A stretch of 64,000 nucleotides of DNA from Winogradskyella forsetii (GTDB lineage Bacteria; Bacteroidota; Bacteroidia; Flavobacteriales; Flavobacteriaceae). Made by a program: the position numbers and the translations under genes. Of the stretch, positions 1-64,000 are shown piece by piece. The stretch is taken from the NCBI RefSeq assembly GCF_013394595.1, contig NZ_CP053348.1, positions 2,444,001 through 2,508,000 of the forward strand, read 5' to 3'. Below the pieces are notes generated by a model. It did not search any database. It worked only from the letters and a program-made list of their open reading frames with translations, and had not been told where the DNA came from. Each line of letters begins with the position of its first letter. Position 1 is the stretch's first letter.

Positions 1-405
1 ATTCCATACATCAACAGCCACTACCGAACCTTGACCGATTTTGACAATACCGGAATTGGAGGAAGCTCAATGGGAGGACTGATTAGTCTACACGCAGGAC
101 TGAAAAACCCCAAAGTTTTTGGTAAAATGATGATTTTTTCTCCCAGTTTATGGATTTCGAAAACGATTTTCAACAATACAAAAACCTTTCAACCGCTTGA
201 AGAATCGAAGATTTATCTCTATTCTGGAGGAAAGGAAAGTATTGAGCATTTACCTAATGCGCAAAAACTTGGCGCAATAATTAAAGAACGTATGGTAAAA
301 GGTTATCATATTGATTTTCATTTCTCCATTAACGAAGAAGGCAGCCATGCTGAAGAACATTGGCGCGAAGAATTCCCGAAAGCCGTAAAATGGCTCTATT
401 TTTAA
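1..405 (+). CDS. Putative esterase (alpha/beta hydrolase), 3' part only
   Basis: The reading frame is open from base 1, so the gene begins before the window; the TTG at 31 is an internal codon. About 134 residues of the C-terminal half are visible. The stretch YRTLTD followed about ten residues later by GGSSMGG matches the nucleophile elbow of the esterase D/Fes-type family (PF00756), the serine of SSMGG being the nucleophile. A histidine in EGSHAEEHW near the end is a good candidate for the catalytic His. It ends 10 bp before the M17 peptidase and is probably co-transcribed with it. A second esterase lies at the far end of the facing operon (7827-8531), so this cluster carries two. The substrate is unknown; a peptide, ester or amide made by the neighbouring ligases is an inference. 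Confidence 0.8.
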   Translation: MPYINSHYRTLTDFDNTGIGGSSMGGLISLHAGLKNPKVFGKMMIFSPSLWISKTIFNNTKTFQPLEESKIYLYSGGKESIEHLPNAQKLGAIIKERMVKGYHIDFHFSINEEGSHAEEHWREEFPKAVKWLYF

Positions 406-415
406 TTCAATAATT

Positions 416-1828
416 ATGACATACAAACACACTAAAACTTTAGATACTTCAAAAGATTTTATTCTACCCTGTAGAAAGGATAGTCTGCAAGCGATAAAAG
501 ATTTTCTTCCTATAGCAAAACCAGATTTTGATGGTAGTTTCTCAACGCATCAATTACTTTATGGTAGCCAAGGTAACAGAATATACCTCATAGGATTAGG
601 AGAAGAAAAACACAGTGCTCAATTAGAGAAGACATTTCAAAAATTGGCCTTTGACACCCAGAAATATTGGAATAAATCGATACAAGTTTATGCTGAGGAT
701 TTAACAGAAGATGAAGTGAGAAAAGCGGTCATTGGATTAGAAATGGCGCAATATGAAATTGGAGAATTCAAATCGAAAAAAGATAAACAACATAAAATAA
801 CCGTATCATTTTCTTCAACCAAAAGCGTTAAGAAAATTTTAGACGAAGGTAAATACACAGGAGAAACCATCAACAAAATCAAAGGCTTGGTTGATGCACC
901 ACCAAATATCAAAACCCCTGAATTTTTGGGGAATTGGGCTGAAAAATCGGCTAAAGATGCCAAGTATAAATGTACCGTTCTCAAATATAAAGAACTTAAA
1001 AAACAAGGTTTTGAAGCGGTTCTATCCGTTGGAAAAGGTAGCGTGAACAAACCTGTAGTTATCATTAACGAATACAATGGTAAAACCAGTAAAAAAGTGG
1101 ATATTGCTTTAGTTGGTAAGGGCATAACATTCGATTCTGGTGGATTATCCATCAAACCTTCCACCAACTTACATTACATGAAAAGTGATATGGGAGGTGC
1201 AGCCGTAGTTTTGGGTGTTGTGGAATTGATTGCCAAATTAAAACTAAAAATCAATATTGTTGGCATTGTCTGCTCAGCCGAAAATGCAGTAGATGCAGAA
1301 AGTTACCGACCTGGAGATGTTATTAATTCCTACTCTGGCAAAACCATAGAAATCATTGATACTGATGCCGAAGGCCGTTTGGTTTTAGCCGATGGTTTAA
1401 GTTATGCGGTGAAAAATTTAAAACCAGACTATCTAATTGATTTAGCAACCTTAACAGGAAGCGTCGTAAGAACCTTAGGTTATGAAGCCGCAGGAATGTT
1501 TACACATAATGAAGCTATGGCAAAAACCATGTCTGACATCGGCTACAAAGTACACGAACGCGTTTGGCAACTACCGATGTTCGAGGAATACAAAAGCGAC
1601 TTACATAGCGATATCGCCGATTTAAGGAATTTTAGTGGTAAACCATTAACTGGAGCCACAAATGCAGCCCAATTTTTAGAATCTTTTACCGAAGACCATG
1701 AAAATTGGATGCATTTGGATATTGCAGGTGTGTCTTTTGGAAGTTCGCCTTATGCAAAGATGAAAAGTGCTTCGGGTTATGGCATACAGTTGATTACTGA
1801 ATTTATTAAAGAAAAAGCTTTGAAGTAA
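416..1828 (+). CDS. Leucyl aminopeptidase family protein (peptidase M17)
   Basis: 470 residues. All catalytic and metal ligands of M17 aminopeptidases can be placed with a constant offset of 35 from E. coli PepA: K235, D240, K247, D258, D317, E319 and R321, in the motifs GKGITFDSGG, MKSDMGG and DTDAEGRLVLADGL. The family removes N-terminal residues from peptides using two divalent metals in a hexameric cytoplasmic enzyme. The N-terminal ~160 residues form the variable domain. It lies 10 bp after the esterase fragment and 90 bp before an ATP-grasp ligase. The setting next to five amide-bond-forming or -breaking genes suggests trimming or turnover of a peptide, but ordinary peptide catabolism is equally possible. 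Confidence 0.93.
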   Translation: MTYKHTKTLDTSKDFILPCRKDSLQAIKDFLPIAKPDFDGSFSTHQLLYGSQGNRIYLIGLGEEKHSAQLEKTFQKLAFDTQKYWNKSIQVYAEDLTEDEVRKAVIGLEMAQYEIGEFKSKKDKQHKITVSFSSTKSVKKILDEGKYTGETINKIKGLVDAPPNIKTPEFLGNWAEKSAKDAKYKCTVLKYKELKKQGFEAVLSVGKGSVNKPVVIINEYNGKTSKKVDIALVGKGITFDSGGLSIKPSTNLHYMKSDMGGAAVVLGVVELIAKLKLKINIVGIVCSAENAVDAESYRPGDVINSYSGKTIEIIDTDAEGRLVLADGLSYAVKNLKPDYLIDLATLTGSVVRTLGYEAAGMFTHNEAMAKTMSDIGYKVHERVWQLPMFEEYKSDLHSDIADLRNFSGKPLTGATNAAQFLESFTEDHENWMHLDIAGVSFGSSPYAKMKSASGYGIQLITEFIKEKALK

Positions 1829-1863
1829 TTTAGAGTTTTGTAAATTGGTTAAAGCTAACTAAT

Positions 1864-1915
1864 ATGTCTTGATTCTTGGCTTTATAAGCGAAGCGGTCTA
1901 GATTCTAATCTAAAT
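1864..1915. repeat. Short dispersed repeat (copy 1)
   Basis: The reverse complement of this stretch (ATTAGAATCTAGACCGCTTC, then CGCTT and, after a short gap, AAGAATCAAGA) resembles 14138-14170 (AGACCGCTGCGCTTTTAGAA then TCAAGAACATAG) and in part 50051-50062. It occupies the whole gap between the peptidase and the ATP-grasp gene. No function can be assigned. Confidence 0.5.
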
Positions 1916-1918
1916 ACC

Positions 1919-3118
1919 ATGCCTAAAAAACCATTAAATTTCCTCTGCATTTCTACCTATTTCAAAGGTGAAGATTTTCTTAAAAGCTGTAAAGCAGAAG
2001 GCAATAATGTCTATCTACTAACAAAGAAAAAACTCGACCAAGAACCTTGGCCATGGGACTTTATTACCGATACGTTTTATGTTGAGGAATGGAATCAAAG
2101 TGATGTTGTAAAAGGTATTGCCTATAAATTTCGCACTATAAAATTTGATCGTTTTGTGGCGCTCGATGATTTCGATGTGGAAAAAGTAGCATTGCTTCGT
2201 GAACACTTTAGAATGCCAGGCATGGGAAGAACCACAGCGCACTATTTTAGGGATAAACTCGCTATGCGCGTAAAAGCAAAAGAAGAAGGTGTCAATGTTC
2301 CAGAATTTACAGACTTATTCAACAACGAGACTATCAACTCTTACGCTGATGACGTGAGTCCACCTTGGCTGATAAAACCAAGAATGGAAGCTTCTGCAAC
2401 AGGAATTAAAAAAATTCATAGCAAGGATGAATTATGGCAAATCGTCAATGAATTAGGCGATGAACGCGATAATTATTTAGTCGAGAAATTTGCACCTGGC
2501 GATGTGTTTCATGTGGATGGTTTAAATGTCAACGGACAAGTTAAATTTGCCAGAGTCAGTAAGTACTTGGATACACCTTTCGAAGTCGCTCATGGAGGTG
2601 GCATTTTTAGATCTGCAAGTTCAGAAATTGGTTCGAAAGTAGAGAAAGGTTTACAAAAAATGAACGCACAGGTAATGAAAGCTTTTGGGATGCAGTTTGG
2701 AGCCTCACATACTGAATTCATTCAATCTAAAGCCACAGGCGAATTGTTCTTTTTAGAAACCTCTTCTCGTGTTGGTGGTGCTAATTTAGCCGAAATGGTA
2801 GAAGCCGCTTCTGGAATAAATCTCTGGGCAGAATGGGCAAGAATTGAAGGTGCTAACCTTAGAAAAAAAGCTTATAAGCTTCCAAAAACAAACAACCAAT
2901 ACGCAGGAATCGTAGTGTCTTTGAGTCGCTTTGAGCATCCTGATACTTCAAGTTTTACAGATGAAGAAATTGTTTGGCGAATGAACAAAGCTTGGCATAT
3001 TGGTTTGATTGTAGCTTCTGACTCTAGTGAGCGCGTCTTAGAGTTGCTCGATCAATATACAAAACGTATTGGAGAAGAATTTCATGCGAGTTTGCCTGCT
3101 CCTGATAAGTCGCTGTAA
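1919..3118 (+). CDS. ATP-grasp domain ligase
   Basis: 399 residues with a biotin-carboxylase/CarB-like ATP-grasp layout. An N-terminal Rossmann-like region (about 1-110) ends in PGMGRTTAHYFRDKLAMR, typical of the linker before the ATP-binding lobes. WLIKPRMEASATGIKKI (about 148-164) holds the ATP-contacting lysine and flexible loop, and YLVEKFAPGD the hinge glutamate. The region from HTEFIQSKATGELFFLETSSR to GGAN holds the metal-binding acids and arginine/asparagine. Enzymes of this fold couple ATP hydrolysis to joining a carboxylate to an amine through an acyl phosphate. It is the last plus-strand gene of the cluster and converges on four further ligase or amidotransferase genes. The substrate cannot be read from sequence. 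Confidence 0.85.
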   Translation: MPKKPLNFLCISTYFKGEDFLKSCKAEGNNVYLLTKKKLDQEPWPWDFITDTFYVEEWNQSDVVKGIAYKFRTIKFDRFVALDDFDVEKVALLREHFRMPGMGRTTAHYFRDKLAMRVKAKEEGVNVPEFTDLFNNETINSYADDVSPPWLIKPRMEASATGIKKIHSKDELWQIVNELGDERDNYLVEKFAPGDVFHVDGLNVNGQVKFARVSKYLDTPFEVAHGGGIFRSASSEIGSKVEKGLQKMNAQVMKAFGMQFGASHTEFIQSKATGELFFLETSSRVGGANLAEMVEAASGINLWAEWARIEGANLRKKAYKLPKTNNQYAGIVVSLSRFEHPDTSSFTDEEIVWRMNKAWHIGLIVASDSSERVLELLDQYTKRIGEEFHASLPAPDKSL

Positions 3119-3176
3119 GTGGGTTTCTCGTCCGAAAAAAGGACGTAACAAAAACTGTTAATTAATGAAATTTACA

Positions 3177-3207
3177 AAACCTGTAAGGTTTTAAATCCTT
3201 GTAGGAT
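3177..3207. repeat. Palindromic CCTGNAAGG-type repeat between convergent genes
   Basis: Reads AAACCTGTAAGGTTTTAAAT then CCTTGTAGGAT. An imperfect inverted repeat able to form a hairpin on either strand. It fills the gap between the stops of two convergent genes, so it may serve as a bidirectional terminator. Related copies lie at 17431, 32158, 51184 and 54241/54367. Confidence 0.6.
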
Positions 3208-3211
3208 ATAA

Positions 3212-4414
3212 TTATCCTTCAAAAAACCCAGTACTACCGCCAACCCAAGTTTTATCCTTATTGTATTTTACGCCTACCATTTCACCTTTGCTCAAACGCA
3301 TCAGATTACTGACTATTTCGGTTTTATTGGTTTTGGAATTGTGGAGCATCATCATTCTAATTTCACATTTAGCTGGTACATCCATGGTTTCAATGACTGG
3401 TGCATATGCCACTTTTTCTTGAAGTAAATAATTGGATTTATTGGTAATACCATTAATCATGTCTTTGGTTACATGAATTTGTACGCCTGCACCTGCAAAA
3501 GAATACAACGGTTTTAGCACATAGTTTTCTAAATCTGTTGGAATGCGCTCTAATTTATTTAAATAATAAGACTTTGGCACATAATCGCCTTTTAGTAAAG
3601 GCATAGTGTACTTACTGATTCTGTAAAACCAGTTGGGATGACCAATCCATTCCGCATCAATCTCATCTTGAAAACTGAATTCCGTTTTAAGATCGGTTCT
3701 TTGGTGTAATTCGTCAAAAATAATACGATTGTATATTTTTAGAACCTCCACTTCGCCTCCATTCTCGTCTAAATAAAAAAGTGTTTTTCCTCTTTTTTTC
3801 AAATCCGTAATACATAGTACTTTAATACCTAACTTTTCTGCTGTGGCATAAAAATCAATAGCTGTAGCCTGTTGTTCTGGTTCTATTTCTAATAGTATAA
3901 CCTGTTTTGGATTCGTGTCGCCAACAATTTCTTGTTTCAGCAAGTCTAGATAATCATTAGAAGTCATTCCATTTAAATGTTGGGTAAAACCCTGAGGAAT
4001 AACATTTCCAAAATGTTCCACATATTTTTGCCCTACTAATTCTTGAAAATAATACAACGAAGGAAACCCTTGTAATTCAATTAATTTTGGCGTTAAATTA
4101 CCGTCTTCATCCTTGCAAATCCCAAAATCGAGTTGAATAAACTTAGACTGTTCATCTTCATTTGGTACAATGGTATTGGGATCAAAAAATGCGCCATCAG
4201 TCAGCTCCTTAAAGTTCGGTTTGTTAATAACCGACATTATATCATCACAGGCTTCCACTAATTTTTGTTTTAATGCCTTAGGCAAAAAAACAGGTGTTTC
4301 CGCAATTTTAAAAGGCACATGATAATCAAATGTTCCATCAATATCTTTTAAAAAGGCTTGATACTTTTCTTCTGAAAAATTAGAATTATAGGCGTTTCTG
4401 ATCGGCTTTATCAT
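3212..4414 (-). CDS. Probable circularly permuted ATP-grasp protein
   Basis: 400 residues. IELQGFPSLYYFQELV, near residue 113, looks like the acidic metal-binding end of an ATP-grasp fold (the E-x-N/Q-G-x-PS pattern). YVLKPLYSFAGAGVQI, near residue 300, looks like the ATP-binding lysine and glycine-rich loop, followed by NYLLQEKV (hinge) and KCEIRMMML. In a normal ATP-grasp the lysine loop comes before the acidic motif; here the order is reversed, as in circularly permuted families such as the glutathionylspermidine-synthetase-like group. That reading is my inference. It is the last gene of the five-gene minus-strand operon, 6 bp after the amidotransferase. A peptide- or amide-forming ligase role is likely; substrates are unknown. 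Confidence 0.6.
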   Translation of the reverse strand: MIKPIRNAYNSNFSEEKYQAFLKDIDGTFDYHVPFKIAETPVFLPKALKQKLVEACDDIMSVINKPNFKELTDGAFFDPNTIVPNEDEQSKFIQLDFGICKDEDGNLTPKLIELQGFPSLYYFQELVGQKYVEHFGNVIPQGFTQHLNGMTSNDYLDLLKQEIVGDTNPKQVILLEIEPEQQATAIDFYATAEKLGIKVLCITDLKKRGKTLFYLDENGGEVEVLKIYNRIIFDELHQRTDLKTEFSFQDEIDAEWIGHPNWFYRISKYTMPLLKGDYVPKSYYLNKLERIPTDLENYVLKPLYSFAGAGVQIHVTKDMINGITNKSNYLLQEKVAYAPVIETMDVPAKCEIRMMMLHNSKTNKTEIVSNLMRLSKGEMVGVKYNKDKTWVGGSTGFFEG

Positions 4415-4420
4415 GTTCTA

Positions 4421-5239
4421 TTAGGACATTACAGGTTGTTTATTTTTAATAATCGCATTCTGGATAAACTTAGGTAATATGGTTTTGTAAGTCAAAGCAA
4501 CTTTATCCGGATCATCAATACGGTCCATCATCTGAGCATACTTTTCTTTACCAAAACTATCAATCACTTTTTTCTTGTTTTCTTCCCTATTAAAATAGGC
4601 CTCCATACTTACTGGCTCTGCTTCAGGATGAAATTGGGTTCCCACAAATTCTTCAGAAAAACGAACGGCCATTATAGCACGTTCTAATTCTACATGTGTC
4701 CTAATTTTTTCTAAACTCAAAATGGTAGCACCCTGTTTTTTAAATACCGTCAATTTTGGTTGAATCAATTGCCAGTCTCTAGAATCAACAGCATAAAACG
4801 GGTCATTCAAGCCTTCAAAAATGAGATCATTATGACCTTTTTTGGTTTGATGAACCTTTAAAATTCCGAACGACGTACTTCGTCTTGGTTTAATTGCTCC
4901 CAGTTGAAAATAATCGCAAATCACCTGAAACGAATAACAAATAAAAAAAACATGCTTTTTTTGTTCTGCATTAGTTTTATTAATATCCCAAAGGTTCTGC
5001 ATCAACTGTAAATAGGGTTTTCTCCATTCGCCTTCTTCCAATGGACTTCCTGGTCCACCACTCGAAATATAAATATCGAATGACGTATCTGGTAATTCTT
5101 GTTTTGCCCTGACGTTGAAGATTTGGATACTAACGTCATCAGTAAACACATGCGCAATTTCTGCTATACAACGCAACCCTTGGTTGGGCTCGTCATTGTT
5201 CATGTCTAAAATTGCTAGTTTTAATTTTTCTGTTTTCAT
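4421..5239 (-). CDS. Class I glutamine amidotransferase-like protein
   Basis: 272 residues. The triad can be placed: C101 in FICYSFQ, H204 and E206 in FHPEAE. SSGGPGSP (59-66) is the oxyanion-loop region. Class I amidotransferases release ammonia from glutamine, or in some stand-alone members hydrolyse gamma-glutamyl amides. The nucleophile elbow is odd: the usual GxCxGxQ glycines are replaced (F-I-C-Y-S-F-Q). No synthetase domain is fused to it, so it either feeds ammonia to a neighbouring ligase or cuts a gamma-glutamyl product. It sits 6 bp before the permuted ATP-grasp gene and 111 bp after the YbdK-type gene, on the same strand. Confidence 0.82.
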   Translation of the reverse strand: MKTEKLKLAILDMNNDEPNQGLRCIAEIAHVFTDDVSIQIFNVRAKQELPDTSFDIYISSGGPGSPLEEGEWRKPYLQLMQNLWDINKTNAEQKKHVFFICYSFQVICDYFQLGAIKPRRSTSFGILKVHQTKKGHNDLIFEGLNDPFYAVDSRDWQLIQPKLTVFKKQGATILSLEKIRTHVELERAIMAVRFSEEFVGTQFHPEAEPVSMEAYFNREENKKKVIDSFGKEKYAQMMDRIDDPDKVALTYKTILPKFIQNAIIKNKQPVMS

Positions 5240-5310
5240 GTTTATTTATCGTCTTTCGAATTACGTTGAAATTTATCTTCGCAAGAAATATATGTCTTAC
5301 TCTATAATCC

Positions 5311-5330
5311 TCAAGATAAACTTCAGCGGT
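5311..5330. repeat. 20-bp dispersed repeat (copy 1)
   Basis: TCAAGATAAACTTCAGCGGT is identical to 22281-22300, 17 kb away. Both copies lie in gaps between minus-strand genes. No function is visible. Confidence 0.7.
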
Positions 5331-5350
5331 CATCTGATAAGTAGGTTATT

Positions 5351-6445
5351 TTATAATCCGGAAATTGTTTGTTCAGTAACGTAATCCACAACTTTGGTAA
5401 GATCGTTTGTTTGCTTAAATATTTCTAATTGACGGTCTGCTCCTGTACCATTTTTAAGTATTTGATGCAAATATTCAATTTCTTTACGAGAGCCTAAGTC
5501 ATCCACAACATCATCAATAAAATCCAATAGCTCTAACATTAAGAGTCTGGTTTCAACTTCAGCTTGCTTTCCAAAATCAATCATTTTTCCATCAATTCCA
5601 TAACGGCTTGCTCGCCATTTATTTTCGTTAATCAACGCTCGGTGATAATTCATGAAATTTAGATTGTGCCTTCTTAAGTCATATAACTTAGCCACCAATG
5701 CTTGAATTATTGCCGTAATACATACGGTTTCATTCACGGTTAATGGTATGTCACAAATCCTGACTTCTAAAGTTGGGAAAAAGGGATGCACTCTAATATC
5801 CCACCAAATTTTCTTTGGGTTATCAATACATTTAGTTTTAACCAAAAGATTAACGTAATTCTCGTAATGCGCATAGTTTTCAAAAATTCCAGGAATACCT
5901 GTTCTAGGAAATTTATCAAACACCTTTGATCTAAATGATTTAAAACCTGTATTTCTTCCCTCCCAAAACGGAGAATTAGTTGACAACGCATACAAATGCG
6001 GTAAAAAATAACGCATGGCATTTACTAAATGTATGGCCATTTCTTTATCCTCCATACCAACATGTACGTGTAATCCAAAAATTAAATTAGAACGTGCAGT
6101 ATCTTGAAGTTCAGTAATAATCTCATCATAACGAGGGTTCGGCGTAATCAGTTGGTGTTCCCATTTCGAAAACGGATGTGTACCTGCCGCACCAATTTTA
6201 AATCCTAAATCATTCGCAATATTAGATACTGATTTTCGCAAATGTGAAATTTGTTCTCGAGCATCCGTAATATCCTCACAAATATTTGTACCTACTTCTA
6301 CAACGGCCTGATGCATTTCTGCCTTGCACTGATCGCCCATAACTTTTGACGCCTCTGTTACAATTTGCTGGTCGTGTGAAATTAATTCGCGAGTAACAGG
6401 GTCAATAATTTGGTACTCTTCTTCAATACCTAAAGTAAACTTCAT
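5351..6445 (-). CDS. YbdK-type carboxylate-amine ligase (GCS2 family)
   Basis: 364 residues, the usual length of the GCS2/COG2170 family, with the start motif KFTLGIEEEYQIID, then AEMHQAVVEVGTNIC, NLIFGLHVHVGM and LSTNSPFWEGRNTGFKSFR. The fold is that of glutamine synthetase and plant-type glutamate-cysteine ligase; E. coli YbdK has weak gamma-glutamylcysteine synthetase activity, but the physiological substrates of most members are unknown. HVHVG and the N-terminal EEE are the expected metal and ATP ligands. It lies 58 bp downstream of the ATP-grasp-with-tail gene. With that ligase and the amidotransferase it points to gamma-glutamyl or similar amide synthesis outside ordinary glutathione biosynthesis. 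Confidence 0.92.
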   Translation of the reverse strand: MKFTLGIEEEYQIIDPVTRELISHDQQIVTEASKVMGDQCKAEMHQAVVEVGTNICEDITDAREQISHLRKSVSNIANDLGFKIGAAGTHPFSKWEHQLITPNPRYDEIITELQDTARSNLIFGLHVHVGMEDKEMAIHLVNAMRYFLPHLYALSTNSPFWEGRNTGFKSFRSKVFDKFPRTGIPGIFENYAHYENYVNLLVKTKCIDNPKKIWWDIRVHPFFPTLEVRICDIPLTVNETVCITAIIQALVAKLYDLRRHNLNFMNYHRALINENKWRASRYGIDGKMIDFGKQAEVETRLLMLELLDFIDDVVDDLGSRKEIEYLHQILKNGTGADRQLEIFKQTNDLTKVVDYVTEQTISGL

Positions 6446-6503
6446 ATATAGCGGTTGGTTAGATTAAACCTGACCACAATACATAGTCAGGTTTTTAAAT
6501 TAT

Positions 6504-7802
6504 CTATTTTTTAGCTGCTTTCTTCTTAGGAGTAGCCATTTTTACTGTCGTTTTCTTAGCATCTGTTTTTGCTTTGGTCGTCTCAGTTTTAGTAGAAGCT
6601 GCTTTTTTTATTGGAGCTTTCTTTATAGGTGCTTTAGTCGCTGTAGTTTCTTTAGCTACTACCGTTTTAGCAGGTGCCTTTTTTACAGCTGCCTTCTTGG
6701 TAACCTTCGTTTTTACAGGCACTTTAGCAGCTGTCTTCTTTTCCGCAGTCTTGGCTTTGTTCGCTGAAACTTTGGCAGAAGCTGACTGGGATGCTGCCTT
6801 CTTTGCCGTTGGCTTTTTTGAAGCCGCTTTTTTAGCAGGTGTCTTTGAAGCTTCCATCTGGTCTTTTACAAAAGTTCCCCAAGTAAGGTTCATTTTACCT
6901 TTTTTGTATTGTTTTGCTTTGTCAATGGCCATATTCGCAGCATTCTCTACAATCCAATCAAAATTATCTTGACCTACAGAATTTATATCTGCATCTGGCG
7001 CAGGATTACAAAAATCAATCGCATAAGGCACACCATCTCTAATAGCAAACTCAACTGTATTGAAATCGTAACCTAAAGCTTTGTTTAATTTGATACAGTA
7101 TTCTTCAACTAAATCCAAGATTTTTTTATCCACAGGTTCGCCATCCAAAACATAGCGTAAATGATGAGGGTTTCTAGGTTCGTATTGCATAATATGCACT
7201 TTGTCAGTTCCTAACACATAACATCTAAAGTATTCCGTGAAGTTAATTTCCTCTTGGAGCATCATCACTAAATTCTCGGTTTCTCTATGCTTTTCCCATA
7301 AATCATCAGGATTTTCTACACGGTAAACACTTTTCCATCCGCCACCATCATGTGGTTTCATATACGCTGGAAAGCCAATAGTATTGAACATCTTTTCCCA
7401 ATCAAAAGGGAATTTCATGTTTCTAAAGGAGTTTTCATCCGTACCTTCTGGTCGATGCGATGATGGCAATATGAAGGTCTTTGGTACTGGAACCCCAATT
7501 TTTTCAGCTAGTGCATTGTTGAAAAACTTTTCGTCTGCACTCCACCAAAATGGATTGTTTATGACGGCCGTTCCTGTAATGGCAGCGTTTTTTAAATAGG
7601 CTCTATAAAACGGAACATCTTGCGATATTCTGTCTATAATTACTGCATATTCATCAGATTTTGCTTGTTCTACAGTATCAATTGATACGGCTTCTGCAAC
7701 CATATCCTTAATGCCCTGAGACTTAATTTTTTCGTTAACTCTGTCAATAAATGCCCAAGGAAAGGTATCTTCTTGACCGAATAAAATGCCTATTTTTTTC
7801 AT
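6504..7802 (-). CDS. ATP-grasp ligase with histone-H1-like Lys/Ala-rich C-terminal tail
   Basis: 432 residues in two parts. Residues 1-317 are a D-Ala-D-Ala-ligase/RimK-like ATP-grasp: YMKPHDGGGWKSVY (147-160) with the ATP lysine and loop, MLQEEINFTEYFR (hinge), and NTVEFAIRDGVPYAIDFCNP (248-267) with the metal-binding E, D and N. From about residue 318 to the end there are ~115 residues made almost only of K, A, T, P, S and V in KKAA/KKAP-like repeats, as in eukaryotic H1 tails and bacterial histone-like tails. Such tails bind nucleic acid or other polyanions; here the role is unknown and the tail is unusual on a small-molecule ligase. It is the second gene of the minus-strand operon, 24 bp after the esterase. 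Confidence 0.88.
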   Translation of the reverse strand: MKKIGILFGQEDTFPWAFIDRVNEKIKSQGIKDMVAEAVSIDTVEQAKSDEYAVIIDRISQDVPFYRAYLKNAAITGTAVINNPFWWSADEKFFNNALAEKIGVPVPKTFILPSSHRPEGTDENSFRNMKFPFDWEKMFNTIGFPAYMKPHDGGGWKSVYRVENPDDLWEKHRETENLVMMLQEEINFTEYFRCYVLGTDKVHIMQYEPRNPHHLRYVLDGEPVDKKILDLVEEYCIKLNKALGYDFNTVEFAIRDGVPYAIDFCNPAPDADINSVGQDNFDWIVENAANMAIDKAKQYKKGKMNLTWGTFVKDQMEASKTPAKKAASKKPTAKKAASQSASAKVSANKAKTAEKKTAAKVPVKTKVTKKAAVKKAPAKTVVAKETTATKAPIKKAPIKKAASTKTETTKAKTDAKKTTVKMATPKKKAAKK

Positions 7803-7826
7803 ATTTAAATGGATTAGTTAGTTTGT

Positions 7827-8531
7827 TTATAATTTTGATAAATAATGTGGAAACATTCTGTTCCATAAGGGCCAATCGTGTTCAGCCCATTTATGTTCAT
7901 CATACCAGAAAGGTATGTTTTTTTCTGTTAATATCCCAGCCAATCGCTTATTGGCATCTAAACAAATATCCCATTCCCCTACGCCTAGTACAATTTTCAT
8001 GTTCCATAAATCTGGATGATTCGCTCCTGGTAAAAAATCCACGGGATTATTAAAAAACACATTGTCATCATAATGACCATCAACAAAAGATTTAATATCG
8101 AATGATCCACTCATGCTAAACATATGGCTCACACGATCTGGATGTCTAAAGGCAAAATTAGCCGCTTGGTATCCACCAAAACTAGGTCCGGCGACAGCGA
8201 CTTTATGCATTCTTTTTTCTTCACATATTTTATTGACCACTTCATTCATAATAAACTCATCGAACCAAGCGTGATTTTTCGCGCGATCTGCAGGATGAAT
8301 ATTCTTATTATACCAACTCAATTCATTGATACTATCAGGACAATAAATTTGGACCAAACCTTGCTCTGCAAACCAACGCACAGATTCCACAAGTCCCATA
8401 TCCCGACACTCATTATGTTTCCCCATGGTTGTAGGAAATAAAATTACAGGATAACCAGCATGTCCGAAAACTAGCATTTCTATATCCTTACTTAAAGTTG
8501 GTGAGTACCATTTAAAATGTTCTTCCTTCAA
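7827..8531 (-). CDS. Esterase family protein (alpha/beta hydrolase)
   Basis: 234 residues. GPSFGG with S117 is the nucleophile elbow, GEWD with D188 a likely acid, and EHDW with H218 a likely catalytic His. The family is PF00756-like (esterase D, antigen 85, enterochelin esterase), cytoplasmic here because no signal peptide is present. It is the first gene of the five-gene minus-strand operon; the ~195 bp upstream must contain the operon promoter. Because a second esterase opens the facing plus-strand operon, hydrolysis of an ester or amide seems integral to the pathway. The substrate is not predictable. Confidence 0.85.
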   Translation of the reverse strand: MKEEHFKWYSPTLSKDIEMLVFGHAGYPVILFPTTMGKHNECRDMGLVESVRWFAEQGLVQIYCPDSINELSWYNKNIHPADRAKNHAWFDEFIMNEVVNKICEEKRMHKVAVAGPSFGGYQAANFAFRHPDRVSHMFSMSGSFDIKSFVDGHYDDNVFFNNPVDFLPGANHPDLWNMKIVLGVGEWDICLDANKRLAGILTEKNIPFWYDEHKWAEHDWPLWNRMFPHYLSKL

Positions 8532-8727
8532 TTGTTTAGTTTTAAAATAGTTAACTTAAATTTTAAGCGCACAAATTTAGACTATTTGTTTCAGATTGCG
8601 TGAAAAGAGATGTTTTTATTACAAGAATAATTTAACTAAAATTATTAACAAAATCGTTTTCGAAATATAAAAGAATAAACATTAAGCTTTAAAAGACTGA
8701 TAATCAATGAGTTTTTGCGGATAATTC

Positions 8728-9516
8728 CTAGTTCAAAACTTTCATTGCCTCAAAAACTAATTTCGCTACTGCCATAGCGCCTTCAGGTTGAAAATGGGTT
8801 TGATCAGAACTCCCGTCAGGATAAGCTATATACTTATCTTTAGGCAAGTTCATAAAGTAATTTTTACTAACAAAGTCGCGACCTTTTTTACTGAAATAAT
8901 CCATTGACAATTTATTGAGGTCAATAAAATAGGCTCCCAATTCATCAGCAACTTCAAATGCTGCGTCAGGATATTCGCCATGTACATTTTCTAAATGATC
9001 ATCTTTCCATGGGTAGTTTCTTGCTACAGGAGTTAATATGATTGGTTTTGCCTTTTTTTCGAAAGTCTGTGTAGTAAATAATCGTAAAAACTCCTTATAC
9101 CCCTCTATATCAACGTAACGCTCTGGATTTTTCACAGATGCATCATTATGACCAAATTGCATCATCACGATATCGCCTTCCTTGAGATTTTCATAAACCG
9201 ACCTCCAAAGCCCTTCCTGAAAAAATGTTCTGGTACTGCGACCACCTCTTGCACGATCATCAACTATAACGCTGTCAGCTTGGATTAAAGGTTTGAAATT
9301 ATTCAATTCCGACGCCGTAAATAATTCTTGAAAAACTTGTCCCCAACCTGTTTTGGGATATTTCTTTTGATAATAATCCTGTCCTTCTCCGTAATTAACG
9401 GCATAATTTGCTACAGTCGAATCTCCGATTAAGTAAATAGTTACTGGATTATTGTCTCGTGATGTACAATGACTCATGAGTACAAAAAGTAATATTGTCG
9501 CTAATACGTTTTTCAT
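8728..9516 (-). CDS. SGNH/GDSL hydrolase lipoprotein, rhamnogalacturonan-acetylesterase-like
   Basis: 262 residues. The N-terminus (hydrophobic stretch ending LMSHC) is a lipoprotein signal, so the mature protein should be anchored to a membrane by Cys17. The SGNH blocks are present in order: IGDSTV (Ser nucleophile), RGGRSTRTF (Gly), QFGHND (Asn) and DQTHFQPEGA (Asp and His). This arrangement is typical of carbohydrate esterase family 12 enzymes that deacetylate pectic rhamnogalacturonan. No polysaccharide-utilisation genes (SusC/SusD) are nearby, so it seems to be an isolated gene. It is not part of the amidoligase operon downstream, from which it is separated by 196 bp. Confidence 0.85.
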   Translation of the reverse strand: MKNVLATILLFVLMSHCTSRDNNPVTIYLIGDSTVANYAVNYGEGQDYYQKKYPKTGWGQVFQELFTASELNNFKPLIQADSVIVDDRARGGRSTRTFFQEGLWRSVYENLKEGDIVMMQFGHNDASVKNPERYVDIEGYKEFLRLFTTQTFEKKAKPIILTPVARNYPWKDDHLENVHGEYPDAAFEVADELGAYFIDLNKLSMDYFSKKGRDFVSKNYFMNLPKDKYIAYPDGSSDQTHFQPEGAMAVAKLVFEAMKVLN

Positions 9517-9899
9517 TTTTTTGTTTTATGCTGCGCATATTAATACAGAATATTGAGCACCAAAGTATTTACACATTATAAGATAAGTTATTCAAAATAG
9601 CAGGCACATATAAATTCTACTATTGCAATTACAGCTCGTTAATACTGATTCATTCTAAATTTGCTACAAATTTAATGATGTAAGTTTTCTTCAATAACTT
9701 AAATCAATAACTCCTGAAGCTAACTCAATACTCGTAACCAAAGTTAGTTTTTAAAACTCGAAAAACCAATAGTTTCTAACTCATATCTATTTATTGCTTG
9801 TAGGGATAATACTTTAAAGATTTTATAATAAAAGCTAATTTTCAATTCTTAAAGACTAACAAAATGAGTAATTTTGTGGTGCTTAAAAATTTATATACA
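9517..9899. other. AT-rich divergent intergenic region
   Basis: About 380 bp between the divergently transcribed esterase gene and fumC. No ORF, repeat or RNA gene was seen. The fumC promoter element at 9869-9876 is the only site I can support. Confidence 0.5.
9869..9876 (+). promoter_or_regulatory. Candidate -7 element of the fumC promoter
   Basis: TAATTTTG matches the Bacteroidota sigma-A -7 consensus TAnnTTTG. It lies 24 bp before the ATG at 9900 and overlaps the first codons that a start at 9864 would need, so it argues for the later start. No convincing TTG -33 element was found. Confidence 0.5.
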
Positions 9900-11297
9900 A
9901 TGACTTACAGAATAGAAAAAGACACGATGGGCGAGGTTAAAGTACCTGCCGATAAACTTTGGGGTGCGCAAACCGAGCGTTCTCGAAATAACTTTAAAAT
10001 TGGTGCACCTGCTTCAATGCCTTTAGAAATCGTATATGGCTTCGCTTATCTCAAAAAAGCAGCGGCTTATGCCAACTGTGAATTGGATGTTTTATCTCAA
10101 GAAAAGCGTGATTTAATTGCAAAAGTATGTGATGAAATTTTAGACGGACAGCATAATGATCAATTTCCTTTGGTCATTTGGCAAACAGGTTCTGGTACGC
10201 AAAGCAACATGAATGTCAATGAAGTTGTCGCCAATAGAGCGCATCAAATGGCAGGAAAAACAATAGGCGAGGGCGAAAAAACCATTCAGCCTAATGATGA
10301 TGTGAATAAATCTCAATCGTCTAACGACACCTTTCCAACAGGAATGCATATTGCAGCCTACAAAAAAGTGGTCCAAACCACGATTCCTGGTGTTATTCAA
10401 TTACGAAATACATTGCATAAAAAAGCGCTGGAATTTAAAGAAGTTGTAAAAATTGGCAGAACTCATTTAATGGATGCCACACCTTTAACCTTAGGTCAGG
10501 AATTTTCGGGTTATGTATCCCAATTGGATCACGGATTAAAAGCATTGGAACATACATTAGCACATTTAAGTGAACTGGCTTTGGGTGGAACCGCTGTTGG
10601 CACTGGCTTGAACACACCAGAAGGATACGATGTTTTAGTGGCTAAATACATCGCTGAATTCACGGATTTACCTTTTATTACTGCCGAAAATAAATTTGAA
10701 GCCTTGGCGGCTCATGATGCTATTGTAGAAACCCATGGTGCCTTAAAACAATTGGCGGTTTCCTTGAACAAAATCGCTAATGATATTAGAATGATGGCCT
10801 CTGGTCCGCGTTCAGGCATTGGAGAAATTATCATTCCAGCTAACGAACCTGGAAGTTCTATTATGCCCGGAAAAGTGAACCCAACCCAATGTGAAGCCTT
10901 GACCATGGTCTGTGCGCAAGTGATGGGTAACGATGTTGCAATTTCTGTTGGTGGTACACAAGGGCATTACGAGCTGAATGTTTTTAAACCAATGATGGCG
11001 GCGAATATTTTACAATCTGCGCAATTGATCGGTGACGCTTGTGTAAGTTTTGAGGAGCATTGTGCTAGTGGAATTGAGCCTAACCACCAAGTCATTAAGG
11101 AATTATTGAATAATTCGTTAATGCTAGTTACCGCTCTAAATACTAAAATCGGATATTATAAAGCTGCGGAAATCGCAAATACCGCTCATAAAAATGGTAC
11201 TACCCTCAAAGAAGAAGCTGTAAATTTAGGTTACGTTTCTGCTGAAGATTACGACGAATGGGTAAAACCTGAAAATATGGTCGGAAGTTTAAAATAA
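9900..11297 (+). CDS. fumC: Fumarate hydratase class II
   Basis: 465 residues with the start chosen at 9900. The reading frame also has an ATG at 9864, but starting at 9900 gives [21 protein letters not shown], which aligns with the N-terminus of E. coli FumC, and the earlier ATG overlaps a promoter-like element. The family signature [11 protein letters not shown] (active-site loop) and [14 protein letters not shown] and [11 protein letters not shown] are present. It converts fumarate to L-malate in the TCA cycle, as an iron-independent homotetramer in the cytoplasm. It is transcribed alone; the next plus-strand gene begins 82 bp later and is unrelated. Confidence 0.97.
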
Positions 11298-11378
11298 CGA
11301 TTAAATGAATTAAAAGTTCGGCAAAGTGCGTTTTTTTTCGATTAATTACTATATTAGCATTGATAAATTTAAATACAT

Positions 11379-12773
11379 ATGAAACATAAATTACTTTTTG
11401 GATTTGCAATGCTTAGTTGTTTTGCTTTTGCCCAAACCACTTTTTTACCAAAAGTTGGTATTAATACTAATACTGGAGATGCTCCATACACCATCGCATC
11501 TGGTTTAATTGATGGAGATGCTCTACCAGATATTATAATCGGAACCAATTTAGGTAACACGCTTGAGTGGTATAAAAATAATGGGGACAACACATTTACA
11601 ATTCAACCTTTAATATCTAATACATTGGATGGCATTGGAGGTTTAGCCCTTGTAGATTTAAACAACGATGGTTTTTTGGACCTATTAACCACAGCATACA
11701 ATAATGATTCCGTTGCATGGTATCCCAATGATGGTACAGGAAATTTTACGACTGAAAATATCATTTCCAATAGTATTCTAGGTGCTTCAGGATTCGCATT
11801 AGGAGACATCAATAATGATACTTTTCTTGATATAGCAGTAACAGCTTATGACGGAGACGAAGTGGTTTGGTTTTCTGGTAATGGCACAGGAAGCTTTACA
11901 CTAGAAGCAAATAAAATTGACGACACGTTAAATGCTCCGGGAGTTGTAAATATGAGTGATATTGATGGAGATGGTGATTTAGATGCCTTAGTTGCAACCG
12001 CTGTTTATGGTGGTGATGTTATTGAAATTTTTAGAAATGATTTAATTCCTGGAGGAACGGTGTCTTTTATAAAAGATGCAACTTCTGTAACTACAGGAAA
12101 AGTTGGAATGTTTAATGCCACTTTCGAAGATTTGGATGGTGATGCTAATCTCGATATTTTGGCAACAGAGGTTTCATATGGTGGTGGACCAACAGGTAAT
12201 TTATACTGGTTTGAAGATAATGGTTCTGGATTTACCGAAACTGTATTCACAACATCAATCGCTAATCCTTCCGTAGCGCAATTTAGGGATTTAGATAATG
12301 ATGGCTTAAACGATATAGTTTTGAGCAGTGGAAAATCTAATGCTGGCAATGACATTGTTTGGTTTAAAAATAATGGCGCTGGCAGTTTTGATAGCGAACT
12401 AGTTATTGATGCCACGCAAAGTCAAACCTTTGTATATACGATTACCGATTTTGATATGGATGGCGATTTAGATATTGCAAGTTGCGCCTACAATCAAGAT
12501 GATTTAAATTATTTTGAAAACCAGAAAATTGTACTTAGTGTTCCAAATTCTGAACTTCAAGCAATTTCAATACATCCCAATCCGACAAAAGATATTTTAA
12601 ATTTTGAAGGTTTAAACGAAACCATTATTGTTTCAGTTTTTGATGTGCTAGGAAAACAAGTTCTAGAACAAAAATTACACCTGGGAGAAACACTTAATGT
12701 TTCGCAATTGACCAATGGTCTATACACTATTAAGATTAATAATAAAACATCTTCAAAGTTCTTGAAAGAATAA
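11379..12773 (+). CDS. Secreted FG-GAP/VCBS repeat protein with T9SS type A sorting domain
   Basis: 464 residues. A Sec signal peptide ends at FAFA-Q. The body has seven calcium-binding-like repeats of the pattern DxxxDGxxDI (for example DLNNDGFLDLL, DIDGDGDLDAL, DFDMDGDLDIA), each followed by a WYxNDGxG-type strand, as in FG-GAP beta-propellers. The last ~75 residues (SIHPNPTKDILNFEG, FDVLGKQV, LTNGLYTIKI) form a type A sorting domain recognised by the type IX secretion system. The protein should therefore cross the outer membrane and be released or anchored outside. The ligand is unknown. A strong terminator follows. Confidence 0.9.
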   Translation: MKHKLLFGFAMLSCFAFAQTTFLPKVGINTNTGDAPYTIASGLIDGDALPDIIIGTNLGNTLEWYKNNGDNTFTIQPLISNTLDGIGGLALVDLNNDGFLDLLTTAYNNDSVAWYPNDGTGNFTTENIISNSILGASGFALGDINNDTFLDIAVTAYDGDEVVWFSGNGTGSFTLEANKIDDTLNAPGVVNMSDIDGDGDLDALVATAVYGGDVIEIFRNDLIPGGTVSFIKDATSVTTGKVGMFNATFEDLDGDANLDILATEVSYGGGPTGNLYWFEDNGSGFTETVFTTSIANPSVAQFRDLDNDGLNDIVLSSGKSNAGNDIVWFKNNGAGSFDSELVIDATQSQTFVYTITDFDMDGDLDIASCAYNQDDLNYFENQKIVLSVPNSELQAISIHPNPTKDILNFEGLNETIIVSVFDVLGKQVLEQKLHLGETLNVSQLTNGLYTIKINNKTSSKFLKE

Positions 12774-12795
12774 GAAATAGGTTCATCTAATTTTT

Positions 12796-12830
12796 AAAAC
12801 GCTAGTAAATTTTAACTAGCGTTTTTTTTT
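12796..12830 (+). terminator. Rho-independent terminator
   Basis: AAAACGCTAGT (12796-12806) pairs with ACTAGCGTTTT (12815-12825) around an 8-nt loop and is followed by a T run. It lies 23 bp after the FG-GAP gene. Confidence 0.9.
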
Positions 12831-12871
12831 GTTCAAAAAAATAGCAATCTTTACAAAAACACCAATCAACT

Positions 12872-14110
12872 ATGTCCATTCTAATTACCAATATCAAACA
12901 GCTTTTACAAGTCCACGATACTAATGTCACAATTGTAAAAGGAAGTGACATGAAAGATTTATCCATTCTAGAAAATGCCTATGTCTATATTGAGCACGAT
13001 ACGATTATAGAATTTGGTACAATGGATGAATACAGTACAATTGAAGCTGAAACAATCATTGATGCTACTGGAAAAATAGTCTTACCGTCTTGGTGCGATT
13101 CGCACACGCACATTGTTTATGCAGGCGATAGAACATCTGAGTTTGTCGATAGAATAAACGGTTTATCTTATGCTGAAATTGCCAATAATGGCGGCGGCAT
13201 TTTGAATTCGGCGAAAGTGCTTCAAGACACTTCAGAAGATGATTTATATGCGCAATCCATAAAAAGATTAAACGAACTTATCGCGATGGGCACTGGCGCT
13301 ATAGAAATAAAAACAGGCTATGGTTTAACTTTAGAAGCGGAATTAAAAATGCTTCGCGTTATCAAGCGGATCAAGCAAGAGAGTTTAGCAAAAATTACAC
13401 CAACCCTTTTAGCTGCTCATGCTATTCCAGCAGAATTTCAATCCAAAAAACAAGATTATATAACATATATCACAGAAGAATTAATACCGAAGGCTGCAGA
13501 GTTGCGCATTACTAATTACATTGATGTCTTTTGCGAGGAAGGCTATTTTGATATTGAAGATACCGAAGCCATTTTAGAAGCCGGAAAAAAATACAATCTA
13601 AAACCAAAAATTCATGTGAACCAGTTTAATATACTTGGAGGTGTTGCGCTTGGTGTAAAATACAATGCCCTTTCTGTAGATCATTTAGAAGAATTAGGTG
13701 ATAATGATATTGAAGCTTTAAAAGGAAGTGATACTATGCCTGTGGCGTTACCCGGTTGTTCATATTTTTTAAGTATTCCTTATACGCCTGCCAGAAAACT
13801 CATTGATGCTGGTTTACCATTAGCCATTGCAACGGATTATAATCCAGGTTCTGCACCAAGTGGAAACATGAATTTCATTGTTGCTGCAGCATGTGTAAAA
13901 TTAAAAATGACGCCCGAAGAAGCCATAAACGCAGCAACCATTAATGGCGCTTATGCCATGGGAGTTAGTAATATGTACGGTAGTATTACCAGAGGAAAAA
14001 AAGCAAATCTCATTATTACAAAACCTATGAATCATTATAGTGAAATTCCATATGCGTTTGCTCATAACCCAGTTGAACAAGTCATTATCAATGGTCAACT
14101 TTTAGAATAA
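12872..14110 (+). CDS. hutI: Imidazolonepropionase
   Basis: 412 residues, the normal HutI length. The metal site DSHTHIVYAGDR is preceded by IVLPSWC; EIKTGYGL, LLAAHAIP, KIHVNQF (metal His), VDHLEEL and ATDYNPGSAPSGNM follow in the usual amidohydrolase order. It opens the imidazolone ring to N-formimidoyl-L-glutamate, the third step of histidine degradation. hutG, the next pathway step, lies 1.3 kb downstream on the same strand but is separated by an unrelated minus-strand gene; hutH and hutU are not in the window. Transcription probably starts in the short gap after the upstream terminator. Confidence 0.96.
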   Translation: MSILITNIKQLLQVHDTNVTIVKGSDMKDLSILENAYVYIEHDTIIEFGTMDEYSTIEAETIIDATGKIVLPSWCDSHTHIVYAGDRTSEFVDRINGLSYAEIANNGGGILNSAKVLQDTSEDDLYAQSIKRLNELIAMGTGAIEIKTGYGLTLEAELKMLRVIKRIKQESLAKITPTLLAAHAIPAEFQSKKQDYITYITEELIPKAAELRITNYIDVFCEEGYFDIEDTEAILEAGKKYNLKPKIHVNQFNILGGVALGVKYNALSVDHLEELGDNDIEALKGSDTMPVALPGCSYFLSIPYTPARKLIDAGLPLAIATDYNPGSAPSGNMNFIVAAACVKLKMTPEEAINAATINGAYAMGVSNMYGSITRGKKANLIITKPMNHYSEIPYAFAHNPVEQVIINGQLLE

Positions 14111-14366
14111 AAATCAATTTAGTCCGATAAAAGACAAAAGACCGCTGCGCTTTTAGAATCAAGAACATAGCCAAGCTCTAAATAACTGAGAAACAGAATT
14201 AAATAATTTTAGCATTTTTTTATAGTTCATTATCTTTAAAATATAAAGGTGTCTTAATTTTAATACGCTTGAAACCCTATTATGTTTGTCAAGCAATAAA
14301 CCTCAACTTTAACTGGACATTGATTAAAATAGAAAATCCAAAGGTTTACTCATTTAGAATTTAACC
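14111..14366. other. Intergenic region with a short dispersed repeat
   Basis: Between hutI and the terminator at 14367. It holds a copy of the repeat also seen at 1864-1915 (here about 14138-14170). Nothing else was recognised. Confidence 0.4.
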
Positions 14367-14400
14367 AAAAAAAATCCAGAAGCGAACTTCTGGATTTTTT
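14367..14400. terminator. Bidirectional rho-independent terminator
   Basis: AAAATCCAGAAG pairs with CTTCTGGATTTT around a CGAA tetraloop, with an A run before and a T run after. It sits between hutI and the convergent gene at 14425 and can serve both. Confidence 0.9.
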
Positions 14401-14424
14401 GCTATCAATCAAATATGTTTTTTC

Positions 14425-15312
14425 TTACTTCAATTCAAATTCAGAAGAAGAAATTAATGCTTTATCGTTAAATACATTTATTTTGTAGCGTCCTTTTTCG
14501 AATTTAGAATCTTCTAATTCATTAATATATTCGCATATATTTAAGCTTCTGTTTTCGTAGTTAAAACGACTAATTAAACTGTAGTTTAAAACCTGGTCTT
14601 CAAATTCTATCTGGTCGTTAGAACCTAAAACATTGTTCATAGGATCAATAACCTGTACATATAATTCTTTATCTCCAGCTTCAGTCAACGTGTTTTTAGC
14701 AACCGTAAAACAAACTTTAAGTTTATCACTTCTTGTTGCACGTTCCGTCGGAATTTGTTTTCCGCTTCGTCTTTCAATAACACCCATTCCTACTAAACCT
14801 ACAGTTTGTAGAGCAGCAGCATCTTTTACAACAGTTGCCAGTTCAGTATTTTGTACTAAAAGTGAATCCGTAAACATCGTACGCTCTGCTAATTGAATAT
14901 TTGTACTATCTAAAGAGGTTGCCAAGTATTGGTTTTCAACTTTTAAACGGTCGTTTTCAGTTAAAAGAATATCCATTTCTTCCTGTAGAGCCATGTACTT
15001 CTTTTTGTAACTCCATAAGCTACCAACGCTGTTTTGAGACACTTTAAGAGAATCCATTAAACCTACAATACGTTCTCTTGCCGCAATAAGATCTTGATTC
15101 GTAACTTCACTCTCAGCAATTGCCTCGTCATAATCTTTGGCCATATTGTTAAGATCATTCATTACTTGTTGTTTCTCACTCACTAATAATTTTTCGTTTT
15201 CTTGCTTTTCGCTATAAAGCTTAGACGTGTAAAAAGCTGTTCCTAAGAATAAGACTAGTAAAATTCCTAATCCAACTTTTAGACCTGTACTTGATTTTTG
15301 TGAACCTTCCAT
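14425..15312 (-). CDS. Membrane-anchored coiled-coil protein, unknown function
   Basis: 295 residues. A single transmembrane helix (about 10-27, GLKVGLGILLVLFLGTAFY) follows a short N-terminus. Residues ~30-165 are charged heptad-rich coiled coil (for example NNMAKDYDEAIAESE and LQEEMDILLTENDRLKVEN). A compact C-terminal domain (~190-295) contains KVCFTVAKNTL, LYVQVIDP and KGRYKINVFN and looks like a beta-sandwich. The topology suggests that coil and domain lie in the periplasm. I do not recognise a named family; similar proteins occur in flavobacteria. It interrupts the hutI-hutG pair on the opposite strand. Confidence 0.75.
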   Translation of the reverse strand: MEGSQKSSTGLKVGLGILLVLFLGTAFYTSKLYSEKQENEKLLVSEKQQVMNDLNNMAKDYDEAIAESEVTNQDLIAARERIVGLMDSLKVSQNSVGSLWSYKKKYMALQEEMDILLTENDRLKVENQYLATSLDSTNIQLAERTMFTDSLLVQNTELATVVKDAAALQTVGLVGMGVIERRSGKQIPTERATRSDKLKVCFTVAKNTLTEAGDKELYVQVIDPMNNVLGSNDQIEFEDQVLNYSLISRFNYENRSLNICEYINELEDSKFEKGRYKINVFNDKALISSSEFELK

Positions 15313-15420
15313 AAATTCTTTGGTTTTAAATATTGTTAATAGTTGTTTTTAAATTTTTATTTGAGGTTAAAATAATTAAATAAAACTGTACTTTTATTCT
15401 ATTATTCAAATATTATCCAA

Positions 15421-16440
15421 ATGCATCATCTTATTTTATTTTCAGAAAAAGAAAAACAACAGCTTTTAAAGAAACGTAAAGGCGAATCAAAATTTGGAGA
15501 ACATATTCAGTTAGTACCTAACCTCACCAACATATACGATTCAATTGTTAATTTAGACGTTGACTATGTTGTTTTCGGTATCTGTGAAGATATTGGAGTT
15601 TATGCAAATCACGGAAATACAGGAACTTACAAAGCTTGGGAGGCAACTCTAAAAGTTTTGTTAAACATACAGAGCAATAGCTTTACTAATTCTAAACGTG
15701 TTTTAATTCTTGGCCACTTGGACTATACGGATGAGCGAGAAACGTTGCTCAAATTTAATACCTCGAAAAAGAAACAACTTTCTAAGGTTAGAAAATATGT
15801 AGAAACTATAGATAGTGATGTAAGCCATATAGTAACTTCAATTGTTAGGGCGGGAAAAGTTCCGATTATCATTGGTGGAGGCCACAATAATGCCTATGGT
15901 AATATTAAAGGTTGTGCTTTGGCTAATAACGGAAGAATAAATGTAGTTAATTTTGATGCCCATTCAGATTTTAGAGCTGAAGAAGGGAGACATAGCGGCA
16001 ATGGCTTCAGTTATGCATTTGCTGAAGGGTTTTTGAAGAATTACTTCATATTTGGATTGCACGAAAACTACACCTCAGATAATTTATTTAAGACGCTGAA
16101 AAAGATAAAAAATCTGAAGTACACTACCTATGAAGCACTAGAAGTCAGAAATGAAACAGATTTTAATGCTGAACTAAAAATGGCTTTAGAACATGTTGCC
16201 GAAAAACGATTCGGAATCGAAATAGATTGTGATGCCATACAGCATATTCCTAGTAGTGCAATGACGCCTAGTGGTTTTAGTGTAAAACAAGCTCGACAAT
16301 TCGTTAATTATTTCGGTCAACATGAAAATGCTATGTATTTACATATCTGCGAAGCTTCACCATCCAAGAAAACAGCAAACAAGGTTGGAAAACTGATTAC
16401 GTATTTAATTACAGATTTCATTAGAGCACATGGCAATTAG
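15421..16440 (+). CDS. hutG: Formimidoylglutamase (arginase family)
   Basis: 339 residues of the ureohydrolase fold. Manganese ligands are visible: H155 in GGGHNNAYG, D179/H181/D183 in NFDAHSDFR, and D269/D271 in EIDCDAIQ. It hydrolyses N-formimidoyl-L-glutamate to glutamate and formamide, the last step of one histidine-degradation route. The call as HutG rather than arginase or agmatinase rests on hutI 1.3 kb upstream on the same strand. Its stop overlaps the start of the GNAT gene by 11 bp, so the two are probably translated from one message. Confidence 0.85.
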   Translation: MHHLILFSEKEKQQLLKKRKGESKFGEHIQLVPNLTNIYDSIVNLDVDYVVFGICEDIGVYANHGNTGTYKAWEATLKVLLNIQSNSFTNSKRVLILGHLDYTDERETLLKFNTSKKKQLSKVRKYVETIDSDVSHIVTSIVRAGKVPIIIGGGHNNAYGNIKGCALANNGRINVVNFDAHSDFRAEEGRHSGNGFSYAFAEGFLKNYFIFGLHENYTSDNLFKTLKKIKNLKYTTYEALEVRNETDFNAELKMALEHVAEKRFGIEIDCDAIQHIPSSAMTPSGFSVKQARQFVNYFGQHENAMYLHICEASPSKKTANKVGKLITYLITDFIRAHGN

Positions 16441-16894
16441 AATCATTGATTTCGAAACACCTAATGCCAAAGCCTTTTACGATTTGAATATAGAATGGTT
16501 AAAAACCTTCTTCTATGTCGAACCCTTTGATGAAGAAGTCTTAAGTAATCCAAACAAGTATATTATAAACAAAGGTGGTTTTATTTTCTTCGCTATGAAA
16601 GAGGAAGAGGTCATTGGCACGGCTGCTTTAATGCCAACGGAAAATCCTGGAGTTTTAGAATTAACCAAAATGGCGGTATTACCAAAAGAACGTGGACAGA
16701 AAATTGGACAACTACTGCTACAACATTGTATTGATTTTGCGAGAGCTAAAGAATTAGAAGGACTACTCCTCTATTCCAGTACAAAATTAGAAAATGCAAT
16801 CTACCTTTATAGAAAATACGGATTTAAGGAATTGGAACTTGAAAAGGACAGTCCTTATGTTCGTTCTGATATTAAGATGTTTTTAAAATTCTAA
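16430..16894 (+). CDS. GNAT family N-acetyltransferase
   Basis: 154 residues with the GNAT core: LTKMAVLPKERGQKIGQLLL carries the acetyl-CoA pyrophosphate-binding R/Q-x-x-G-x-G/A pattern (motif A), and NAIYLYRKYGF is the typical C-terminal motif B. The substrate is not predictable. Its ATG lies inside the last codons of hutG (11-bp overlap), implying translational coupling. Its end overlaps by 12 bp the convergent gene at 16883. Confidence 0.88.
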   Translation: MAIRIIDFETPNAKAFYDLNIEWLKTFFYVEPFDEEVLSNPNKYIINKGGFIFFAMKEEEVIGTAALMPTENPGVLELTKMAVLPKERGQKIGQLLLQHCIDFARAKELEGLLLYSSTKLENAIYLYRKYGFKELELEKDSPYVRSDIKMFLKF

Positions 16895-17356
16895 TAATTC
16901 AAAATCTTCACAATCAGTCCCTCTATCATAACATAGAATTTCTAATGTTTCTAAAAGTAATTCGTTCAATTCTTCATTTTCTGGTTGAATAGCATAAGCT
17001 AATTTGAATTCTGAATAAGCACCAGAAATTCTACCCTTTTTTAATCGCCATTTACCAGATTTGAGCAAAAAATCAAAAGCATATTTATCTTTCTTAATGG
17101 ACCACGCTAATTCTTGTTGATGTCGAAGTCTAGAGGCTTCCATCCATCTTGGAATAGTTAATGAAACTGCCAATGCTATAAAAAAGAACAAGATTATTCC
17201 AAAATTATAACCTCCTCTGTTTTTTGAAGGTTGAAGTTTGAATTCTCTGCTATAAGTTGGCACAACTGTGAACGAGCCTTTTCGTTGCATGGAAAATGGC
17301 TTACGAGGACGCATCGTATAAATCCATTTATGCATTCCGAAACCCATGAAACCCAT
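16883..17356 (-). CDS. Small single-pass membrane protein, unknown function
   Basis: 157 residues. A basic N-terminal segment (~1-48) precedes one transmembrane helix (~51-68, FGIILFFFIALAVSLTIP). The C-terminal part, ISGAYSEFKLAYAIQPENEELNELLLETLEIL, looks like one TPR-like helical pair. It may begin at an internal Met (MHKW or MRPRK) rather than the first ATG. Its 3' end overlaps the GNAT gene by 12 bp in convergent orientation. I do not recognise a family. Confidence 0.65.
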   Translation of the reverse strand: MGFMGFGMHKWIYTMRPRKPFSMQRKGSFTVVPTYSREFKLQPSKNRGGYNFGIILFFFIALAVSLTIPRWMEASRLRHQQELAWSIKKDKYAFDFLLKSGKWRLKKGRISGAYSEFKLAYAIQPENEELNELLLETLEILCYDRGTDCEDFELLEF

Positions 17357-17430
17357 AATACAATCTTTATAATATAAGTCTATAAATAGTGAGTAATGTT
17401 ACCGTATTTATGGAATATATTAACTTGAAA

Positions 17431-17511
17431 GACTTGTTAGGTTTTTAAAACCTGACAGGTCTGAGAGTCTTTTTAAACCTCAAAGGTTTCAAATATCTTT
17501 GAGTTTTAAAT
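17431..17511. repeat. Two CCTG/AACCT-type palindromic repeats
   Basis: TTAGGTTTTTAAAACCTGAC and, after about 15 bases, AAACCTCAAAGGTTTCAAAT form two adjacent hairpin-capable units of the family also seen at 3177, 32158, 51184 and 54241. It fills the gap between two minus-strand genes. Confidence 0.55.
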
Positions 17512-17513
17512 AT

Positions 17514-18122
17514 CTAATACAATTCCCGTTCTATAAGTTTTCTCAATTCTAAAATTGATATTCCATCCCTTATAATATCGTCAGTATTCCATTGTATAAA
17601 ATCTATAGAGCCAACTTTTGTAATCGTATTAAATTCGCCTAAAATATGATCGAGATAAAGAAAAGCTAATGCTTTAGACTTTTCAGGATTAGCATCTAAA
17701 TTTCTGATATAAATTTCTATATGGACTTTTTCCTGCTCCTCATCAATTTCAGTTCTTATCTTCATATCTGAAATTGGAAATTCTATACCATCAAAATTGA
17801 GTGAAATATCATCGTTTGGTTGTCTAAATTTTTTAACAATCCAATTTTCTAGATTGGGTTTGGCATCAAACAATTGTTGCGTTGGAATTATTCCATCCTT
17901 CATTCCATCTGGTGTAATGATTAGAACCACTTTTTTTTCAGAAAGCGTCATTTCAGGAAAAAGTAATGGATTGTACTTTTTAATTGCTTTTGTTAAACCG
18001 TTATAAATCGAATAATCTTGGAAATCAGAATGAATAAAAGCTTCAAGTTTGGTCTTATTTTTAACGACCCAATTCCAGAAATTTTCTTCTTTAGTTGATT
18101 TCTTGAATAGTGAAAATATCAT
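17514..18122 (-). CDS. Hypothetical cytoplasmic protein
   Basis: 202 residues with no signal peptide or membrane segment. It starts MIFSLFKKSTKEENFWNWV and has mixed alpha/beta composition with segments such as KKVVLIITPDGMKDG and KVHIEIYIRNLD. No catalytic motif is apparent. It is the last gene of the minus-strand series that includes the AAA+ ATPase, 75 bp after the large membrane protein gene. Membership of that operon is likely from spacing and strand, but not proven. Confidence 0.65.
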   Translation of the reverse strand: MIFSLFKKSTKEENFWNWVVKNKTKLEAFIHSDFQDYSIYNGLTKAIKKYNPLLFPEMTLSEKKVVLIITPDGMKDGIIPTQQLFDAKPNLENWIVKKFRQPNDDISLNFDGIEFPISDMKIRTEIDEEQEKVHIEIYIRNLDANPEKSKALAFLYLDHILGEFNTITKVGSIDFIQWNTDDIIRDGISILELRKLIERELY

Positions 18123-18197
18123 TTTAATGTTTTACCTGCTGAATCTAAAATAAGTGATAGGAAAATTTCTGCTTTTAAATAAAATTGTGGCTTCTCA

Positions 18198-19892
18198 TTA
18201 ATTCCCCAAAGCTTTCAAAGAATCCAACTGACGTTGTAATTTTTCTATTTGCTCAGAATTATCTTCAACCTTTGGAATTCGCATTAAAGAATCCATTTGT
18301 TGCTCCATAATGTCTTCATCTTTTGGCGCTTCATTGTAATAATAGCCAATGCCTTCACTAGATCGCCAAGCTTCGTTGAGTTGACTGTACACTTCTTGAT
18401 CCCAAGTGCTCGGATGTTTGACGTCTATCCAAATGACATCTCTGTATTCGCTATCAATCAAGACCAAATCTGGTGTAGCTGAACCATCAAATTGCTGGGC
18501 ATCCGTTGAACTAATAGATGAAATAGTGCCTAAGAAAAACATACGCTTTCTACCTGCAATATTTTTTATATAAGGTCTAAACTCCACTGGTGTACTCGCA
18601 TTCCAGTCGTATTCTTTTCGAGATTCCTTAACTTTTAAAGGCATGGCAGACACACCTGCATACCCTTGTTTTTTGGTCGCATGATCGTAATAATACATTT
18701 TATCGGTGCCGTCTGCGGGTACGAATACACTATAGCTTAAACTGGTGCGCTCGTCACCTACAGGTTCCAGTCCAAACCAATGGTACAAGCCACTATAAGC
18801 GTCTGAATTTGATCCTGAAAAATCAAAATCCGTTACATAAGGCTGTTGGTTCTGATCCTTAGGCATCAGCGGAATTTTTACAGCAGTTTTCATATTCCAT
18901 GGTAAGGGATCGCTAAAACCACCCAGGAATTTCAAAGATTCGGCCTGTAATTGTGATACTTTTTCGGCTAAGGTATTCTGTTTCGTTAAAAATGGATAAT
19001 TCTTAATCTCATCGGGACTCACAAAGGTACCCTTCCCAATTGTGATACGTTCCATATAATCATTTATATCATGCTCTCCACTATCAATGATCATAACACC
19101 ACCAAACGAAGGATATGGAAAAAAGAAGCCTTTCCATTTAATTAAACTAACCACTTCTACCCAATTTCCAGCGTCGTTCTTCATATAAAACGTATCGCTT
19201 GGTTCATAATTAAAGAGCATCCATGGATTGAAACGTTGCACCACTGCATTATACGTGTTTCTGCTAAATTTTAAGGATTCGCCTATGGAAAACGTCACAT
19301 CAATTCTATTTTCATTCGAAAATCTTGGGAATGGTGTGGTACTACTTACTGAAAACACTTCTTCGGTATTATCGCTAATACGTTGCATCACATACTTTTC
19401 ACTTGGCTGAATCGCCATGGTCCATTTATTCTCAGTTCCGATTCTTACCAAATGTGGCAACGACACATCCTTGGTCTCGCCGACGCTTTCGTTGGCCATG
19501 GAAAAAATATTTCTTAATGGTTGAATTCGTTCATTTTGCGTTAATGGCAACTCATTGATTTCAACTTTGTTTAAACTGTTGAAAACATTATAAGTTTTCA
19601 TATAGTCGTACATTTTATAATGCCAACCGATGACATAAAGGATACTAAAGAAGATAATAAGCAAGGCTAAAATCCCTAATCGTGTTCCTGTACTAGCACT
19701 TTTTCTAAATTTTCTTAATCCCAAAATAAGAATCAATAGACTCACTAAAATGATGAAAACATACTTCCGCAGAAATAGCAATAACGGTTGGTAATCGTCC
19801 CTAAAAAAGAACAGTAACACTAATAATAACAATGCGACGAAAATGGTAATTCGTTTTTGTTTGCCTCCTTTGTTCCAGTATGATTTTATCAT
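18198..19892 (-). CDS. Large membrane protein of the AAA+ gene neighbourhood
   Basis: 564 residues. Three transmembrane helices lie near the N-terminus (about 14-30, 40-59 and 70-90), followed by ~430 residues probably outside the cytoplasm, rich in aromatic and beta segments (for example FPYPSFGGVMIIDSGEHD). A short charged helix ends the protein (EQIEKLQRQLDSLKALG). No family is recognised. It lies 91 bp downstream of a second membrane-protein gene, and the gap carries a pair of inverted repeats. Its place in the cluster suggests a membrane partner of the AAA+ machine, which is inference. Confidence 0.75.
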   Translation of the reverse strand: MIKSYWNKGGKQKRITIFVALLLLVLLFFFRDDYQPLLLFLRKYVFIILVSLLILILGLRKFRKSASTGTRLGILALLIIFFSILYVIGWHYKMYDYMKTYNVFNSLNKVEINELPLTQNERIQPLRNIFSMANESVGETKDVSLPHLVRIGTENKWTMAIQPSEKYVMQRISDNTEEVFSVSSTTPFPRFSNENRIDVTFSIGESLKFSRNTYNAVVQRFNPWMLFNYEPSDTFYMKNDAGNWVEVVSLIKWKGFFFPYPSFGGVMIIDSGEHDINDYMERITIGKGTFVSPDEIKNYPFLTKQNTLAEKVSQLQAESLKFLGGFSDPLPWNMKTAVKIPLMPKDQNQQPYVTDFDFSGSNSDAYSGLYHWFGLEPVGDERTSLSYSVFVPADGTDKMYYYDHATKKQGYAGVSAMPLKVKESRKEYDWNASTPVEFRPYIKNIAGRKRMFFLGTISSISSTDAQQFDGSATPDLVLIDSEYRDVIWIDVKHPSTWDQEVYSQLNEAWRSSEGIGYYYNEAPKDEDIMEQQMDSLMRIPKVEDNSEQIEKLQRQLDSLKALGN

Positions 19893-19903
19893 ATTTGATT
19901 TTT

Positions 19904-19976
19904 TGTCATTCTGAACTTGATTCAGAATCTTAAACTTTTTTATTAATTGAGATCCTGAAATAAATTCAGGATGACA
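19904..19976. repeat. Inverted pair of TGTCATTCTGA-type repeats
   Basis: TGTCATTCTGAACTTGATTC (19904 on, continuing to AGAATCT at 19930) and the reverse complement of 19951-19976, TGTCATCCTGAATTTATTTC, are copies of one element in inverted orientation. A third copy lies at 20620-20647. This type of intergenic repeat is common in Bacteroidota genomes. Confidence 0.75.
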
Positions 19977-19983
19977 CTTTGTG

Positions 19984-20526
19984 TCACATCAATCCTTTGT
20001 CCTTCAAACGCTCCCTTGCGCTTTTTTCATTCATTGTCTTTTCTGGCTCGTTTTCAATTTCTTTTTTAGCTTCTTCAACTGCTTTATTGTCCTTGTTCTT
20101 TAAATCTTCTAAAAAGTCCTTTCCTTTTTCAACGACATCATCTAATTTGTCCTCGATAGAACCACTTTGTTCTTCGATGACTTCAGAAGATGAAATGATA
20201 AAACTAGCGATATAGGTTCCTAAAAGCGTACCCACAGCGAAGGATGCAAATGCGGAAACACCATTATAACTATTGAATACAGCAATTGGTGTTAGAAATT
20301 CCACAATTAATGCAGCAACCAAAACTAAGGTTACCACAAAAATAATTCGCGGTAAAAGTGATTGTTTATAAACGAACCCTTTTGGATTATCCGGACTCAT
20401 TTGTAGCTCTTTGCTATTGACCATTTTGTTCAAAAAACGATACAATCCATTTCCGTTGGATTCTCTCCAATAGAGAAAAATTCCGAATAATATGGCTGCT
20501 ATGAATATGACGAGTTCTATTCCCAT
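19984..20526 (-). CDS. Small multi-pass membrane protein of the AAA+ gene neighbourhood
   Basis: 180 residues. Three hydrophobic helices (about 3-19, 60-82 and 90-112) are followed by a highly charged C-terminal tail (about 115-180) rich in E, K and D that is probably a cytoplasmic coil (EDKLDDVVEKGKDFLEDLKN). No family is recognised. It precedes the 564-residue membrane protein on the same strand. Upstream it is followed by a tandem heptamer repeat and the GIY-YIG gene. Confidence 0.7.
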   Translation of the reverse strand: MGIELVIFIAAILFGIFLYWRESNGNGLYRFLNKMVNSKELQMSPDNPKGFVYKQSLLPRIIFVVTLVLVAALIVEFLTPIAVFNSYNGVSAFASFAVGTLLGTYIASFIISSSEVIEEQSGSIEDKLDDVVEKGKDFLEDLKNKDNKAVEEAKKEIENEPEKTMNEKSARERLKDKGLM

Positions 20527-20532
20527 GGTTTA

Positions 20533-20565
20533 AAAAGTTGGAAGTTGGAAGTTGGAAGCACGAAG
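20533..20565. repeat. GTTGGAA heptamer repeat with an 18-bp dispersed match
   Basis: GTTGGAA occurs three times in a row and is followed by GCACGAAG. GAAGTTGGAAGCACGAAG (20548-20565) is the exact reverse complement of 50646-50663. Confidence 0.75.
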
Positions 20566-20619
20566 TTTAAATTCACGTTTAAAAGTCAACTCACAACTTA
20601 ATTTTATAATTTAGTTTTT

Positions 20620-20647
20620 TGTCATTCTGCGCTACGACGCAGAATCC
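20620..20647. repeat. TGTCATTCTG-type dispersed repeat
   Basis: TGTCATTCTGCGCTACGACG then CAGAATCC; same family as the pair at 19904-19976. It abuts the stop codon of the GIY-YIG gene. Confidence 0.65.
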
Positions 20648-20648
20648 A

Positions 20649-20951
20649 TTAATAATTCCAATCTTTGGATAAATCGATCCAATTTATATTAGCCTCTTCT
20701 ATTAAATCGATTTTCCATTGCCTATTCCAGTTTTTTAATTGTTTTTCTCTCTTAATAGCATCGTTAACATATTGAAAAGATTCAAAGTACATCAATTTAT
20801 TTAAATTATATTTAGACGTAAAACCTTCGACAAGTTTGTTTTTATGCTCAATCATTCTTCGTTCTAAATCATTTGTTACACCAATGTATAAAGTTCCATT
20901 TTTCTTATTTGACAATATATAAACATAATATTGGTGGTAATTCCCTTTCAT
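20649..20951 (-). CDS. GIY-YIG nuclease family protein
   Basis: 100 residues, a single intact GIY-YIG domain. YYVYIL and TLYIGVTNDLERRMIEH carry the two motif strands and the catalytic arginine; FQYVNDAIKREKQLKNWNR carries the later conserved Glu/Lys segment. Small stand-alone proteins of this kind (UPF0213/YhbQ-like) are predicted single-domain endonucleases with no known cellular role and often behave as mobile passengers. Here the gene is wedged into the AAA+ cluster with a dispersed repeat on the 3' side and a TCCCGA/TCGGGA hairpin on the 5' side. Its decayed relatives lie at 60275-60745. Confidence 0.92.
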   Translation of the reverse strand: MKGNYHQYYVYILSNKKNGTLYIGVTNDLERRMIEHKNKLVEGFTSKYNLNKLMYFESFQYVNDAIKREKQLKNWNRQWKIDLIEEANINWIDLSKDWNY

Positions 20952-20960
20952 TTTAATAGA

Positions 20961-20989
20961 TTCCGAATTCCCGACATTTCGGGACGGAA
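20961..20989. repeat. TCCCGA/TCGGGA hairpin upstream of the GIY-YIG gene
   Basis: TTCCG...TCCCGA-CATT-TCGGGA-CGGAA is a nested inverted repeat 10 bp upstream of the GIY-YIG start. The TCCCGA/TCGGGA core recurs in both tRNA relics at 60081 and 60521, which also neighbour GIY-YIG sequences. Confidence 0.65.
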
Positions 20990-21020
20990 TTACAGCAATT
21001 ATAAAATTAGTCTAAAAAAC

Positions 21021-22256
21021 TCAAATATTGTTACGAATCCTATCAATTACCCAATCCTTAAAGGAATCCTCCCAAGTTTCGTAACTCTTATAAAACTGCT
21101 CTTTATCATACCAATACAAGAACAACACATCTTTAGGTGCAATGTTGATGAGCAACTTATGAATTAAATCCCGATGCTCTGATGACAACGATGAATGCGG
21201 TTGATGCAAAGCAAAATAAAAAGATTGATCTACGATATCTTCAATTTTATAGGCGTTGCTTCGTTCTAACTTTTCAAGATATATTTCGACGCTCATCACC
21301 TGCTTTCTGGCATTGATGTCAATTTTGTTTAAATAACTTTTGAATAATACCTTATCATTCAAAATGTCTAAAATGGGATGCTCTGTATCTTTTAAGAACT
21401 GTGCTAATTCGTATTTTTTAATTCGGTCATAGTTTGGTGTGTTAATTATGTGTTCCAAATCACACTCTATAATAATATGGTCTTTTAGTTTATCAACTAA
21501 TTCTGGTTGTTCAATATGATAAATCAGCACATCATGAATGGTATCTTTAATCGCTTCTTTATAATGCTCTTTACTTTCGAAAACAACAATCGGTTTAATA
21601 AAATCCCTAAGCAGATACACACCATCGAAAGCTCTGGTAAAGAAAGAACCTGTTGAAAAATGTAGAGGATGTAAACTTAAATCCCTATCTCGTAAATCGC
21701 CATAGGTTTTAGCGGAATCCAATAATTGTTGATGGATACCTTCGTCAATAAAATTATTACCTGTATTAAATTTATCAACTAAGTGTAATTGATCTTTCTG
21801 AATTTTCTCTAAATTGTCTATAAGTCTGAAAGTGATATTGACATTATCATATTTTAAAATATCTAAAGGTTCATAAAACACATCGATATTCTGATCAAAA
21901 TCAATACAAATAGCTGAATCCCTTGTGATATCATTGATTTTTTGTCCATGTGTTCTAAATATGTGTTGCATCATTTCCTTATCAAAAGAATGAAACGGTA
22001 AATACACAGGTTTTCCTTTTTGTAAAGGTGAAATGATGATGCCATGCGGATTCGCATCGCCATGATTTAGGTATTGGGTATTCTTCTTTTCTTCTGCAAT
22101 CTCTGGACTCCAACCTATGCCGTCAATAAAAAAAGAGGTGAGCTTGGTTTCCGTAAAACCTAGAGTTTTTAAACACTTGTTGTAACGCTCAACCAACTTC
22201 CCGCTGATAGGTATGAGTTCACTTCGGTATAAATTTGCTTGTTTTAGTTTTTGCAT
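21021..22256 (-). CDS. Hypothetical protein of the AAA+ gene neighbourhood
   Basis: 411 residues, soluble, no signal peptide. The N-terminal part contains FFIDGIGWSPEIAEE and NPHGIIISPLQKGKPVYLPF; the C-terminal half is helical and rich in D, E, K and I. No catalytic or nucleotide-binding motif was recognised. It lies between the GIY-YIG and nudK genes on the same strand as the AAA+ ATPase, and probably belongs with the ATPase rather than with those two. Family and function unknown. Confidence 0.72.
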   Translation of the reverse strand: MQKLKQANLYRSELIPISGKLVERYNKCLKTLGFTETKLTSFFIDGIGWSPEIAEEKKNTQYLNHGDANPHGIIISPLQKGKPVYLPFHSFDKEMMQHIFRTHGQKINDITRDSAICIDFDQNIDVFYEPLDILKYDNVNITFRLIDNLEKIQKDQLHLVDKFNTGNNFIDEGIHQQLLDSAKTYGDLRDRDLSLHPLHFSTGSFFTRAFDGVYLLRDFIKPIVVFESKEHYKEAIKDTIHDVLIYHIEQPELVDKLKDHIIIECDLEHIINTPNYDRIKKYELAQFLKDTEHPILDILNDKVLFKSYLNKIDINARKQVMSVEIYLEKLERSNAYKIEDIVDQSFYFALHQPHSSLSSEHRDLIHKLLINIAPKDVLFLYWYDKEQFYKSYETWEDSFKDWVIDRIRNNI

Positions 22257-22280
22257 CTTGTTGCCACCTTTCGATTTCGC

Positions 22281-22300
22281 TCAAGATAAACTTCAGCGGT
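22281..22300. repeat. 20-bp dispersed repeat (copy 2)
   Basis: Identical to 5311-5330 (TCAAGATAAACTTCAGCGGT). Confidence 0.7.
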
Positions 22301-22318
22301 AATCTTATTTTTAAATTA

Positions 22319-22335
22319 TTTTGACACGAATTTCA
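22319..22335. repeat. 17-bp direct repeat, left of nudK
   Basis: TTTTGACACGAATTTCA is identical to 22963-22979, 644 bp away on the other side of nudK. Related sequence recurs near 47870-47920. Confidence 0.8.
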
Positions 22336-22386
22336 CTAATTGTTACGTTGAGATTCACAGAGATTCACAGTGAAATTGATGTGCGG

Positions 22387-22980
22387 TTATATCATTAAAA
22401 TTTTATTAATTTGAACATATTGCAATAACATAATTGTTTTTGCATCAATAATGTCGCCTGTTGCAATCATTTCTATCGCTTTTGAAAATTGAAGTTCCAA
22501 TACCTCAATTTCTTCATCTTCACTTTCTACGCCTCCTCCTTTAGCCACTTTCATACTTTCGTCATAGTCGGCAATGAATAAAAACATTTTTTCGGTTAAT
22601 GCGCCTGGTGAGGTATAAGCCTTTAATACTTGCTTGGCATCTTTTATTCTATAACCGACTTCTTCTTCGGTTTCTCTAATAATGGTTTCCAAAGCACTGT
22701 CGTTATTATCAATGGCTCCTGCACAAACTTCTATGGACATCCCTTCTTGGTCATTGACCTCATAAATTGGCATCCTGAATTGTCGCGTTAAGATTACTGT
22801 TCCCTTTTTAGAATTATATAATAAAATTGCAGCACCATTACCACGATTGTAAGACTCTCTCGACAATCGTTTCCATTCGCCATTTTTGAATCGATAATCG
22901 TAATCAATTCTATTTAGTGTTGCCCATTCTTTTGAGAGGGTTGTTTTTTTTATGTTTTTTAGTTTTGACACGAATTTCAT
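22387..22980 (-). CDS. nudK: GDP-mannose pyrophosphatase NudK-like Nudix hydrolase
   Basis: 197 residues. The Nudix box runs from GAIDNND to RETEEEVGY; the catalytic REx2EE core is intact and the first box Glu is Asp here. YNRGNGAAILLYN, SPGALTEKMFLF, GGGVESEDEEIEVLEL and GDIIDAKTIMLLQY match E. coli NudK closely, so cleavage of GDP-mannose (or a related nucleotide sugar) to mannose-1-phosphate and GMP is expected. The start codon and first five codons lie inside a 17-bp dispersed repeat whose second copy flanks the 3' side of the gene. It is placed 48 bp downstream of the AAA+ ATPase gene, to which it has no obvious functional link. Confidence 0.9.
   Translation of the reverse strand: MKFVSKLKNIKKTTLSKEWATLNRIDYDYRFKNGEWKRLSRESYNRGNGAAILLYNSKKGTVILTRQFRMPIYEVNDQEGMSIEVCAGAIDNNDSALETIIRETEEEVGYRIKDAKQVLKAYTSPGALTEKMFLFIADYDESMKVAKGGGVESEDEEIEVLELQFSKAIEMIATGDIIDAKTIMLLQYVQINKILMI
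22963..22979. repeat. 17-bp direct repeat overlapping the nudK start
   Basis: Second copy of TTTTGACACGAATTTCA; read on the minus strand it supplies most of codons 1-6 of nudK. Confidence 0.8.
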
Positions 22981-23028
22981 GGATTTTCACGAATTATTTT
23001 TAAATCTAAAATCTTCAATCGTAAACCT

Positions 23029-24990
23029 TCAATCTTTTTTCCCAAACTGTTCTCTAGCCTCAGTTTCAATATTCAACTGATTCACTCTAGCATCTACTTT
23101 ACGTTTAAAGTCTGTATCTGCGATGGTTGCTACATTATCTAAATAACGAATAACTTCTTGTCTTCTAATATCTGAAAAATTTAAACCTTTCATGTTCGAT
23201 TTCATTAATTCTTGAAGCATATGAAACTTGGTTTCGTAATCCTTTTTGAAATATAGTTCAGGATTCTCAAACCAGTCTTTTTCCAAATCGAAATCGGTCA
23301 GTCTTAATGAAATTGCAGATTGAATATTACGCACATCCCTTGAGGAGAAAAATGGAAATATCTTCTGAATCTCTTTATATAAGGCTGCATAGAACATGTG
23401 ATCATTAGTTTCATGAAGCTTTTCAACTTTATCAAAAGTTTCATGTACACGTTCTTCAGAAGGCTTTTCAACCAAATTGAGAATATCTCCCATGCTCTTT
23501 GCCAAACCTTGATCAGACAAGTATTTATAGGTTTCAGGATCGTCCATATTTACAAAATCTGGCATGGTATTTTGTAATTTTCGCCACCAAATGTAATCTT
23601 GATCTACGAAATCGTGCTCAGTTCGTGCGCCATCAATTTTAAATCGACCTTGAACACGCGAGATGACCGCTTTATCTAACATTTCAGGTAAATTGGTAAA
23701 TAAGCCTATTGAACTGTTCCCGTAATTCACGGCATACGCGCCTTCTGTATATCTTAAAAATACGCCAATCACTTCTTTGACACCAGCGGACACACCTTGT
23801 GCTGTTCGTTCTTGAAGGTTATTTTCGGCATCATCTATTGGTGCAAATATCAATTTGGTAGGATCTTGCAAAGGTTTCATCCATTCCACCATTTTTTCGG
23901 CAGAACCACCTTGAAATGTAGATATTAACGTATCTGGCATGGGATGGAACAAAAAGGGAATATCCAAATTATCGGAATGTTCTTTGAGTCTGGTTGCAAT
24001 AGCTGCTATCAACATACTTTTACCGGTTCCTGGAATACCATAACCCATAAATACTGGCATAAAACCACCTAATTCCTGAAACGGATTTTTCTGGGCTTCA
24101 AAATCGTAGCTCAACATACGTTCCGTTAAACGACGTGCAAAATGCTTGGCATCTCGATTTCCTACAATTTGTTCGAATTGAATTTTGTTGAATTCGATAC
24201 TTTTAGCTGTACCTTGAAATACGTTTTCCCAACCAGAAACTGCGAAGTCTGAGTTTTCTAACTTATAAGTTCTATCTACAATGGTTTCCGTGTATTCTAA
24301 ACTGCTTTTACGTAATTGAATTTCATCAATCAAAGCTTCAAAATAAACCACCGTAAAATCTATGACATCTTTATCGGATTTGATGATTTCAGGATGGCCT
24401 AAATATTTGTCATAATAAAACAACTGACACGAAACTCCTTTTAAAGGTGTCATAAACGAAACCTCTGGAATGCCAGCAAATTTCTGTTTCATAACCGATA
24501 AATCATCTGAAGCATGTGGTTTTAAATCGTGTAAAACTTTATATGCCGTGGCGAATAACATAAACGCCGTCGCTGTGTGCATTTTGCTCTCGTATTCACG
24601 TTTTCCAGAGCTATCCAAAGCCGATTTATTTTCGCTTAAACTCGATAAACCAGAAGCATCATAATAAGAATCCTTAATCCAAATACCTAAGGTTAAGCCT
24701 TCTTGAACAGCAAACAGCGTGTGATTTAATTTTACAGGAAGTGCAACCGATTCTGGCAATAACCGTTTCTTTAAAGCTAAAATGGTCTTTGAAACCGAAG
24801 TGACATTAACATTACTTCCATTATTCGCTCTAGACAAATACAGTAATATAGATTCGTCCTTGGCATCATTATCTTTATTTTTTGCGCGTTGGCTTTGTTC
24901 CCATTGTATGGATTTTAGATAGGACGTTGCTTCATCGCGAAGCATATCTAGTTCGTTTTGTTTTATGGGGAATGTTGAGTTGTGTTCCAT
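23029..24990 (-). CDS. AAA+ family ATPase
   Basis: 653 residues. A ~270-residue N-terminal region of unknown fold is followed by one AAA+ module: Walker A GIPGTGKS (318-325), Walker B IFAPIDDAEN (381-390), a polar segment YGNSSIGLFTNL (sensor 1 region) and SRVQGRF (444-450) with R445/R449 as arginine-finger candidates. The C-terminal ~200 residues are helical. AAA+ proteins of this type form ring ATPases that remodel proteins or complexes. It is the only recognisable enzyme in the minus-strand series 17514-28189, together with two membrane proteins, two unknowns and a long coiled-coil protein. The target is unknown. Confidence 0.9.
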   Translation of the reverse strand: MEHNSTFPIKQNELDMLRDEATSYLKSIQWEQSQRAKNKDNDAKDESILLYLSRANNGSNVNVTSVSKTILALKKRLLPESVALPVKLNHTLFAVQEGLTLGIWIKDSYYDASGLSSLSENKSALDSSGKREYESKMHTATAFMLFATAYKVLHDLKPHASDDLSVMKQKFAGIPEVSFMTPLKGVSCQLFYYDKYLGHPEIIKSDKDVIDFTVVYFEALIDEIQLRKSSLEYTETIVDRTYKLENSDFAVSGWENVFQGTAKSIEFNKIQFEQIVGNRDAKHFARRLTERMLSYDFEAQKNPFQELGGFMPVFMGYGIPGTGKSMLIAAIATRLKEHSDNLDIPFLFHPMPDTLISTFQGGSAEKMVEWMKPLQDPTKLIFAPIDDAENNLQERTAQGVSAGVKEVIGVFLRYTEGAYAVNYGNSSIGLFTNLPEMLDKAVISRVQGRFKIDGARTEHDFVDQDYIWWRKLQNTMPDFVNMDDPETYKYLSDQGLAKSMGDILNLVEKPSEERVHETFDKVEKLHETNDHMFYAALYKEIQKIFPFFSSRDVRNIQSAISLRLTDFDLEKDWFENPELYFKKDYETKFHMLQELMKSNMKGLNFSDIRRQEVIRYLDNVATIADTDFKRKVDARVNQLNIETEAREQFGKKD

Positions 24991-24998
24991 TTTTAAGT

Positions 24999-25126
24999 TT
25001 TCAGTTGGCAGTCTTCAGTCCGCAGTTCTTACTGTTGTGGCTTATTGTTGCTTTTAAATTAGTCTTGAGTCATAAGTATGCAGTCTTCAGTACTTACTGT
25101 TGTGATTTACTGTTACTTTTAATTTG
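24999..25126. repeat. CAGT-rich repeat, two tandem-like copies
   Basis: CAGTCTTCAGT followed by a C/ACTGTTGTG-type segment occurs twice (about 25010 and 25081), each ending in a TTTTAAT-like tract. Related CAGT-rich stretches lie at 25501, 25621, 26692, 26801 and 32640. Confidence 0.65.
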
Positions 25127-25134
25127 TTTATCTT

Positions 25135-25497
25135 TTACAATCCGAATTTATTGGGATTTTTCATCATATAATTGATGAGTTTACCTATTTCTTCACTTTT
25201 ATATTGTAATTCTTGTCTCTTTTCTCCTGAAATATATTCACATGCTAGAGCAAAATCTAACCATAGCTGTTTTTCTGAATTTTCACTATCAGCATCAGAT
25301 AATTTGCTTTTAAAATGCTTTTCGTATTGTCTTTTCCTATAACCTTCTGCGATATTTGAACAAACCGACCTACTAGACCTCACTATTTGCGATGTTAAGC
25401 CAAACATTTCAGATTTAGGAAACTCTTTAGACAATTGAAAAATTTCCATTGCCAAATCGAATCCTTTTTGATAAGCCAATAATGTTTTGAAACTCAT
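25135..25497 (-). CDS. Four-helix bundle protein (23S rRNA intervening-sequence protein family)
   Basis: 120 residues, all helical. FKTLLAYQKGFDLAMEIFQL, FPKSEMFGLTSQIVRSSRSV and SNIAEGYRKR match the IVP/'S23' family (PF05635), first noticed as ORFs inside 23S rRNA intervening sequences and also found as free genes in Bacteroidota. The function is unknown; a role in mobile sequence biology or RNA binding has been suggested. It sits between the AAA+ gene and its likely partner at 25649, with CAGT-rich repeats on both sides, and so looks like a passenger. Confidence 0.88.
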   Translation of the reverse strand: MSFKTLLAYQKGFDLAMEIFQLSKEFPKSEMFGLTSQIVRSSRSVCSNIAEGYRKRQYEKHFKSKLSDADSENSEKQLWLDFALACEYISGEKRQELQYKSEEIGKLINYMMKNPNKFGL

Positions 25498-25500
25498 TGT

Positions 25501-25535
25501 TTAGTTTTCAGTTTTCAGTACACAGTCTTCAGTAA
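25501..25535. repeat. CAGT-rich repeat upstream of the four-helix bundle gene
   Basis: TTTTCAGTTTTCAGTACACA followed by GTCTTCAGT; same family as 24999-25126. Confidence 0.55.
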
Positions 25536-25620
25536 AAACATTTACGAACTTGCTTTTATTTTTTATTCTAATAATTCTTTCAAACTAATATTACTATTGT
25601 TAAATATTACCTTCTGCAAC

Positions 25621-25648
25621 TGCCAACTGTGGACTGCGCACTGAGGAC
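25621..25648. repeat. CAGT-rich repeat, inverted copy
   Basis: TGCCAACTGTGGACTGCGCA then CTGAGGAC; reverse complement of the CAGT family. It abuts the stop codon of the gene at 25649. Confidence 0.55.
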
Positions 25649-26692
25649 TTATTTAACTTTGAGTTCAGAAATCTGAATAGGACCTTGTGCCAATTTATTC
25701 ATAACTTCTGGTGTTTTATTGTAAAGCATTTGAATGATTCTATGTGGGGCGAAAACATAGCGTTCCCTATACATTGCATCCCATTTTTGAAACGTTCGTT
25801 TACTAAAAAAACCACCTTCCTTAAATTCACCGCCCGATTTTAATTCATCTATTTTAAAGGAAATAGCATACGATTCCAATGGAATTTCTTTGTTAGCTAT
25901 GCCTTGTAAAATAGCATGTGTCACTTTGTTTTCGTCTTTGGCGAACACATTGTGAATTGGTCCTAAATCGACCCGTTTTATTAACTTTGGTAAAACATCA
26001 GGCAAACGTTTATCTATTCCATAAGCCATAGTATCTAAAGACATTTCTCTATCGGCAACCGTTTTTAGTGCTGAATATATTTCGTCACGCTCTTTTTGAG
26101 GATCTTTTCCATCGTAATTGAAATACATGTAACAGATAAATGGTCTGTTATGCGATACATCATAAAAACTCCAACTTACCAAATGCTCGGCAGGCGACCC
26201 TTCTGGTGCTTGAATAATTTTACCTTGTACAAAACGGTTAAAAATATATTCTTTCTTGGCCGATGTATAATAAACTATCGAAGCCGCTTGAAAGAGTTTC
26301 CGTTTAGTAATCGGTTCCTTTTTTCGCATCAGCGTATCTAAAAACTCAGATTTCAAAGTATCGATATCCGTGAGCTTCCCTAAATAATCTTCACGTAGTG
26401 CGAGGTCGTTAAACAGATATCGGAATTCTAAATAATTGGGGAAACTAGAATCCGTTAAATCGACTTTCATGTTTTCCTCATCGTCATACATGTATTTTAC
26501 ACGCATGGCTTCAATGGAATACAACAATAAATCACAATATTGCTTAAATAAGAGTACTTCTTGCGCGTTCAGAATTTGCTTTTGTTGAACCGCAACAATG
26601 AGTTCCTTAAGTGAAAAATCTATCATTTTGTGATAGAACACGTATTGCTCTTTAGAGTCTAATATTGCTGAGTCTAATGGTGTTACTATCAT
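25649..26692 (-). CDS. Hypothetical protein of the AAA+ gene neighbourhood
   Basis: 347 residues, soluble and mainly helical in its N-terminal half (FYHKMIDFSLKELIVAVQQK). A mixed region contains WSFYDVSHNRPFICYMYFNY and a GGEFKEGGFFSK loop. No known motif was found. It lies between the coiled-coil gene and the AAA+ gene on the same strand. CAGT-rich repeats touch both of its ends (25621-25648 and 26692-26730), which could mark past rearrangement or simply repeat insertion into every intergenic space here. Confidence 0.72.
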   Translation of the reverse strand: MIVTPLDSAILDSKEQYVFYHKMIDFSLKELIVAVQQKQILNAQEVLLFKQYCDLLLYSIEAMRVKYMYDDEENMKVDLTDSSFPNYLEFRYLFNDLALREDYLGKLTDIDTLKSEFLDTLMRKKEPITKRKLFQAASIVYYTSAKKEYIFNRFVQGKIIQAPEGSPAEHLVSWSFYDVSHNRPFICYMYFNYDGKDPQKERDEIYSALKTVADREMSLDTMAYGIDKRLPDVLPKLIKRVDLGPIHNVFAKDENKVTHAILQGIANKEIPLESYAISFKIDELKSGGEFKEGGFFSKRTFQKWDAMYRERYVFAPHRIIQMLYNKTPEVMNKLAQGPIQISELKVK

Positions 26693-26836
26693 TTCAGTGG
26701 TCAGTTGGCAGTATTCAGTTGGCAGTATGCCACGAATACCTTAAACGTATTATTTAAAAAAATTAATGAAAATTAAATAGATCCACAGTATTTAGTGACA
26801 TTTTGACTGCCAACTGAATACTGTAGACTGCAGATT
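26692..26836. repeat. CAGT-rich repeats, opposed copies
   Basis: CAGTTGGCAGTATTCAGTTG near 26702 and its reverse-complement form TGCCAACTGAATACTGTAGA near 26808 make an inverted pair about 100 bp apart. They occupy the gap between the genes at 25649 and 26843. Confidence 0.65.
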
Positions 26837-26842
26837 ATTTTT

Positions 26843-28189
26843 TTATCCTAGCAGATCATCATCACTAGCTTTTGGTTTTGGTTCCCCTGTCGGTTCTCCT
26901 CCTCCATCACCTGATGGTGCATTTGCGTCTGCCTTGTAGTATTCATCAAAAATTTCTTTCATATCAATACCATAACGATCGGCGAAGTTTTTCTGAATTT
27001 CGGCATCTTTTGTTCTTATTTCACCTAAAGCTTCAGCGTAACTTCCGTAAACGCCTTGCATCACTTTTTCGTGAACTGGAATATTATCCATCATTTCCTG
27101 ACGTGCTTTAGCACTTGCGGTATGCATTGCTGCCAGCGTTTCGCCAATATGCTCATCGGTTTTAACACCTAAATGCTCTAAAATAGCTGCGAATTCTTGA
27201 TCTGTTCTCGCTTTTAAAGCCACCACATAACCATCGTAGTACTTCAAACGCTCGTCGGTATCTGACTTTAATTTTGCGCGATGCGTTTGTAAATTGCTAC
27301 GCAGTGAGGTCAAAACTTTGATAGTAAGATTATGCTTATGAACAAAACTATCTTTTGAAGCTGCTAAAGTGGTGTAGGCATTTTTAAGGCCTTCTAGCTC
27401 CTCAACCTTCTGCTCTAAAGTGGTTACTTTTTCCAAGGCTTCAGAATATTCAGTGGATTGTTTGTCCGCAACCTCTTCCAATGCTTGTCTAGCTTGTTTT
27501 AAAAGTGCGTACTGCTCTTCGAGCTTACTTTCAACTTCTTTCTTTTTTTCAAGTGCTTTTGTATGGTTCTTAGAAGCTTCTAAAATGGCTGTTTTTAGAC
27601 TTTCTTCAACTTCCTTAATTTCGATTTCCCTATCTTTTAGTCGCTTGATAGCCGCCTGACTTTTAAATGATAATTCATTTAACAAGGTCTGCACATCAGC
27701 CGTTTCAATACGTTGCTGGAACATGGCCTTCGCCTTATTATCTGAAGCATCACGTTCTTTCTGTGCATTTTGAAGCTCCTGCTCGGCATCCCTGATTTTG
27801 CTTTTTCGTCCCCAAAGGTTGTTCCACCATGTGTCTGGTTTATTTTTGGCGTCTTCGAGTTCAACTTTAGCACGTTCCAAACGTTTTACAGCATCATCTA
27901 TTATTTTTTGCTCTGCAGCGTTCAATGCTGAAAAGCCTTCGAACATAATACCGACTTCATCTTGATAATCCGTTAAGTCCTTTATGGCGTCTAACAGCGT
28001 AGTTCTATCTTTTTCGGCCATGTCCACCACATTATCCAATGTGGCATTTAATATTTTCTGACGACTTTCAGGATCATCTTCTTGAGCCAATTTTGACTTC
28101 ATTTGGTCAATGGCCTTTCCCCAATTTACATCTACTTTTTCAGTTTTTTCGTTGGAATTTGTTTCTAATAAATCAAAATCATCAGACAT
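26843..28189 (-). CDS. Long coiled-coil protein of the AAA+ gene neighbourhood
   Basis: 448 residues. Residues ~95-290 are nearly continuous coiled coil with heptad repeats rich in E, K, A and L (KRLERAKVELEDAK, EVESKLEEQYALLKQARQAL, LEQKVEELEGLKNAY). Helical segments continue to ~415 and an acidic, glycine-rich tail ends in SDDDLLG. The N-terminus also begins SDDFDLLET, so both ends carry an acidic D/L motif. There is no signal peptide or membrane helix. It is the first gene of the minus-strand series, so the operon promoter should lie in 28190-28594. A scaffold or substrate-linking partner for the AAA+ ATPase is an inference. Confidence 0.8.
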   Translation of the reverse strand: MSDDFDLLETNSNEKTEKVDVNWGKAIDQMKSKLAQEDDPESRQKILNATLDNVVDMAEKDRTTLLDAIKDLTDYQDEVGIMFEGFSALNAAEQKIIDDAVKRLERAKVELEDAKNKPDTWWNNLWGRKSKIRDAEQELQNAQKERDASDNKAKAMFQQRIETADVQTLLNELSFKSQAAIKRLKDREIEIKEVEESLKTAILEASKNHTKALEKKKEVESKLEEQYALLKQARQALEEVADKQSTEYSEALEKVTTLEQKVEELEGLKNAYTTLAASKDSFVHKHNLTIKVLTSLRSNLQTHRAKLKSDTDERLKYYDGYVVALKARTDQEFAAILEHLGVKTDEHIGETLAAMHTASAKARQEMMDNIPVHEKVMQGVYGSYAEALGEIRTKDAEIQKNFADRYGIDMKEIFDEYYKADANAPSGDGGGEPTGEPKPKASDDDLLG

Positions 28190-28594
28190 ATTTTTAGTGT
28201 GTTATTAAGTTGAACAATTTTAGGATAACAATTTCGGTAAATTTTTAAGACTACAAAAACATTACTTACTAAAATATATGTAGTTATATCTTTAAAATTG
28301 TTACACCGATAATTTATTTTTTGTGATTTATTAATTGTTGAACGACGAATCGGAAAAAATTCCAATTCAAATCAGATTAGGTTTTTTTTATCATTAAATT
28401 AGGTTAAATACCTAATTGTTAACAAATCGAAAAATGTTGAATTTTACTTAAAAACACTGTGTTTTATCGAATATTTACAACTGTTAATCGGTAAAAATGT
28501 TGATTAAAAATGGTAAATATTTTAAAATTAAGTATTTAACATTAAGTTTTTTTCTATCTTAGCAGTCTAGAACCCAACTCTAAAGACGTAAATT
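28190..28594. promoter_or_regulatory. Divergent promoter region with two perfect inverted repeats
   Basis: 405 AT-rich bp between the AAA+ series (minus) and two small genes (plus). AATTAGGT-TAAAT-ACCTAATT (28397-28417) and AAAACAC-T-GTGTTTT (28451-28465) are perfect inverted repeats suited to dimeric regulators. TATCTTAG at 28555-28562 resembles a -7 element for the plus-strand gene. None of this is proven to bind anything. Confidence 0.45.
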
Positions 28595-28819
28595 ATGTTT
28601 AACAACCTGCTTTCCAAAGCATTGATCGTGACTACTACGCAACTTACCATGATTTTAATCGCTGTAGCGTCTATATTTCTAGTTTTTATTCTTATAGCCA
28701 TTGTGAAGATGTATAAATTAAAAGCTGAAAACAAGAAATTAATGCAAACTAACGCCTATAAGGATTATGAAAATTCTGATAAGGATATTCCTAGTGGACA
28801 TCTTTATGGGGATAATTAA
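28595..28819 (+). CDS. Small single-pass membrane protein
   Basis: 74 residues. One transmembrane helix (about 18-37, LTMILIAVASIFLVFILIAI) is followed by a short charged helix (KMYKLKAENKKLMQ) and a hydrophilic tail. No family is recognised. It is followed 11 bp later by a second, similarly built small protein, and both precede a terminator, so they form a short transcription unit. The resemblance (helix, then Lys-rich LKAxxK helix) suggests the two are paralogous or pair in the membrane. Confidence 0.65.
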   Translation: MFNNLLSKALIVTTTQLTMILIAVASIFLVFILIAIVKMYKLKAENKKLMQTNAYKDYENSDKDIPSGHLYGDN

Positions 28820-28830
28820 ATTATTTGTTT

Positions 28831-29001
28831 ATGGAGTTTTTGTTTTCATTTTTTTCAGAGGCTTTATCAAATAATACGTCTGTAAAAATCATCAATATTT
28901 TATCGATTGGGTTTGTAACTATGACCATATTATGGATTCTATCATTTCTTAAGTCTAAAAAATTAAAAGCTAAAATAAAACACTTGGAAAATAAGCTTTA
29001 A
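28831..29001 (+). CDS. Very small single-pass membrane protein
   Basis: 56 residues, start ATG at 28831, stop TAA at 28999-29001. One transmembrane helix (about 19-41, IINILSIGFVTMTILWILSF) is followed by a Lys-rich amphipathic tail, KSKKLKAKIKHLENKL. It lies 11 bp after the 74-residue gene, shares its architecture and ends 14 bp before a strong terminator, which supports it being real. Function unknown. Confidence 0.6.
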   Translation: MEFLFSFFSEALSNNTSVKIINILSIGFVTMTILWILSFLKSKKLKAKIKHLENKL

Positions 29002-29015
29002 AAAAAAATACTAAC

Positions 29016-29044
29016 AAAAAAGCCAGCAAAATTGCTGGCTTTTC
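29016..29044. terminator. Bidirectional rho-independent terminator
   Basis: AAAAGCCAGCAA pairs with TTGCTGGCTTTT (29018-29029 with 29032-29043), with A and T runs on the two sides. It serves the small plus-strand genes and ettA, which converge here. Confidence 0.88.
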
Positions 29045-29063
29045 TGTTTACAAACGGTTCGTT

Positions 29064-30755
29064 TTATCTCACCAATTTTTTATACTTAATTCGTTTAGGC
29101 ATTAAATCACCACCCAAACGTTTCTTCTTATTTTCTTCGTATTCACTAAATCCACCTTCAAAGAAATAGACTTGTGAATTGCCTTCAAATGCTAAGATAT
29201 GCGTACAGATTCTATCCAAAAACCACCTGTCGTGACTAATCACAACGGCACAGCCAGCAAAGTTTTCCAAACCTTCTTCCAATGCACGTAATGTGTTAAC
29301 ATCTAAATCGTTAGTAGGCTCATCTAAAAGCAATACATTACCTTCTTCTTTTAGGGTCATTGCAAGGTGCAAACGATTACGTTCACCACCAGAAAGTAAT
29401 TTTACCTTTTTATTCTGCTCTCCTCCAGAGAAATTAAATCGACTTAAATAGGCTCTGGAATTGACTTCCTTTCCACCCATCATTACCAACTCTTGCTCAT
29501 CGCTAAAGTTTTGCCAAATCGTTTTTTCTGGGTCAATATTAGAATGCTTTTGATCCACATAGGCAATCTTTGCGGTTTCCCCTACTTTAAATTCTCCTTT
29601 GTCAGCATTTTCCTCACCCATAATCATTCTGAATATAGTGGTTTTACCCGCTCCATTTGGACCAATAACTCCTACAATTCCTGCTTGTGGCAGATTGAAA
29701 TTTAAATCATCATATAATAATTTATCTTCATATCCTTTAGCAACACCAGAAGCTTCAATAACATTGGTTCCCAATCGCGGTCCATTTGGGATGTAGATTT
29801 CCAATTTTTCGTCAAGTTGTTTTTGGTCTTGACTCATTAATTTGTCATAATTCTTCAAACGTGCCTTTTGCTTCGTTTGTCGTCCTTTGGCACCTTGACG
29901 CACCCAATCTAGCTCACGTTCTAAGGTCTTTTGACGTTTAGAAGCCGTTTTACTTTCCTGAGCCATACGTTTCGATTTTTGATCTAACCAAGACGAGTAG
30001 TTGCCTTTCCAAGGAATCCCTTCACCTCTATCGAGTTCTAAAATCCAGCCAGCCACATTGTCCAAGAAATACCTATCGTGGGTTACGGCAATAACAGTTC
30101 CTTTGTATTGTGCTAAATGATGTTCTAACCAATGCACCGATTCTGCATCTAAGTGGTTGGTAGGCTCATCTAATAATAAAACATCTGGTTCTTGTAATAA
30201 TAGACGGCATAAGGCCACGCGACGACGTTCTCCTCCAGAAAGTACACCTATTTTCTTATCGCCATCTGGTGTGCGCAAAGCATCCATAGCAATTTCTAAC
30301 TTGGTATCTAATTCCCAAGCATTAGCCGCATCAATTTGATCTTGCAATTCCGCTTGGCGATTCATGAGTTTTTCCATTTTATCAGCGTCACTGTAGACTT
30401 CTTCTAAACCAAATTTCTCATTGATACTATTGTATTCATCTAAAATGGCAACGGTTTCTGCAGCACCTTCTCTCACAACTTCCATTACCGTTTTATCGTC
30501 ATCCAATTGTGGTTCTTGTTCTAAATACCCAACAGTATAACCTGGTTGAAATACCACATCACCTTGATAGTTTTTATCTACTCCAGCTATTATTTTCAGT
30601 AAAGTGGATTTACCTGAACCGTTAAGACCGAGTATTCCAATCTTAGCGCCATAGAAGAAACTTAGGTATATATTTTTTAAAACCGGAGTGTTTGCTCCCG
30701 GAAAGGTCTTAGTGAGACCAGACATTGCGAAAATTACTTTTTTATCGTCAGACAT
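29064..30755 (-). CDS. ettA: Energy-dependent translational throttle protein EttA (ABC-F)
   Basis: 563 residues with two ABC ATPase domains: Walker A GLNGSGKS and GPNGAGKT, signatures LSGGERRRVAL and LSGGERNRLHLA, and Walker B regions ending LLLDEPTNHLD and LLLDEPTNDLD. The linker between them carries the long charged helices expected for the ribosome-contacting P-site interaction motif (KRMAQESKTASKRQKTLERE), and there is no membrane domain. EttA binds the ribosomal E site and gates entry into elongation according to ATP/ADP. Transcribed alone on the minus strand. Confidence 0.95.
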   Translation of the reverse strand: MSDDKKVIFAMSGLTKTFPGANTPVLKNIYLSFFYGAKIGILGLNGSGKSTLLKIIAGVDKNYQGDVVFQPGYTVGYLEQEPQLDDDKTVMEVVREGAAETVAILDEYNSINEKFGLEEVYSDADKMEKLMNRQAELQDQIDAANAWELDTKLEIAMDALRTPDGDKKIGVLSGGERRRVALCRLLLQEPDVLLLDEPTNHLDAESVHWLEHHLAQYKGTVIAVTHDRYFLDNVAGWILELDRGEGIPWKGNYSSWLDQKSKRMAQESKTASKRQKTLERELDWVRQGAKGRQTKQKARLKNYDKLMSQDQKQLDEKLEIYIPNGPRLGTNVIEASGVAKGYEDKLLYDDLNFNLPQAGIVGVIGPNGAGKTTIFRMIMGEENADKGEFKVGETAKIAYVDQKHSNIDPEKTIWQNFSDEQELVMMGGKEVNSRAYLSRFNFSGGEQNKKVKLLSGGERNRLHLAMTLKEEGNVLLLDEPTNDLDVNTLRALEEGLENFAGCAVVISHDRWFLDRICTHILAFEGNSQVYFFEGGFSEYEENKKKRLGGDLMPKRIKYKKLVR

Positions 30756-30867
30756 AATGATTTACGATTTTTGATTTACAATTTTTGATTTGAGCGTGAT
30801 TGATTACTACCACTGGGACTGAAAACTAATTTACTCTCTTCCTTTTGTTTTATATTTTACGACTTAC

Positions 30868-30911
30868 AAAAATTAAAATACTTGCTTTGCAAAGTATCTA
30901 TTTTAATTTTT
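30868..30911 (-). terminator. Long hairpin between the small membrane gene and ettA
   Basis: AAAAATTAAAATA (30868-30880) and TATTTTAATTTTT (30899-30911) are perfect inverted arms, with a further AAGTAT/ATACTT pairing inside. On the minus strand it follows the 62-residue gene and ends in a T run, so it can terminate that gene ahead of ettA. Confidence 0.65.
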
Positions 30912-30934
30912 ATAAGCTACCCTTTGCTTGGGTT

Positions 30935-31123
30935 TTAAACTCTTCCTTTTAATGCATTGAAAACCCATGCAATACAGAAAAATCCACCACCTACGGCAGC
31001 AAATCCCCAACCTGCAACATCATCATATCTAAATGCTCCAAGTGCAATTAGGCCGCAACCTACAAATATCATTATCCATGTCGCCCAAGACAGTACTGTA
31101 TTTTTATTCATTGCCATATTCAA
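30935..31123 (-). CDS. Small two-helix membrane protein
   Basis: 62 residues or slightly fewer; MNMAMNKNT offers three starts and the last (MNKNTVLSW) may be the real one. Two transmembrane helices (WATWIMIFVGCGLIALGAF and WGFAAVGGGFFCIAWVFNAL) are separated by a short RYDDVAG loop. It resembles a small conserved flavobacterial membrane family (named CAL67264 in some annotations; from memory, unverified). No function is known. A hairpin separates it from ettA downstream. Confidence 0.7.
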   Translation of the reverse strand: MNMAMNKNTVLSWATWIMIFVGCGLIALGAFRYDDVAGWGFAAVGGGFFCIAWVFNALKGRV

Positions 31124-31332
31124 TCTTAGTTTTGTTAGTTAGTTATAGAAGTGATTTAAACTTATTCCATTCGCTAAAAAATTGCGCTTTTTTGTTCATT
31201 TTTCGTCTTTTTTTCTTTCCGTAGCGATGCTATGCAAATAAAAAAAAGCCTTCAACTAGCCAAAAAATCACTAATTTTCGCTTAAATGTTAAATGTTAAA
31301 ATCACTTCAAATACAAATATCGTATTTTAAAT

Positions 31333-31357
31333 AAAAAAAACATCACAATATGTGATG
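31333..31357 (-). terminator. Terminator of the pirin gene
   Basis: CATCACA-ATA-TGTGATG (31341-31357); on the minus strand the hairpin is followed by a run of eight T. It lies 25 bp after the pirin stop. Confidence 0.85.
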
Positions 31358-31381
31358 CTTCTACTACAAATGAACTTAAAA

Positions 31382-32107
31382 TTATAATTTAAGCATAGGA
31401 ACTTCTATCAATAACAATTCGCAATCTGATTTTGATCTGATATTAAAACTTTCTGTTTCTGAAATACCTATAGCATCTCTTGTATCTAAAGTTTCTCCTT
31501 CTATTTCTGCTTTTCCAAATATGTTCAAAACATAAACACCTTGATTTTCATTTTCTATAACATAGTCAAAGGTAGTTCCTTCTGATAAATCAATTCTTGA
31601 AATTTTTACATCTTGATGAATTTTTAAACTGTTTTCATGTTCATCTTCAAATGAGGTCACTAAAGTTTGAAGTTTTCCCTTTCGTTCTTCAGCATTAAAC
31701 ATTTTTTGATCGTAACGCGGTTGAACATTGCGCTTTTGGGGAATGATCCAAATTTGAAACAAACTCAAATGTTCATCAGAAGATCCATTAATTTCAGAAT
31801 GTTGTACGCCCGTTCCTGCTGACATCACTTGAACTTCCCCAGGCACTACAGGTATCCAATCGTTATTCATATTATCGCGATGTTTTAGAACGCCCTTCAA
31901 TGGAATGGTTATAATTTCCATATTTTCATGAGGATGTGTACCAAAGCCCATTTTTGGTGCAATAATATCATCGTTTAGGACTCTTAGCGCTCCAAAATGA
32001 ACGCGTTCAGGATTGTTCCAACTGGCGAAACTAAAGGAGTGATTGGCCTGTAACCATCCATGGTTGGCGAATCCTCTGCTTTCTGCTTTGTGTGTTATTT
32101 TTTTCAT
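31382..32107 (-). CDS. Pirin family protein
   Basis: 241 residues, a two-cupin pirin of the YhhW type. HGWLQANHSFSFASW, the metal-binding set FGTHPHENMEIITIPLKG with later GTGVQHSE, and QIWIIPQ are all present. Bacterial relatives such as YhhW have quercetinase activity in vitro, while others affect metabolic enzymes; the role here is open. A MarR regulator gene lies 91 bp upstream on the same strand, and an FMN reductase follows further up, so the group may be a small redox- or aromatic-responsive set. Confidence 0.92.
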   Translation of the reverse strand: MKKITHKAESRGFANHGWLQANHSFSFASWNNPERVHFGALRVLNDDIIAPKMGFGTHPHENMEIITIPLKGVLKHRDNMNNDWIPVVPGEVQVMSAGTGVQHSEINGSSDEHLSLFQIWIIPQKRNVQPRYDQKMFNAEERKGKLQTLVTSFEDEHENSLKIHQDVKISRIDLSEGTTFDYVIENENQGVYVLNIFGKAEIEGETLDTRDAIGISETESFNIRSKSDCELLLIEVPMLKL

Positions 32108-32157
32108 ATTAATTTTATTTTCTTAAAATCGAGAAGCTCTTGTTTATTTTATCAATA

Positions 32158-32191
32158 ATACCTTACAAGGTTTTACAAACCTTGCAGGACA
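32158..32191. repeat. CCTTGCAGG-type palindromic repeat
   Basis: CCTTACAAGGTTTTACAAAC followed by CTTGCAGGAC; same family as 3177 and 51184. It sits between the MarR and pirin genes. Confidence 0.6.
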
Positions 32192-32198
32192 GTCAATC

Positions 32199-32636
32199 TT
32201 AACGCATTTTGTCCAAAAGATTACTCAAAAGCTCTGCCTCTTCTTCATTTAAATTTTTGAGTAAATCTTTATTCAAATCTTTCGGAATTACTTTTAATAA
32301 TTCTATTCCTGTTTTAGTAATTACAATTTTTACGACACGTCGATCATTTTCAGAAGGCAAACGCTCAATTAGATTTTTTGCGCAGAGCTTATCCATTAGT
32401 CGCGTGGCATTTGGCGAACGTTCTAACATTCTATCTTTAATGGTCTGAACTTTTAAAGGCTCACCTGCGCCTTTCAAAATCCTTAGAATATTGTACTGTT
32501 GAGGTGAAATCCCAAAAGGTTTAAAAAATTCGTTTTGAGCACTTGTAATCCAGTTGGCTGTATAAATAATATTCAACAATGCCTTAACTCGATTATTCCC
32601 AAAGCTTGAATTGATATCTTTTTCTAAATTTCCCAT
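32199..32636 (-). CDS. MarR family transcriptional regulator
   Basis: 145 residues with the winged-helix MarR fold: FKPFGISPQQYNILRILKGA, then PLKVQTIKDRMLERSPNATR as the helix-turn-helix, then the wing LIERLPSENDRRVVKIVIT. The D-x-R of the wing (ENDRR) is the DNA-contacting arginine motif. MarR proteins repress neighbouring genes and release DNA on binding small ligands or on oxidation. Likely targets are the pirin gene just downstream and the divergent or upstream genes, but no operator was identified. Confidence 0.93.
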   Translation of the reverse strand: MGNLEKDINSSFGNNRVKALLNIIYTANWITSAQNEFFKPFGISPQQYNILRILKGAGEPLKVQTIKDRMLERSPNATRLMDKLCAKNLIERLPSENDRRVVKIVITKTGIELLKVIPKDLNKDLLKNLNEEEAELLSNLLDKMR

Positions 32637-32639
32637 TTG

Positions 32640-32720
32640 TTTAGTCCTCAGTTCCCCATTGTCCTTCGGACATTTCCCCTAAGGAGAAAATTGACAGTCC
32701 TCAGTAAGCAGTTAATAGTG
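32640..32720. repeat. CAGT-rich and AAGGACAAxGGGG-type repeat cluster
   Basis: CCTCAGTTCCCC is followed by ATTGTCCTTCGGACATTTCC and then GACAGTCCTCAGTAAGCAG. It contains a TGTCC/GGACA hairpin flanked by CAGT-family sequence like that around the genes at 24999-26836. Confidence 0.5.
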
Positions 32721-32824
32721 CTAACTTTCAATCTTAAGACATGCGATTTTTGTCTTAAGTTTAAGTCTTTTTCGTTCTTCTATTGTCTTTCGTTTTTCTT
32801 CTCATTTCGCTAAGACAAAACCAG

Positions 32825-33106
32825 CTATACCTTGACATCATTATACTTATCAGTTTCTTCTAATACTTTTTTAGCGTATGGACAACTTGCTGACACATGT
32901 ATGTCGTTTTTTCGAGCAAAATTAACAACAGCATCAATTAACTTTTCTCCAAGATTTTGACCTCTATAATTATCATCTATTTCAGTATGGTTAATGTCGA
33001 TGATATGATCTTTTACATATACATAAGTGCATTCTCCAACCTCTGTTCCTTCATTTATAAGATAAAATCTATTTCTATTTGTGGATTCTTCGTGTTTCAA
33101 TTCCAT
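32825..33106 (-). CDS. Small GNAT-like N-acetyltransferase (YjdJ type)
   Basis: 93 residues, the size of the short GCN5-related family (COG2388). The acetyl-CoA segment DDNYRGQNLGEKLIDAVVNF has the R/Q-G-x-N-L-G pattern; HTEIDDNYRG and SASCPYAKKVLEE (the C-P-Y/F-A cysteine-containing motif of this subfamily) are also present. The protein substrate or ligand is unknown. It lies 2 bp downstream of the FMN reductase gene and is surely co-transcribed with it. Confidence 0.87.
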   Translation of the reverse strand: MELKHEESTNRNRFYLINEGTEVGECTYVYVKDHIIDINHTEIDDNYRGQNLGEKLIDAVVNFARKNDIHVSASCPYAKKVLEETDKYNDVKV

Positions 33107-33108
33107 AA

Positions 33109-33639
33109 TTAAAGACTGTTTTTAAATTGTTCGACTTCTTTTAATAATTCTTTATTTAATTCTTCATTTATAATTTTTCCGTCTGAAAAATTATTACCAA
33201 AAGACGGTAAAGAAAACTGACCGACTATATGCGCATCATGTCTAGGAAAACGCTCTAATGCCATTTCTAAAACCGATTGCCCTCCTCTTGCTCCTGGAGA
33301 TGACGCCATTAAAAGCATAGGCTTGCCTAACCAATTTTTCTGCTCTGCTCTGGACAACCAATCGAATAAATTTTTAAATACAGTGGAATATGCGCCGTTG
33401 TGTTCTGCTAATGACAGTACGATACCGTCTGCATTTTTCAATAGACCTAAAAATTTAGTAGCATTTTCTGGTATGCCTTCTTTTGCCTCCAAATCCTTAC
33501 TATAGATTGGTAAACCGAAATTATTTAGATCTAAAACTGTAGTTTCAGTGTTCTCAACAAGAGATGCAGCGTAAGTAGCTAGCTGTTTGTTAATTGAATC
33601 TGAACTATGGCTGCCTGCAAAGGCTATAATTTTTTTCAT
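33109..33639 (-). CDS. NADPH-dependent FMN reductase family protein
   Basis: 176 residues, flavodoxin-like. AGSHSSDSINKQLA is the FMN phosphate loop and SPGARGGQSVLE the later flavin/NADPH contact region; DGIVLSLAEHNGAYSTVFKN matches the conserved PEYN-like loop (here AEHNGA). These enzymes reduce quinones, azo compounds or metals using NAD(P)H. It begins a two-gene unit with the small acetyltransferase, divergent from the carboxylase gene. Confidence 0.92.
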   Translation of the reverse strand: MKKIIAFAGSHSSDSINKQLATYAASLVENTETTVLDLNNFGLPIYSKDLEAKEGIPENATKFLGLLKNADGIVLSLAEHNGAYSTVFKNLFDWLSRAEQKNWLGKPMLLMASSPGARGGQSVLEMALERFPRHDAHIVGQFSLPSFGNNFSDGKIINEELNKELLKEVEQFKNSL

Positions 33640-33797
33640 GTTTAATTTTTTTGTTGTTATAAATTTACGACAATACTATTTATATTCCAAGGAATATAAT
33701 TCCATGTTTTATATTTTAACAAAACATTCACTTTCGCAACATCGAATCGTTTTGTAAATTCGTGCAAAAGAAAGATAAGTTATAACCTCAAAATATA

Positions 33798-33811
33798 CCC
33801 ACTTTTGTGGG
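33798..33811 (+). promoter_or_regulatory. Hairpin just upstream of the carboxylase start codon
   Basis: CCCAC-TTTT-GTGGG is a perfect 5-bp stem with a TTTT loop ending 9 bp before the ATG at 33821. In the message it would cover the ribosome landing site. A regulatory role is speculation. Confidence 0.35.
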
Positions 33812-33820
33812 CCGTAAACT

Positions 33821-35449
33821 ATGGATATCAAATTCAACCAAAACGAAGACCACAATAAGCTTTTAGTTTCTGATCTTAAAAAGCGTTTCGCTCAAGTAAA
33901 ATTGGGTGGTGGCGAAAAAAGTATTGAGAAGCATCATAGTAAAGGTAAAATGACAGCGCGTGAGCGCATAAATTATCTTTTAGACCCAAAAGCCAAATCC
34001 ATAGAGATTAGTGCTTTTGCTGGAGAAGGTATGTATGAACAATATGGTGGTTGCCCATCTGGAGGTGTTGTTGTAAAAATGGGATACATTAAAGGCAAAC
34101 AATGTATTGTCGTCGCCAATGATGCTACAGTTAAAGCTGGTGCTTGGTTTCCCATAACAGGAAAAAAGAATTTACGTGCTCAAGAGATTGCTATAGAAAA
34201 TAGATTACCGATCATTTATTTAGTGGATAGTGCTGGTGTATTTCTGCCTATGCAGGACGAAATTTTCCCAGACAAAGAACATTTTGGACGTATTTTTAGA
34301 AACAATGCCGTGATGAGCAGTATGGGAATTACCCAAATTGCTGCAGTTATGGGAAGTTGCGTTGCAGGCGGCGCCTATTTACCGATTATGAGCGACGAAG
34401 CTTTGATCGTTGACAAAACCGGAAGTATTTTCTTAGCAGGAAGTTATTTGGTTAAAGCAGCCATTGGCGAATCCATAGATAATGAAACTTTAGGAGGCGC
34501 TACGACGCATTGTGAAATTTCGGGTGTTACGGATTATAAAGCTAAGGATGATAAGGATGCGTTAGACAAGATAAAATCGATAGTCGATAAAATTGGTGAT
34601 TTTGACAAAGCAGGTTACAATAGAGCTGAATCTAAAAAGCCTAAAGAAAATCCGGAAGATATTTACGGCATTCTACCTAAAAGCAGAGCGGATCAATATG
34701 ACATGAAGGAGATTATAAAACGTTTGGTAGATGGTTCTGAATTTGACGAATACAAACAAGATTATGGTAAAACGATTATCACGGCTTACGCCAGAATTGA
34801 AGGTTGGGCCGTTGGAATCGTTGCCAACCAACGGAAATTGGTGAAGACCAAAAAAGGCGAAATGCAGTTTGGAGGTGTGATTTATAACGACTCAGCCGAT
34901 AAAGCCACACGTTTTATTGCGAATTGCAATCAGAAAAAAATCCCTTTGGTATTTTTACAAGATGTTACAGGATTTATGGTTGGTAGCAAATCGGAACACT
35001 CCGGCATCATAAAAGATGGCGCCAAAATGGTAAATGCAGTAAGCAATTCTGTAGTCCCAAAATTTACGATTGTTTTAGGCAATAGTTATGGCGCAGGAAA
35101 TTATGCCATGTGCGGGAAAGCTTATGATCCAAGATTAATTGCAGCTTGGCCAAGTGCTGAACTGGCTGTTATGAGCGGAAATTCTGCAGCGAAAGTTTTG
35201 CTTCAAATTGAAACGGCTTCACTTAAAAAGAGAGGAGAAACCATAACCAAAGCGAAAGAAGAGGAATTGTTCAACAAAATAAAAGACAGGTATGACGATC
35301 AAGTCTCTCCATATTATGCCGCTTCCCGAATTTGGACCGATGGTGTCATTGACCCTTTAGACACCAGAACTTGGATCAGTATGGGTATTGAAGCAGCCAA
35401 CCACGCTCCTATTGAAAAGCCTTTTAATATGGGTGTTTTGCAAGTTTGA
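33821..35449 (+). CDS. Acyl-CoA carboxylase, carboxyltransferase (beta) subunit
   Basis: 542 residues, the length of methylcrotonyl-/propionyl-CoA carboxylase beta subunits. The crotonase-like halves are clear: GGGEKSIEKHHSKGKMTARE, YLVDSAGVFLPMQDEIFPD, MGSCVAGGAYLPIMSDEA and later FLQDVTGFMVGSKSE, GNSYGAGNYAMCG, WPSAELAVMSG. It transfers CO2 from biotin to an acyl-CoA. MCC (leucine degradation) is favoured by the start and the FLPMQ pattern, but propionyl-CoA carboxylase is not excluded. No biotin carboxylase gene is in the window. The last 106 bp including the stop are duplicated at 36809-36914. Confidence 0.9.
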   Translation: MDIKFNQNEDHNKLLVSDLKKRFAQVKLGGGEKSIEKHHSKGKMTARERINYLLDPKAKSIEISAFAGEGMYEQYGGCPSGGVVVKMGYIKGKQCIVVANDATVKAGAWFPITGKKNLRAQEIAIENRLPIIYLVDSAGVFLPMQDEIFPDKEHFGRIFRNNAVMSSMGITQIAAVMGSCVAGGAYLPIMSDEALIVDKTGSIFLAGSYLVKAAIGESIDNETLGGATTHCEISGVTDYKAKDDKDALDKIKSIVDKIGDFDKAGYNRAESKKPKENPEDIYGILPKSRADQYDMKEIIKRLVDGSEFDEYKQDYGKTIITAYARIEGWAVGIVANQRKLVKTKKGEMQFGGVIYNDSADKATRFIANCNQKKIPLVFLQDVTGFMVGSKSEHSGIIKDGAKMVNAVSNSVVPKFTIVLGNSYGAGNYAMCGKAYDPRLIAAWPSAELAVMSGNSAAKVLLQIETASLKKRGETITKAKEEELFNKIKDRYDDQVSPYYAASRIWTDGVIDPLDTRTWISMGIEAANHAPIEKPFNMGVLQV

Positions 35450-35453
35450 TATG
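35348..35453 (+). repeat. 106-bp duplication, copy 1 (native end of carboxylase gene)
   Basis: Identical to 36809-36914 at 104 of 106 positions. The two differences (35362 C/T and 35386 T/C) are both third-codon, synonymous changes. It includes the carboxylase stop and the ATG that starts the MFS gene in copy 2. Confidence 0.97.
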
Positions 35454-35491
35454 ACCGAACGCACATCCCAAAAATAATCTTGTTATTTGAA

Positions 35492-35623
35492 ATGTTTTTA
35501 ATATTACAAGCTGACATTCCTTTTCTAACTACATTTAATGATATTAAAAAAATAATAGATACCAATATCTCAAATACAAGAGATGAAGGTATTAGAAAAT
35601 CATTAATTCAATTTCCTAGATAG
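35492..35623 (+). CDS. 43-residue ORF, possibly a gene remnant
   Basis: ATG at 35492, stop at 35621-35623, one base before the lipoprotein start. The frame reads FLILQADIPFLTTFNDIKKI and onward without obvious motif. It lies wholly inside the segment bracketed by the 106-bp duplication, so it may be the tail of a gene brought in with the insert. Weak evidence of coding. Confidence 0.3.
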   Translation: MFLILQADIPFLTTFNDIKKIIDTNISNTRDEGIRKSLIQFPR

Positions 35624-35624
35624 T

Positions 35625-36740
35625 ATGCGCATTTATTTAATACATATAATTTGTTTTTTTGTCTGTGTTAGTTTTATGGCTTGTAAAACAACGAAGAAAG
35701 ATGTTCCACGTTATGAACAAGAGTTGAGAAATAGACATTTGAAAGGGCCTGTAAAACTATTGCAATGTCATGTAGACTATGTACATAAAGACTTATCATT
35801 TGATCAAAAGCAATATTATAAGGCTAGTTTTCCAGGAGGTGGGGCAAGCGAATTTATAAGTAGCGTAGCGATTAAGTTTGATACTCTAGGTAGACAGATA
35901 AGAAAATGGTCGTCTGTAGATAGTGTTGACCAAGTTTTTTATGACACCAGGGCTGGTGTATATTTCTATGATGAGCACGATTTCGAATCCAAAAAGAAAT
36001 ATGTTCGTGAAAAACACCCGAGATATACCTATAACCCAAATATTTTAAAACTAAACCAAAAATATTACAGTACTATCAACTTAATTGATCGTAAAGATAG
36101 CTCAGATTTAAGACGCTATTATGAGTATAAATATGTATTTGATAGAGAGGGAAAAGTGAAAACAGAATATAAACTTCAATATTATGATAAAGATGTTGAC
36201 GGTAATCCAGAAGTTAGAGATTCTGCATATGCCGTGGCATACAGTTACAATAAAAAAGACCAATTAATAGAGAAACGATTTAATTTTATATCAGACCGTT
36301 ATCGAGACCCTATATCAATAGACCACAATTACGATGCTTACCGTCGTTTTAAAACTGTAGAAAAATACACTTACAATAATAAGGATTTGTTAAGCACAGT
36401 AAAGCTCTACTACGACGACCAAGTATTTTTTAGTGAAGAGTACACCTACAACAACAATGGGCAATTAACCAAAATGAGGCGCATTAAAATGAGTGATTTC
36501 ATGAGCATCAATAAAAACATAAAACCTCACAAAGAGTTGTTCTTTAATGATAAAGGAGATGTATCAAAGATCATAGCTTATAGCGATGATTTTAAGATCC
36601 CCTTTGCTACCTATCTATATGTGTATAAGGATTATGATGCCTATGGTAATTGGTTATATTGTGAGCTGTATTTAGATGGTGAGATTAAGAAAACACCAAC
36701 CATGATTGCCAAACGTATTATTGAGTACTATGAAAATTAA
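35625..36740 (+). CDS. Predicted lipoprotein with YD-like repeats
   Basis: 371 residues. A lipoprotein signal (VSFMAC, Cys20) predicts membrane anchoring outside the cytoplasm. The body has YD-repeat-like segments of the pattern YxYNxxGxLxxxxxY (YTYNNKDLLSTVKLYY, EYTYNNNGQLTKM, YDAYGNWLYCELYLDGE), as in many Bacteroidota surface proteins. Function unknown. The gene is carried on a 1.46-kb segment bracketed by two copies of the carboxylase gene end, so it was probably acquired by insertion between the carboxylase and MFS genes, which would otherwise be adjacent. Confidence 0.85.
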   Translation: MRIYLIHIICFFVCVSFMACKTTKKDVPRYEQELRNRHLKGPVKLLQCHVDYVHKDLSFDQKQYYKASFPGGGASEFISSVAIKFDTLGRQIRKWSSVDSVDQVFYDTRAGVYFYDEHDFESKKKYVREKHPRYTYNPNILKLNQKYYSTINLIDRKDSSDLRRYYEYKYVFDREGKVKTEYKLQYYDKDVDGNPEVRDSAYAVAYSYNKKDQLIEKRFNFISDRYRDPISIDHNYDAYRRFKTVEKYTYNNKDLLSTVKLYYDDQVFFSEEYTYNNNGQLTKMRRIKMSDFMSINKNIKPHKELFFNDKGDVSKIIAYSDDFKIPFATYLYVYKDYDAYGNWLYCELYLDGEIKKTPTMIAKRIIEYYEN

Positions 36741-36808
36741 ATGTTTAATGCTGTAAAAAGAAAAATATGCCAAATAATATAATGCATCCTAGTTTAAGTC
36801 AATTGCTT

Positions 36809-36914
36809 ATTGACCCTTTAGATACCAGAACTTGGATCAGTATGGGCATTGAAGCAGCCAACCACGCTCCTATTGAAAAGCCTTTTAATATGGGTGTTTT
36901 GCAAGTTTGATATG
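36809..36914 (+). repeat. 106-bp duplication, copy 2 (truncated carboxylase 3' end)
   Basis: Second copy of 35348-35453. It encodes the last 34 residues of the carboxylase and its stop (36908-36910), then the ATG of the MFS gene at 36912. It has no start of its own and is a remnant. Confidence 0.97.
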
Positions 36915-38186
36915 CAACAACACAAAACTAAAAAACAGCCTTTGTATGTAATACTATTATTGATATTAGCAGCAGAGGCTGTTTTTATTTTGCCTTTTGT
37001 TTTACAGCGTATTTTTAGAACTACGTTTTTAGAATCTTTTTCTATAACTGACACCGAAATAGGAAGTTGTTTTGCCGCTTATGGTACGGTTGCCTTAGTC
37101 TCCTATCTTTTTGGTGGCCCATTGGCAGATAAATTTAAACCGCATCTTTTAATGTCAGCTGCGCTAATTCTAACTGCTCTCGGAGGCTTCTTTCTAGCAA
37201 CATATCCAAGTCTATATCAGCTACATTTACTTTATGGATTTTGGGGTTTTACCACTATTTTCCTGTTTTGGGCAGCAATGATCAAAGCCACCAGAATTTG
37301 GGGAGGCACTCACAAGCAAGGTATCGCTTTTGGGTTTTTAGATGGTGGTCGTGGTTTGGTCGCCGCGCTTTTTGGATCTGTAGGCGTCATCATATTCTCA
37401 TTATTTATTACCAAAGAGGTTGAATTAACCTCAATTGAAGAACGTCGTTTAGCCTTCAAAGAAGTGATAACCTACACCTCTATTGCCGTATTTTGCATAG
37501 GTATTATGGTCTTTTTCTTCTTAAAATTCACAGAAACTGAAACCACAGCATCTGATAAACCTTCTAAATTATTGACCATAGAAAATTTTAAAATAGTTAT
37601 GAAATACAGAGCCGTTTGGCTACTCATGATTATTATTCTATGTGCTTATAACGGTTATAAAATGACGGATCTTTTTAGTAAATATGCTGAAGAAGTAATG
37701 GGTTATAATAAAATTGAAGCTGCGAAAGTGGGAACGTCTCTTCTCTATATCAGACCTGTTGTTGGAGTTGTTATTGGTATGCTTGCAGATAGAACTAAAG
37801 CTTCCTTATGGATTGTTATTGGTTTTTTATTAATGACGATCACTAGCATCATCTTTTATGCTGGTATTATTGATGATTCTACAACACTCTTATTTATACT
37901 ATCCATTGGAACCATGGCTTTAGGTGTGTATTCAGCAAGAGTTTTATATTTCGCAACGCTTGAAGAAGCTAAAATTCCATTAGCGGTTACAGGGACTGCT
38001 GTGGGCTTTATCTCAGTTGTTGGTTATACGCCAGATATTTTTGCAGGACTCGTTATGGGTTATTTTTTAGATGCCAATAAAGGTGCTGTTGGTTTACAAA
38101 ATGCTTTTGGTGTTATGGGTTTATTTACTTTGGCTGGATTAGTGGCATCCTTCATGTTTTATAAGCATTCAAAAAATAGAGCATAA
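36912..38186 (+). CDS. Major facilitator superfamily transporter
   Basis: 424 residues from the ATG at 36912. An in-frame ATG at 36849 exists but lies within the duplicated carboxylase end in another frame, so it is rejected. About 12 transmembrane helices are visible; GGPLADKFKPHLLM between helices 2 and 3 is the MFS loop motif, and LADRTKASLWIVIGF its repeat in the second half. The substrate is unknown. One base would separate the carboxylase stop from this start in the undisturbed arrangement, suggesting the two were an operon; transport of a substrate or product of acyl-CoA metabolism is inference. A terminator follows. Confidence 0.9.
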   Translation: MQQHKTKKQPLYVILLLILAAEAVFILPFVLQRIFRTTFLESFSITDTEIGSCFAAYGTVALVSYLFGGPLADKFKPHLLMSAALILTALGGFFLATYPSLYQLHLLYGFWGFTTIFLFWAAMIKATRIWGGTHKQGIAFGFLDGGRGLVAALFGSVGVIIFSLFITKEVELTSIEERRLAFKEVITYTSIAVFCIGIMVFFFLKFTETETTASDKPSKLLTIENFKIVMKYRAVWLLMIIILCAYNGYKMTDLFSKYAEEVMGYNKIEAAKVGTSLLYIRPVVGVVIGMLADRTKASLWIVIGFLLMTITSIIFYAGIIDDSTTLLFILSIGTMALGVYSARVLYFATLEEAKIPLAVTGTAVGFISVVGYTPDIFAGLVMGYFLDANKGAVGLQNAFGVMGLFTLAGLVASFMFYKHSKNRA

Positions 38187-38216
38187 AAAAAGAGCGCCAA
38201 TGCGCTCTATTTATTT
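38184..38216. terminator. Bidirectional rho-independent terminator
   Basis: AGAGCGC-CAAT-GCGCTCT (38191-38208), with an A run before (a T run on the minus strand) and a T-rich tract after. It separates the MFS gene from the convergent small gene at 38235. Confidence 0.88.
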
Positions 38217-38234
38217 ATAATATGGAAAATGCTA

Positions 38235-38417
38235 TTAATGCGTTAAACCTTCACGCTTAGCTTTTCTTTCTGCTTTCATTTCTTTCAAACGTTCTATTGA
38301 AGATCCAAAAATCCAATAAGGAATAACGAATGTTAATAGGAAAATCATTAACCAAAATCCAATAGTTAATATGGTTAAAAATGCTAAAAATCCTAAATAC
38401 TGATCAAATTCAAACAT
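38235..38417 (-). CDS. Small membrane protein
   Basis: 60 residues. One long hydrophobic stretch (about 8-37, LGFLAFLTILTIGFWLMIFLLTFVIPYWIF) makes one or two helices and is followed by a basic tail (KEMKAERKAKREGL). No family is recognised. It is upstream of the bidirectional terminator and 99 bp downstream of mgsA on the same strand. Confidence 0.65.
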   Translation of the reverse strand: MFEFDQYLGFLAFLTILTIGFWLMIFLLTFVIPYWIFGSSIERLKEMKAERKAKREGLTH

Positions 38418-38516
38418 GAGTCTTTTTTCGTTTACGTTTAATTACTGCAAAGATATAACCAAAAAATAAGTTTTACAACCGACTTGCTTAGTTTTATTAA
38501 CAGCTTATTAAAAAAA

Positions 38517-38879
38517 TTACAGGCCTTTAATTAGTAATTCTGCTGTTGCCGGATTTGTTGCTAAGGGCACATTGTGCACATCACATAAACGCATGAGCAT
38601 TAAAATATCGGGTTCGTGTGGATGGCGATCTAAGGGATCCCTAAAAAACAACACCATATCACAATGCCCTTCTGCGACTCTTGCTGCAATTTGCGCATCT
38701 CCGCCCAATGGACCAGAAAGTAATGCATTAACGGCAAGTCCTGCACTATTTACTTTTTCACCAGTAGTCCCTGTTGAAACCAACGAAATATTTTTTTGCT
38801 GTAAAATTTCGCTATGTTGATTTAAAAACTGAACCATTTCAGCTTTTTTGCCATCATGTGCTATGATTGCAATTTCCAT
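38517..38879 (-). CDS. mgsA: Methylglyoxal synthase
   Basis: 120 residues, slightly short of E. coli MgsA (152) but complete in motifs: AIIAHDGKK (start of fold), VSTGTTGEKV (phosphate site), SGPLGGDAQIAARVAEG with the catalytic aspartate, and FFRDPLDRHPHEPDI. It converts dihydroxyacetone phosphate to methylglyoxal and phosphate, relieving sugar-phosphate excess. It lies one base after the BadF-type kinase gene, in line with gapA and pfkA upstream, so its expression seems tied to glycolysis. Confidence 0.94.
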   Translation of the reverse strand: MEIAIIAHDGKKAEMVQFLNQHSEILQQKNISLVSTGTTGEKVNSAGLAVNALLSGPLGGDAQIAARVAEGHCDMVLFFRDPLDRHPHEPDILMLMRLCDVHNVPLATNPATAELLIKGL

Positions 38880-38880
38880 A

Positions 38881-39744
38881 TTAAAGATTTTTTACATGAT
38901 AATCTACCAAACCTTCAATTGGTCGTCTCACAAAATTACCCACTTTAAATCCATATTCTTCTGCAACTTGCTTAATTTCATCTTGACCAAAATAGGCAAT
39001 AGAACCCGCAAAATGCACAGGAACACCATTATCTAGCTCTTTCTTGTACTGAAGAATCATGTTTTCCGTAAATAAGCGAATCCCTTTTGTAATTATATTA
39101 CTAATATATTCTGAATCCTTATTTATAAACATAAACTCGGCATGATCTGCCAAATACGCACTTGGGTTGGTCTGTTTGTATAAATTATACTTAATGAAAT
39201 CTGCATCCAAATTATGCTTATGCGCAAAGGCAACACTTATGGTGTCTGGCATTTTGTTAAAATAGTAATCCCTTATTAACTGTTTACCAAAATAATTTCC
39301 ACTAGCATCGTCCATTAATATAAATCCAAGACTAGATACGCGTTGGTGCAAATCGTTTCCATCAAAATAACTACAATTTGAGCCTGTTCCTAAAATACAA
39401 ACCACGGCAGCTTCATCATTGGCATCAATACATGCTCTTACTGCGGCATATGTATCTTCCCTGACCTCAACTATGGCATTTGTAAAATAGGTTTCTAAAA
39501 TTGATTTCAGTATCAGCGTCGGTTTTTCAGTCCCACAACCAGCTCCGTAAAAGTAAACATGGGAAACGTCGTTGGCAATAGCCATTAACTCCTTACTCTT
39601 TTTAATCGTTTTACTAAGTTTTTTCTCTGGAACAATAGCAGGATTCAAACCTTTAGTCCTTATTTTATCAACAGCTTGTTTACCGTTTTTATCTATAGCG
39701 ATCCAGTCGCACTTCGTAGAACCACCATCTGTAATTAAAATCAT
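38881..39744 (-). CDS. BadF/BadG family ATPase, N-acetylglucosamine-kinase-like
   Basis: 287 residues of the ASKHA fold. ILITDGGSTKCDWIAID is the first phosphate loop, CILGTGSNCSYFDG the second phosphate loop, and MDDASGNYFGKQLI and FAGSIAYFG the later adenosine-binding segments. The small size and the GSG/GTGSN pattern resemble N-acetylglucosamine or glucosamine kinases of this superfamily, so an amino-sugar or sugar kinase is likely, though the substrate is not certain. It lies between gapA (78 bp upstream, with a terminator) and mgsA (1 bp downstream). Confidence 0.82.
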   Translation of the reverse strand: MILITDGGSTKCDWIAIDKNGKQAVDKIRTKGLNPAIVPEKKLSKTIKKSKELMAIANDVSHVYFYGAGCGTEKPTLILKSILETYFTNAIVEVREDTYAAVRACIDANDEAAVVCILGTGSNCSYFDGNDLHQRVSSLGFILMDDASGNYFGKQLIRDYYFNKMPDTISVAFAHKHNLDADFIKYNLYKQTNPSAYLADHAEFMFINKDSEYISNIITKGIRLFTENMILQYKKELDNGVPVHFAGSIAYFGQDEIKQVAEEYGFKVGNFVRRPIEGLVDYHVKNL

Positions 39745-39760
39745 GATATTGAATATAAAT

Positions 39761-39803
39761 AAAAATTCCGTAGCCTATGACAATACATAATCCTACGGAA
39801 TCT
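39761..39803 (-). terminator. Terminator of gapA
   Basis: ATTCCGTAG (39765-39773) pairs with CTACGGAAT (39793-39801); on the minus strand the second arm is followed by a T run. It lies between gapA and the kinase gene. Confidence 0.8.
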
Positions 39804-39822
39804 TCAGAATTAATAATTTGTC

Positions 39823-40839
<1,017 letters not shown>

Positions 40840-40857
40840 TTAATTTTTGTATTTAAA

Positions 40858-41844
40858 TTATGTTGACATTATATCTGAAACTCTTAAAAGTTCCATATTT
40901 ATTTTTGATTTTCCTTTCACGGCTTGGTCAAATGGTGTTAAATCCATAATATCATTTTTAATACCAACCATAAAATTGCTTTTTCCAGTAAGTAAGCTTT
41001 CTACAGCTTTAACGCCCATTCTACTTGCCAAAACACGATCGAAACACGATGGTGATCCGCCACGTTGCATGTGCCCGAGAACTGAAACCCTTACGTCGTA
41101 ACCTTCCATATTCTGATCGACATAATCCTTAAGTTCAAAAACACTTTTACCTATTTTATCCCCTTCGGCAACCACAACAATACTCGACGATTTTCCAGAT
41201 TTTTTACTTCGTCGTAACGATTCTGTCAAACGATCTAATCCTAAATCTTCCTCTGGAATTAAAATTTCTTCCGCACCACCAGCAATACCCACATTTAAAG
41301 CAATATGTCCAACATCTCTTCCCATCACTTCAATAAAGAATAAGCGGTTGTGCGAACTTGCTGTATCCCTAATTTTATCTATGGCACCAACGACCGTATT
41401 CAAAGCTGTGTCGTATCCTAATGTATATGTTGTTCCAAAAATATCATTATCAATAGTTCCAGGTATTCCCATGACAGGAAAACCAAATTCTTGATTAAAA
41501 ATCATGGCTCCTGTAAAGCTACCATCTCCACCAATTACAACAAGCGCATCAATGCCGGCTTTTGTCAGTTGCTCGTGGGCTTTCACTCTACCTTCTTTTG
41601 TTCTAAATTCTTTAGAACGTGCGGATTTTAAAATCGTGCCACCTTTATTAATGATATCTTTAACGCTTCGTGCATCCATTTCAACGAAATCGCCATCAAT
41701 CATCCCTTCATAACCTCTATAAATACCGTAGCATTTGATATCATGATAAGCACAAGCTCTTACTACAGATCTAATTGCAGCGTTCATTCCTGGTGAGTCC
41801 CCTCCAGAAGTTAAAACGCCTATATTTTTAATTGTATGCAGCAT
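40858..41844 (-). CDS. pfkA: ATP-dependent 6-phosphofructokinase
   Basis: 328 residues, usual PfkA length. GVLTSGGDSPGMNAAIR (ATP loop), VIGGDGSFTGA, the catalytic loop GIPGTIDNDI, EVMGRDVGHIAL (fructose-6-phosphate site) and LGHMQRGGSPSCFDR are in canonical order. The G in GGDGS marks the ATP-using rather than PPi-using type. It commits fructose-6-phosphate to glycolysis. First gene of the pfkA-gapA unit; its promoter should lie in the 137 bp up to tamB. Confidence 0.97.
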   Translation of the reverse strand: MLHTIKNIGVLTSGGDSPGMNAAIRSVVRACAYHDIKCYGIYRGYEGMIDGDFVEMDARSVKDIINKGGTILKSARSKEFRTKEGRVKAHEQLTKAGIDALVVIGGDGSFTGAMIFNQEFGFPVMGIPGTIDNDIFGTTYTLGYDTALNTVVGAIDKIRDTASSHNRLFFIEVMGRDVGHIALNVGIAGGAEEILIPEEDLGLDRLTESLRRSKKSGKSSSIVVVAEGDKIGKSVFELKDYVDQNMEGYDVRVSVLGHMQRGGSPSCFDRVLASRMGVKAVESLLTGKSNFMVGIKNDIMDLTPFDQAVKGKSKINMELLRVSDIMST

Positions 41845-41981
41845 TACCTTTATTAATTTACAGTAAAATTAAGAAACTCTAGATATAAAAAAGTTAGTAT
41901 TGTCATAAATAAATCGGCGAAATACCAATTCAAACGTTTTCGTTAATAAGTATTTTAACAACTTTGGGGAATTTATGGAGC

Positions 41982-44900
41982 TTATGATTTATTTTCTGAC
42001 TTTTTTTCCTTCATAGTCATATAATCTGGCATCAAATCTTCATCATCTTTTTTCTTTTTTTCTTTCGATTTATTAGATTTTATGTCTTTTCTATTTTTTC
42101 CTGTAAAAATAATTTGAAGTAATTCCTTAAATGAATCGAATTCAACATTATAAGATAAACCAGCCCCTTGCGTGTAACCTATTTCTTCTCCAAAATTACG
42201 AATACTATTTTCTCTATTGAAAACTTTGGCTCTGAGTGTGCCATCTTCATTCAGTAATAAATCGATTTGCACATCGCCACTTATTACCGTTTGGCTGGCA
42301 CTTCCAAATGGTACACCAACCTTTCCGTTCACCAAAATTTTATCGCTTATTTTAGTTTGAAGCGTCACACCAACCTTATTATTGGTTTGCAATTCTGGTG
42401 TGTCTTGTCCCAGCTCAAAATCAATCCCAACATCCAAATTTCCATTGTTAGTCCCAAATAAGTTATTCACAATACCTGTGAGTCGCTCTGAAATTGTTCC
42501 TGTAAAATTAACCCCTCCTAAACTACTGGAAAATCCACCTGTTGCCAAAAACATTAAAGCTTGGTTATCGCGTTCGTCTTTAGATGACAACCTATAATCC
42601 AGCTCCGATTTTATAGTGGAACTCACGTTGGGAAATCTAAAATTAAATTCTGGGTCTGGTTGTTCTAATTTTCCTGTTAAATGAATTTCGACTTCAACAT
42701 CAATACTTTGGTTGATCGGATTATCCAATAAAACTGAAGGGTTAGCATCAGCGGCATAAATGGCCTTTAGGTTTAACTCGGCATCCATGGGATCACCTTC
42801 CCAAACAATACTTCCTCCTTGTTCTACTTTAAACTTCTTTTCAACCACACCACCATACTTAAAATTATAAGTGCCATCATAGACCACAAAATCGCCCCAC
42901 ATATTAAATGTTCCATTGGTATTAATCAAGAAATTTAAACCACCTACACCTCGTCCTTTTATGGTGCTTCCTGCTTCTTTATCTATGACTATTTCAATGA
43001 CTGCGTTTTGGTTGACATTCAAATCAAAATCCAGTTCCAAACCTTTTACTTCAATGACATTAGAAATTTCTCCTTTTAGTCTTGCCGCTTTTTCCTCAGG
43101 ACTTAAGAAATGAATAAAAGTATTGTCCCCAAAACTTTCAGCATCATTGAGCGGAATAAAAAACTCTGTGCCTGCTTCTGTTCTTCCATCAATAACCTGA
43201 ATAACCAATTGGTCAGTTGGCCCTTTTATTTCAGCTCTTCCTGAAATGAATCCTGTACCATAATATAATTCGTCTTCAGATTCTTCCGTATTCAACACTA
43301 AAAGTCGGTCTGTTGTTAATTCCAAGCCAAGTTTCCAGTCTGTAAAATTATCGTGCGCAATAAAACCATTTAAATTTCCATTGGAAAAGTACTTGGAATC
43401 CGTCATGGCCACATTATTGAAAATAAACTGCTGACCTCTAAGTGATACTTTAGAATCAAAATCGAAACCATAATCTACATTCAGATAAGGAATGGACAGA
43501 CCTGCCCTATCCAATAACAACTCTCCATAAATGGCTGGTTTATTCAAGCTTCCTGTCACATTAGCATAACCGGAAACCAAACCTCTGATGTTACTTATAA
43601 CGCCTTCTCCCAAAGGATTTAGTGGATCTAGCAGAAATTCTTCGAACGTGACATCTAAATCTATTTGTGGATTGTTTTCGGAAACGTCAATCGTTCCTTT
43701 AGCATCCAATGATTTTAGATTGTCATTAACCAAGGTTACATCGACATTATAATTGGTTATGGAATTATTGCCTTCAATATTAGCTTTAAGGTTACCCAAA
43801 TCATAATCATTGACAAACAAACCACTTATTTCAACATTGGATTTTGGTAAATAAACACCATTGTTTTGAACCACATCCAACTTTCCATTTACAACACCTT
43901 TCAACGCCAGACTATCGATGCGTGGTGTAATCTTAACGAGTTGTACATCTTTAAAATCAACATTAAAATTCTTGTTGGTGGAATCCTGTACTTTACCAGA
44001 CACCAAAATTTCCTCATCACCTTGCGTTATTTTAATAGGGAAAATATCGAACGTCTTGAATTTTCTATCAAAACGAATTTTGTTCAATGTGTCTTTTTGT
44101 GCATTTAAAAGCCATTCGTAACCTTTAAATTTTACGTCAGATTTTCTAAAGCCAACCACTGAATGATTGGACTCGTCAATGGTGTAAAACAGATTCAAAT
44201 TAAAATTATCTGCATTGTTCTTTCCGCCTTTAAATTCAGATTTAATCAATAAAGTGTCGCGCTTAGTCACATTAATCAAACTGAATTGTGAAGCGTTATA
44301 TATTCCAGCACTTAAACTGTCAACTTCAATATAAGTGTTGTATAAAGGATTACTATTGTCTATAGTGACATTGATATTATTCGCAAAATAATCCTTGAAT
44401 TTAATTTCGGGTGAATTGAATGTGAGTTCAAATCCCTTTTCATCCGTTTCTATTCGTCCTTCAATAAACGTGTTCTTTCCTAAGATTAATTCCTTGAAGA
44501 AGACTGCAGCAATTTTAGAATAAATATTAAATCTAAAATCTATATACTGACCTTCATCAACCTTGTTAGGTATATAATTGGTATATATGCTTCCGACGGA
44601 ATTTTCAACCAAGCCCAAAATATCCTTAGTTTTAAACTGACCCGTAATTTGTCCGTTAATAATGTCTGGTGAGTTTATGGCAATGGTGCGTTCGTCATCT
44701 TGAAACGAAGAGACGATATCAAAATCCTGAAAACTATAACTTTCGTCTTGATTTTTATAGGTTGTATTTTTTATATTAATCGTTCCAATGGCATTATCTA
44801 ACGTCGTTCCTTTGGCTGACATCGTTACCAAACCTCTAAATTCTGAAATGCTATCTCGCGTTACAAAATTCAGTTCGCTTAAATTGGCATAACCAACATT

Positions 44901-46394
44901 GGCCTTAAAATCGAACTTCTTTTGGTCTTCGGAAAAATCTGCTAACCCGTTGAAATCGAGTTGTAAATTAAGGTCCTCCGCCTTTACTATACCATTAAAA
45001 ATCTTATTCCCAAGCTTACCCGAAAGCATGATGTCTCTATACGTATAGCCGTTGTAATCTAAAACAAAAACCTCTCCTTTTACATTGGTTTTTAAATTAT
45101 CTATGGTAAATCCTTTGCCATCAACATCAAGATTTAGAGAGGTGGATTTAACCAGTGGGTCATCGATAAGTTCTCCTATATTAAATTCATCCAAAACCAC
45201 ATTTCCAACATAACTGGCATTATCGATGTTATCGATGTTAGTCAACAATAAATCTGAATTTATAAAGCCTAAATCCGTATCAATTTCAATATCAGCTTCA
45301 ACACGTTTTGCTGTTATATAAGATGTTCCTTGTATCTTGAAATTACCAACTTTAGAAATCAAACTTGGAATGGAATTTCCAAGTATTCTAGGTAAAAGCG
45401 CAGTTAAATCGTTATAATTTGAAGCGAGATTCTGAAACCTTCCACGCAACGCAAAACTGTCTTCTTCATTACTGAAAAGGTTTTTAAAAGTGATATCTCC
45501 AATAATTCTCGTATTATTAGAGGTACTCACATTAAGATTTTTAGCTTCCAGATTATTTAATGTTCCTGATAAATCAGCATTAAACGCTGCGTGTTGATTG
45601 GTCCCAAACTCATCAAAAAAAGCATTCAGTTCAGTCAAGGAAATATCGGAATCCCTAAAACTTGCCTCGACATTTACTTTGTCTTTAAAAAACTTTAAAT
45701 CTTCACGTTTATAGTTAAATCTTAAATTACCTTTTAATTCAGACAGTTCAGTTTTGATGTTAAGGTCGCCGAAATTCATGTGGTCGAGTGTGTATTCAAA
45801 ATTTGCCATTAAATTTTTGACCGCAATACCTCTACTATCCCTAAAGCTCAGTTTATTAATTCTACAACTGACTTCAGGACCATTGATTAGAAAATTGGTC
45901 GTGTTTGCATTTAGTCCAGTAAACTCAAAGATTTTTGGGGTTTCCAAATTTTCATCTATTAACCGGAAAATTCCACCCTCTATAGAAACATCGCTGGATG
46001 AAAACAGAAATTCACTTGGTCCCGTTCTTGGATTATCATCATCGAACTTGGCAACGAATACGTCTAAATTAGTATCTGTTTCGCCTTTGTAAGTCTTTAA
46101 ATTAAAAATGACATTTTGAAGGTCAATATCTCCAAAATTAAGTTTGCCATTGATAAGATTTTGAAAACTGATAATTGAGCTGTTTAACTCACTAGCACTA
46201 ATTAAGGTATCTTTTTTATAATCTCTAATCAGTATATCTTTGAGCTCTATATCTCCATTGAGCTGAAGACCAACACGACCAACATTGATGTCGGTTTTAA
46301 AATCTTCGTTAAGTCTATCCGTAACATATCTACCTAATTTGGTCTGTACTGCAGGAATGGATAAAACCAAAAATAAAATGAAAAACAAGAGCAA
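41982..46394 (-). CDS. tamB: Translocation and assembly module TamB-like protein
   Basis: 1470 residues. A hydrophobic N-terminal anchor (LLFFILFLVLSIPAVQTKLG) is followed by ~1,300 residues of repeated beta strands (AsmA/TamB type) and a C-terminal TamB domain (DUF490), then a lysine-rich end. TamB spans the periplasm and helps move proteins or lipids to the outer membrane. The start shown is TTG at 46394. The frame stays open upstream to 46460, encoding a basic segment (LKNFIKRILKIIGKIIGIIL) that looks like a real N-terminus but contains no ATG, GTG or TTG. tsaD is divergent. Confidence 0.9.
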   Translation of the reverse strand: MLLFFILFLVLSIPAVQTKLGRYVTDRLNEDFKTDINVGRVGLQLNGDIELKDILIRDYKKDTLISASELNSSIISFQNLINGKLNFGDIDLQNVIFNLKTYKGETDTNLDVFVAKFDDDNPRTGPSEFLFSSSDVSIEGGIFRLIDENLETPKIFEFTGLNANTTNFLINGPEVSCRINKLSFRDSRGIAVKNLMANFEYTLDHMNFGDLNIKTELSELKGNLRFNYKREDLKFFKDKVNVEASFRDSDISLTELNAFFDEFGTNQHAAFNADLSGTLNNLEAKNLNVSTSNNTRIIGDITFKNLFSNEEDSFALRGRFQNLASNYNDLTALLPRILGNSIPSLISKVGNFKIQGTSYITAKRVEADIEIDTDLGFINSDLLLTNIDNIDNASYVGNVVLDEFNIGELIDDPLVKSTSLNLDVDGKGFTIDNLKTNVKGEVFVLDYNGYTYRDIMLSGKLGNKIFNGIVKAEDLNLQLDFNGLADFSEDQKKFDFKANVGYANLSELNFVTRDSISEFRGLVTMSAKGTTLDNAIGTINIKNTTYKNQDESYSFQDFDIVSSFQDDERTIAINSPDIINGQITGQFKTKDILGLVENSVGSIYTNYIPNKVDEGQYIDFRFNIYSKIAAVFFKELILGKNTFIEGRIETDEKGFELTFNSPEIKFKDYFANNINVTIDNSNPLYNTYIEVDSLSAGIYNASQFSLINVTKRDTLLIKSEFKGGKNNADNFNLNLFYTIDESNHSVVGFRKSDVKFKGYEWLLNAQKDTLNKIRFDRKFKTFDIFPIKITQGDEEILVSGKVQDSTNKNFNVDFKDVQLVKITPRIDSLALKGVVNGKLDVVQNNGVYLPKSNVEISGLFVNDYDLGNLKANIEGNNSITNYNVDVTLVNDNLKSLDAKGTIDVSENNPQIDLDVTFEEFLLDPLNPLGEGVISNIRGLVSGYANVTGSLNKPAIYGELLLDRAGLSIPYLNVDYGFDFDSKVSLRGQQFIFNNVAMTDSKYFSNGNLNGFIAHDNFTDWKLGLELTTDRLLVLNTEESEDELYYGTGFISGRAEIKGPTDQLVIQVIDGRTEAGTEFFIPLNDAESFGDNTFIHFLSPEEKAARLKGEISNVIEVKGLELDFDLNVNQNAVIEIVIDKEAGSTIKGRGVGGLNFLINTNGTFNMWGDFVVYDGTYNFKYGGVVEKKFKVEQGGSIVWEGDPMDAELNLKAIYAADANPSVLLDNPINQSIDVEVEIHLTGKLEQPDPEFNFRFPNVSSTIKSELDYRLSSKDERDNQALMFLATGGFSSSLGGVNFTGTISERLTGIVNNLFGTNNGNLDVGIDFELGQDTPELQTNNKVGVTLQTKISDKILVNGKVGVPFGSASQTVISGDVQIDLLLNEDGTLRAKVFNRENSIRNFGEEIGYTQGAGLSYNVEFDSFKELLQIIFTGKNRKDIKSNKSKEKKKKDDEDLMPDYMTMKEKKSENKS

Positions 46395-46495
46395 TATGAT
46401 GCCTATTATTTTTCCTATTATTTTGAGTATCCGTTTGATAAAGTTTTTGAGTTTAAGAGTTTATGGTTTATGAGTTTAAATGCATGATTTCTTAG

Positions 46496-46503
46496 TACCT
46501 TTG
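46496..46503 (+). promoter_or_regulatory. Candidate -7 element of the tsaD promoter
   Basis: TACCTTTG matches TAnnTTTG exactly, 77 bp before the tsaD ATG. No clear TTG -33 element is seen at the expected spacing. Confidence 0.45.
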
Positions 46504-46579
46504 CCCTAACAATACGTTGTTAAATAAGGCATTGGACTTTAACTTGTAAAATTAACAATTATTGTACCGAATATCGACT

Positions 46580-47602
46580 ATGGAAAAAGAAAATATTTAT
46601 ATCCTCGGAATTGAGTCGTCTTGCGATGATACAAGCGCTGCTGTGCTATGTAATGACCAGATTTTAAGCAATGTTGTGGCCGATCAAAAAATACATGCAG
46701 CGTACGGCGGTGTTGTGCCAGAATTAGCTTCTCGTGCGCATCAACAAAATATTGTTCCTGTGGTGCATCAAGCCATTGAAAAAGCGGGTATTAAAAAGGA
46801 ACAATTAAGTGCTGTGGCTTTTACTCGTGGTCCAGGTTTAATGGGGTCTTTGTTAGTTGGCACCTCGTTTGCAAAATCATTGGCTTATGGTTTAGATATT
46901 CCTTTGATTGACGTCAACCATATGCAAGCGCATATTTTGGCGCATTTTATTGACGAAAAAGACCATAAAAAACCACCATTTCCTTTTTTAGCGATGACCA
47001 TTTCTGGTGGACACACGCAGATTGTAAAAGTGAGCAATTATTTTGAAATGGAGGTCATAGGTGAAACCATTGATGATGCTGTTGGCGAAGCTTATGATAA
47101 AAGTGGGAAAATACTAGGATTGGGCTATCCGGCTGGTCCAGAAATAGATAAACGAGCGCAATTGGGAAATCCGAAAGCCTATCAATTCACCAAACCAAAA
47201 GTTGAAGGTTTAAATTTTAGTTTTTCAGGATTAAAAACCAATATCCTTTATTTTGTTCAGCGTGAAGTAAAAGCCAACCCTAATTTTATCGACGCTAACC
47301 TAAACGATATCTGTGCTTCCATTCAATATACCATTATCGGTATTTTAATGGCGAAACTAAAACTGGCCGTTAAACAAACTGGAATAAAACATATCGCCAT
47401 TGGTGGAGGTGTTTCTGCAAATTCCGGAATTCGAAAAGCACTAAAAGATGCTGAACAAAAATTTGGATGGACGAGCTATATACCCAAATTTGAATATACT
47501 ACAGATAATGCGGCCATGATTGCTATTGTTGGGTATTTGAAATATTTGGAAGAGGATTTTTCTGATTTTGATGTAATGGCTACGGCTCGGTTGAAGTTGT
47601 AG
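46580..47602 (+). CDS. tsaD: tRNA N6-adenosine threonylcarbamoyltransferase
   Basis: 340 residues with the start at ATG 46580 (an in-frame TTG at 46562 is less likely, since MEKENIYILGIESSCDD matches the family start). ILGIESSCDDTSAA is the first phosphate loop; the metal-binding NHMQAHILAHF and the ATP-site AIGGGVSANSGIR, FTRGPGLMGSL and FSGLKTN are present. With TsaB/C/E it places threonylcarbamoyl on A37 of ANN-decoding tRNAs. It is essential in most bacteria. It is divergent from tamB and stands alone; an intergenic region with repeats follows. Confidence 0.97.
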   Translation: MEKENIYILGIESSCDDTSAAVLCNDQILSNVVADQKIHAAYGGVVPELASRAHQQNIVPVVHQAIEKAGIKKEQLSAVAFTRGPGLMGSLLVGTSFAKSLAYGLDIPLIDVNHMQAHILAHFIDEKDHKKPPFPFLAMTISGGHTQIVKVSNYFEMEVIGETIDDAVGEAYDKSGKILGLGYPAGPEIDKRAQLGNPKAYQFTKPKVEGLNFSFSGLKTNILYFVQREVKANPNFIDANLNDICASIQYTIIGILMAKLKLAVKQTGIKHIAIGGGVSANSGIRKALKDAEQKFGWTSYIPKFEYTTDNAAMIAIVGYLKYLEEDFSDFDVMATARLKL

Positions 47603-48073
47603 GGATTCAGTCGCAGGTTACAGATGCAGTATGCTCTTATTGCACATTTAGTTTTATATGAATCATTTTTTTCTCTCGCAGAGGCGCAAAGGCGCAAAGG
47701 AGCGCAAAGTGTAGAAAAGCAACATAACCGTGAAAATCTAAGTATTCTGTATCTGAATTAAGTTTCGTTTCAGTTATAGATTAGTTATAATTCGTGCTAT
47801 TTCCCTAAAAATCATGACAAACTGGGTCTTTATATATATGATCTAAACTATTTTTTTTACGCAATGATTTGTGATAATTCGTGAAATTAGTGTCTTTTTT
47901 TTCCGTGTAATTCGTGTGATCCCAGTCGAAATTCATCAAAAAATCAATCACAATCCAAATCCTATTTCAAAATTGTTAAAACAAATGTTAACATCCTTTC
48001 AAACCTTCACTTCCATCATATCTTAAAATTTAGTTGTTTTGTACTACCCTAAATCAAACTAAATTAACTACAC
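47603..48073. other. Repeat-rich intergenic region
   Basis: 471 bp without a gene. It holds a GCAGAGGCGCAAAGGCGCAAAG-like element (two GGCGCAAA units plus GAGCGCAAAG, 47677-47709), and an AATTCGTGAAATTAGTGTC-type element with a second ATTCGTGTG unit (47870-47920) related to the 17-bp repeats around nudK. A CAGT-like stretch lies at 47606-47635. The promoter of the parvulin gene must be near the right end. Confidence 0.6.
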
Positions 48074-48697
48074 ATGAAACATTTATTTACACTTTTACTT
48101 TTTTTACCATTATTTGGTTTTTCACAAATGGCTTTGGAACAACAATTAGACTCCATTTCTACGCCTGATGAGGCAACCATATTCTTAAAAGAGAACAAAC
48201 CCAAACAAGGCAAACTGTTCACATTCAATAAAGAAAAACATAAAACCAGATTGGCCAACGATTTATTCAGTATGTCAAAAGGTGGGAAAAAAGTCATTAG
48301 AACTGATTTTAAGAAGACCTTTTACAAGGTCATCGATAAGGCTGAAGTGGACTACATCAAATTCAGTATTATAATATTCGATGCTTCGGACGACCAGGCA
48401 CTATCTAAACGAGACAAAGTACTTTCACAATACAACCAAGGTTACCGGTTTAAGGACTTAGCCAAGCATAACTCTATAGATCGCACGGCTAAAAAAGGTG
48501 GTGACACAGGTTGGATTAAAGCTGGAGATATGTCTAAGGCATTTGACGACATTGCTTTTGCGGAAAACCATGACATTGACGCTATTTTTCCGATTGATGA
48601 TTTAGAAAATCAAAAATACTACCTCGTTATTAAAACTGAAAACAGAACGCCTATTGAGGAAATTACGGTTTTAAAATTTTCTGAAAATATTGAGTAA
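48074..48697 (+). CDS. Peptidylprolyl isomerase, parvulin-like
   Basis: 207 residues with a Sec signal peptide (MKHLFTLLLFLPLFGFSQ). The C-terminal half is a parvulin domain: VLSQYNQGYRFKDLAKHNSI, KKGGDTGWIKAGDMSKAFDD and IDAIFPIDDLENQKYYLVI correspond to the PpiC core. Such proteins help fold or export proteins in the periplasm. It overlaps the start of rsmE by one base, so the genes are translationally coupled although not functionally related in an obvious way. Confidence 0.88.
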   Translation: MKHLFTLLLFLPLFGFSQMALEQQLDSISTPDEATIFLKENKPKQGKLFTFNKEKHKTRLANDLFSMSKGGKKVIRTDFKKTFYKVIDKAEVDYIKFSIIIFDASDDQALSKRDKVLSQYNQGYRFKDLAKHNSIDRTAKKGGDTGWIKAGDMSKAFDDIAFAENHDIDAIFPIDDLENQKYYLVIKTENRTPIEEITVLKFSENIE

Positions 48698-49401
48698 TGC
48701 AATTATTCTATAATCCAAATATTTCTGAGACTACGACGAGTTTTAATTTCAATAAGGAAGAAAGCCGACACATCGCTAAAGTTTTAAGAAAAAAGGCAGG
48801 AGACGTTTTGCATATTACAAATGGAAAAGGCTGGCTTTTTACAGCCGAAATTACATTGGCAGAACAAAAGAATTGTAGGGTTTCCATTACCTCAAAAAGC
48901 TTTCAGCCTAAACGCAATTTCAATTTGCATTTAGCGGTTGCGCCAACAAAAATGAATGATAGATACGAGTGGTTTTTAGAAAAAGCAACGGAAATCGGTA
49001 TTGAGACCATCACACCTATTATTTGCGAAAATAGCGAACGTAAAGTGGTAAAGACGGAACGTTTTGAAAAAATCATTCAGTCTGCCATGAAACAATCGTT
49101 GCAATACTATTTACCAAATCTAAATACACCAATTGCTTTTAAAGATTTTATTAATCAAGATTTTGAAGGTCAAATTTTCATTGCCCATTGCGAAGAAACC
49201 GATAAGAAATCCTTAAAATCGGAGTTAAAGTCGGCAACCGATTGTACTATTTTAATTGGCCCTGAAGGCGATTTTAGCGTTAAAGAAATCGAAATGGCAT
49301 TGGCGAATAACTTTATTCCTGTAACTTTGGGTGAGACACGCTTAAGAACTGAAACTGCAGCCATTGCTGCTTGTCATTCTGTGGCGCTTAATAATGAATA
49401 A
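48697..49401 (+). CDS. rsmE: 16S rRNA (uracil-1498-N3) methyltransferase
   Basis: 234 residues. An N-terminal PUA-like domain (KEESRHIAKVLRKKAGDVL) is followed by the SPOUT domain with LAVAPTKMNDRYEWFLEKAT, GIETITPIICENSER and the SAM-binding knot LIGPEGDFSVKEIEMAL and TLGETRLRTETAAIAAC. It methylates U1498 of 16S rRNA. The start shares a base with the stop of the parvulin gene, and its end overlaps the next gene. Confidence 0.95.
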   Translation: MQLFYNPNISETTTSFNFNKEESRHIAKVLRKKAGDVLHITNGKGWLFTAEITLAEQKNCRVSITSKSFQPKRNFNLHLAVAPTKMNDRYEWFLEKATEIGIETITPIICENSERKVVKTERFEKIIQSAMKQSLQYYLPNLNTPIAFKDFINQDFEGQIFIAHCEETDKKSLKSELKSATDCTILIGPEGDFSVKEIEMALANNFIPVTLGETRLRTETAAIAACHSVALNNE

Positions 49402-50044
49402 AATGAAACGCTTTTTTACTTTATATTTTACATTTTTCACGGTCTTCCTTTTTTCCCAAGACGTTGCCATTTTGAAATACAAAGGTGGTGGCGATTGGTA
49501 CAGTAACCCAACAGCTTTGCCAAATTTGGTAAAATACTGCAATGATAATATTGACACCAATATTAATGAAAGCATTCAAACGGTTGAAGTGGGTAGCACA
49601 GATATTTTTCAATTTCCTTTGTTGCATATGACGGGTCATGGCAATGTATTCTTCAGCGATGATGATGCCGAAAACTTAAGGAATTACCTTATCTCAGGAG
49701 GATTTCTTCATATTGATGACAATTACGGAATGGAACCTTACATAACCAAAGAACTCAAAAAAGTATTTCCGAATAGTGATTTGGTTGAAATTCCAAAAGA
49801 CCATAAAATATTCAGTTCGGCTTACGAATTTTCAAACGGTTTACCAAAAATCCATGAACATGATGGCAAAGCGCCACAGGCTTTCGGTATTTTTTATGAG
49901 AGTAGATTGGTGCTGTTATTTACATTTGAAAGCGATTTAGGCGATGGCTGGGAAGACCAAGAAGTGCATAACGATCCCGAGGATGTGAGGGAAAAAGCTT
50001 TAAAGATGGGCGCTAATATTGTGAAGTATGCTTTTGAAAACTAA
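49394..50044 (+). CDS. DUF4159 family exported protein
   Basis: 216 residues from ATG 49394; the ATG at 49403 is an alternative (213 residues). A signal peptide (MKRFFTLYFTFFTVFLFSQ) precedes the domain containing LKYKGGGDWYSNPTALPNL, FLHIDDNYGMEPYITKELKK and IFYESRLVLLFTFESDLGDG, the usual DUF4159 pattern. No enzymatic role is established. It is third in the parvulin-rsmE unit, overlapping rsmE by 8 bp. Confidence 0.85.
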   Translation: MNKMKRFFTLYFTFFTVFLFSQDVAILKYKGGGDWYSNPTALPNLVKYCNDNIDTNINESIQTVEVGSTDIFQFPLLHMTGHGNVFFSDDDAENLRNYLISGGFLHIDDNYGMEPYITKELKKVFPNSDLVEIPKDHKIFSSAYEFSNGLPKIHEHDGKAPQAFGIFYESRLVLLFTFESDLGDGWEDQEVHNDPEDVREKALKMGANIVKYAFEN

Positions 50045-50093
50045 TTTTTCTTAGAATCAAGATAAAAGAGCCAAGAGCAAAGACCAAAAAGAA

Positions 50094-50426
50094 ATGAAAT
50101 TAAGTTACCGTTGCGAATCGTGCAAAAAAGATAATATTATTAAAACCAAAGCTTCAGATAGACATGGCTTATTAATGGAAATGGGTAAAAATGAATTTAA
50201 CGAACGATGTAATCATTGTGGACACTTTACCAAAAAACATATTAATAGATTATATGCTGAAGATGACTATACCTTAGTTTTTGTTGGTATTGGTATGGCC
50301 ATAATAGCTACAGCATTATTATGGAATCTTGGGTTACTTTCTACCCTAACTTTTGGAATTCCGATATGGTTTTGGATGGAAATGAAAAAGAAATCAAGTG
50401 CCTTTAACAGAACTATGGTCAAGTAG
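50094..50426 (+). CDS. Small zinc-ribbon-like membrane protein
   Basis: 110 residues. Two cysteine pairs, CESC (near 7) and CNHCGHF (near 41), suggest a zinc ribbon, followed by a two-helix hydrophobic region (FVGIGMAIIATALLWNLGLL and STLTFGIPIWFWM). No family is recognised. Preceded by a short dispersed repeat fragment and followed 2 bp later by another tiny gene. Confidence 0.6.
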   Translation: MKLSYRCESCKKDNIIKTKASDRHGLLMEMGKNEFNERCNHCGHFTKKHINRLYAEDDYTLVFVGIGMAIIATALLWNLGLLSTLTFGIPIWFWMEMKKKSSAFNRTMVK

Positions 50427-50428
50427 AA

Positions 50429-50614
50429 ATGAAGAAATTTTCACTAAAATATAAAATCGTAGCTTTATTATTAGTTTTGGCTTTTACTTTTCAAACTATG
50501 GAATCAATAAATAGTCATACTTACAAAATTGGAGTTGACAGTTACCATTATTATTATTCATGTTTTGGTCCAATACCTACTCATTTGGCATGGACTTGCA
50601 AATCACAACACTAA
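50429..50614 (+). CDS. Small hypothetical exported or membrane peptide
   Basis: 61 residues. The N-terminus (KKFSLKYKIVALLLVLAFTF) is a signal peptide or anchor; the remainder contains HYYYSCFGPIPTHLAWTC with two cysteines. Nothing recognisable. It is only 2 bp after the zinc-ribbon-like gene, which supports translation. Confidence 0.5.
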   Translation: MKKFSLKYKIVALLLVLAFTFQTMESINSHTYKIGVDSYHYYYSCFGPIPTHLAWTCKSQH

Positions 50615-50645
50615 AGCAATAATTTATAATAGTTTTCACTTCATT

Positions 50646-50663
50646 CTTCGTGCTTCCAACTTC
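50646..50663. repeat. 18-bp dispersed repeat
   Basis: CTTCGTGCTTCCAACTTC is the exact reverse complement of 20548-20565. It contains the GTG at 50650 that could be mistaken for the start of the next gene. Confidence 0.7.
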
Positions 50664-50670
50664 AGGCTTT

Positions 50671-51174
50671 ATGCAACTCAACCACTACAATTCCAACTTC
50701 AAAAAACAGAAACATCCAATCAAAATAGTTTGCGATAACATAACTAATGCACCAAATATTGGAAGCTTGTTTAGAATTGCAGATGCTTTTAATATTGAAG
50801 AACTCATATTTTGTGGGTCTGATATTTCATTAGGAAAGCGAATGACAAAAACATCGCGCTCTACTGAGAAGTATGTCAATCACAGTATAAACGAAGTTAT
50901 TGAAACGCAAATTCAAAATTTAAAATCCAAAAATTATTATCTAATTGCTTTAGAGATTACAGAGAATAGTCAGGCTCTATCCGAATTTAAATTACAAACA
51001 AAACGACCAATTGCACTCATCTTAGGCGATGAAAACTTTGGAGTTTCCGAAACCATTTTAGAACAAGTGGATGCCATAGTCCATATCAATATGTTTGGAA
51101 ACAATAGCAGTATGAATGTGGTGCAAGCTACAAGTATTGCACTTTATGAAATAACTAAGCAACTTAATTCTTAA
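50671..51174 (+). CDS. TrmH/SpoU family RNA methyltransferase
   Basis: 167 residues from the ATG at 50671; the earlier GTG at 50650 lies in a dispersed repeat and is rejected. NITNAPNIGSLFRIADAF, LILGDENFGVSE and MFGNNSSMNVVQATSIALYE are the three SpoU motifs, with the Asn/Arg of motif 1 and the knot of motif 3. Members 2'-O-methylate ribose in tRNA or rRNA. It has only the catalytic domain, so the RNA target cannot be assigned. Confidence 0.9.
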   Translation: MQLNHYNSNFKKQKHPIKIVCDNITNAPNIGSLFRIADAFNIEELIFCGSDISLGKRMTKTSRSTEKYVNHSINEVIETQIQNLKSKNYYLIALEITENSQALSEFKLQTKRPIALILGDENFGVSETILEQVDAIVHINMFGNNSSMNVVQATSIALYEITKQLNS

Positions 51175-51183
51175 ATTTTATTT

Positions 51184-51263
51184 TCCTGCAAGTTTCCAAA
51201 AACCTTATAAGTTTAGTTATTTCAAATTATACCTACAAGGTCTCAAAGACCTCGCAGGATTTT
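51184..51263. repeat. Two CCTGCAAGG-type palindromic repeats
   Basis: CCTGCAAGTTTCCAAAAACC followed by TTATAAG, then ACCTACAAGGTCTCAAAGAC followed by CTCGCAGG. It fills most of the gap between the TrmH and transporter genes. Confidence 0.6.
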
Positions 51264-51300
51264 AACCATTTTATTTCTCATCTTTAACTATATTTATCGC

Positions 51301-52389
51301 ATGAACTCAAAAATTATAGCCAACGGAATCTTAAGAGCATTGGGAGTGATACTTGCCGCTGCTTTAGTGCTATATTTTCTTTATAAAATTCAATCCGTCA
51401 TTGTTTACATTGCAGTGGCTGCAGTTATATCATTGATCGGGCGACCGATTACCTTGTTTTTCAGACAGAAACTGAAATTTAGTAATACCATTGCAGTTGT
51501 CGTTACCATGATTCTGCTTTTAGGGCTTTTAGTGGGTTTAGTAGGTCTTTTTATTCCCTTAATTGTAGAACAAGGTCATAATTTGGCATTATTGAATATT
51601 GAGCAATTACAGAGCAATATCGAAAATCTCTACAATCAAATTGTTACCTATTTTGAGTTGAATCATATTGATGTTGAACAGTCCATAAAAGATTCCAACT
51701 TACTTTCTAAATTAGATTTTGCGATTATTCCAAACGTTTTGAACAGCTTTATAAGTGGTTTGGGCAGCTTTAGTATCGGCTTATTTTCAGTACTTTTTAT
51801 TTCATTTTTCTTTTTAAAAGACAGTAAATTGTTTGAAGATGGTATTATGACATTTGTGCCAAGCGGAAATGAAGAACGTTCTAAACGTTCTATTACAGCT
51901 ATAAAAGATTTATTATCGCGCTATTTTGTTGGGCTAATACTTCAAATTTTAATCCTATTTGTTATTTATACCATTGTACTCTTGGTTTTCGGAATTGATA
52001 ATGCTATTGTCATTGCCTTTTTATGTGCGCTTCTCAATTTGGTACCTTATGTTGGGCCTTTGGTTAGTGGATTTTTAATGTTGCTTTTAAGTATGTCTAG
52101 TAATTTAGGCGAGAGTTTTAGCGAGGTTATTTTACCAAAAACCACTTATGTAATGATTGGCTTTATCATCGCCCAATTAGTCGATAATTTCTTTAGTCAA
52201 CCCTATATTTTTTCCAAAAGTGTAAAATCACATCCTTTAGAAATTTTCTTGGTGATCATCATTGCAGGTATTTTATTTGGTGTTGTAGGAATGATTGTAG
52301 CCATACCGACTTATACTGCGATAAAAGTTATTTTGAAGGAATTTTTATCGGATTACAATGTCGTTCAGAAACTGACCAAAGACTTATAG
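51301..52389 (+). CDS. AI-2E family transporter
   Basis: 362 residues with about eight transmembrane helices. VAAVISLIGRPITLFFRQKL in the N-terminal part and the C-terminal block from LCALLNLVPYVGPLVSGFLM to SHPLEIFLVIIIAGILFG are the family hallmarks. Members include the TqsA AI-2 exporter and sodium/proton antiporters, so the transported species is not known. The next gene follows after 7 bp. Confidence 0.92.
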   Translation: MNSKIIANGILRALGVILAAALVLYFLYKIQSVIVYIAVAAVISLIGRPITLFFRQKLKFSNTIAVVVTMILLLGLLVGLVGLFIPLIVEQGHNLALLNIEQLQSNIENLYNQIVTYFELNHIDVEQSIKDSNLLSKLDFAIIPNVLNSFISGLGSFSIGLFSVLFISFFFLKDSKLFEDGIMTFVPSGNEERSKRSITAIKDLLSRYFVGLILQILILFVIYTIVLLVFGIDNAIVIAFLCALLNLVPYVGPLVSGFLMLLLSMSSNLGESFSEVILPKTTYVMIGFIIAQLVDNFFSQPYIFSKSVKSHPLEIFLVIIIAGILFGVVGMIVAIPTYTAIKVILKEFLSDYNVVQKLTKDL

Positions 52390-52396
52390 TTTCAAT

Positions 52397-53575
52397 TTGA
52401 ATACAAAGTTACTACATAAGGAAATTCAAGAATTTATAAACCATAATTTAAATTCAGATCTATCAGCATTAGTATTGAATGGCATTCCGTTTGAAAGTGT
52501 AGACACTAAGTTAATCGTTGAACAAATCGAAGCCAAAAAACGAAGCCAAAAAAAACTACCCACTTGGTTTAATGCCAACCATATTTACTTTCCCAATAAA
52601 CTGAACATTGAACAAACCTCCTCTGAAACAACGGCTGATTATAAAGCCTCACTGATTTCAGGACAACATATAATTGACCTCACTGGAGGATTTGGAGTCG
52701 ATGCGTTTTACTTCTCAAAACAAGTCAAAAACGTTACGCATTGTGAAATCAATGCTGAGCTTTCAAAAATTGTCAAACATAATTTTGAAGTATTACAAGT
52801 TCCAAACATCACCTGTTTAAACGAAAACGGCATTGAAGCCTTAAAACGAATTGACCAATCATTCGATTGGATTTATATCGATCCATCACGCCGTGATGAT
52901 TCTAAACAAAAAGTGTTTTTATTAGCCGACTGCGAACCCAATATAAAAACATATCAAAATTTATTCCTGAAATATGCCAAGAATGTGATGATAAAAACGT
53001 CGCCATTACTGGATTTATCAGCAACACTTTCAGACTTGAAAAATATTAAGGAAATTAATATCGTTGCAGTTAACAATGAAGTAAAAGAATTATTGTGGAT
53101 TTTGGAACGTGATTTTGAAAATGAGGTACTGGTAAAAACCGCAAATCTACAAAAGTTGAATTCGCAGTATTTTGAATTCAATTTCCATGAAGAATCAAAA
53201 GCAATAGCCAATTATAGTGAACCACTCACCTACTTGTACGAACCAAATGCGGCAATTTTAAAATCAGGAAGTTTTAATTCCATTAGTGATATCTTGAAGG
53301 TCGATAAACTTCACAAACACTCTCATCTTTATACGTCTGAATCGTTGTTGGATTTTCCTGGAAGACGATTCAAAATTGAAAAGGTATTGGCTTTCAACAA
53401 AAAAGCTTTTTCCAAAGAAAAAATTACAAAGGCTAATATCACCACCCGTAATTTTCCATTAGCAGTTAATGATATTCGTAAAAAACTGAAGGTAAAGGAT
53501 GGCGGTTCGGTTTACCTTTTTTTTACCACAAACCTAAATGATGAAAAAATAATTGTGATCTGCTCAAAAATCTAA
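52397..53575 (+). CDS. Class I SAM-dependent methyltransferase with THUMP-like C-terminus
   Basis: 392 residues, beginning with TTG at 52397 because no ATG or GTG fits. A SAM-binding motif I, ISGQHIIDLTGGFGVDAFYF, lies near residue 88; motif IV is WIYIDPSRRD. The DPSRRD motif indicates a nucleic-acid or similar base methyltransferase. The C-terminal region (PLTYLYEPNAAILKSGSFNS, FPGRRFKIEKV) resembles the PG1098-type ferredoxin/THUMP-like part found in Bacteroidota. The substrate is unproven, probably RNA. Its stop overlaps the convergent pdeM stop by 4 bp. Confidence 0.85.
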   Translation: MNTKLLHKEIQEFINHNLNSDLSALVLNGIPFESVDTKLIVEQIEAKKRSQKKLPTWFNANHIYFPNKLNIEQTSSETTADYKASLISGQHIIDLTGGFGVDAFYFSKQVKNVTHCEINAELSKIVKHNFEVLQVPNITCLNENGIEALKRIDQSFDWIYIDPSRRDDSKQKVFLLADCEPNIKTYQNLFLKYAKNVMIKTSPLLDLSATLSDLKNIKEINIVAVNNEVKELLWILERDFENEVLVKTANLQKLNSQYFEFNFHEESKAIANYSEPLTYLYEPNAAILKSGSFNSISDILKVDKLHKHSHLYTSESLLDFPGRRFKIEKVLAFNKKAFSKEKITKANITTRNFPLAVNDIRKKLKVKDGGSVYLFFTTNLNDEKIIVICSKI

Positions 53576-54219
53576 AACTCAAAAATAGCAGTTTCCGTGA
53601 ATGCATAACTGACACAATCTTTGGGTTTTATTCTTGTATTCAATCCCGTAAATAAGCTAAATGCCGGTAAAATCATTTGATTATTGGTTACTTGAAAACA
53701 AGGTAATCTTAATTTTTGTTTGCCTTTTCCTTTAATCATTACACCAGGATGAATATGACCAGATATCGAGAACATATCATTTTCTTGTTCCATCGGTTCA
53801 TGTATAAATTGAAATGGCGGAACCATAAGTTCTGTTTCAACTTTTATATTAAAATCATCCATTAATGTATTGGAAAGTCTATCGTGATTACCTTTAATTA
53901 ACGTAATCTCTAAGTTTTCAAATTGCTCTAACCACAACTTAAAGGTTGACATGTCTCCATTATTTTCTGCATGAAATAAGTCGCCTACAATCCAAAGCTT
54001 TTGTGTTTTAAAATGGAGGATTAATGTTTTTAAACGTTCCAAATCATGTTGAAGAATGGCATTTGGCATTGGAATACCGTGTTTTCTAAAATGTGCTGTT
54101 TTTCCAATATGAACGTCTGATATGATAAGGGCATTTTCACGTTTCCAAAATAGTGCGCGTTGATTGGTAAGCGTTAACGCTTCATCATTTATTATAATAT
54201 TTTTAGTACTTATTTTCAA
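53572..54219 (-). CDS. pdeM: Ligase-associated DNA damage response endonuclease PdeM
   Basis: 215 residues of the calcineurin-like metallophosphoesterase fold: SDVHIGKTAHFRKHGIPMP, GDLFHAENN, KGNHDRLSN and SGHIHPGVMIKG give the metal ligands in order. The family goes with ATP-dependent ligase, Lhr-type helicase and an MBL exonuclease, here all on the same strand within 5.9 kb. It is 173 bp beyond the helicase gene; an inverted repeat pair fills that gap, so it may have its own promoter. Confidence 0.92.
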   Translation of the reverse strand: MKISTKNIIINDEALTLTNQRALFWKRENALIISDVHIGKTAHFRKHGIPMPNAILQHDLERLKTLILHFKTQKLWIVGDLFHAENNGDMSTFKLWLEQFENLEITLIKGNHDRLSNTLMDDFNIKVETELMVPPFQFIHEPMEQENDMFSISGHIHPGVMIKGKGKQKLRLPCFQVTNNQMILPAFSLFTGLNTRIKPKDCVSYAFTETAIFEF

Positions 54220-54240
54220 AATGGTAATTGACTTAGTTTA

Positions 54241-54379
54241 TCCTGCAAGGTTTCAAAAATATTATAATTATTATTTTTTTACACCCCTAAAGTCCAGTTA
54301 ATTTAATTTATTCCTAACTTATTCCTAACCCCATAAATATCTGTATTTCTTAAACTTATGTTATATAAACCTTGCAGGT
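54241..54379. repeat. Inverted repeat pair, CCTGCAAGGTTT ... AAACCTTGCAGG
   Basis: TCCTGCAAGGTTT (54241-54253) and AAACCTTGCAGG (54367-54378) are inverted copies about 113 bp apart around an AT-rich core with no ORF. It looks like one palindromic element split by an insertion. It lies between the helicase and pdeM genes. Confidence 0.65.
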
Positions 54380-54392
54380 CGTAGTCAAATTA

Positions 54393-56846
54393 TTAATCAA
54401 TTTTAAAAGCCTGTGCTTTGATACGCTGAATGCGTTTATCCAAATTCTCATTGGTCATAGTACCGCGTAAGCTATCCACTTTTAATGGAAAACTCAAAGG
54501 TGTAAACGATTTTGCACGTTTTATGATAATTTTACTTTTTGAAATTCTATCGAATGCCGCTTGTAAACGCACCTCTTCCAATTGCTGATTAAAAACTTCG
54601 GTGTAAGCTTGTCGTAATAACAAATTATCAGGTTCATAATCTTCGAGTACTCTAAATATTAATCCTGAAGACGACTGCAAGCTTTTATTATTCTTTCGAG
54701 TTCCAGGTTGTGTTTGTACCACTAATCCGGCAATAACGGCAATATCCCTAAATTTTCGTGATGCCATTTCAGATGCATTGATGCTGGCAATGACGTCGTC
54801 CATTAAATTTTCTTTGCTTAATAATGCTGAAATATTATCTTCATTAATCGGCAACGCTTGGTCGCTCAATAACTCGAAGCCATAGTCATTCATGGCTATT
54901 GTAAAAGTCAATGGTTTTAACTTACTGATCCGATAGGCCATTAAGGACGAAAATACTTCATGGACCAATCGACCTTCAAAAGGATACATAAATAAATGAT
55001 GTCCGTCTTTAGTTTCTATCATTTCTATTAAAAACTCGTCAGCTTTTGGGATGTGCGAATGGTCTTTTTGTCGTATTATCAATGGGTTTAAAAACCTTAA
55101 TTCCTTTTCCAATCGTCCAGGATCTAAAGCGTCGGATAATTTTAATCGCAAAAAATGACTTAAATGTGAGGTTAAAGGTAAACGGCCACCCAGCCAACTT
55201 GGCGAAACTGCTTTCTTTGCTTTACTTCGTCGCACAAGTGCGGTCATATCTTTGATTTTTACCAATTCTAAAATACGTCCAGCTAATATAAAACTGTCAC
55301 CAGGTTTTAGCTTAGAGATAAAGAATTCTTCAATCATACCAATGTAGCCGCCAGAAAAATATTTGACCATCATGGAAGCTTCACTTACAATGGCTCCAAT
55401 ATTCATGCGATGCAACATACTTATTCTTCTGCTTGTCACATTGTAAAGCCCATTTTCATCTTGAATCACTTTATGAAATTCTTCATATGAATGCAGTGTT
55501 TTGCCACCATTGGTAATAAAATGTAAACACCATTGCCAATCGTCTTCAGTGATATAATGAAATGCATGAACTTGCTTTATTCGATTGAATAATTTTTCAG
55601 AATCGAAACCTTGACCAACCGCTAAGGTGACCATAAATTGAATCAAAACATCAAAAGTCAAAACCATGGGATCCCGTGACTCAATCACTTGTTCCTTTAT
55701 CGCCGTTTTTAAGGCTGAAACTTCAACCAATTCCAACGAATGTGTAGGCACAAAATATATTTTTGAACGCTCGTAAGGCGAATGGCCACTTCGACCAGCA
55801 CGTTGCATAAAGCGCGCTATTCCTTTGGCAGAACCAATTTGGATCACACAATCAACGGGTTTAAAATCGACACCTAAATCTAAAGAAGAGGTACAAACTA
55901 CCGCTTTTAAAGAACCGTTGGAAATACTATCTTCTATCCAATTTCTTAATTTTTTATCTATGGAACCATGATGAATGGCCATAACTCCTGCTAATTCTGG
56001 ATTGGCATTTAATAGTAATTGGTACCATAATTCGGATTGACCTCTGGTATTCGTAAAAATCAATGTGGTGGTATTGGCATCAATAATGGGCAAAATTTTA
56101 TCGACCATCTTTCCGCCTAAATGTCCAGCCCAAGGCAACACTTCAATTTCATCTGGAAGCACGGAAACAATGTCAATTTTCTTTTTCTCTTTAGCGGTGA
56201 TCTGAGTAACTTTTAAGTCCGCATAAGGTAACAACACGTGTTTAGCCTCTTCTAAATTTCCAATGGTTGCCGTGATGCCCCAAATTTGAAGTTGCGGTGA
56301 GTAATGTCTTAACTGTGAAATCGCTAATTCCGTAAGTATGCCTCTTTTGTTTCCTAACAATTCATGCCATTCATCTATAGCGACACATTTAACATCTTTA
56401 AAAAAGCGCTTATTTTTCTTTTGGGAAAACATGAGATGCATAGTTTCTGGCGTGGTCAAAAGTACGTCTGGCATTAAACGTTCTTGTTTTCGTCGTATAC
56501 TAGTAGGTGTATCTCCATTTCGCACTTGTACAGACCAATCCAAACCAATATCCTCAGCGGCTTCTGTCATGGCTTTTGCCAAATCCTTAGCTAATGAGCG
56601 TAATGGACTTATCCATAATAATTTTAATCCTTTGGGATAATTTTCGGGATGATTTAGATAATCTATGACTACGGCTAAAAACACGGAAAAGGTTTTTCCA
56701 AAACCCGTTGGAGCAACGACCATTCCACTATAACCACTGCCATAACGTTGCCATGTCTGACTTTGAAACGGAAACGGTTTTTGTCCTTTTTCAGCCATCC
56801 AATTGTGGACAATTTGTAACCCAGTACTGTCTTTAAATTTGCTCAA
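54393..56846 (-). CDS. Ligase-associated DNA damage response DEXH-box helicase (Lhr core)
   Basis: 817 residues, superfamily 2. VVAPTGFGKTFSVFLAV is Walker A, AIDEWHELLG the DEWH box, GITATIGNLEEAKHVLL motif III, and VCTSSLDLGVDFKPVDCVIQ then QRAGRSGHSPYERS motifs V and VI. The C-terminal winged-helix and Lhr-specific region continues to the end. It is the helicase partner in the ligase/exonuclease/phosphoesterase cluster described in proteobacteria. Its start overlaps the ligase stop by 4 bp (ATGA-type), so it is translationally coupled. Confidence 0.95.
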   Translation of the reverse strand: MSKFKDSTGLQIVHNWMAEKGQKPFPFQSQTWQRYGSGYSGMVVAPTGFGKTFSVFLAVVIDYLNHPENYPKGLKLLWISPLRSLAKDLAKAMTEAAEDIGLDWSVQVRNGDTPTSIRRKQERLMPDVLLTTPETMHLMFSQKKNKRFFKDVKCVAIDEWHELLGNKRGILTELAISQLRHYSPQLQIWGITATIGNLEEAKHVLLPYADLKVTQITAKEKKKIDIVSVLPDEIEVLPWAGHLGGKMVDKILPIIDANTTTLIFTNTRGQSELWYQLLLNANPELAGVMAIHHGSIDKKLRNWIEDSISNGSLKAVVCTSSLDLGVDFKPVDCVIQIGSAKGIARFMQRAGRSGHSPYERSKIYFVPTHSLELVEVSALKTAIKEQVIESRDPMVLTFDVLIQFMVTLAVGQGFDSEKLFNRIKQVHAFHYITEDDWQWCLHFITNGGKTLHSYEEFHKVIQDENGLYNVTSRRISMLHRMNIGAIVSEASMMVKYFSGGYIGMIEEFFISKLKPGDSFILAGRILELVKIKDMTALVRRSKAKKAVSPSWLGGRLPLTSHLSHFLRLKLSDALDPGRLEKELRFLNPLIIRQKDHSHIPKADEFLIEMIETKDGHHLFMYPFEGRLVHEVFSSLMAYRISKLKPLTFTIAMNDYGFELLSDQALPINEDNISALLSKENLMDDVIASINASEMASRKFRDIAVIAGLVVQTQPGTRKNNKSLQSSSGLIFRVLEDYEPDNLLLRQAYTEVFNQQLEEVRLQAAFDRISKSKIIIKRAKSFTPLSFPLKVDSLRGTMTNENLDKRIQRIKAQAFKID

Positions 56847-58432
56847 GGTGCAGTTATCAATTGTTTAACGGTTTCAATAGTATCTATGTCTTCGACGGGT
56901 TTATCTTTTCGCCATCGTGCAATTCTTGGAAAACGCAACGCTACGCCAGATTTATGTCTATTACTAAATGCAATACCTTCAAAAGCAATTTCAAAAACTA
57001 ACTCTGGCTTGACGGTTCGTACTGGCCCGAATTTTTCAATCGCATTTTTATTTACCCATCGAGATATTTCGGTAATCTCTTTATCGGTTAAACCTGAATA
57101 GGCTTTTGCAACCGTAACTAATTTATCATCCTTCTTAACGGCAAACGTATAATCCGTATATTTTGAACTACGACGACCACTACCCTTTTGGGCATAAATC
57201 ATCACAGCATCTATGGTTAATGGGTCTACTTTCCATTTCCACCAATCGCCTTTTTTTCGACCTGTATGATATGGCGATGCTTTTTGTTTCAACATTAAAC
57301 CCTCGCTATTTATGGCTCTAGAATTTTCACGTATAGGATATAAGTCTTGCCAAGTCGTAAAATCGACTAGAAAGGATAGTTTTAAATTATGTTGTGCATC
57401 AATGGTATTAAAAAGTTGTTCTAAAACTGAACGTCTTTCAATCATCGATTTCTCTCTAATATCTTCTTCCTTAAATTCTAAAATATCGTAAATATAAAAA
57501 CCGACAGGCACTTCTTGAAGTAATTTTTTAGTCACGTTTTTACGATTTAGTCGCTTTTGTAAATCATTAAATAATAAAACCGAATTATCCTTCATGGCTA
57601 GGATTTCTCCATCGAGAACGAAATCGTGTTTAAATTTAGAAATCGTCTCCACTAATTCAGGAAACTGTTCAGTCACCAACTCTTCTCCACGTGACCATAT
57701 GTAGATTTCGTTATTACGCTTTACAATTTGCCCTCTAATGCCGTCCCATTTTTGCTCCACCATCCAATCTCCTGGTTCGCCTAATTCAGGAAGTTCCTTT
57801 TCCAAAGCGTAAGCCAGGCAAAATGGATAAGGTTTGGAATTATCGTAATTAATATGGGAACCATTAATTAAATCTTCAAACGAAATGGTATCGATATCCC
57901 AATTGCCAATAATACTGTGCATTAACTGATTGGCATCTATATTGGTAAGTTTTGCCAAGGCATTGACCAAGGTTTTTTTTGACACGCCTATTCTAAAACT
58001 GCCGCCAATTAATTTGTTGAAAATTAAGCGCTCTTGCTGTTTGAGACCATTCCAAGCATTAAGAACATATTTCTTTTTCTCGTCGTCAGATTTAGGTTTT
58101 AATGATTTTAGCTGTGACATCCACTCACTTAATGTCAGTTCTATATTATTTGCAGGTTCTGGCAAAAGCAAAGCAATAGTCTCTCCCAAATCGCCAACCG
58201 TACTATAACTCTCAAGAAACAGCCATTCTGGCAATTGGGTGATTTCCATACACCATTGTTTCATCAAGGTGGTTTTGACAGGCCGTGAAGGTCGCTTTCC
58301 TGTAAATAGCGCAATCAACCATAATTTATCTTTGTCTGGAGCTACTTTAAAATAATGTACCAATGCTTCAATTTTCGCATTGGTTTTGTTGGTGATTTCT
58401 ATGGCACTTATAAGTTCTGAAAACTGCTTCAT
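56843..58432 (-). CDS. ATP-dependent DNA ligase
   Basis: 529 residues. An N-terminal DNA-binding domain (~1-200) is followed by the nucleotidyltransferase core: EQKWDGIRGQ with the adenylated lysine K228, FVLDGEILAM, GFYIYDILEF, INSEGLMLKQ, KGDWWKWKVDPL (motif V). The OB-fold domain completes it. It seals nicks using ATP, in addition to the usual NAD ligase of the cell. The gene overlaps the exonuclease gene by 4 bp upstream and the helicase gene by 4 bp downstream. Confidence 0.96.
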   Translation of the reverse strand: MKQFSELISAIEITNKTNAKIEALVHYFKVAPDKDKLWLIALFTGKRPSRPVKTTLMKQWCMEITQLPEWLFLESYSTVGDLGETIALLLPEPANNIELTLSEWMSQLKSLKPKSDDEKKKYVLNAWNGLKQQERLIFNKLIGGSFRIGVSKKTLVNALAKLTNIDANQLMHSIIGNWDIDTISFEDLINGSHINYDNSKPYPFCLAYALEKELPELGEPGDWMVEQKWDGIRGQIVKRNNEIYIWSRGEELVTEQFPELVETISKFKHDFVLDGEILAMKDNSVLLFNDLQKRLNRKNVTKKLLQEVPVGFYIYDILEFKEEDIREKSMIERRSVLEQLFNTIDAQHNLKLSFLVDFTTWQDLYPIRENSRAINSEGLMLKQKASPYHTGRKKGDWWKWKVDPLTIDAVMIYAQKGSGRRSSKYTDYTFAVKKDDKLVTVAKAYSGLTDKEITEISRWVNKNAIEKFGPVRTVKPELVFEIAFEGIAFSNRHKSGVALRFPRIARWRKDKPVEDIDTIETVKQLITAP

Positions 58433-59454
58433 GCTTCAACTGTTTTTTCAGATTCTTGTTCTGCTTTTGCCATAGCTTCCTCTCCGAAATCGGTTTTTAG
58501 TTCATTGGCTTTAATTCCAATTTCATTCAAATATTTTGAAAAAATAGCTTGCGAACCGTGGGTCACATAAACTTGTTCTGCCTCAGTCGCTTTAACGGCT
58601 GACAATAAACCATTCCAATCCGCATGATCGCTCACTGCAAAACCAGCATCTACGGATTGCCAACGCCTATTACCTCTAATTTGCATCCATCCAGAACAAA
58701 TGGCAGTTGCTGCATTTGGAACGCGTTTCAATAATTTGGAACCCAGCAATCCAGGCGGCATAATCGCTATTTTATTTTGAAGTGCTTTTTTATCAAAATC
58801 GTTCGTAATTAAAGTGGTTTTAGGCAATCGAATTCCAGAATTTGAAATCGCTTCATTCAAATTATGAATCGCAGTATGCACATAAATTTCATCCAATCCC
58901 TCTAACAAAGACATTAAGCGCTGTGCTTTTCCCAAAGAATAACCCAAAAAGACAGATGTTCTGTTATTGGCCTTATTAGTTTCCACCCATTGGTGTAATT
59001 CGTTTTGAAGTTCTTTTTCGCTTTTCCAATTATAAATAGGCAATCCAAAAGTACTTTCAGTAATGAAGGTGTTACATTTTATGGGTTCGAATGGTGTTGA
59101 AATAAAATCGGGCTGTGTTTTATAATCACCAGAAAATACAACGACATACCCTTTGTATTCCAGTCGGATTTGAGCAGAACCAATGACATGACCAGCTGGA
59201 TGAAAACTCACTTTTACACCATTGATTAGCAAGGGCTCATCATAACCCAAGCTTTCAATCTTAATATCAGATCCTATACGATGTTTTAAAATTGCCTTAG
59301 AATCGTTTTGACATAAATAGTGTTTCATTCCCCAACGTGCATGATCAGCATGTCCATGGGAAATGATCGCATAATCAACAGGAAACCAAGGATCCAAGTA
59401 GAATTTACCTTGTGGACAGTAAATACCTTTTTTTGTGAATTTTATAAGCTGCAT
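58429..59454 (-). CDS. Ligase-associated DNA damage response exonuclease (MBL fold)
   Basis: 341 residues of the metallo-beta-lactamase/beta-CASP type: YAIISHGHADHARWG has the HxHxDH metal site, VIGSAQIRLEY and VVFSGDYKTQPDF follow, then ITESTFGLPIYNW and GYSLGKAQRLM. Members are Mn-dependent 3' exonucleases resembling SNM1/Pso2 nucleases. It is the first gene of the three-gene exo-ligase-helicase operon, with pdeM beyond. The promoter must lie within 59455-59763. Confidence 0.94.
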   Translation of the reverse strand: MQLIKFTKKGIYCPQGKFYLDPWFPVDYAIISHGHADHARWGMKHYLCQNDSKAILKHRIGSDIKIESLGYDEPLLINGVKVSFHPAGHVIGSAQIRLEYKGYVVVFSGDYKTQPDFISTPFEPIKCNTFITESTFGLPIYNWKSEKELQNELHQWVETNKANNRTSVFLGYSLGKAQRLMSLLEGLDEIYVHTAIHNLNEAISNSGIRLPKTTLITNDFDKKALQNKIAIMPPGLLGSKLLKRVPNAATAICSGWMQIRGNRRWQSVDAGFAVSDHADWNGLLSAVKATEAEQVYVTHGSQAIFSKYLNEIGIKANELKTDFGEEAMAKAEQESEKTVEA

Positions 59455-59763
59455 GTATTTTCTTTATATATCTCTTACAAGCTATTAAAAAAGCGAAAGC
59501 TTTAGTAGTAAATTAAAGTTAAATTTTAGCACATTTGAAATTATACTCTGATTTAAATGTCCGCCTTAGAAACATCCAAGTCAAATTATAATGGTTAATT
59601 AAAGGAAACTACAATACAAAGAAACAACAATGCTAATAGTCTAATAAGTCGCTAAAAAGTATATAAAAACTGATGGTGATTCAGATATTAGCCTGATAAA
59701 TATGCACTTAATAAAAGGTTGTAAAATATTCGAGTTGTTTTTATAAAAAACTCAAAAAAATTG
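59455..59763. other. Intergenic region upstream of exonuclease gene and tRNA operon
   Basis: About 310 AT-rich bp with no ORF or RNA of note. It presumably contains the minus-strand promoter of the repair operon. Nothing else recognised. Confidence 0.4.
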
Positions 59764-59794
59764 TTGCGTTCTTTAAAATGTTGCGTTACATTTG
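59764..59794 (+). promoter_or_regulatory. Promoter of the tRNA operon
   Basis: TTG (59764-59766), 20 bp, then TACATTTG (59787-59794) fits the Bacteroidota sigma-A pattern TTG-N19-21-TAnnTTTG exactly. Transcription should start near 59801, 28 bp before tRNA-Ser. Confidence 0.8.
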
Positions 59795-59828
59795 CATCCG
59801 CATTTAAAGGAATGTTCTTATACATATT

Positions 59829-59917
59829 GGAGAGGTGCCTGAGTGGCCGAAAGGAGCGGTTTGCTAAATCGTCGTAGGTGGAAACACTTACCCAGGGTTC
59901 GAATCCCTGTCTCTCCG
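59829..59917 (+). tRNA. tRNA-Ser (GCT)
   Basis: 89 nt with a long variable arm (GTCGTAGGTGGAAACACTTA region), as expected for serine. Acceptor GGAGAGG/TCTCTCC, anticodon GCT in the loop TTGCTAA, T-arm GGGTTCGAATCCC. First gene of the tRNA operon. Confidence 0.95.
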
Positions 59918-59969
59918 CTAATTTACTGCAGTTTATGCAACTGCAAGTAAGATTAAGATAATCAATTTT

Positions 59970-60044
59970 CGGGGTGTAGCGTAGCCCGGTTATCGCGCCA
60001 CGTTTGGGACGTGGAGGCCGCAGGTTCGAATCCTGCCACCCCGA
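59970..60044 (+). tRNA. tRNA-Pro (TGG)
   Basis: 75 nt. Acceptor CGGGGTG/CACCCCG with discriminator A, anticodon TGG in CGTTTGGGACG, T-arm GCAGGTTCGAATCCTGC. It lies 52 bp after tRNA-Ser. Confidence 0.95.
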
Positions 60045-60080
60045 CTTTTTTTTCGATTTTTAGAGTTTACTCTAATGTTA

Positions 60081-60126
60081 GCATAGCTCAGCTGGATAGA
60101 GCATCCCGATTTCATCGGGACGGTCC
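60081..60126 (+). pseudogene. tRNA-Arg-like fragment with substituted anticodon arm
   Basis: The first 23 nt (GCATAGCTCAGCTGGATAGA then GCA) are identical to 60161-60183 of tRNA-Arg. The next 17 nt (TCCCGATTTCATCGGGA) replace the 17-nt anticodon arm CCTGCCTTCTAAGCAGG by another perfect stem with a 7-nt loop. CGGTCC is again shared. The 5' acceptor strand and the whole T-arm are missing, so it cannot be a functional tRNA. Confidence 0.75.
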
Positions 60127-60156
60127 AAAAAAGCTGAAAATAATTTTATAATTTAT

Positions 60157-60230
<74 letters not shown>

Positions 60231-60234
60231 CTTA

Positions 60235-60264
60235 AAGCTTTAACAATTCTGTTAAAGCTTTTTT
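60235..60264 (+). terminator. Terminator of the tRNA operon
   Basis: AAGCTTTAACA (60235-60245) pairs with TGTTAAAGCTT (60250-60260) around ATTC, followed by a T run. It lies 4 bp after tRNA-Arg. Confidence 0.88.
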
Positions 60265-60274
60265 GTTTTATAAT

Positions 60275-60526
60275 ATGTTCAAAACTTACCTCCTATATTC
60301 TGAATCCAAAAATAGATTCTATGTTGCACATACTTCTGATATAGAAGACCGAATCAAAAGGCACAATAGCGGTAAAAGCAAATCCACAAAATAGGGCTTT
60401 ATTTTGAAAATTGTTTGCACAAAAGAATTTTCAAATAAATCTGAAGCTTATCAATTCGGAATGCACATCAAAAAACAAAAGTCAAGTAAGGTTATCAAAA
60501 AACTAATAAACGATTCTAATGGATAG
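60275..60526 (+). pseudogene. GIY-YIG nuclease relic, copy 1
   Basis: From ATG 60275 the frame reads FKTYLLYSESKNRFYVAHTS and on through SGKSKSTK, then a TAG stop (60392-60394), then in the same frame KIVCTKEFSNKSEAYQFGMH and IKKQKSSKVIKKLIND to a second TAG at 60524-60526. This is the layout of the small flavobacterial GIY-YIG proteins. The YIG glycine is already Ala (YVA) and one nonsense codon breaks the frame, so it is inactive. The final stop lies in sequence derived from a tRNA D-arm. Confidence 0.8.
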
Positions 60527-60590
60527 AGCATCCCGATTTCAATCGGGACGGTACTAGGTTTTTCCGATAGCTATCGGAATAGTGCGATCA
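60521..60590 (+). pseudogene. tRNA-Arg relic with palindromes in place of the anticodon arm and T-loop
   Basis: GGATAGAGCA (D-arm end), then hairpin TCCCGATTTCAATCGGGA (60531-60548) where the anticodon arm belongs, then CGGTACTAGGTT, then the perfect palindrome TTCCGATAGCTATCGGAA (60562-60579) inside the T-loop position, then TAGTGCGATCA, identical to the 3' end of tRNA-Arg at 60220-60230. It keeps the order of tRNA parts but is not a tRNA. Confidence 0.75.
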
Positions 60591-60598
60591 CTTAAAGC

Positions 60599-60745
60599 GT
60601 GTTCAAAACTTACCTCCTATATTTTGAATCCAAAAATAGATTCTATATTGGACAGTGCAACGATTTAAAAAATAGAATTATTCGTAATATCAAAGGTTGA
60701 AGTAAATCTTGTTCAAAATGTTTAGACGATATAACACATGGCTAA
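60599..60745 (+). pseudogene. GIY-YIG nuclease relic, copy 2
   Basis: GTG 60599 starts FKTYLLYFESKNRFYIGQCN and DLKNRIIRNIKG, then a TGA stop at 60698-60700; short SKSCSK-like similarity continues to about 60745. Its first ~20 codons match relic 1 nearly exactly, with an intact YIG. Its left flank (AGTGCGATCACTTAAAGC) repeats the junction after tRNA-Arg at 60221-60238, so the whole tRNA/GIY-YIG unit was duplicated in tandem. Confidence 0.7.
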
Positions 60746-61069
60746 GTTGATATAAAATGACAACCAAATATAGACCCATACTTAATAAAGCCTACATAAT
60801 TTCATATATAAATAACAAAGTATGGCGGCCCGAAAGCTAACTTTTCAAACTAGAAACCTTAACCAAGCTTACAAACAGAAAACACTATAAGAGCAAACTT
60901 TATAAACTCAATTGCACCAAAGAAATGATCTACTTTTTCACTTTAAAACACTATTGAATTTTGCTATTTAACTATTTATTTTTTATATTAGACCTAATTA
61001 CTTTTCTCTATTTGTAGCCAAAAACAGGTAGATAAAATTAAGAATGCCCAACCAAAATGCCCCTAACCA
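60746..61069. other. AT-rich intergenic region upstream of the PAS sensor gene
   Basis: About 320 bp with no convincing ORF or RNA. TATATTAG near 60986 and TACTTTTC near 61000 are weak -7 look-alikes for the downstream gene. Probably further decayed passenger sequence. Confidence 0.35.
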
Positions 61070-64000
61070 ATGATAAAAGAGCAGTTATCAAACTTGTTCG
61101 TAGAACAATCTATTGATTTAATTTGGATGATCAATCCAAATTTTGACTTAATTTTTGCTAATAAGGCTTATTTGAGTCTGATGAAACAAATAACAGGTCA
61201 AGATAACAAGCTCAATGACACTGTGTTTGGAGAGTGCTTTGGAGAGAACTACATTAAAAAATGGAAAGCCTATTATAAAAGGGCGCTCAATGGGGAAACC
61301 TTTGAAGTAGAAGACCATCTTTTCAATACTGAAAAAGAGAAAATCCAATATAGCTATATTACTTTTAAACCGATTACTGATGAAACTAATGACATTGTTT
61401 CCGTCGCTTGTCAATCTAAAGACATTACACGCCTAGTCAAAAAGCAATCGGAAGTAAAACAATTGATAGACTCTTCTTTGGATGTATTCTGCACTTTTAA
61501 TGAGCAGGGTGAATTTCTTTATGTCAATAAAACCGCAAAGGAGCACTGGGGCTATGAACCTGAGGAATTACTAGGCACAAACTACAGAGCCTTGGTAATT
61601 GAGGAAGATGGAGCCGTTACAGATTCAGTAAATAAAACCATAAGGAACGGACAAGAAATTAAATCATTCTCCAATAGGTATCGAAAAAAAAACGGCGGGA
61701 TTGCATATAATATCTGGTCATCTAGATGGGATCAGCGTACAAAACTCTTTTACGCCGTAGCAAGGGACGGAAAAGAAAAACTTGAACAAGAAAAAAAATT
61801 AATTCAAAGCGAACAACGTTTTAAAGCGCTAGTCACAGGGGCTTTTGACTTGGTAGCAGTGATAGATATTAAAGGACATTATTTATTCATGAGCCCTTCA
61901 ATTATGGCTATCGCTGGTATTCCACCAGAAGAATTTATCGGTAAAAACGCCTTTGAATTCGTTCACCCAGATGATATTGAGCAAATACAAGCCGATTTTA
62001 AAGCATCAATAAAAAAGGATAGGGTAATAATGAAGCCCTATCGCGCTAAAAACGTTAAAAATGAATGGCGATGGGTTGAAACAATACTCACAAATATGTT
62101 GGAGAATCCAGCAATTAAAGGTATTGTTATCAATTCACGTGACATTACAGAAAAAATTAAGCAGGAAGAAAAAATTATTCGAACTGAGAAAAGATTTGAG
62201 ACGCTCATCGAAAACAGCACAGACTGCATCACCATAATTTCTCCAGAGGGAGAGACAAATTTCATTTCTAAGGCTATAAAAAACATTCTAGGTTACACAC
62301 CTTCAGAAGCAATGGACTTAGATATTTGGGAACAGATTCATCCAGAAGATAGAGATGGCTCCAACGTTGCTCTAGCTCAAGCCTTAGAGAATCCAGGTGT
62401 TTCCATAGAAGGGCACACTTCTAGAATGAAACACAAAGATGGATCATGGAGATGGGTTAATCCTATAGTAACAAATCTGATACACGACCCTTCTATTGAA
62501 GGAATTGTGGATGTTATAAGGGATGTAACCAAGCAAAAAACTGAAGCGCTAGAAAAAGATCTCATCGATAAAATAAACAATTGTTTTAATCAAAAATCAG
62601 ATAATGACCTAACTACCATCCTGTCAGGTGTATCTGAGCAAATTGTTAAATTTGGTGATTTTAGTTTTGCTGAAATTTGGTTGCCAACTTTTGACAATAA
62701 AAAGATTAAACGCACAGCAAGTTACGCCAAGAGTCAATCTGGCAAGAGGTTTTTTAAAGATTCTAAAAAATTAAACATTTTAGGTGTAGAAGTAGGCTTA
62801 TCAGACCAAGTTTTGAAAAACAGAAAAACAGTAATTTGGGAGTCTGTTGATGATGAATGGCAATCATTCAAGAGAAAAGCTGCTGCAGAAAAAGCAGGGA
62901 TTAAATCACTTATTGCTATTCCTTTAATTCACAATGGTAAATTATTAGGTGGCCTTTTATTAGGCACAGAAAAAGTTAAATCTGCCCTTTCTGTGAATTT
63001 AGAGTTGTTTCAAAAATTAGAGTCAACCCTTGGCTCCGAACTAAGCAGAAAGAAAACAGAGGTTGAGCTTAATCAAATTTTCAGTTTCGCCCCTGACATG
63101 ATTTGTATGGCAGGTTTTGATGGCTATATTAAGCGGATCAATCCAGCTGGTTTGGAATTGTTGGGGTATTCATTAGAAGAAATTCGTTCACGTCCAATAA
63201 AGTCATTCGTACATGAGGAAGATCAGTCCCAAACAGAAAAAAAACAACATGATTTACATACAGGTAAAAATCTAGACAATTTTGAGAATCGGTATATTAC
63301 AAAAGAGGGCAAAGTCATTTGGTTGAGCTGGACCGCCACTTCTTTACCAGAACAAGGTATTATTTATGCCGTTGCCAAAAATATCACTCAAGAAAAAAAA
63401 CTCAGGGAATTGAATAGGCAAGTTGGTGTTCTTGCGAAAATTGGAAGTTGGGAAGTGGATTTGGTAACCAAAAATCTCTTTTGGTCAGAAGAGGTTCACA
63501 AGTTATATGAAACAGATGCAAAGACATTTGTTCCTACTGTGGATGCAGCTATCAACTTTTACAGAGAGGATTATCGCCAATTGGCACTGTCAAAGTTTGA
63601 AAAATGTATTGAAACGGGAGAGTCCTATAATATAGAAGCAGTTATCGTCACTTCTAGTAATAAGGAGCGGTGGGTACGCACTACTGCAAAAGCTGAATTT
63701 GTGGATGGCGTATGCACTCGAGTCTATGGCAGCTTCCAGGACATTGATGCGCAAAAACAAGCAGAAAACAGGCTGCAGTCCTTAGCTGATAACTTACCTG
63801 GAATAATCTACAACTATGCTATTTATCCAGATGGTACAGACGCATTATTGCATGTAGCTGGAGATGTTGAGAAAATTTGGGGTTTTACAGCTAATCAAGT
63901 TATGGAAAATGCAGACCTACTCTGGGAACAAATTAAGTTGGGAGGCGACTTTGAAGAAGTTCAAGCAAGTATCCAAAAGTCTATCCGAACTAAATCAAAG
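61070..64000 (+). CDS. Multi-PAS/GAF sensor protein, probably a histidine kinase (5' part)
   Basis: 977 codons from ATG 61070 to the window edge with no stop. PAS domains can be placed at about residues 8-125, 129-245, 251-370, 374-495, 670-785, 786-905 and 905 onward, many ending in the PAC motif (for example RWVETILT, GSWRWVNPIVTN, WVRTTAKAEFVDG). A GAF domain lies at about 501-660 (FGDFSFAEIWLP, LIAIPLIHNGKLLGGLLLGT). There is no signal peptide or membrane helix, so it should sense in the cytoplasm. A kinase or other output domain is expected beyond the window but not seen, so the histidine-kinase call is inference. Confidence 0.85.
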   Translation, partial: MIKEQLSNLFVEQSIDLIWMINPNFDLIFANKAYLSLMKQITGQDNKLNDTVFGECFGENYIKKWKAYYKRALNGETFEVEDHLFNTEKEKIQYSYITFKPITDETNDIVSVACQSKDITRLVKKQSEVKQLIDSSLDVFCTFNEQGEFLYVNKTAKEHWGYEPEELLGTNYRALVIEEDGAVTDSVNKTIRNGQEIKSFSNRYRKKNGGIAYNIWSSRWDQRTKLFYAVARDGKEKLEQEKKLIQSEQRFKALVTGAFDLVAVIDIKGHYLFMSPSIMAIAGIPPEEFIGKNAFEFVHPDDIEQIQADFKASIKKDRVIMKPYRAKNVKNEWRWVETILTNMLENPAIKGIVINSRDITEKIKQEEKIIRTEKRFETLIENSTDCITIISPEGETNFISKAIKNILGYTPSEAMDLDIWEQIHPEDRDGSNVALAQALENPGVSIEGHTSRMKHKDGSWRWVNPIVTNLIHDPSIEGIVDVIRDVTKQKTEALEKDLIDKINNCFNQKSDNDLTTILSGVSEQIVKFGDFSFAEIWLPTFDNKKIKRTASYAKSQSGKRFFKDSKKLNILGVEVGLSDQVLKNRKTVIWESVDDEWQSFKRKAAAEKAGIKSLIAIPLIHNGKLLGGLLLGTEKVKSALSVNLELFQKLESTLGSELSRKKTEVELNQIFSFAPDMICMAGFDGYIKRINPAGLELLGYSLEEIRSRPIKSFVHEEDQSQTEKKQHDLHTGKNLDNFENRYITKEGKVIWLSWTATSLPEQGIIYAVAKNITQEKKLRELNRQVGVLAKIGSWEVDLVTKNLFWSEEVHKLYETDAKTFVPTVDAAINFYREDYRQLALSKFEKCIETGESYNIEAVIVTSSNKERWVRTTAKAEFVDGVCTRVYGSFQDIDAQKQAENRLQSLADNLPGIIYNYAIYPDGTDALLHVAGDVEKIWGFTANQVMENADLLWEQIKLGGDFEEVQASIQKSIRTKSK

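What the first reader, a model, noticed from the sequence alone, without database searches (positions are those of the whole stretch)
1..8531. Two-armed cluster of three ATP-grasp-type ligases, a YbdK ligase, an amidotransferase, an aminopeptidase and two esterases
Eight consecutive genes all make or break amide or ester bonds, arranged as two operons pointing at each other (plus: esterase, M17 peptidase, ATP-grasp; minus: esterase, ATP-grasp with tail, YbdK, amidotransferase, permuted ATP-grasp). No ordinary glutathione, peptidoglycan or purine gene is present. Such grouping suggests synthesis and turnover of an unknown amide- or peptide-linked compound, possibly gamma-glutamyl. Comparative work on amidoligases has noted ATP-grasp/GCS2 neighbourhoods; whether this exact set has been characterised I cannot verify.
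Basis: partly seen in the sequence, partly recalled or inferred. Interest (0 to 1): 0.8.

Follow-up and report, generated by a model that had tools for sequence, protein, structure and literature searches.

The report
Uncharacterised four-ligase amide pathway of Bacteroidota
A set of genes for making and breaking amide bonds, which looks like a remote cousin of the glutathione machinery, is kept together and inherited together across many Bacteroidota and probably makes and recycles a small peptide-like compound that nobody has identified.

Summary
The eight genes are real (p1 starts before the window): p1 esterase, p2 M17 aminopeptidase, p3 L-amino-acid-ligase-type ATP-grasp; then convergent p8 esterase, p7 ATP-grasp with basic tail, p6 YbdK, p5 class I amidotransferase-like protein, p4 permuted ATP-grasp.

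The minus arm recurs across Bacteroidota orders. In another family of the same order both arms form one co-directional operon. In 296 sampled Bacteroidota genomes p4 is in 90; 87 of these have p7, 85 have p6. p3 comes with p7 in 64 of 64, p5 with p7 in 68 of 69, although p4 and p7 lie apart in 39 genomes. Within 15 families that vary, p4 and p7 agree in 108 of 112 genomes (null maximum 86).

p4 models as the glutathione synthetase/GspS/YgiC fold (Z 24-27). Best reading: a dedicated pathway for a small, probably gamma-glutamyl, amide-linked compound. It is probably not the main thiol: bshC is in 290 of 296 genomes. Substrate and product are unknown. Nucleic-acid-binding-like tails on p7 are unexplained.

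The parts
1..405 (+). p1: PF00756 alpha/beta hydrolase (esterase), 5' end outside the window; whole gene L025:11638-12405, 255 aa
416..1828 (+). p2: M17 leucyl-aminopeptidase-type metallopeptidase
   Evidence: Peptidase_M17 377 bits; TDAEGRL seen in the translation (meaning of the motif recalled)
1919..3118 (+). p3: ATP-grasp ligase of the L-amino acid ligase kind
   Evidence: 4wd3 L-amino acid ligase E 1.1e-22; with p7 in 64 of 64 genomes
3212..4414 (-). p4: circularly permuted ATP-grasp ligase, fold of YgiC / GspS / eukaryotic-type glutathione synthetase
   Evidence: model pLDDT 86; YgiC Z 26.9, GspS Z 24.7, human GSS Z 23.8; KP...GAGV segment aligns weakly with YgiC (E 0.22)
4421..5239 (-). 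p5: class I glutamine-amidotransferase-like protein with conserved C101, H204, E206
5351..6445 (-). p6: YbdK-family (GCS2) carboxylate-amine ligase; GIEEE = GhExE signature
6504..7802 (-). p7: ATP-grasp ligase (R2K/LysX-like), core about residues 1-315; C-terminal K/A-rich tail of about 117 aa
7827..8531 (-). p8: PF00756/Abhydrolase alpha/beta hydrolase, conserved S117, D188, H218

Best explanation
The locus encodes one dedicated pathway that builds, trims and recycles a small amide-linked (peptide-like) compound. Shown (statistically): the four ligases p3, p4, p6 and p7 and the amidotransferase-like p5 belong to one co-inherited unit. Inferred from their families: YbdK (p6) activates a glutamate gamma-carboxylate and joins it to an amine; p7 (an ordinary ATP-grasp) and p4 (permuted ATP-grasp of the glutathione-synthetase/peptide-spermidine-ligase fold) add two more amide bonds, p4 perhaps the terminal residue or amine; p3, an L-amino-acid-ligase relative, supplies or extends a dipeptide. 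p5 with its Cys-His-Glu most likely hydrolyses a gamma-glutamyl bond, like the glutamine-amidotransferase-like thiol peptidase reported beside another GCS2-like ligase family, or else delivers ammonia. M17 (in other lineages an M29 or a beta-aspartyl peptidase) and the two alpha/beta hydrolases recycle or unmask the product. In logic it resembles the glutathione/trypanothione cycle, built from diverged parts, in bacteria that already have bacillithiol genes. The order of steps, the amino acids and the product are not known.
For: Conserved minus arm: of 23 loci from the all-phyla genome scan with p5 (so p5 in 23 by construction), p4 in 23 (two pieces in L007 and L013, cut by the contig end in L015), p7 in 23 (a fragment in L012, two pieces in L007), p6 in 22, p8 in 19. 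In genus g13 the eight genes are co-directional with no ORF of 110 aa or more between them (L110, L111, L112, L114; L113 starts at p2 at its contig end). Phyletic profiles over the same 296 genomes: p4&p7 87 of 90, p4&p6 85 of 90, p3&p7 64 of 64, p5&p7 68 of 69 (limits E 1e-8 for p4 and p7, 1e-60 p6, 1e-20 p3, 1e-30 p5), with p4 and p7 further than 15 kb apart or on other contigs in 39. Within 15 varying families p4/p7 and p4/p6 each concordant in 108 of 112, null maxima 86 and 82. In 15 p4-less genomes that hold p5, p5 lies 2.2-2.7 kb from p7 in 14, and a PF14403-like permuted ATP-grasp match sits beside p7 in 9 of 15, two of them over the family's cut-off. An M29 peptidase stands in the place of p5 in 5 loci, L067, L073, L075, L117, L119 (family read on L073). 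p4 fold; p3; p6. In family f28 p4 is in frame with a sodium:solute symporter (L098) or beside one (L105), which favours a small-molecule substrate.
Against: No substrate, product or expression data. 34 of 89 p4 neighbourhoods hold none of p5-p8 above 100 bits (some are short contigs), so in many genomes the parts are scattered. p7 occurs without p4 in 19 of 106 genomes, p6 without p7 in 12 of 101. p4 is about 9-15 percent identical to its structural relatives: fold, not function. p3, p2 and p1 are usually not near p4 (6, 5 and 4 of 89). Thresholds were chosen by me; relatedness is controlled only at family level.
Confidence: 0.65

Rival explanations
1. A peptide-tagging system: p7, p4 and YbdK attach a short peptide to proteins (perhaps on ribosomes or the nucleoid, where the basic or HhH tail of p7 would place it), and p5 and M17 remove it.
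For: p7 resembles R2K_2 weakly; R2K enzymes are proposed protein-peptide ligases (PMC4431377 sections 5 and 7). Of 67 p7 ORFs with the anchor motif, 24 have tails of 40 aa or more; the 32 tails of 20 aa or more have median K+R 0.30 and D+E 0.06. Three kinds: H1-like, RGR (AT-hook-like, naming mine) and K/A linker plus helix-hairpin-helix. The HhH tail also sits on ribosomal protein bL21 of this genome (61 percent over 77 aa). YbdK belongs to the same ligase superfamily as the Pup ligase (PMC2588565 passages).
Against: 29 of 67 p7 have under 10 tail residues. No Pup-like small gene was noticed, but none was searched for; gaps between the eight window genes are at most 111 bp. In-frame joining or neighbourhood of p4 with a solute symporter and an L-amino acid ligase and aminopeptidase in the set point to small molecules.
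Confidence: 0.12
2. A glutathione-like low-molecular-weight thiol pathway (p6 makes gamma-Glu-Cys or similar, p4 acts as glutathione synthetase, p5/p2 as gamma-glutamyl and Cys-Gly peptidases, p1/p8 as S-acyl-thiol hydrolases).
For: Same folds as the plant/yeast-type pathway; for each step of a gamma-glutamyl cycle a candidate enzyme is present (inference).
Against: The host has BshA (565 bits) and bshC matches in 290 of 296 genomes, 88 of 90 with p4, so the niche is probably filled. No glutathione synthase or GshA model hit over its cut-off for the window proteins. Two further ATP-grasps are unexplained.
Confidence: 0.12
3. A storage or cell-surface amide polymer pathway linked to cyanophycin.
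For: In genus g13 the operon lies next to cyanophycin synthetase, cyanophycinase and a beta-aspartyl-peptidase-like gene, with glycogen branching enzyme on the other side (read on L110); an Asparaginase_2/beta-aspartyl-peptidase-like gene is beside p3 in L212. The own genome has cyanophycin synthetase elsewhere.
Against: Cyanophycin synthetase over cut-off in 14 of 53 genomes with p4 and 4 of 27 without, of 80 tested: not associated (Fisher p 0.27).
Confidence: 0.05
4. Separate housekeeping functions that happen to be neighbours.
For: Genes are dispersed in many genomes (34 of 89 p4 loci without p5-p8).
Against: Dispersed genes are still co-inherited.
Confidence: 0.04

Closest known systems
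Glutathione / glutathionylspermidine / trypanothione synthesis (GCS2 + permuted ATP-grasp GSS or GspS)
   Same: p6 is GCS2 family; p4 has the GSS/GspS fold over its whole length
   Different: No hit over cut-off to GshA, GshB or glutathione synthase models; two extra ATP-grasps; bacillithiol genes already present
E. coli YgiC/YjfC peptide-spermidine ligases; fungal Cp1B of E-64 synthesis
   Same: Best structural matches to p4 include them (Z 26.9, 26.6; Cp1B Z 22.6)
   Different: 10-14 percent identity; no polyamine or epoxysuccinate gene noticed beside it. Activities taken from PMC12568646 passages and a reference title there
[quoted passage not shown]
   Same: Same pairing of a GS-fold ligase with a GATase-like protein, predicted there for glutathione-like peptide metabolites (passages read)
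   Different: Another ligase family, in proteobacteria; the passages that I saw mention no ATP-grasp trio
R2K-clade ATP-grasp (R2K_2, CDC123 relatives)
   Same: Weak profile match; two lysines K149 and K157
   Different: Under the Pfam cut-off; other R2K features unclear
L-amino acid ligases (BacD, 4wd3)
   Same: p3: 4wd3 E 1.1e-22, BacD about 1e-4
   Different: Genomic setting with YbdK, p7 and a permuted ligase

Membership tests
YbdK / GCS2 carboxylate-amine ligases (p6) | curated family score; GhExE signature | tested here: met
   PRK13515 543 bits over 371; G6-(I/V)7-E8-E9-E10 in 10 of 10; signature from PMC2588565
YbdK / GCS2 carboxylate-amine ligases (p6) | ATP-dependent gamma-glutamyl amide formation | not testable with these tools
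   needs enzyme assay
Permuted ATP-grasp, GSS/GspS/YgiC superfamily (p4) | whole-length fold of this superfamily | tested here: met
   Z 26.9, rmsd 3.3, 345 aligned, YgiC, model pLDDT 86
Glutathione synthetase or GspS orthologue (p4) | curated family score | tested here: not met
   no NCBIfam hit at E 0.01; Pfam only ATPgrasp_ST 18 bits under 31.4
R2K clade (p7) | Pfam R2K_2 over gathering score | tested here: not met
   20.5 bits under 26.2
R2K clade (p7) | second lysine/arginine in the loop after the strand-2 lysine | tested here: met
   K149 and K157 invariant in 13 of 13, mapped by eye; feature from PMC4431377 section 5
R2K clade (p7) | linker lysine absent; (D/E)xN motif | tested here: inconclusive
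   K92 near the linker is invariant; D263-x-x-N266 instead of DxN, mapped by eye
Class I glutamine amidotransferase fold (p5) | Cys-His-Glu triad | tested here: met
   C101, H204, E206 in 10 of 10; assignment of the triad by motif, recalled
L-amino acid ligase family (p3) | significant homology to solved members | tested here: met
   4wd3 1.1e-22, 3vot 1.2e-8
Graspetide (RiPP) cluster | precursor peptide gene beside the ATP-grasp | tested here: inconclusive
   gaps between the eight genes are at most 111 bp in the window; no systematic precursor search
Cyanophycin system | CphA associated with the unit | tested here: not met
   14 of 53 with p4, 4 of 27 without
Anti-phage defence | match to PADLOC models | tested here: not met
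   0 families for 7 proteins, p1 not submitted
Pupylation | Pup-like substrate gene | not tested
   -

The most novel reading that the evidence does not exclude
A reversible peptide-tagging system of Bacteroidota that acts at ribosomes or the nucleoid: the p7 ligase is brought there by tails of three kinds (histone H1-like, AT-hook-like, and a helix-hairpin-helix shared with ribosomal protein bL21), a tag assembled by YbdK, p4 and p3 is put on, and p5 plus an aminopeptidase take it off.
Probability: 0.1. Interest if true: 0.88.

Novelty: new variant of a known kind. Interest (0 to 1): 0.62.

Why it matters
About half of the sampled Bacteroidota genera hold these ligases (63 of 140 for p4, 77 of 140 for p7) as a co-inherited unit with no characterised member that I could find in the open library. 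If it makes one small molecule, that is an unknown widespread metabolite in an environmentally important phylum, and the unit gives a ready list of single-gene knockouts for comparative metabolomics. It also offers four distinct amide-bond ligases as biocatalyst candidates.

Tried and rejected
Main-thiol reading: weakened by BshA in the host and bshC in 290 of 296 genomes. Cyanophycin link: neighbours in genus g13, no association in 80 genomes. Defence: PADLOC no match for 7 proteins. Mobile or viral carriage: p4 and p7 gave no tblastn match at E 1e-5 in 72,556 plasmid records; the p7 core none in 50,697 phage records; the viral-contig scan with A4 gave 71 pattern matches and no relative. p3 and p6 do have plasmid relatives (168 and 72 records, all under 60 percent identity); the two p6 records that I opened have other settings. 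Spread outside Bacteroidota was not properly tested: one search scanned all phyla, but with one sequence of p5, which finds near relatives only. Searches of p4, p5 and p7 against solved structures by sequence gave only weak hits. The p7 model is middling (pLDDT 65), so its structural ranking (Ddl, RimK, carbamoyl phosphate synthetase and others near Z 10) does not choose a relative. Neighbours seen but judged lineage-bound: a lyase cluster after p7 in 6 loci (histidine ammonia-lyase, read on L199), an amidohydrolase cluster before p4 in 13 (read on L139 and L104), an amylase-like ORF after p4 in 6 (named from the letters only).

Papers: seven searches on the set and three on its parts listed no title or abstract start that describes this set; several listings were cut (for instance 20 of 299, 15 of 42), and I read passages of PMC12568646, PMC7824862 and PMC2588565 and the abstract, passages and sections 5 and 7 of PMC4431377. 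The most relevant review of amidoligase neighbourhoods (Iyer 2009, doi 10.1039/b917682a) is not held, so prior mention of this set cannot be excluded.

Rows dropped or limited: 2 of 40 p7 neighbourhoods (L187, L190) lost p7 in my ORF filter; tail statistics use 67 of 109 p7 ORFs, 42 lacked the anchor motif, and close relatives are counted apart; a first tail count was wrong in method and is not used; G066 is counted as unlinked though its p4 is split over a contig end; 18 of the 19 p7-only neighbourhoods could not be fetched. The 15 varying families were picked by me from the family labels; the CphA counts were counted by hand and typed into.
Full report
WHAT IS THERE. Window 1-8531 holds eight ORFs in two convergent arms. 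Plus: p1 esterase (start outside the window, whole gene in L025), p2 M17 aminopeptidase, p3 ATP-grasp. Minus, in transcription order: p8 esterase, p7 ATP-grasp with tail, p6 YbdK, p5 class I amidotransferase-like, p4 permuted ATP-grasp. Family assignments are; p4 matches no family over its cut-off. The genome is held as one contig of 4.5 Mb; the nearest named relatives found are Winogradskyella.

CONSERVATION. A scan of one genome for each of 84,980 species with p5 gave 23 loci, all Bacteroidota by their titles (near relatives only). The minus arm recurs from Flavobacteriaceae to Cytophagales, Cryomorpha, Saprospiraceae, Sphingobacteriaceae and Flaviaesturariibacter, with one member missing in the more distant ones (p6 in L021, p8 in L022-L024) and about 4.8 kb between p6 and p5 in L023: p4 and p5 in 23 of 23 (p5 was the query), p7 in 23 (one a fragment), p6 in 22, p8 in 19; p2 and p3 in 14, plus p3 fragments in L012. 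Some loci end at contig edges, so true absences may be fewer. In an even sample of 296 Bacteroidota genomes p4 is in 90 (63 of 140 genera). I fetched all 89 other neighbourhoods: above 100 bits, p6 is near p4 in 47, p7 in 46, p5 in 39, p8 in 35, p3 in 6, p2 in 5, p1 in 4, and none of p5-p8 in 34.

ONE UNIT. In genus g13 (another family of the order) p1-p2-p3-p8-p7-p6-p5-p4 are co-directional without an ORF of 110 aa or more between them (L110, L111, L112, L114; L113 begins at p2 at its contig end). These are five species of one genus, so one event. Independent evidence is co-inheritance: p4&p7 in 87 of 90 genomes with p4, p4&p6 in 85 of 90, p3&p7 in 64 of 64, p5&p7 in 68 of 69, while p4 and p7 lie apart in 39 genomes (one of these, G066, is a contig break). 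Against: p7 lacks p4 in 19 of 106, and p6 lacks p7 in 12 of 101. In 38 readable p7 neighbourhoods (37 of the 39 unlinked genomes and G013) p6 lies within 6 kb behind p7 in 10, directly behind it in 9, and in 5 of the 89 p4 loci p5 is near p4 without p6 or p7: the unit can split into parts that are all kept. To control for descent I used the 15 families that I found to vary in p4: p4 and p7 agree in 108 of 112 genomes, p4 and p6 in 108 of 112, against maxima of 86 and 82 in 20,000 within-family permutations.

REPLACEMENTS. In five loci the place of p5 is taken by a peptidase cluster read as M29 on L073. In genomes without p4 but with p5 (15), p5 lies 2.2-2.7 kb from p7 in 14, and a PF14403-like permuted ATP-grasp match sits beside p7 in 9 of 15 (17.6-34.5 bits, two over cut-off; in the other 6 nothing was detected there). 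In L212 the order is p7, PF14403 ligase (37.3 bits over 32), p5, esterase, p3, then a beta-aspartyl-peptidase-like gene on the other strand. So the stable logic appears to be: ordinary ATP-grasp p7, a permuted ATP-grasp, p5, an esterase, p3.

ENZYMES. p4: model pLDDT 86; VIA-align on Foldseek's candidates gives Z 26.9 with YgiC (rmsd 3.3, 345 aligned), 24.7 GspS, 23.8 human glutathione synthetase, 22.6 Cp1B. Its YVLKPLYSFAGAGV segment aligns with the corresponding YgiC segment (E 0.22, weak). YgiC and YjfC are called peptidylpolyamine synthetases in PMC12568646 (passages). p6: E 1.3e-58 to YbdK 1r8g, GhExE kept. p3: E 1.1e-22 to L-amino acid ligase 4wd3. p5: C101, H204, E206 in 10 of 10. p8: S117, D188, H218 invariant in 9 of 9 (the triad is my reading). 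p7: ATP-grasp by fold (Z near 10 with many families), not assignable more closely.

CONTEXT CLUES. The host has BshA, and bshC matches in 290 of 296 genomes, 284 over cut-off, so a second general thiol is probably not needed. Two lineages have isopeptide-type peptidases near the unit. In family f28 p4 is in frame behind a sodium:solute symporter in L098 (867 aa) and beside one in L105. [quoted passage not shown] p6 and p5 repeat that pairing.

THE TAILS. p7 tails vary: of 67 p7 with the anchor motif 29 have under 10 residues, 14 have 10-39, 24 have 40 or more; longer tails are basic (median K+R 0.30, D+E 0.06, 32 tails of at least 20). Three kinds: H1-like (window), RGR/AT-hook-like (L022, L024) and K/A linker plus helix-hairpin-helix (L002, L003, L006 by eye; HHH_5 shown for L003 and L006). 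The last kind also ends bL21 of this genome. I cannot say whether this aims p7 at nucleic acid or ribosomes, or binds an acidic product.

MECHANISM. Shown: co-inheritance, conserved order, folds, conserved catalytic-type residues. Inferred: gamma-glutamyl bond by p6, two further amides by p7 and p4, dipeptide by p3, hydrolytic trimming by p5, p2, p1 and p8. Not known: substrates, product, order, role.

NOVELTY. Co-localised amidoligases are a known kind of gene neighbourhood (PMC4431377 section 7 says so). Seven searches of the open library on the set listed no account of it, but listings were partly cut and the key 2009 review is not held. I call it a new variant of a known kind.

Noticed in passing
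G000:C1:4061806-4062045 (L215:1066-1752): Ribosomal protein bL21 carries a K/A-rich linker and helix-hairpin-helix tail that is 61 percent identical over 77 aa to the tail of the p7 ligase in another Winogradskyella (L006).
   Followed up: partly
L012 (Polaribacter filamentus); L083 (G154): Decaying copies of the unit: in L012 p7 and p3 are fragments and p8, p2, p1 were not found, p4-p6 whole; G154 keeps p6-p5-p4 but not p7.
   Followed up: no
L098:8037-10637: 867-aa open frame joining a sodium:solute symporter to p4; L105 has the symporter as a gene beside p4, and L095 looks partly in frame (from the letters).
   Followed up: partly
L110:11361-16641: Cyanophycin synthetase, cyanophycinase and a beta-aspartyl-peptidase-like gene behind the eight-gene operon (one small ORF between); glycogen branching enzyme in front.
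   Followed up: yes
L185, L188, L191, L193, L194, L199: A lyase behind p7 in six genomes (histidine ammonia-lyase, family read on L199); an Amidohydro_3-type protein stands before p4 in 13 loci (read on L139 and L104).
   Followed up: partly
L017:12051-13208, L018:12048-13208: An extra secreted esterase-like ORF between the two arms (read from the letters, not searched).
   Followed up: no
window 8728-9516, 9864-11297, 12872-14110: GDSL hydrolase, fumarase and an imidazolonepropionase-like ORF beside the unit (the last two named from the letters); fumarase stands next to p8 only in close relatives and elsewhere in two Polaribacter loci.
   Followed up: partly
G000:C1:54049 (L217): The genome also has an ordinary RimK (374 bits over 331) followed by an ORF resembling a succinylglutamate desuccinylase/aspartoacylase (the latter from the letters).
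   Followed up: no
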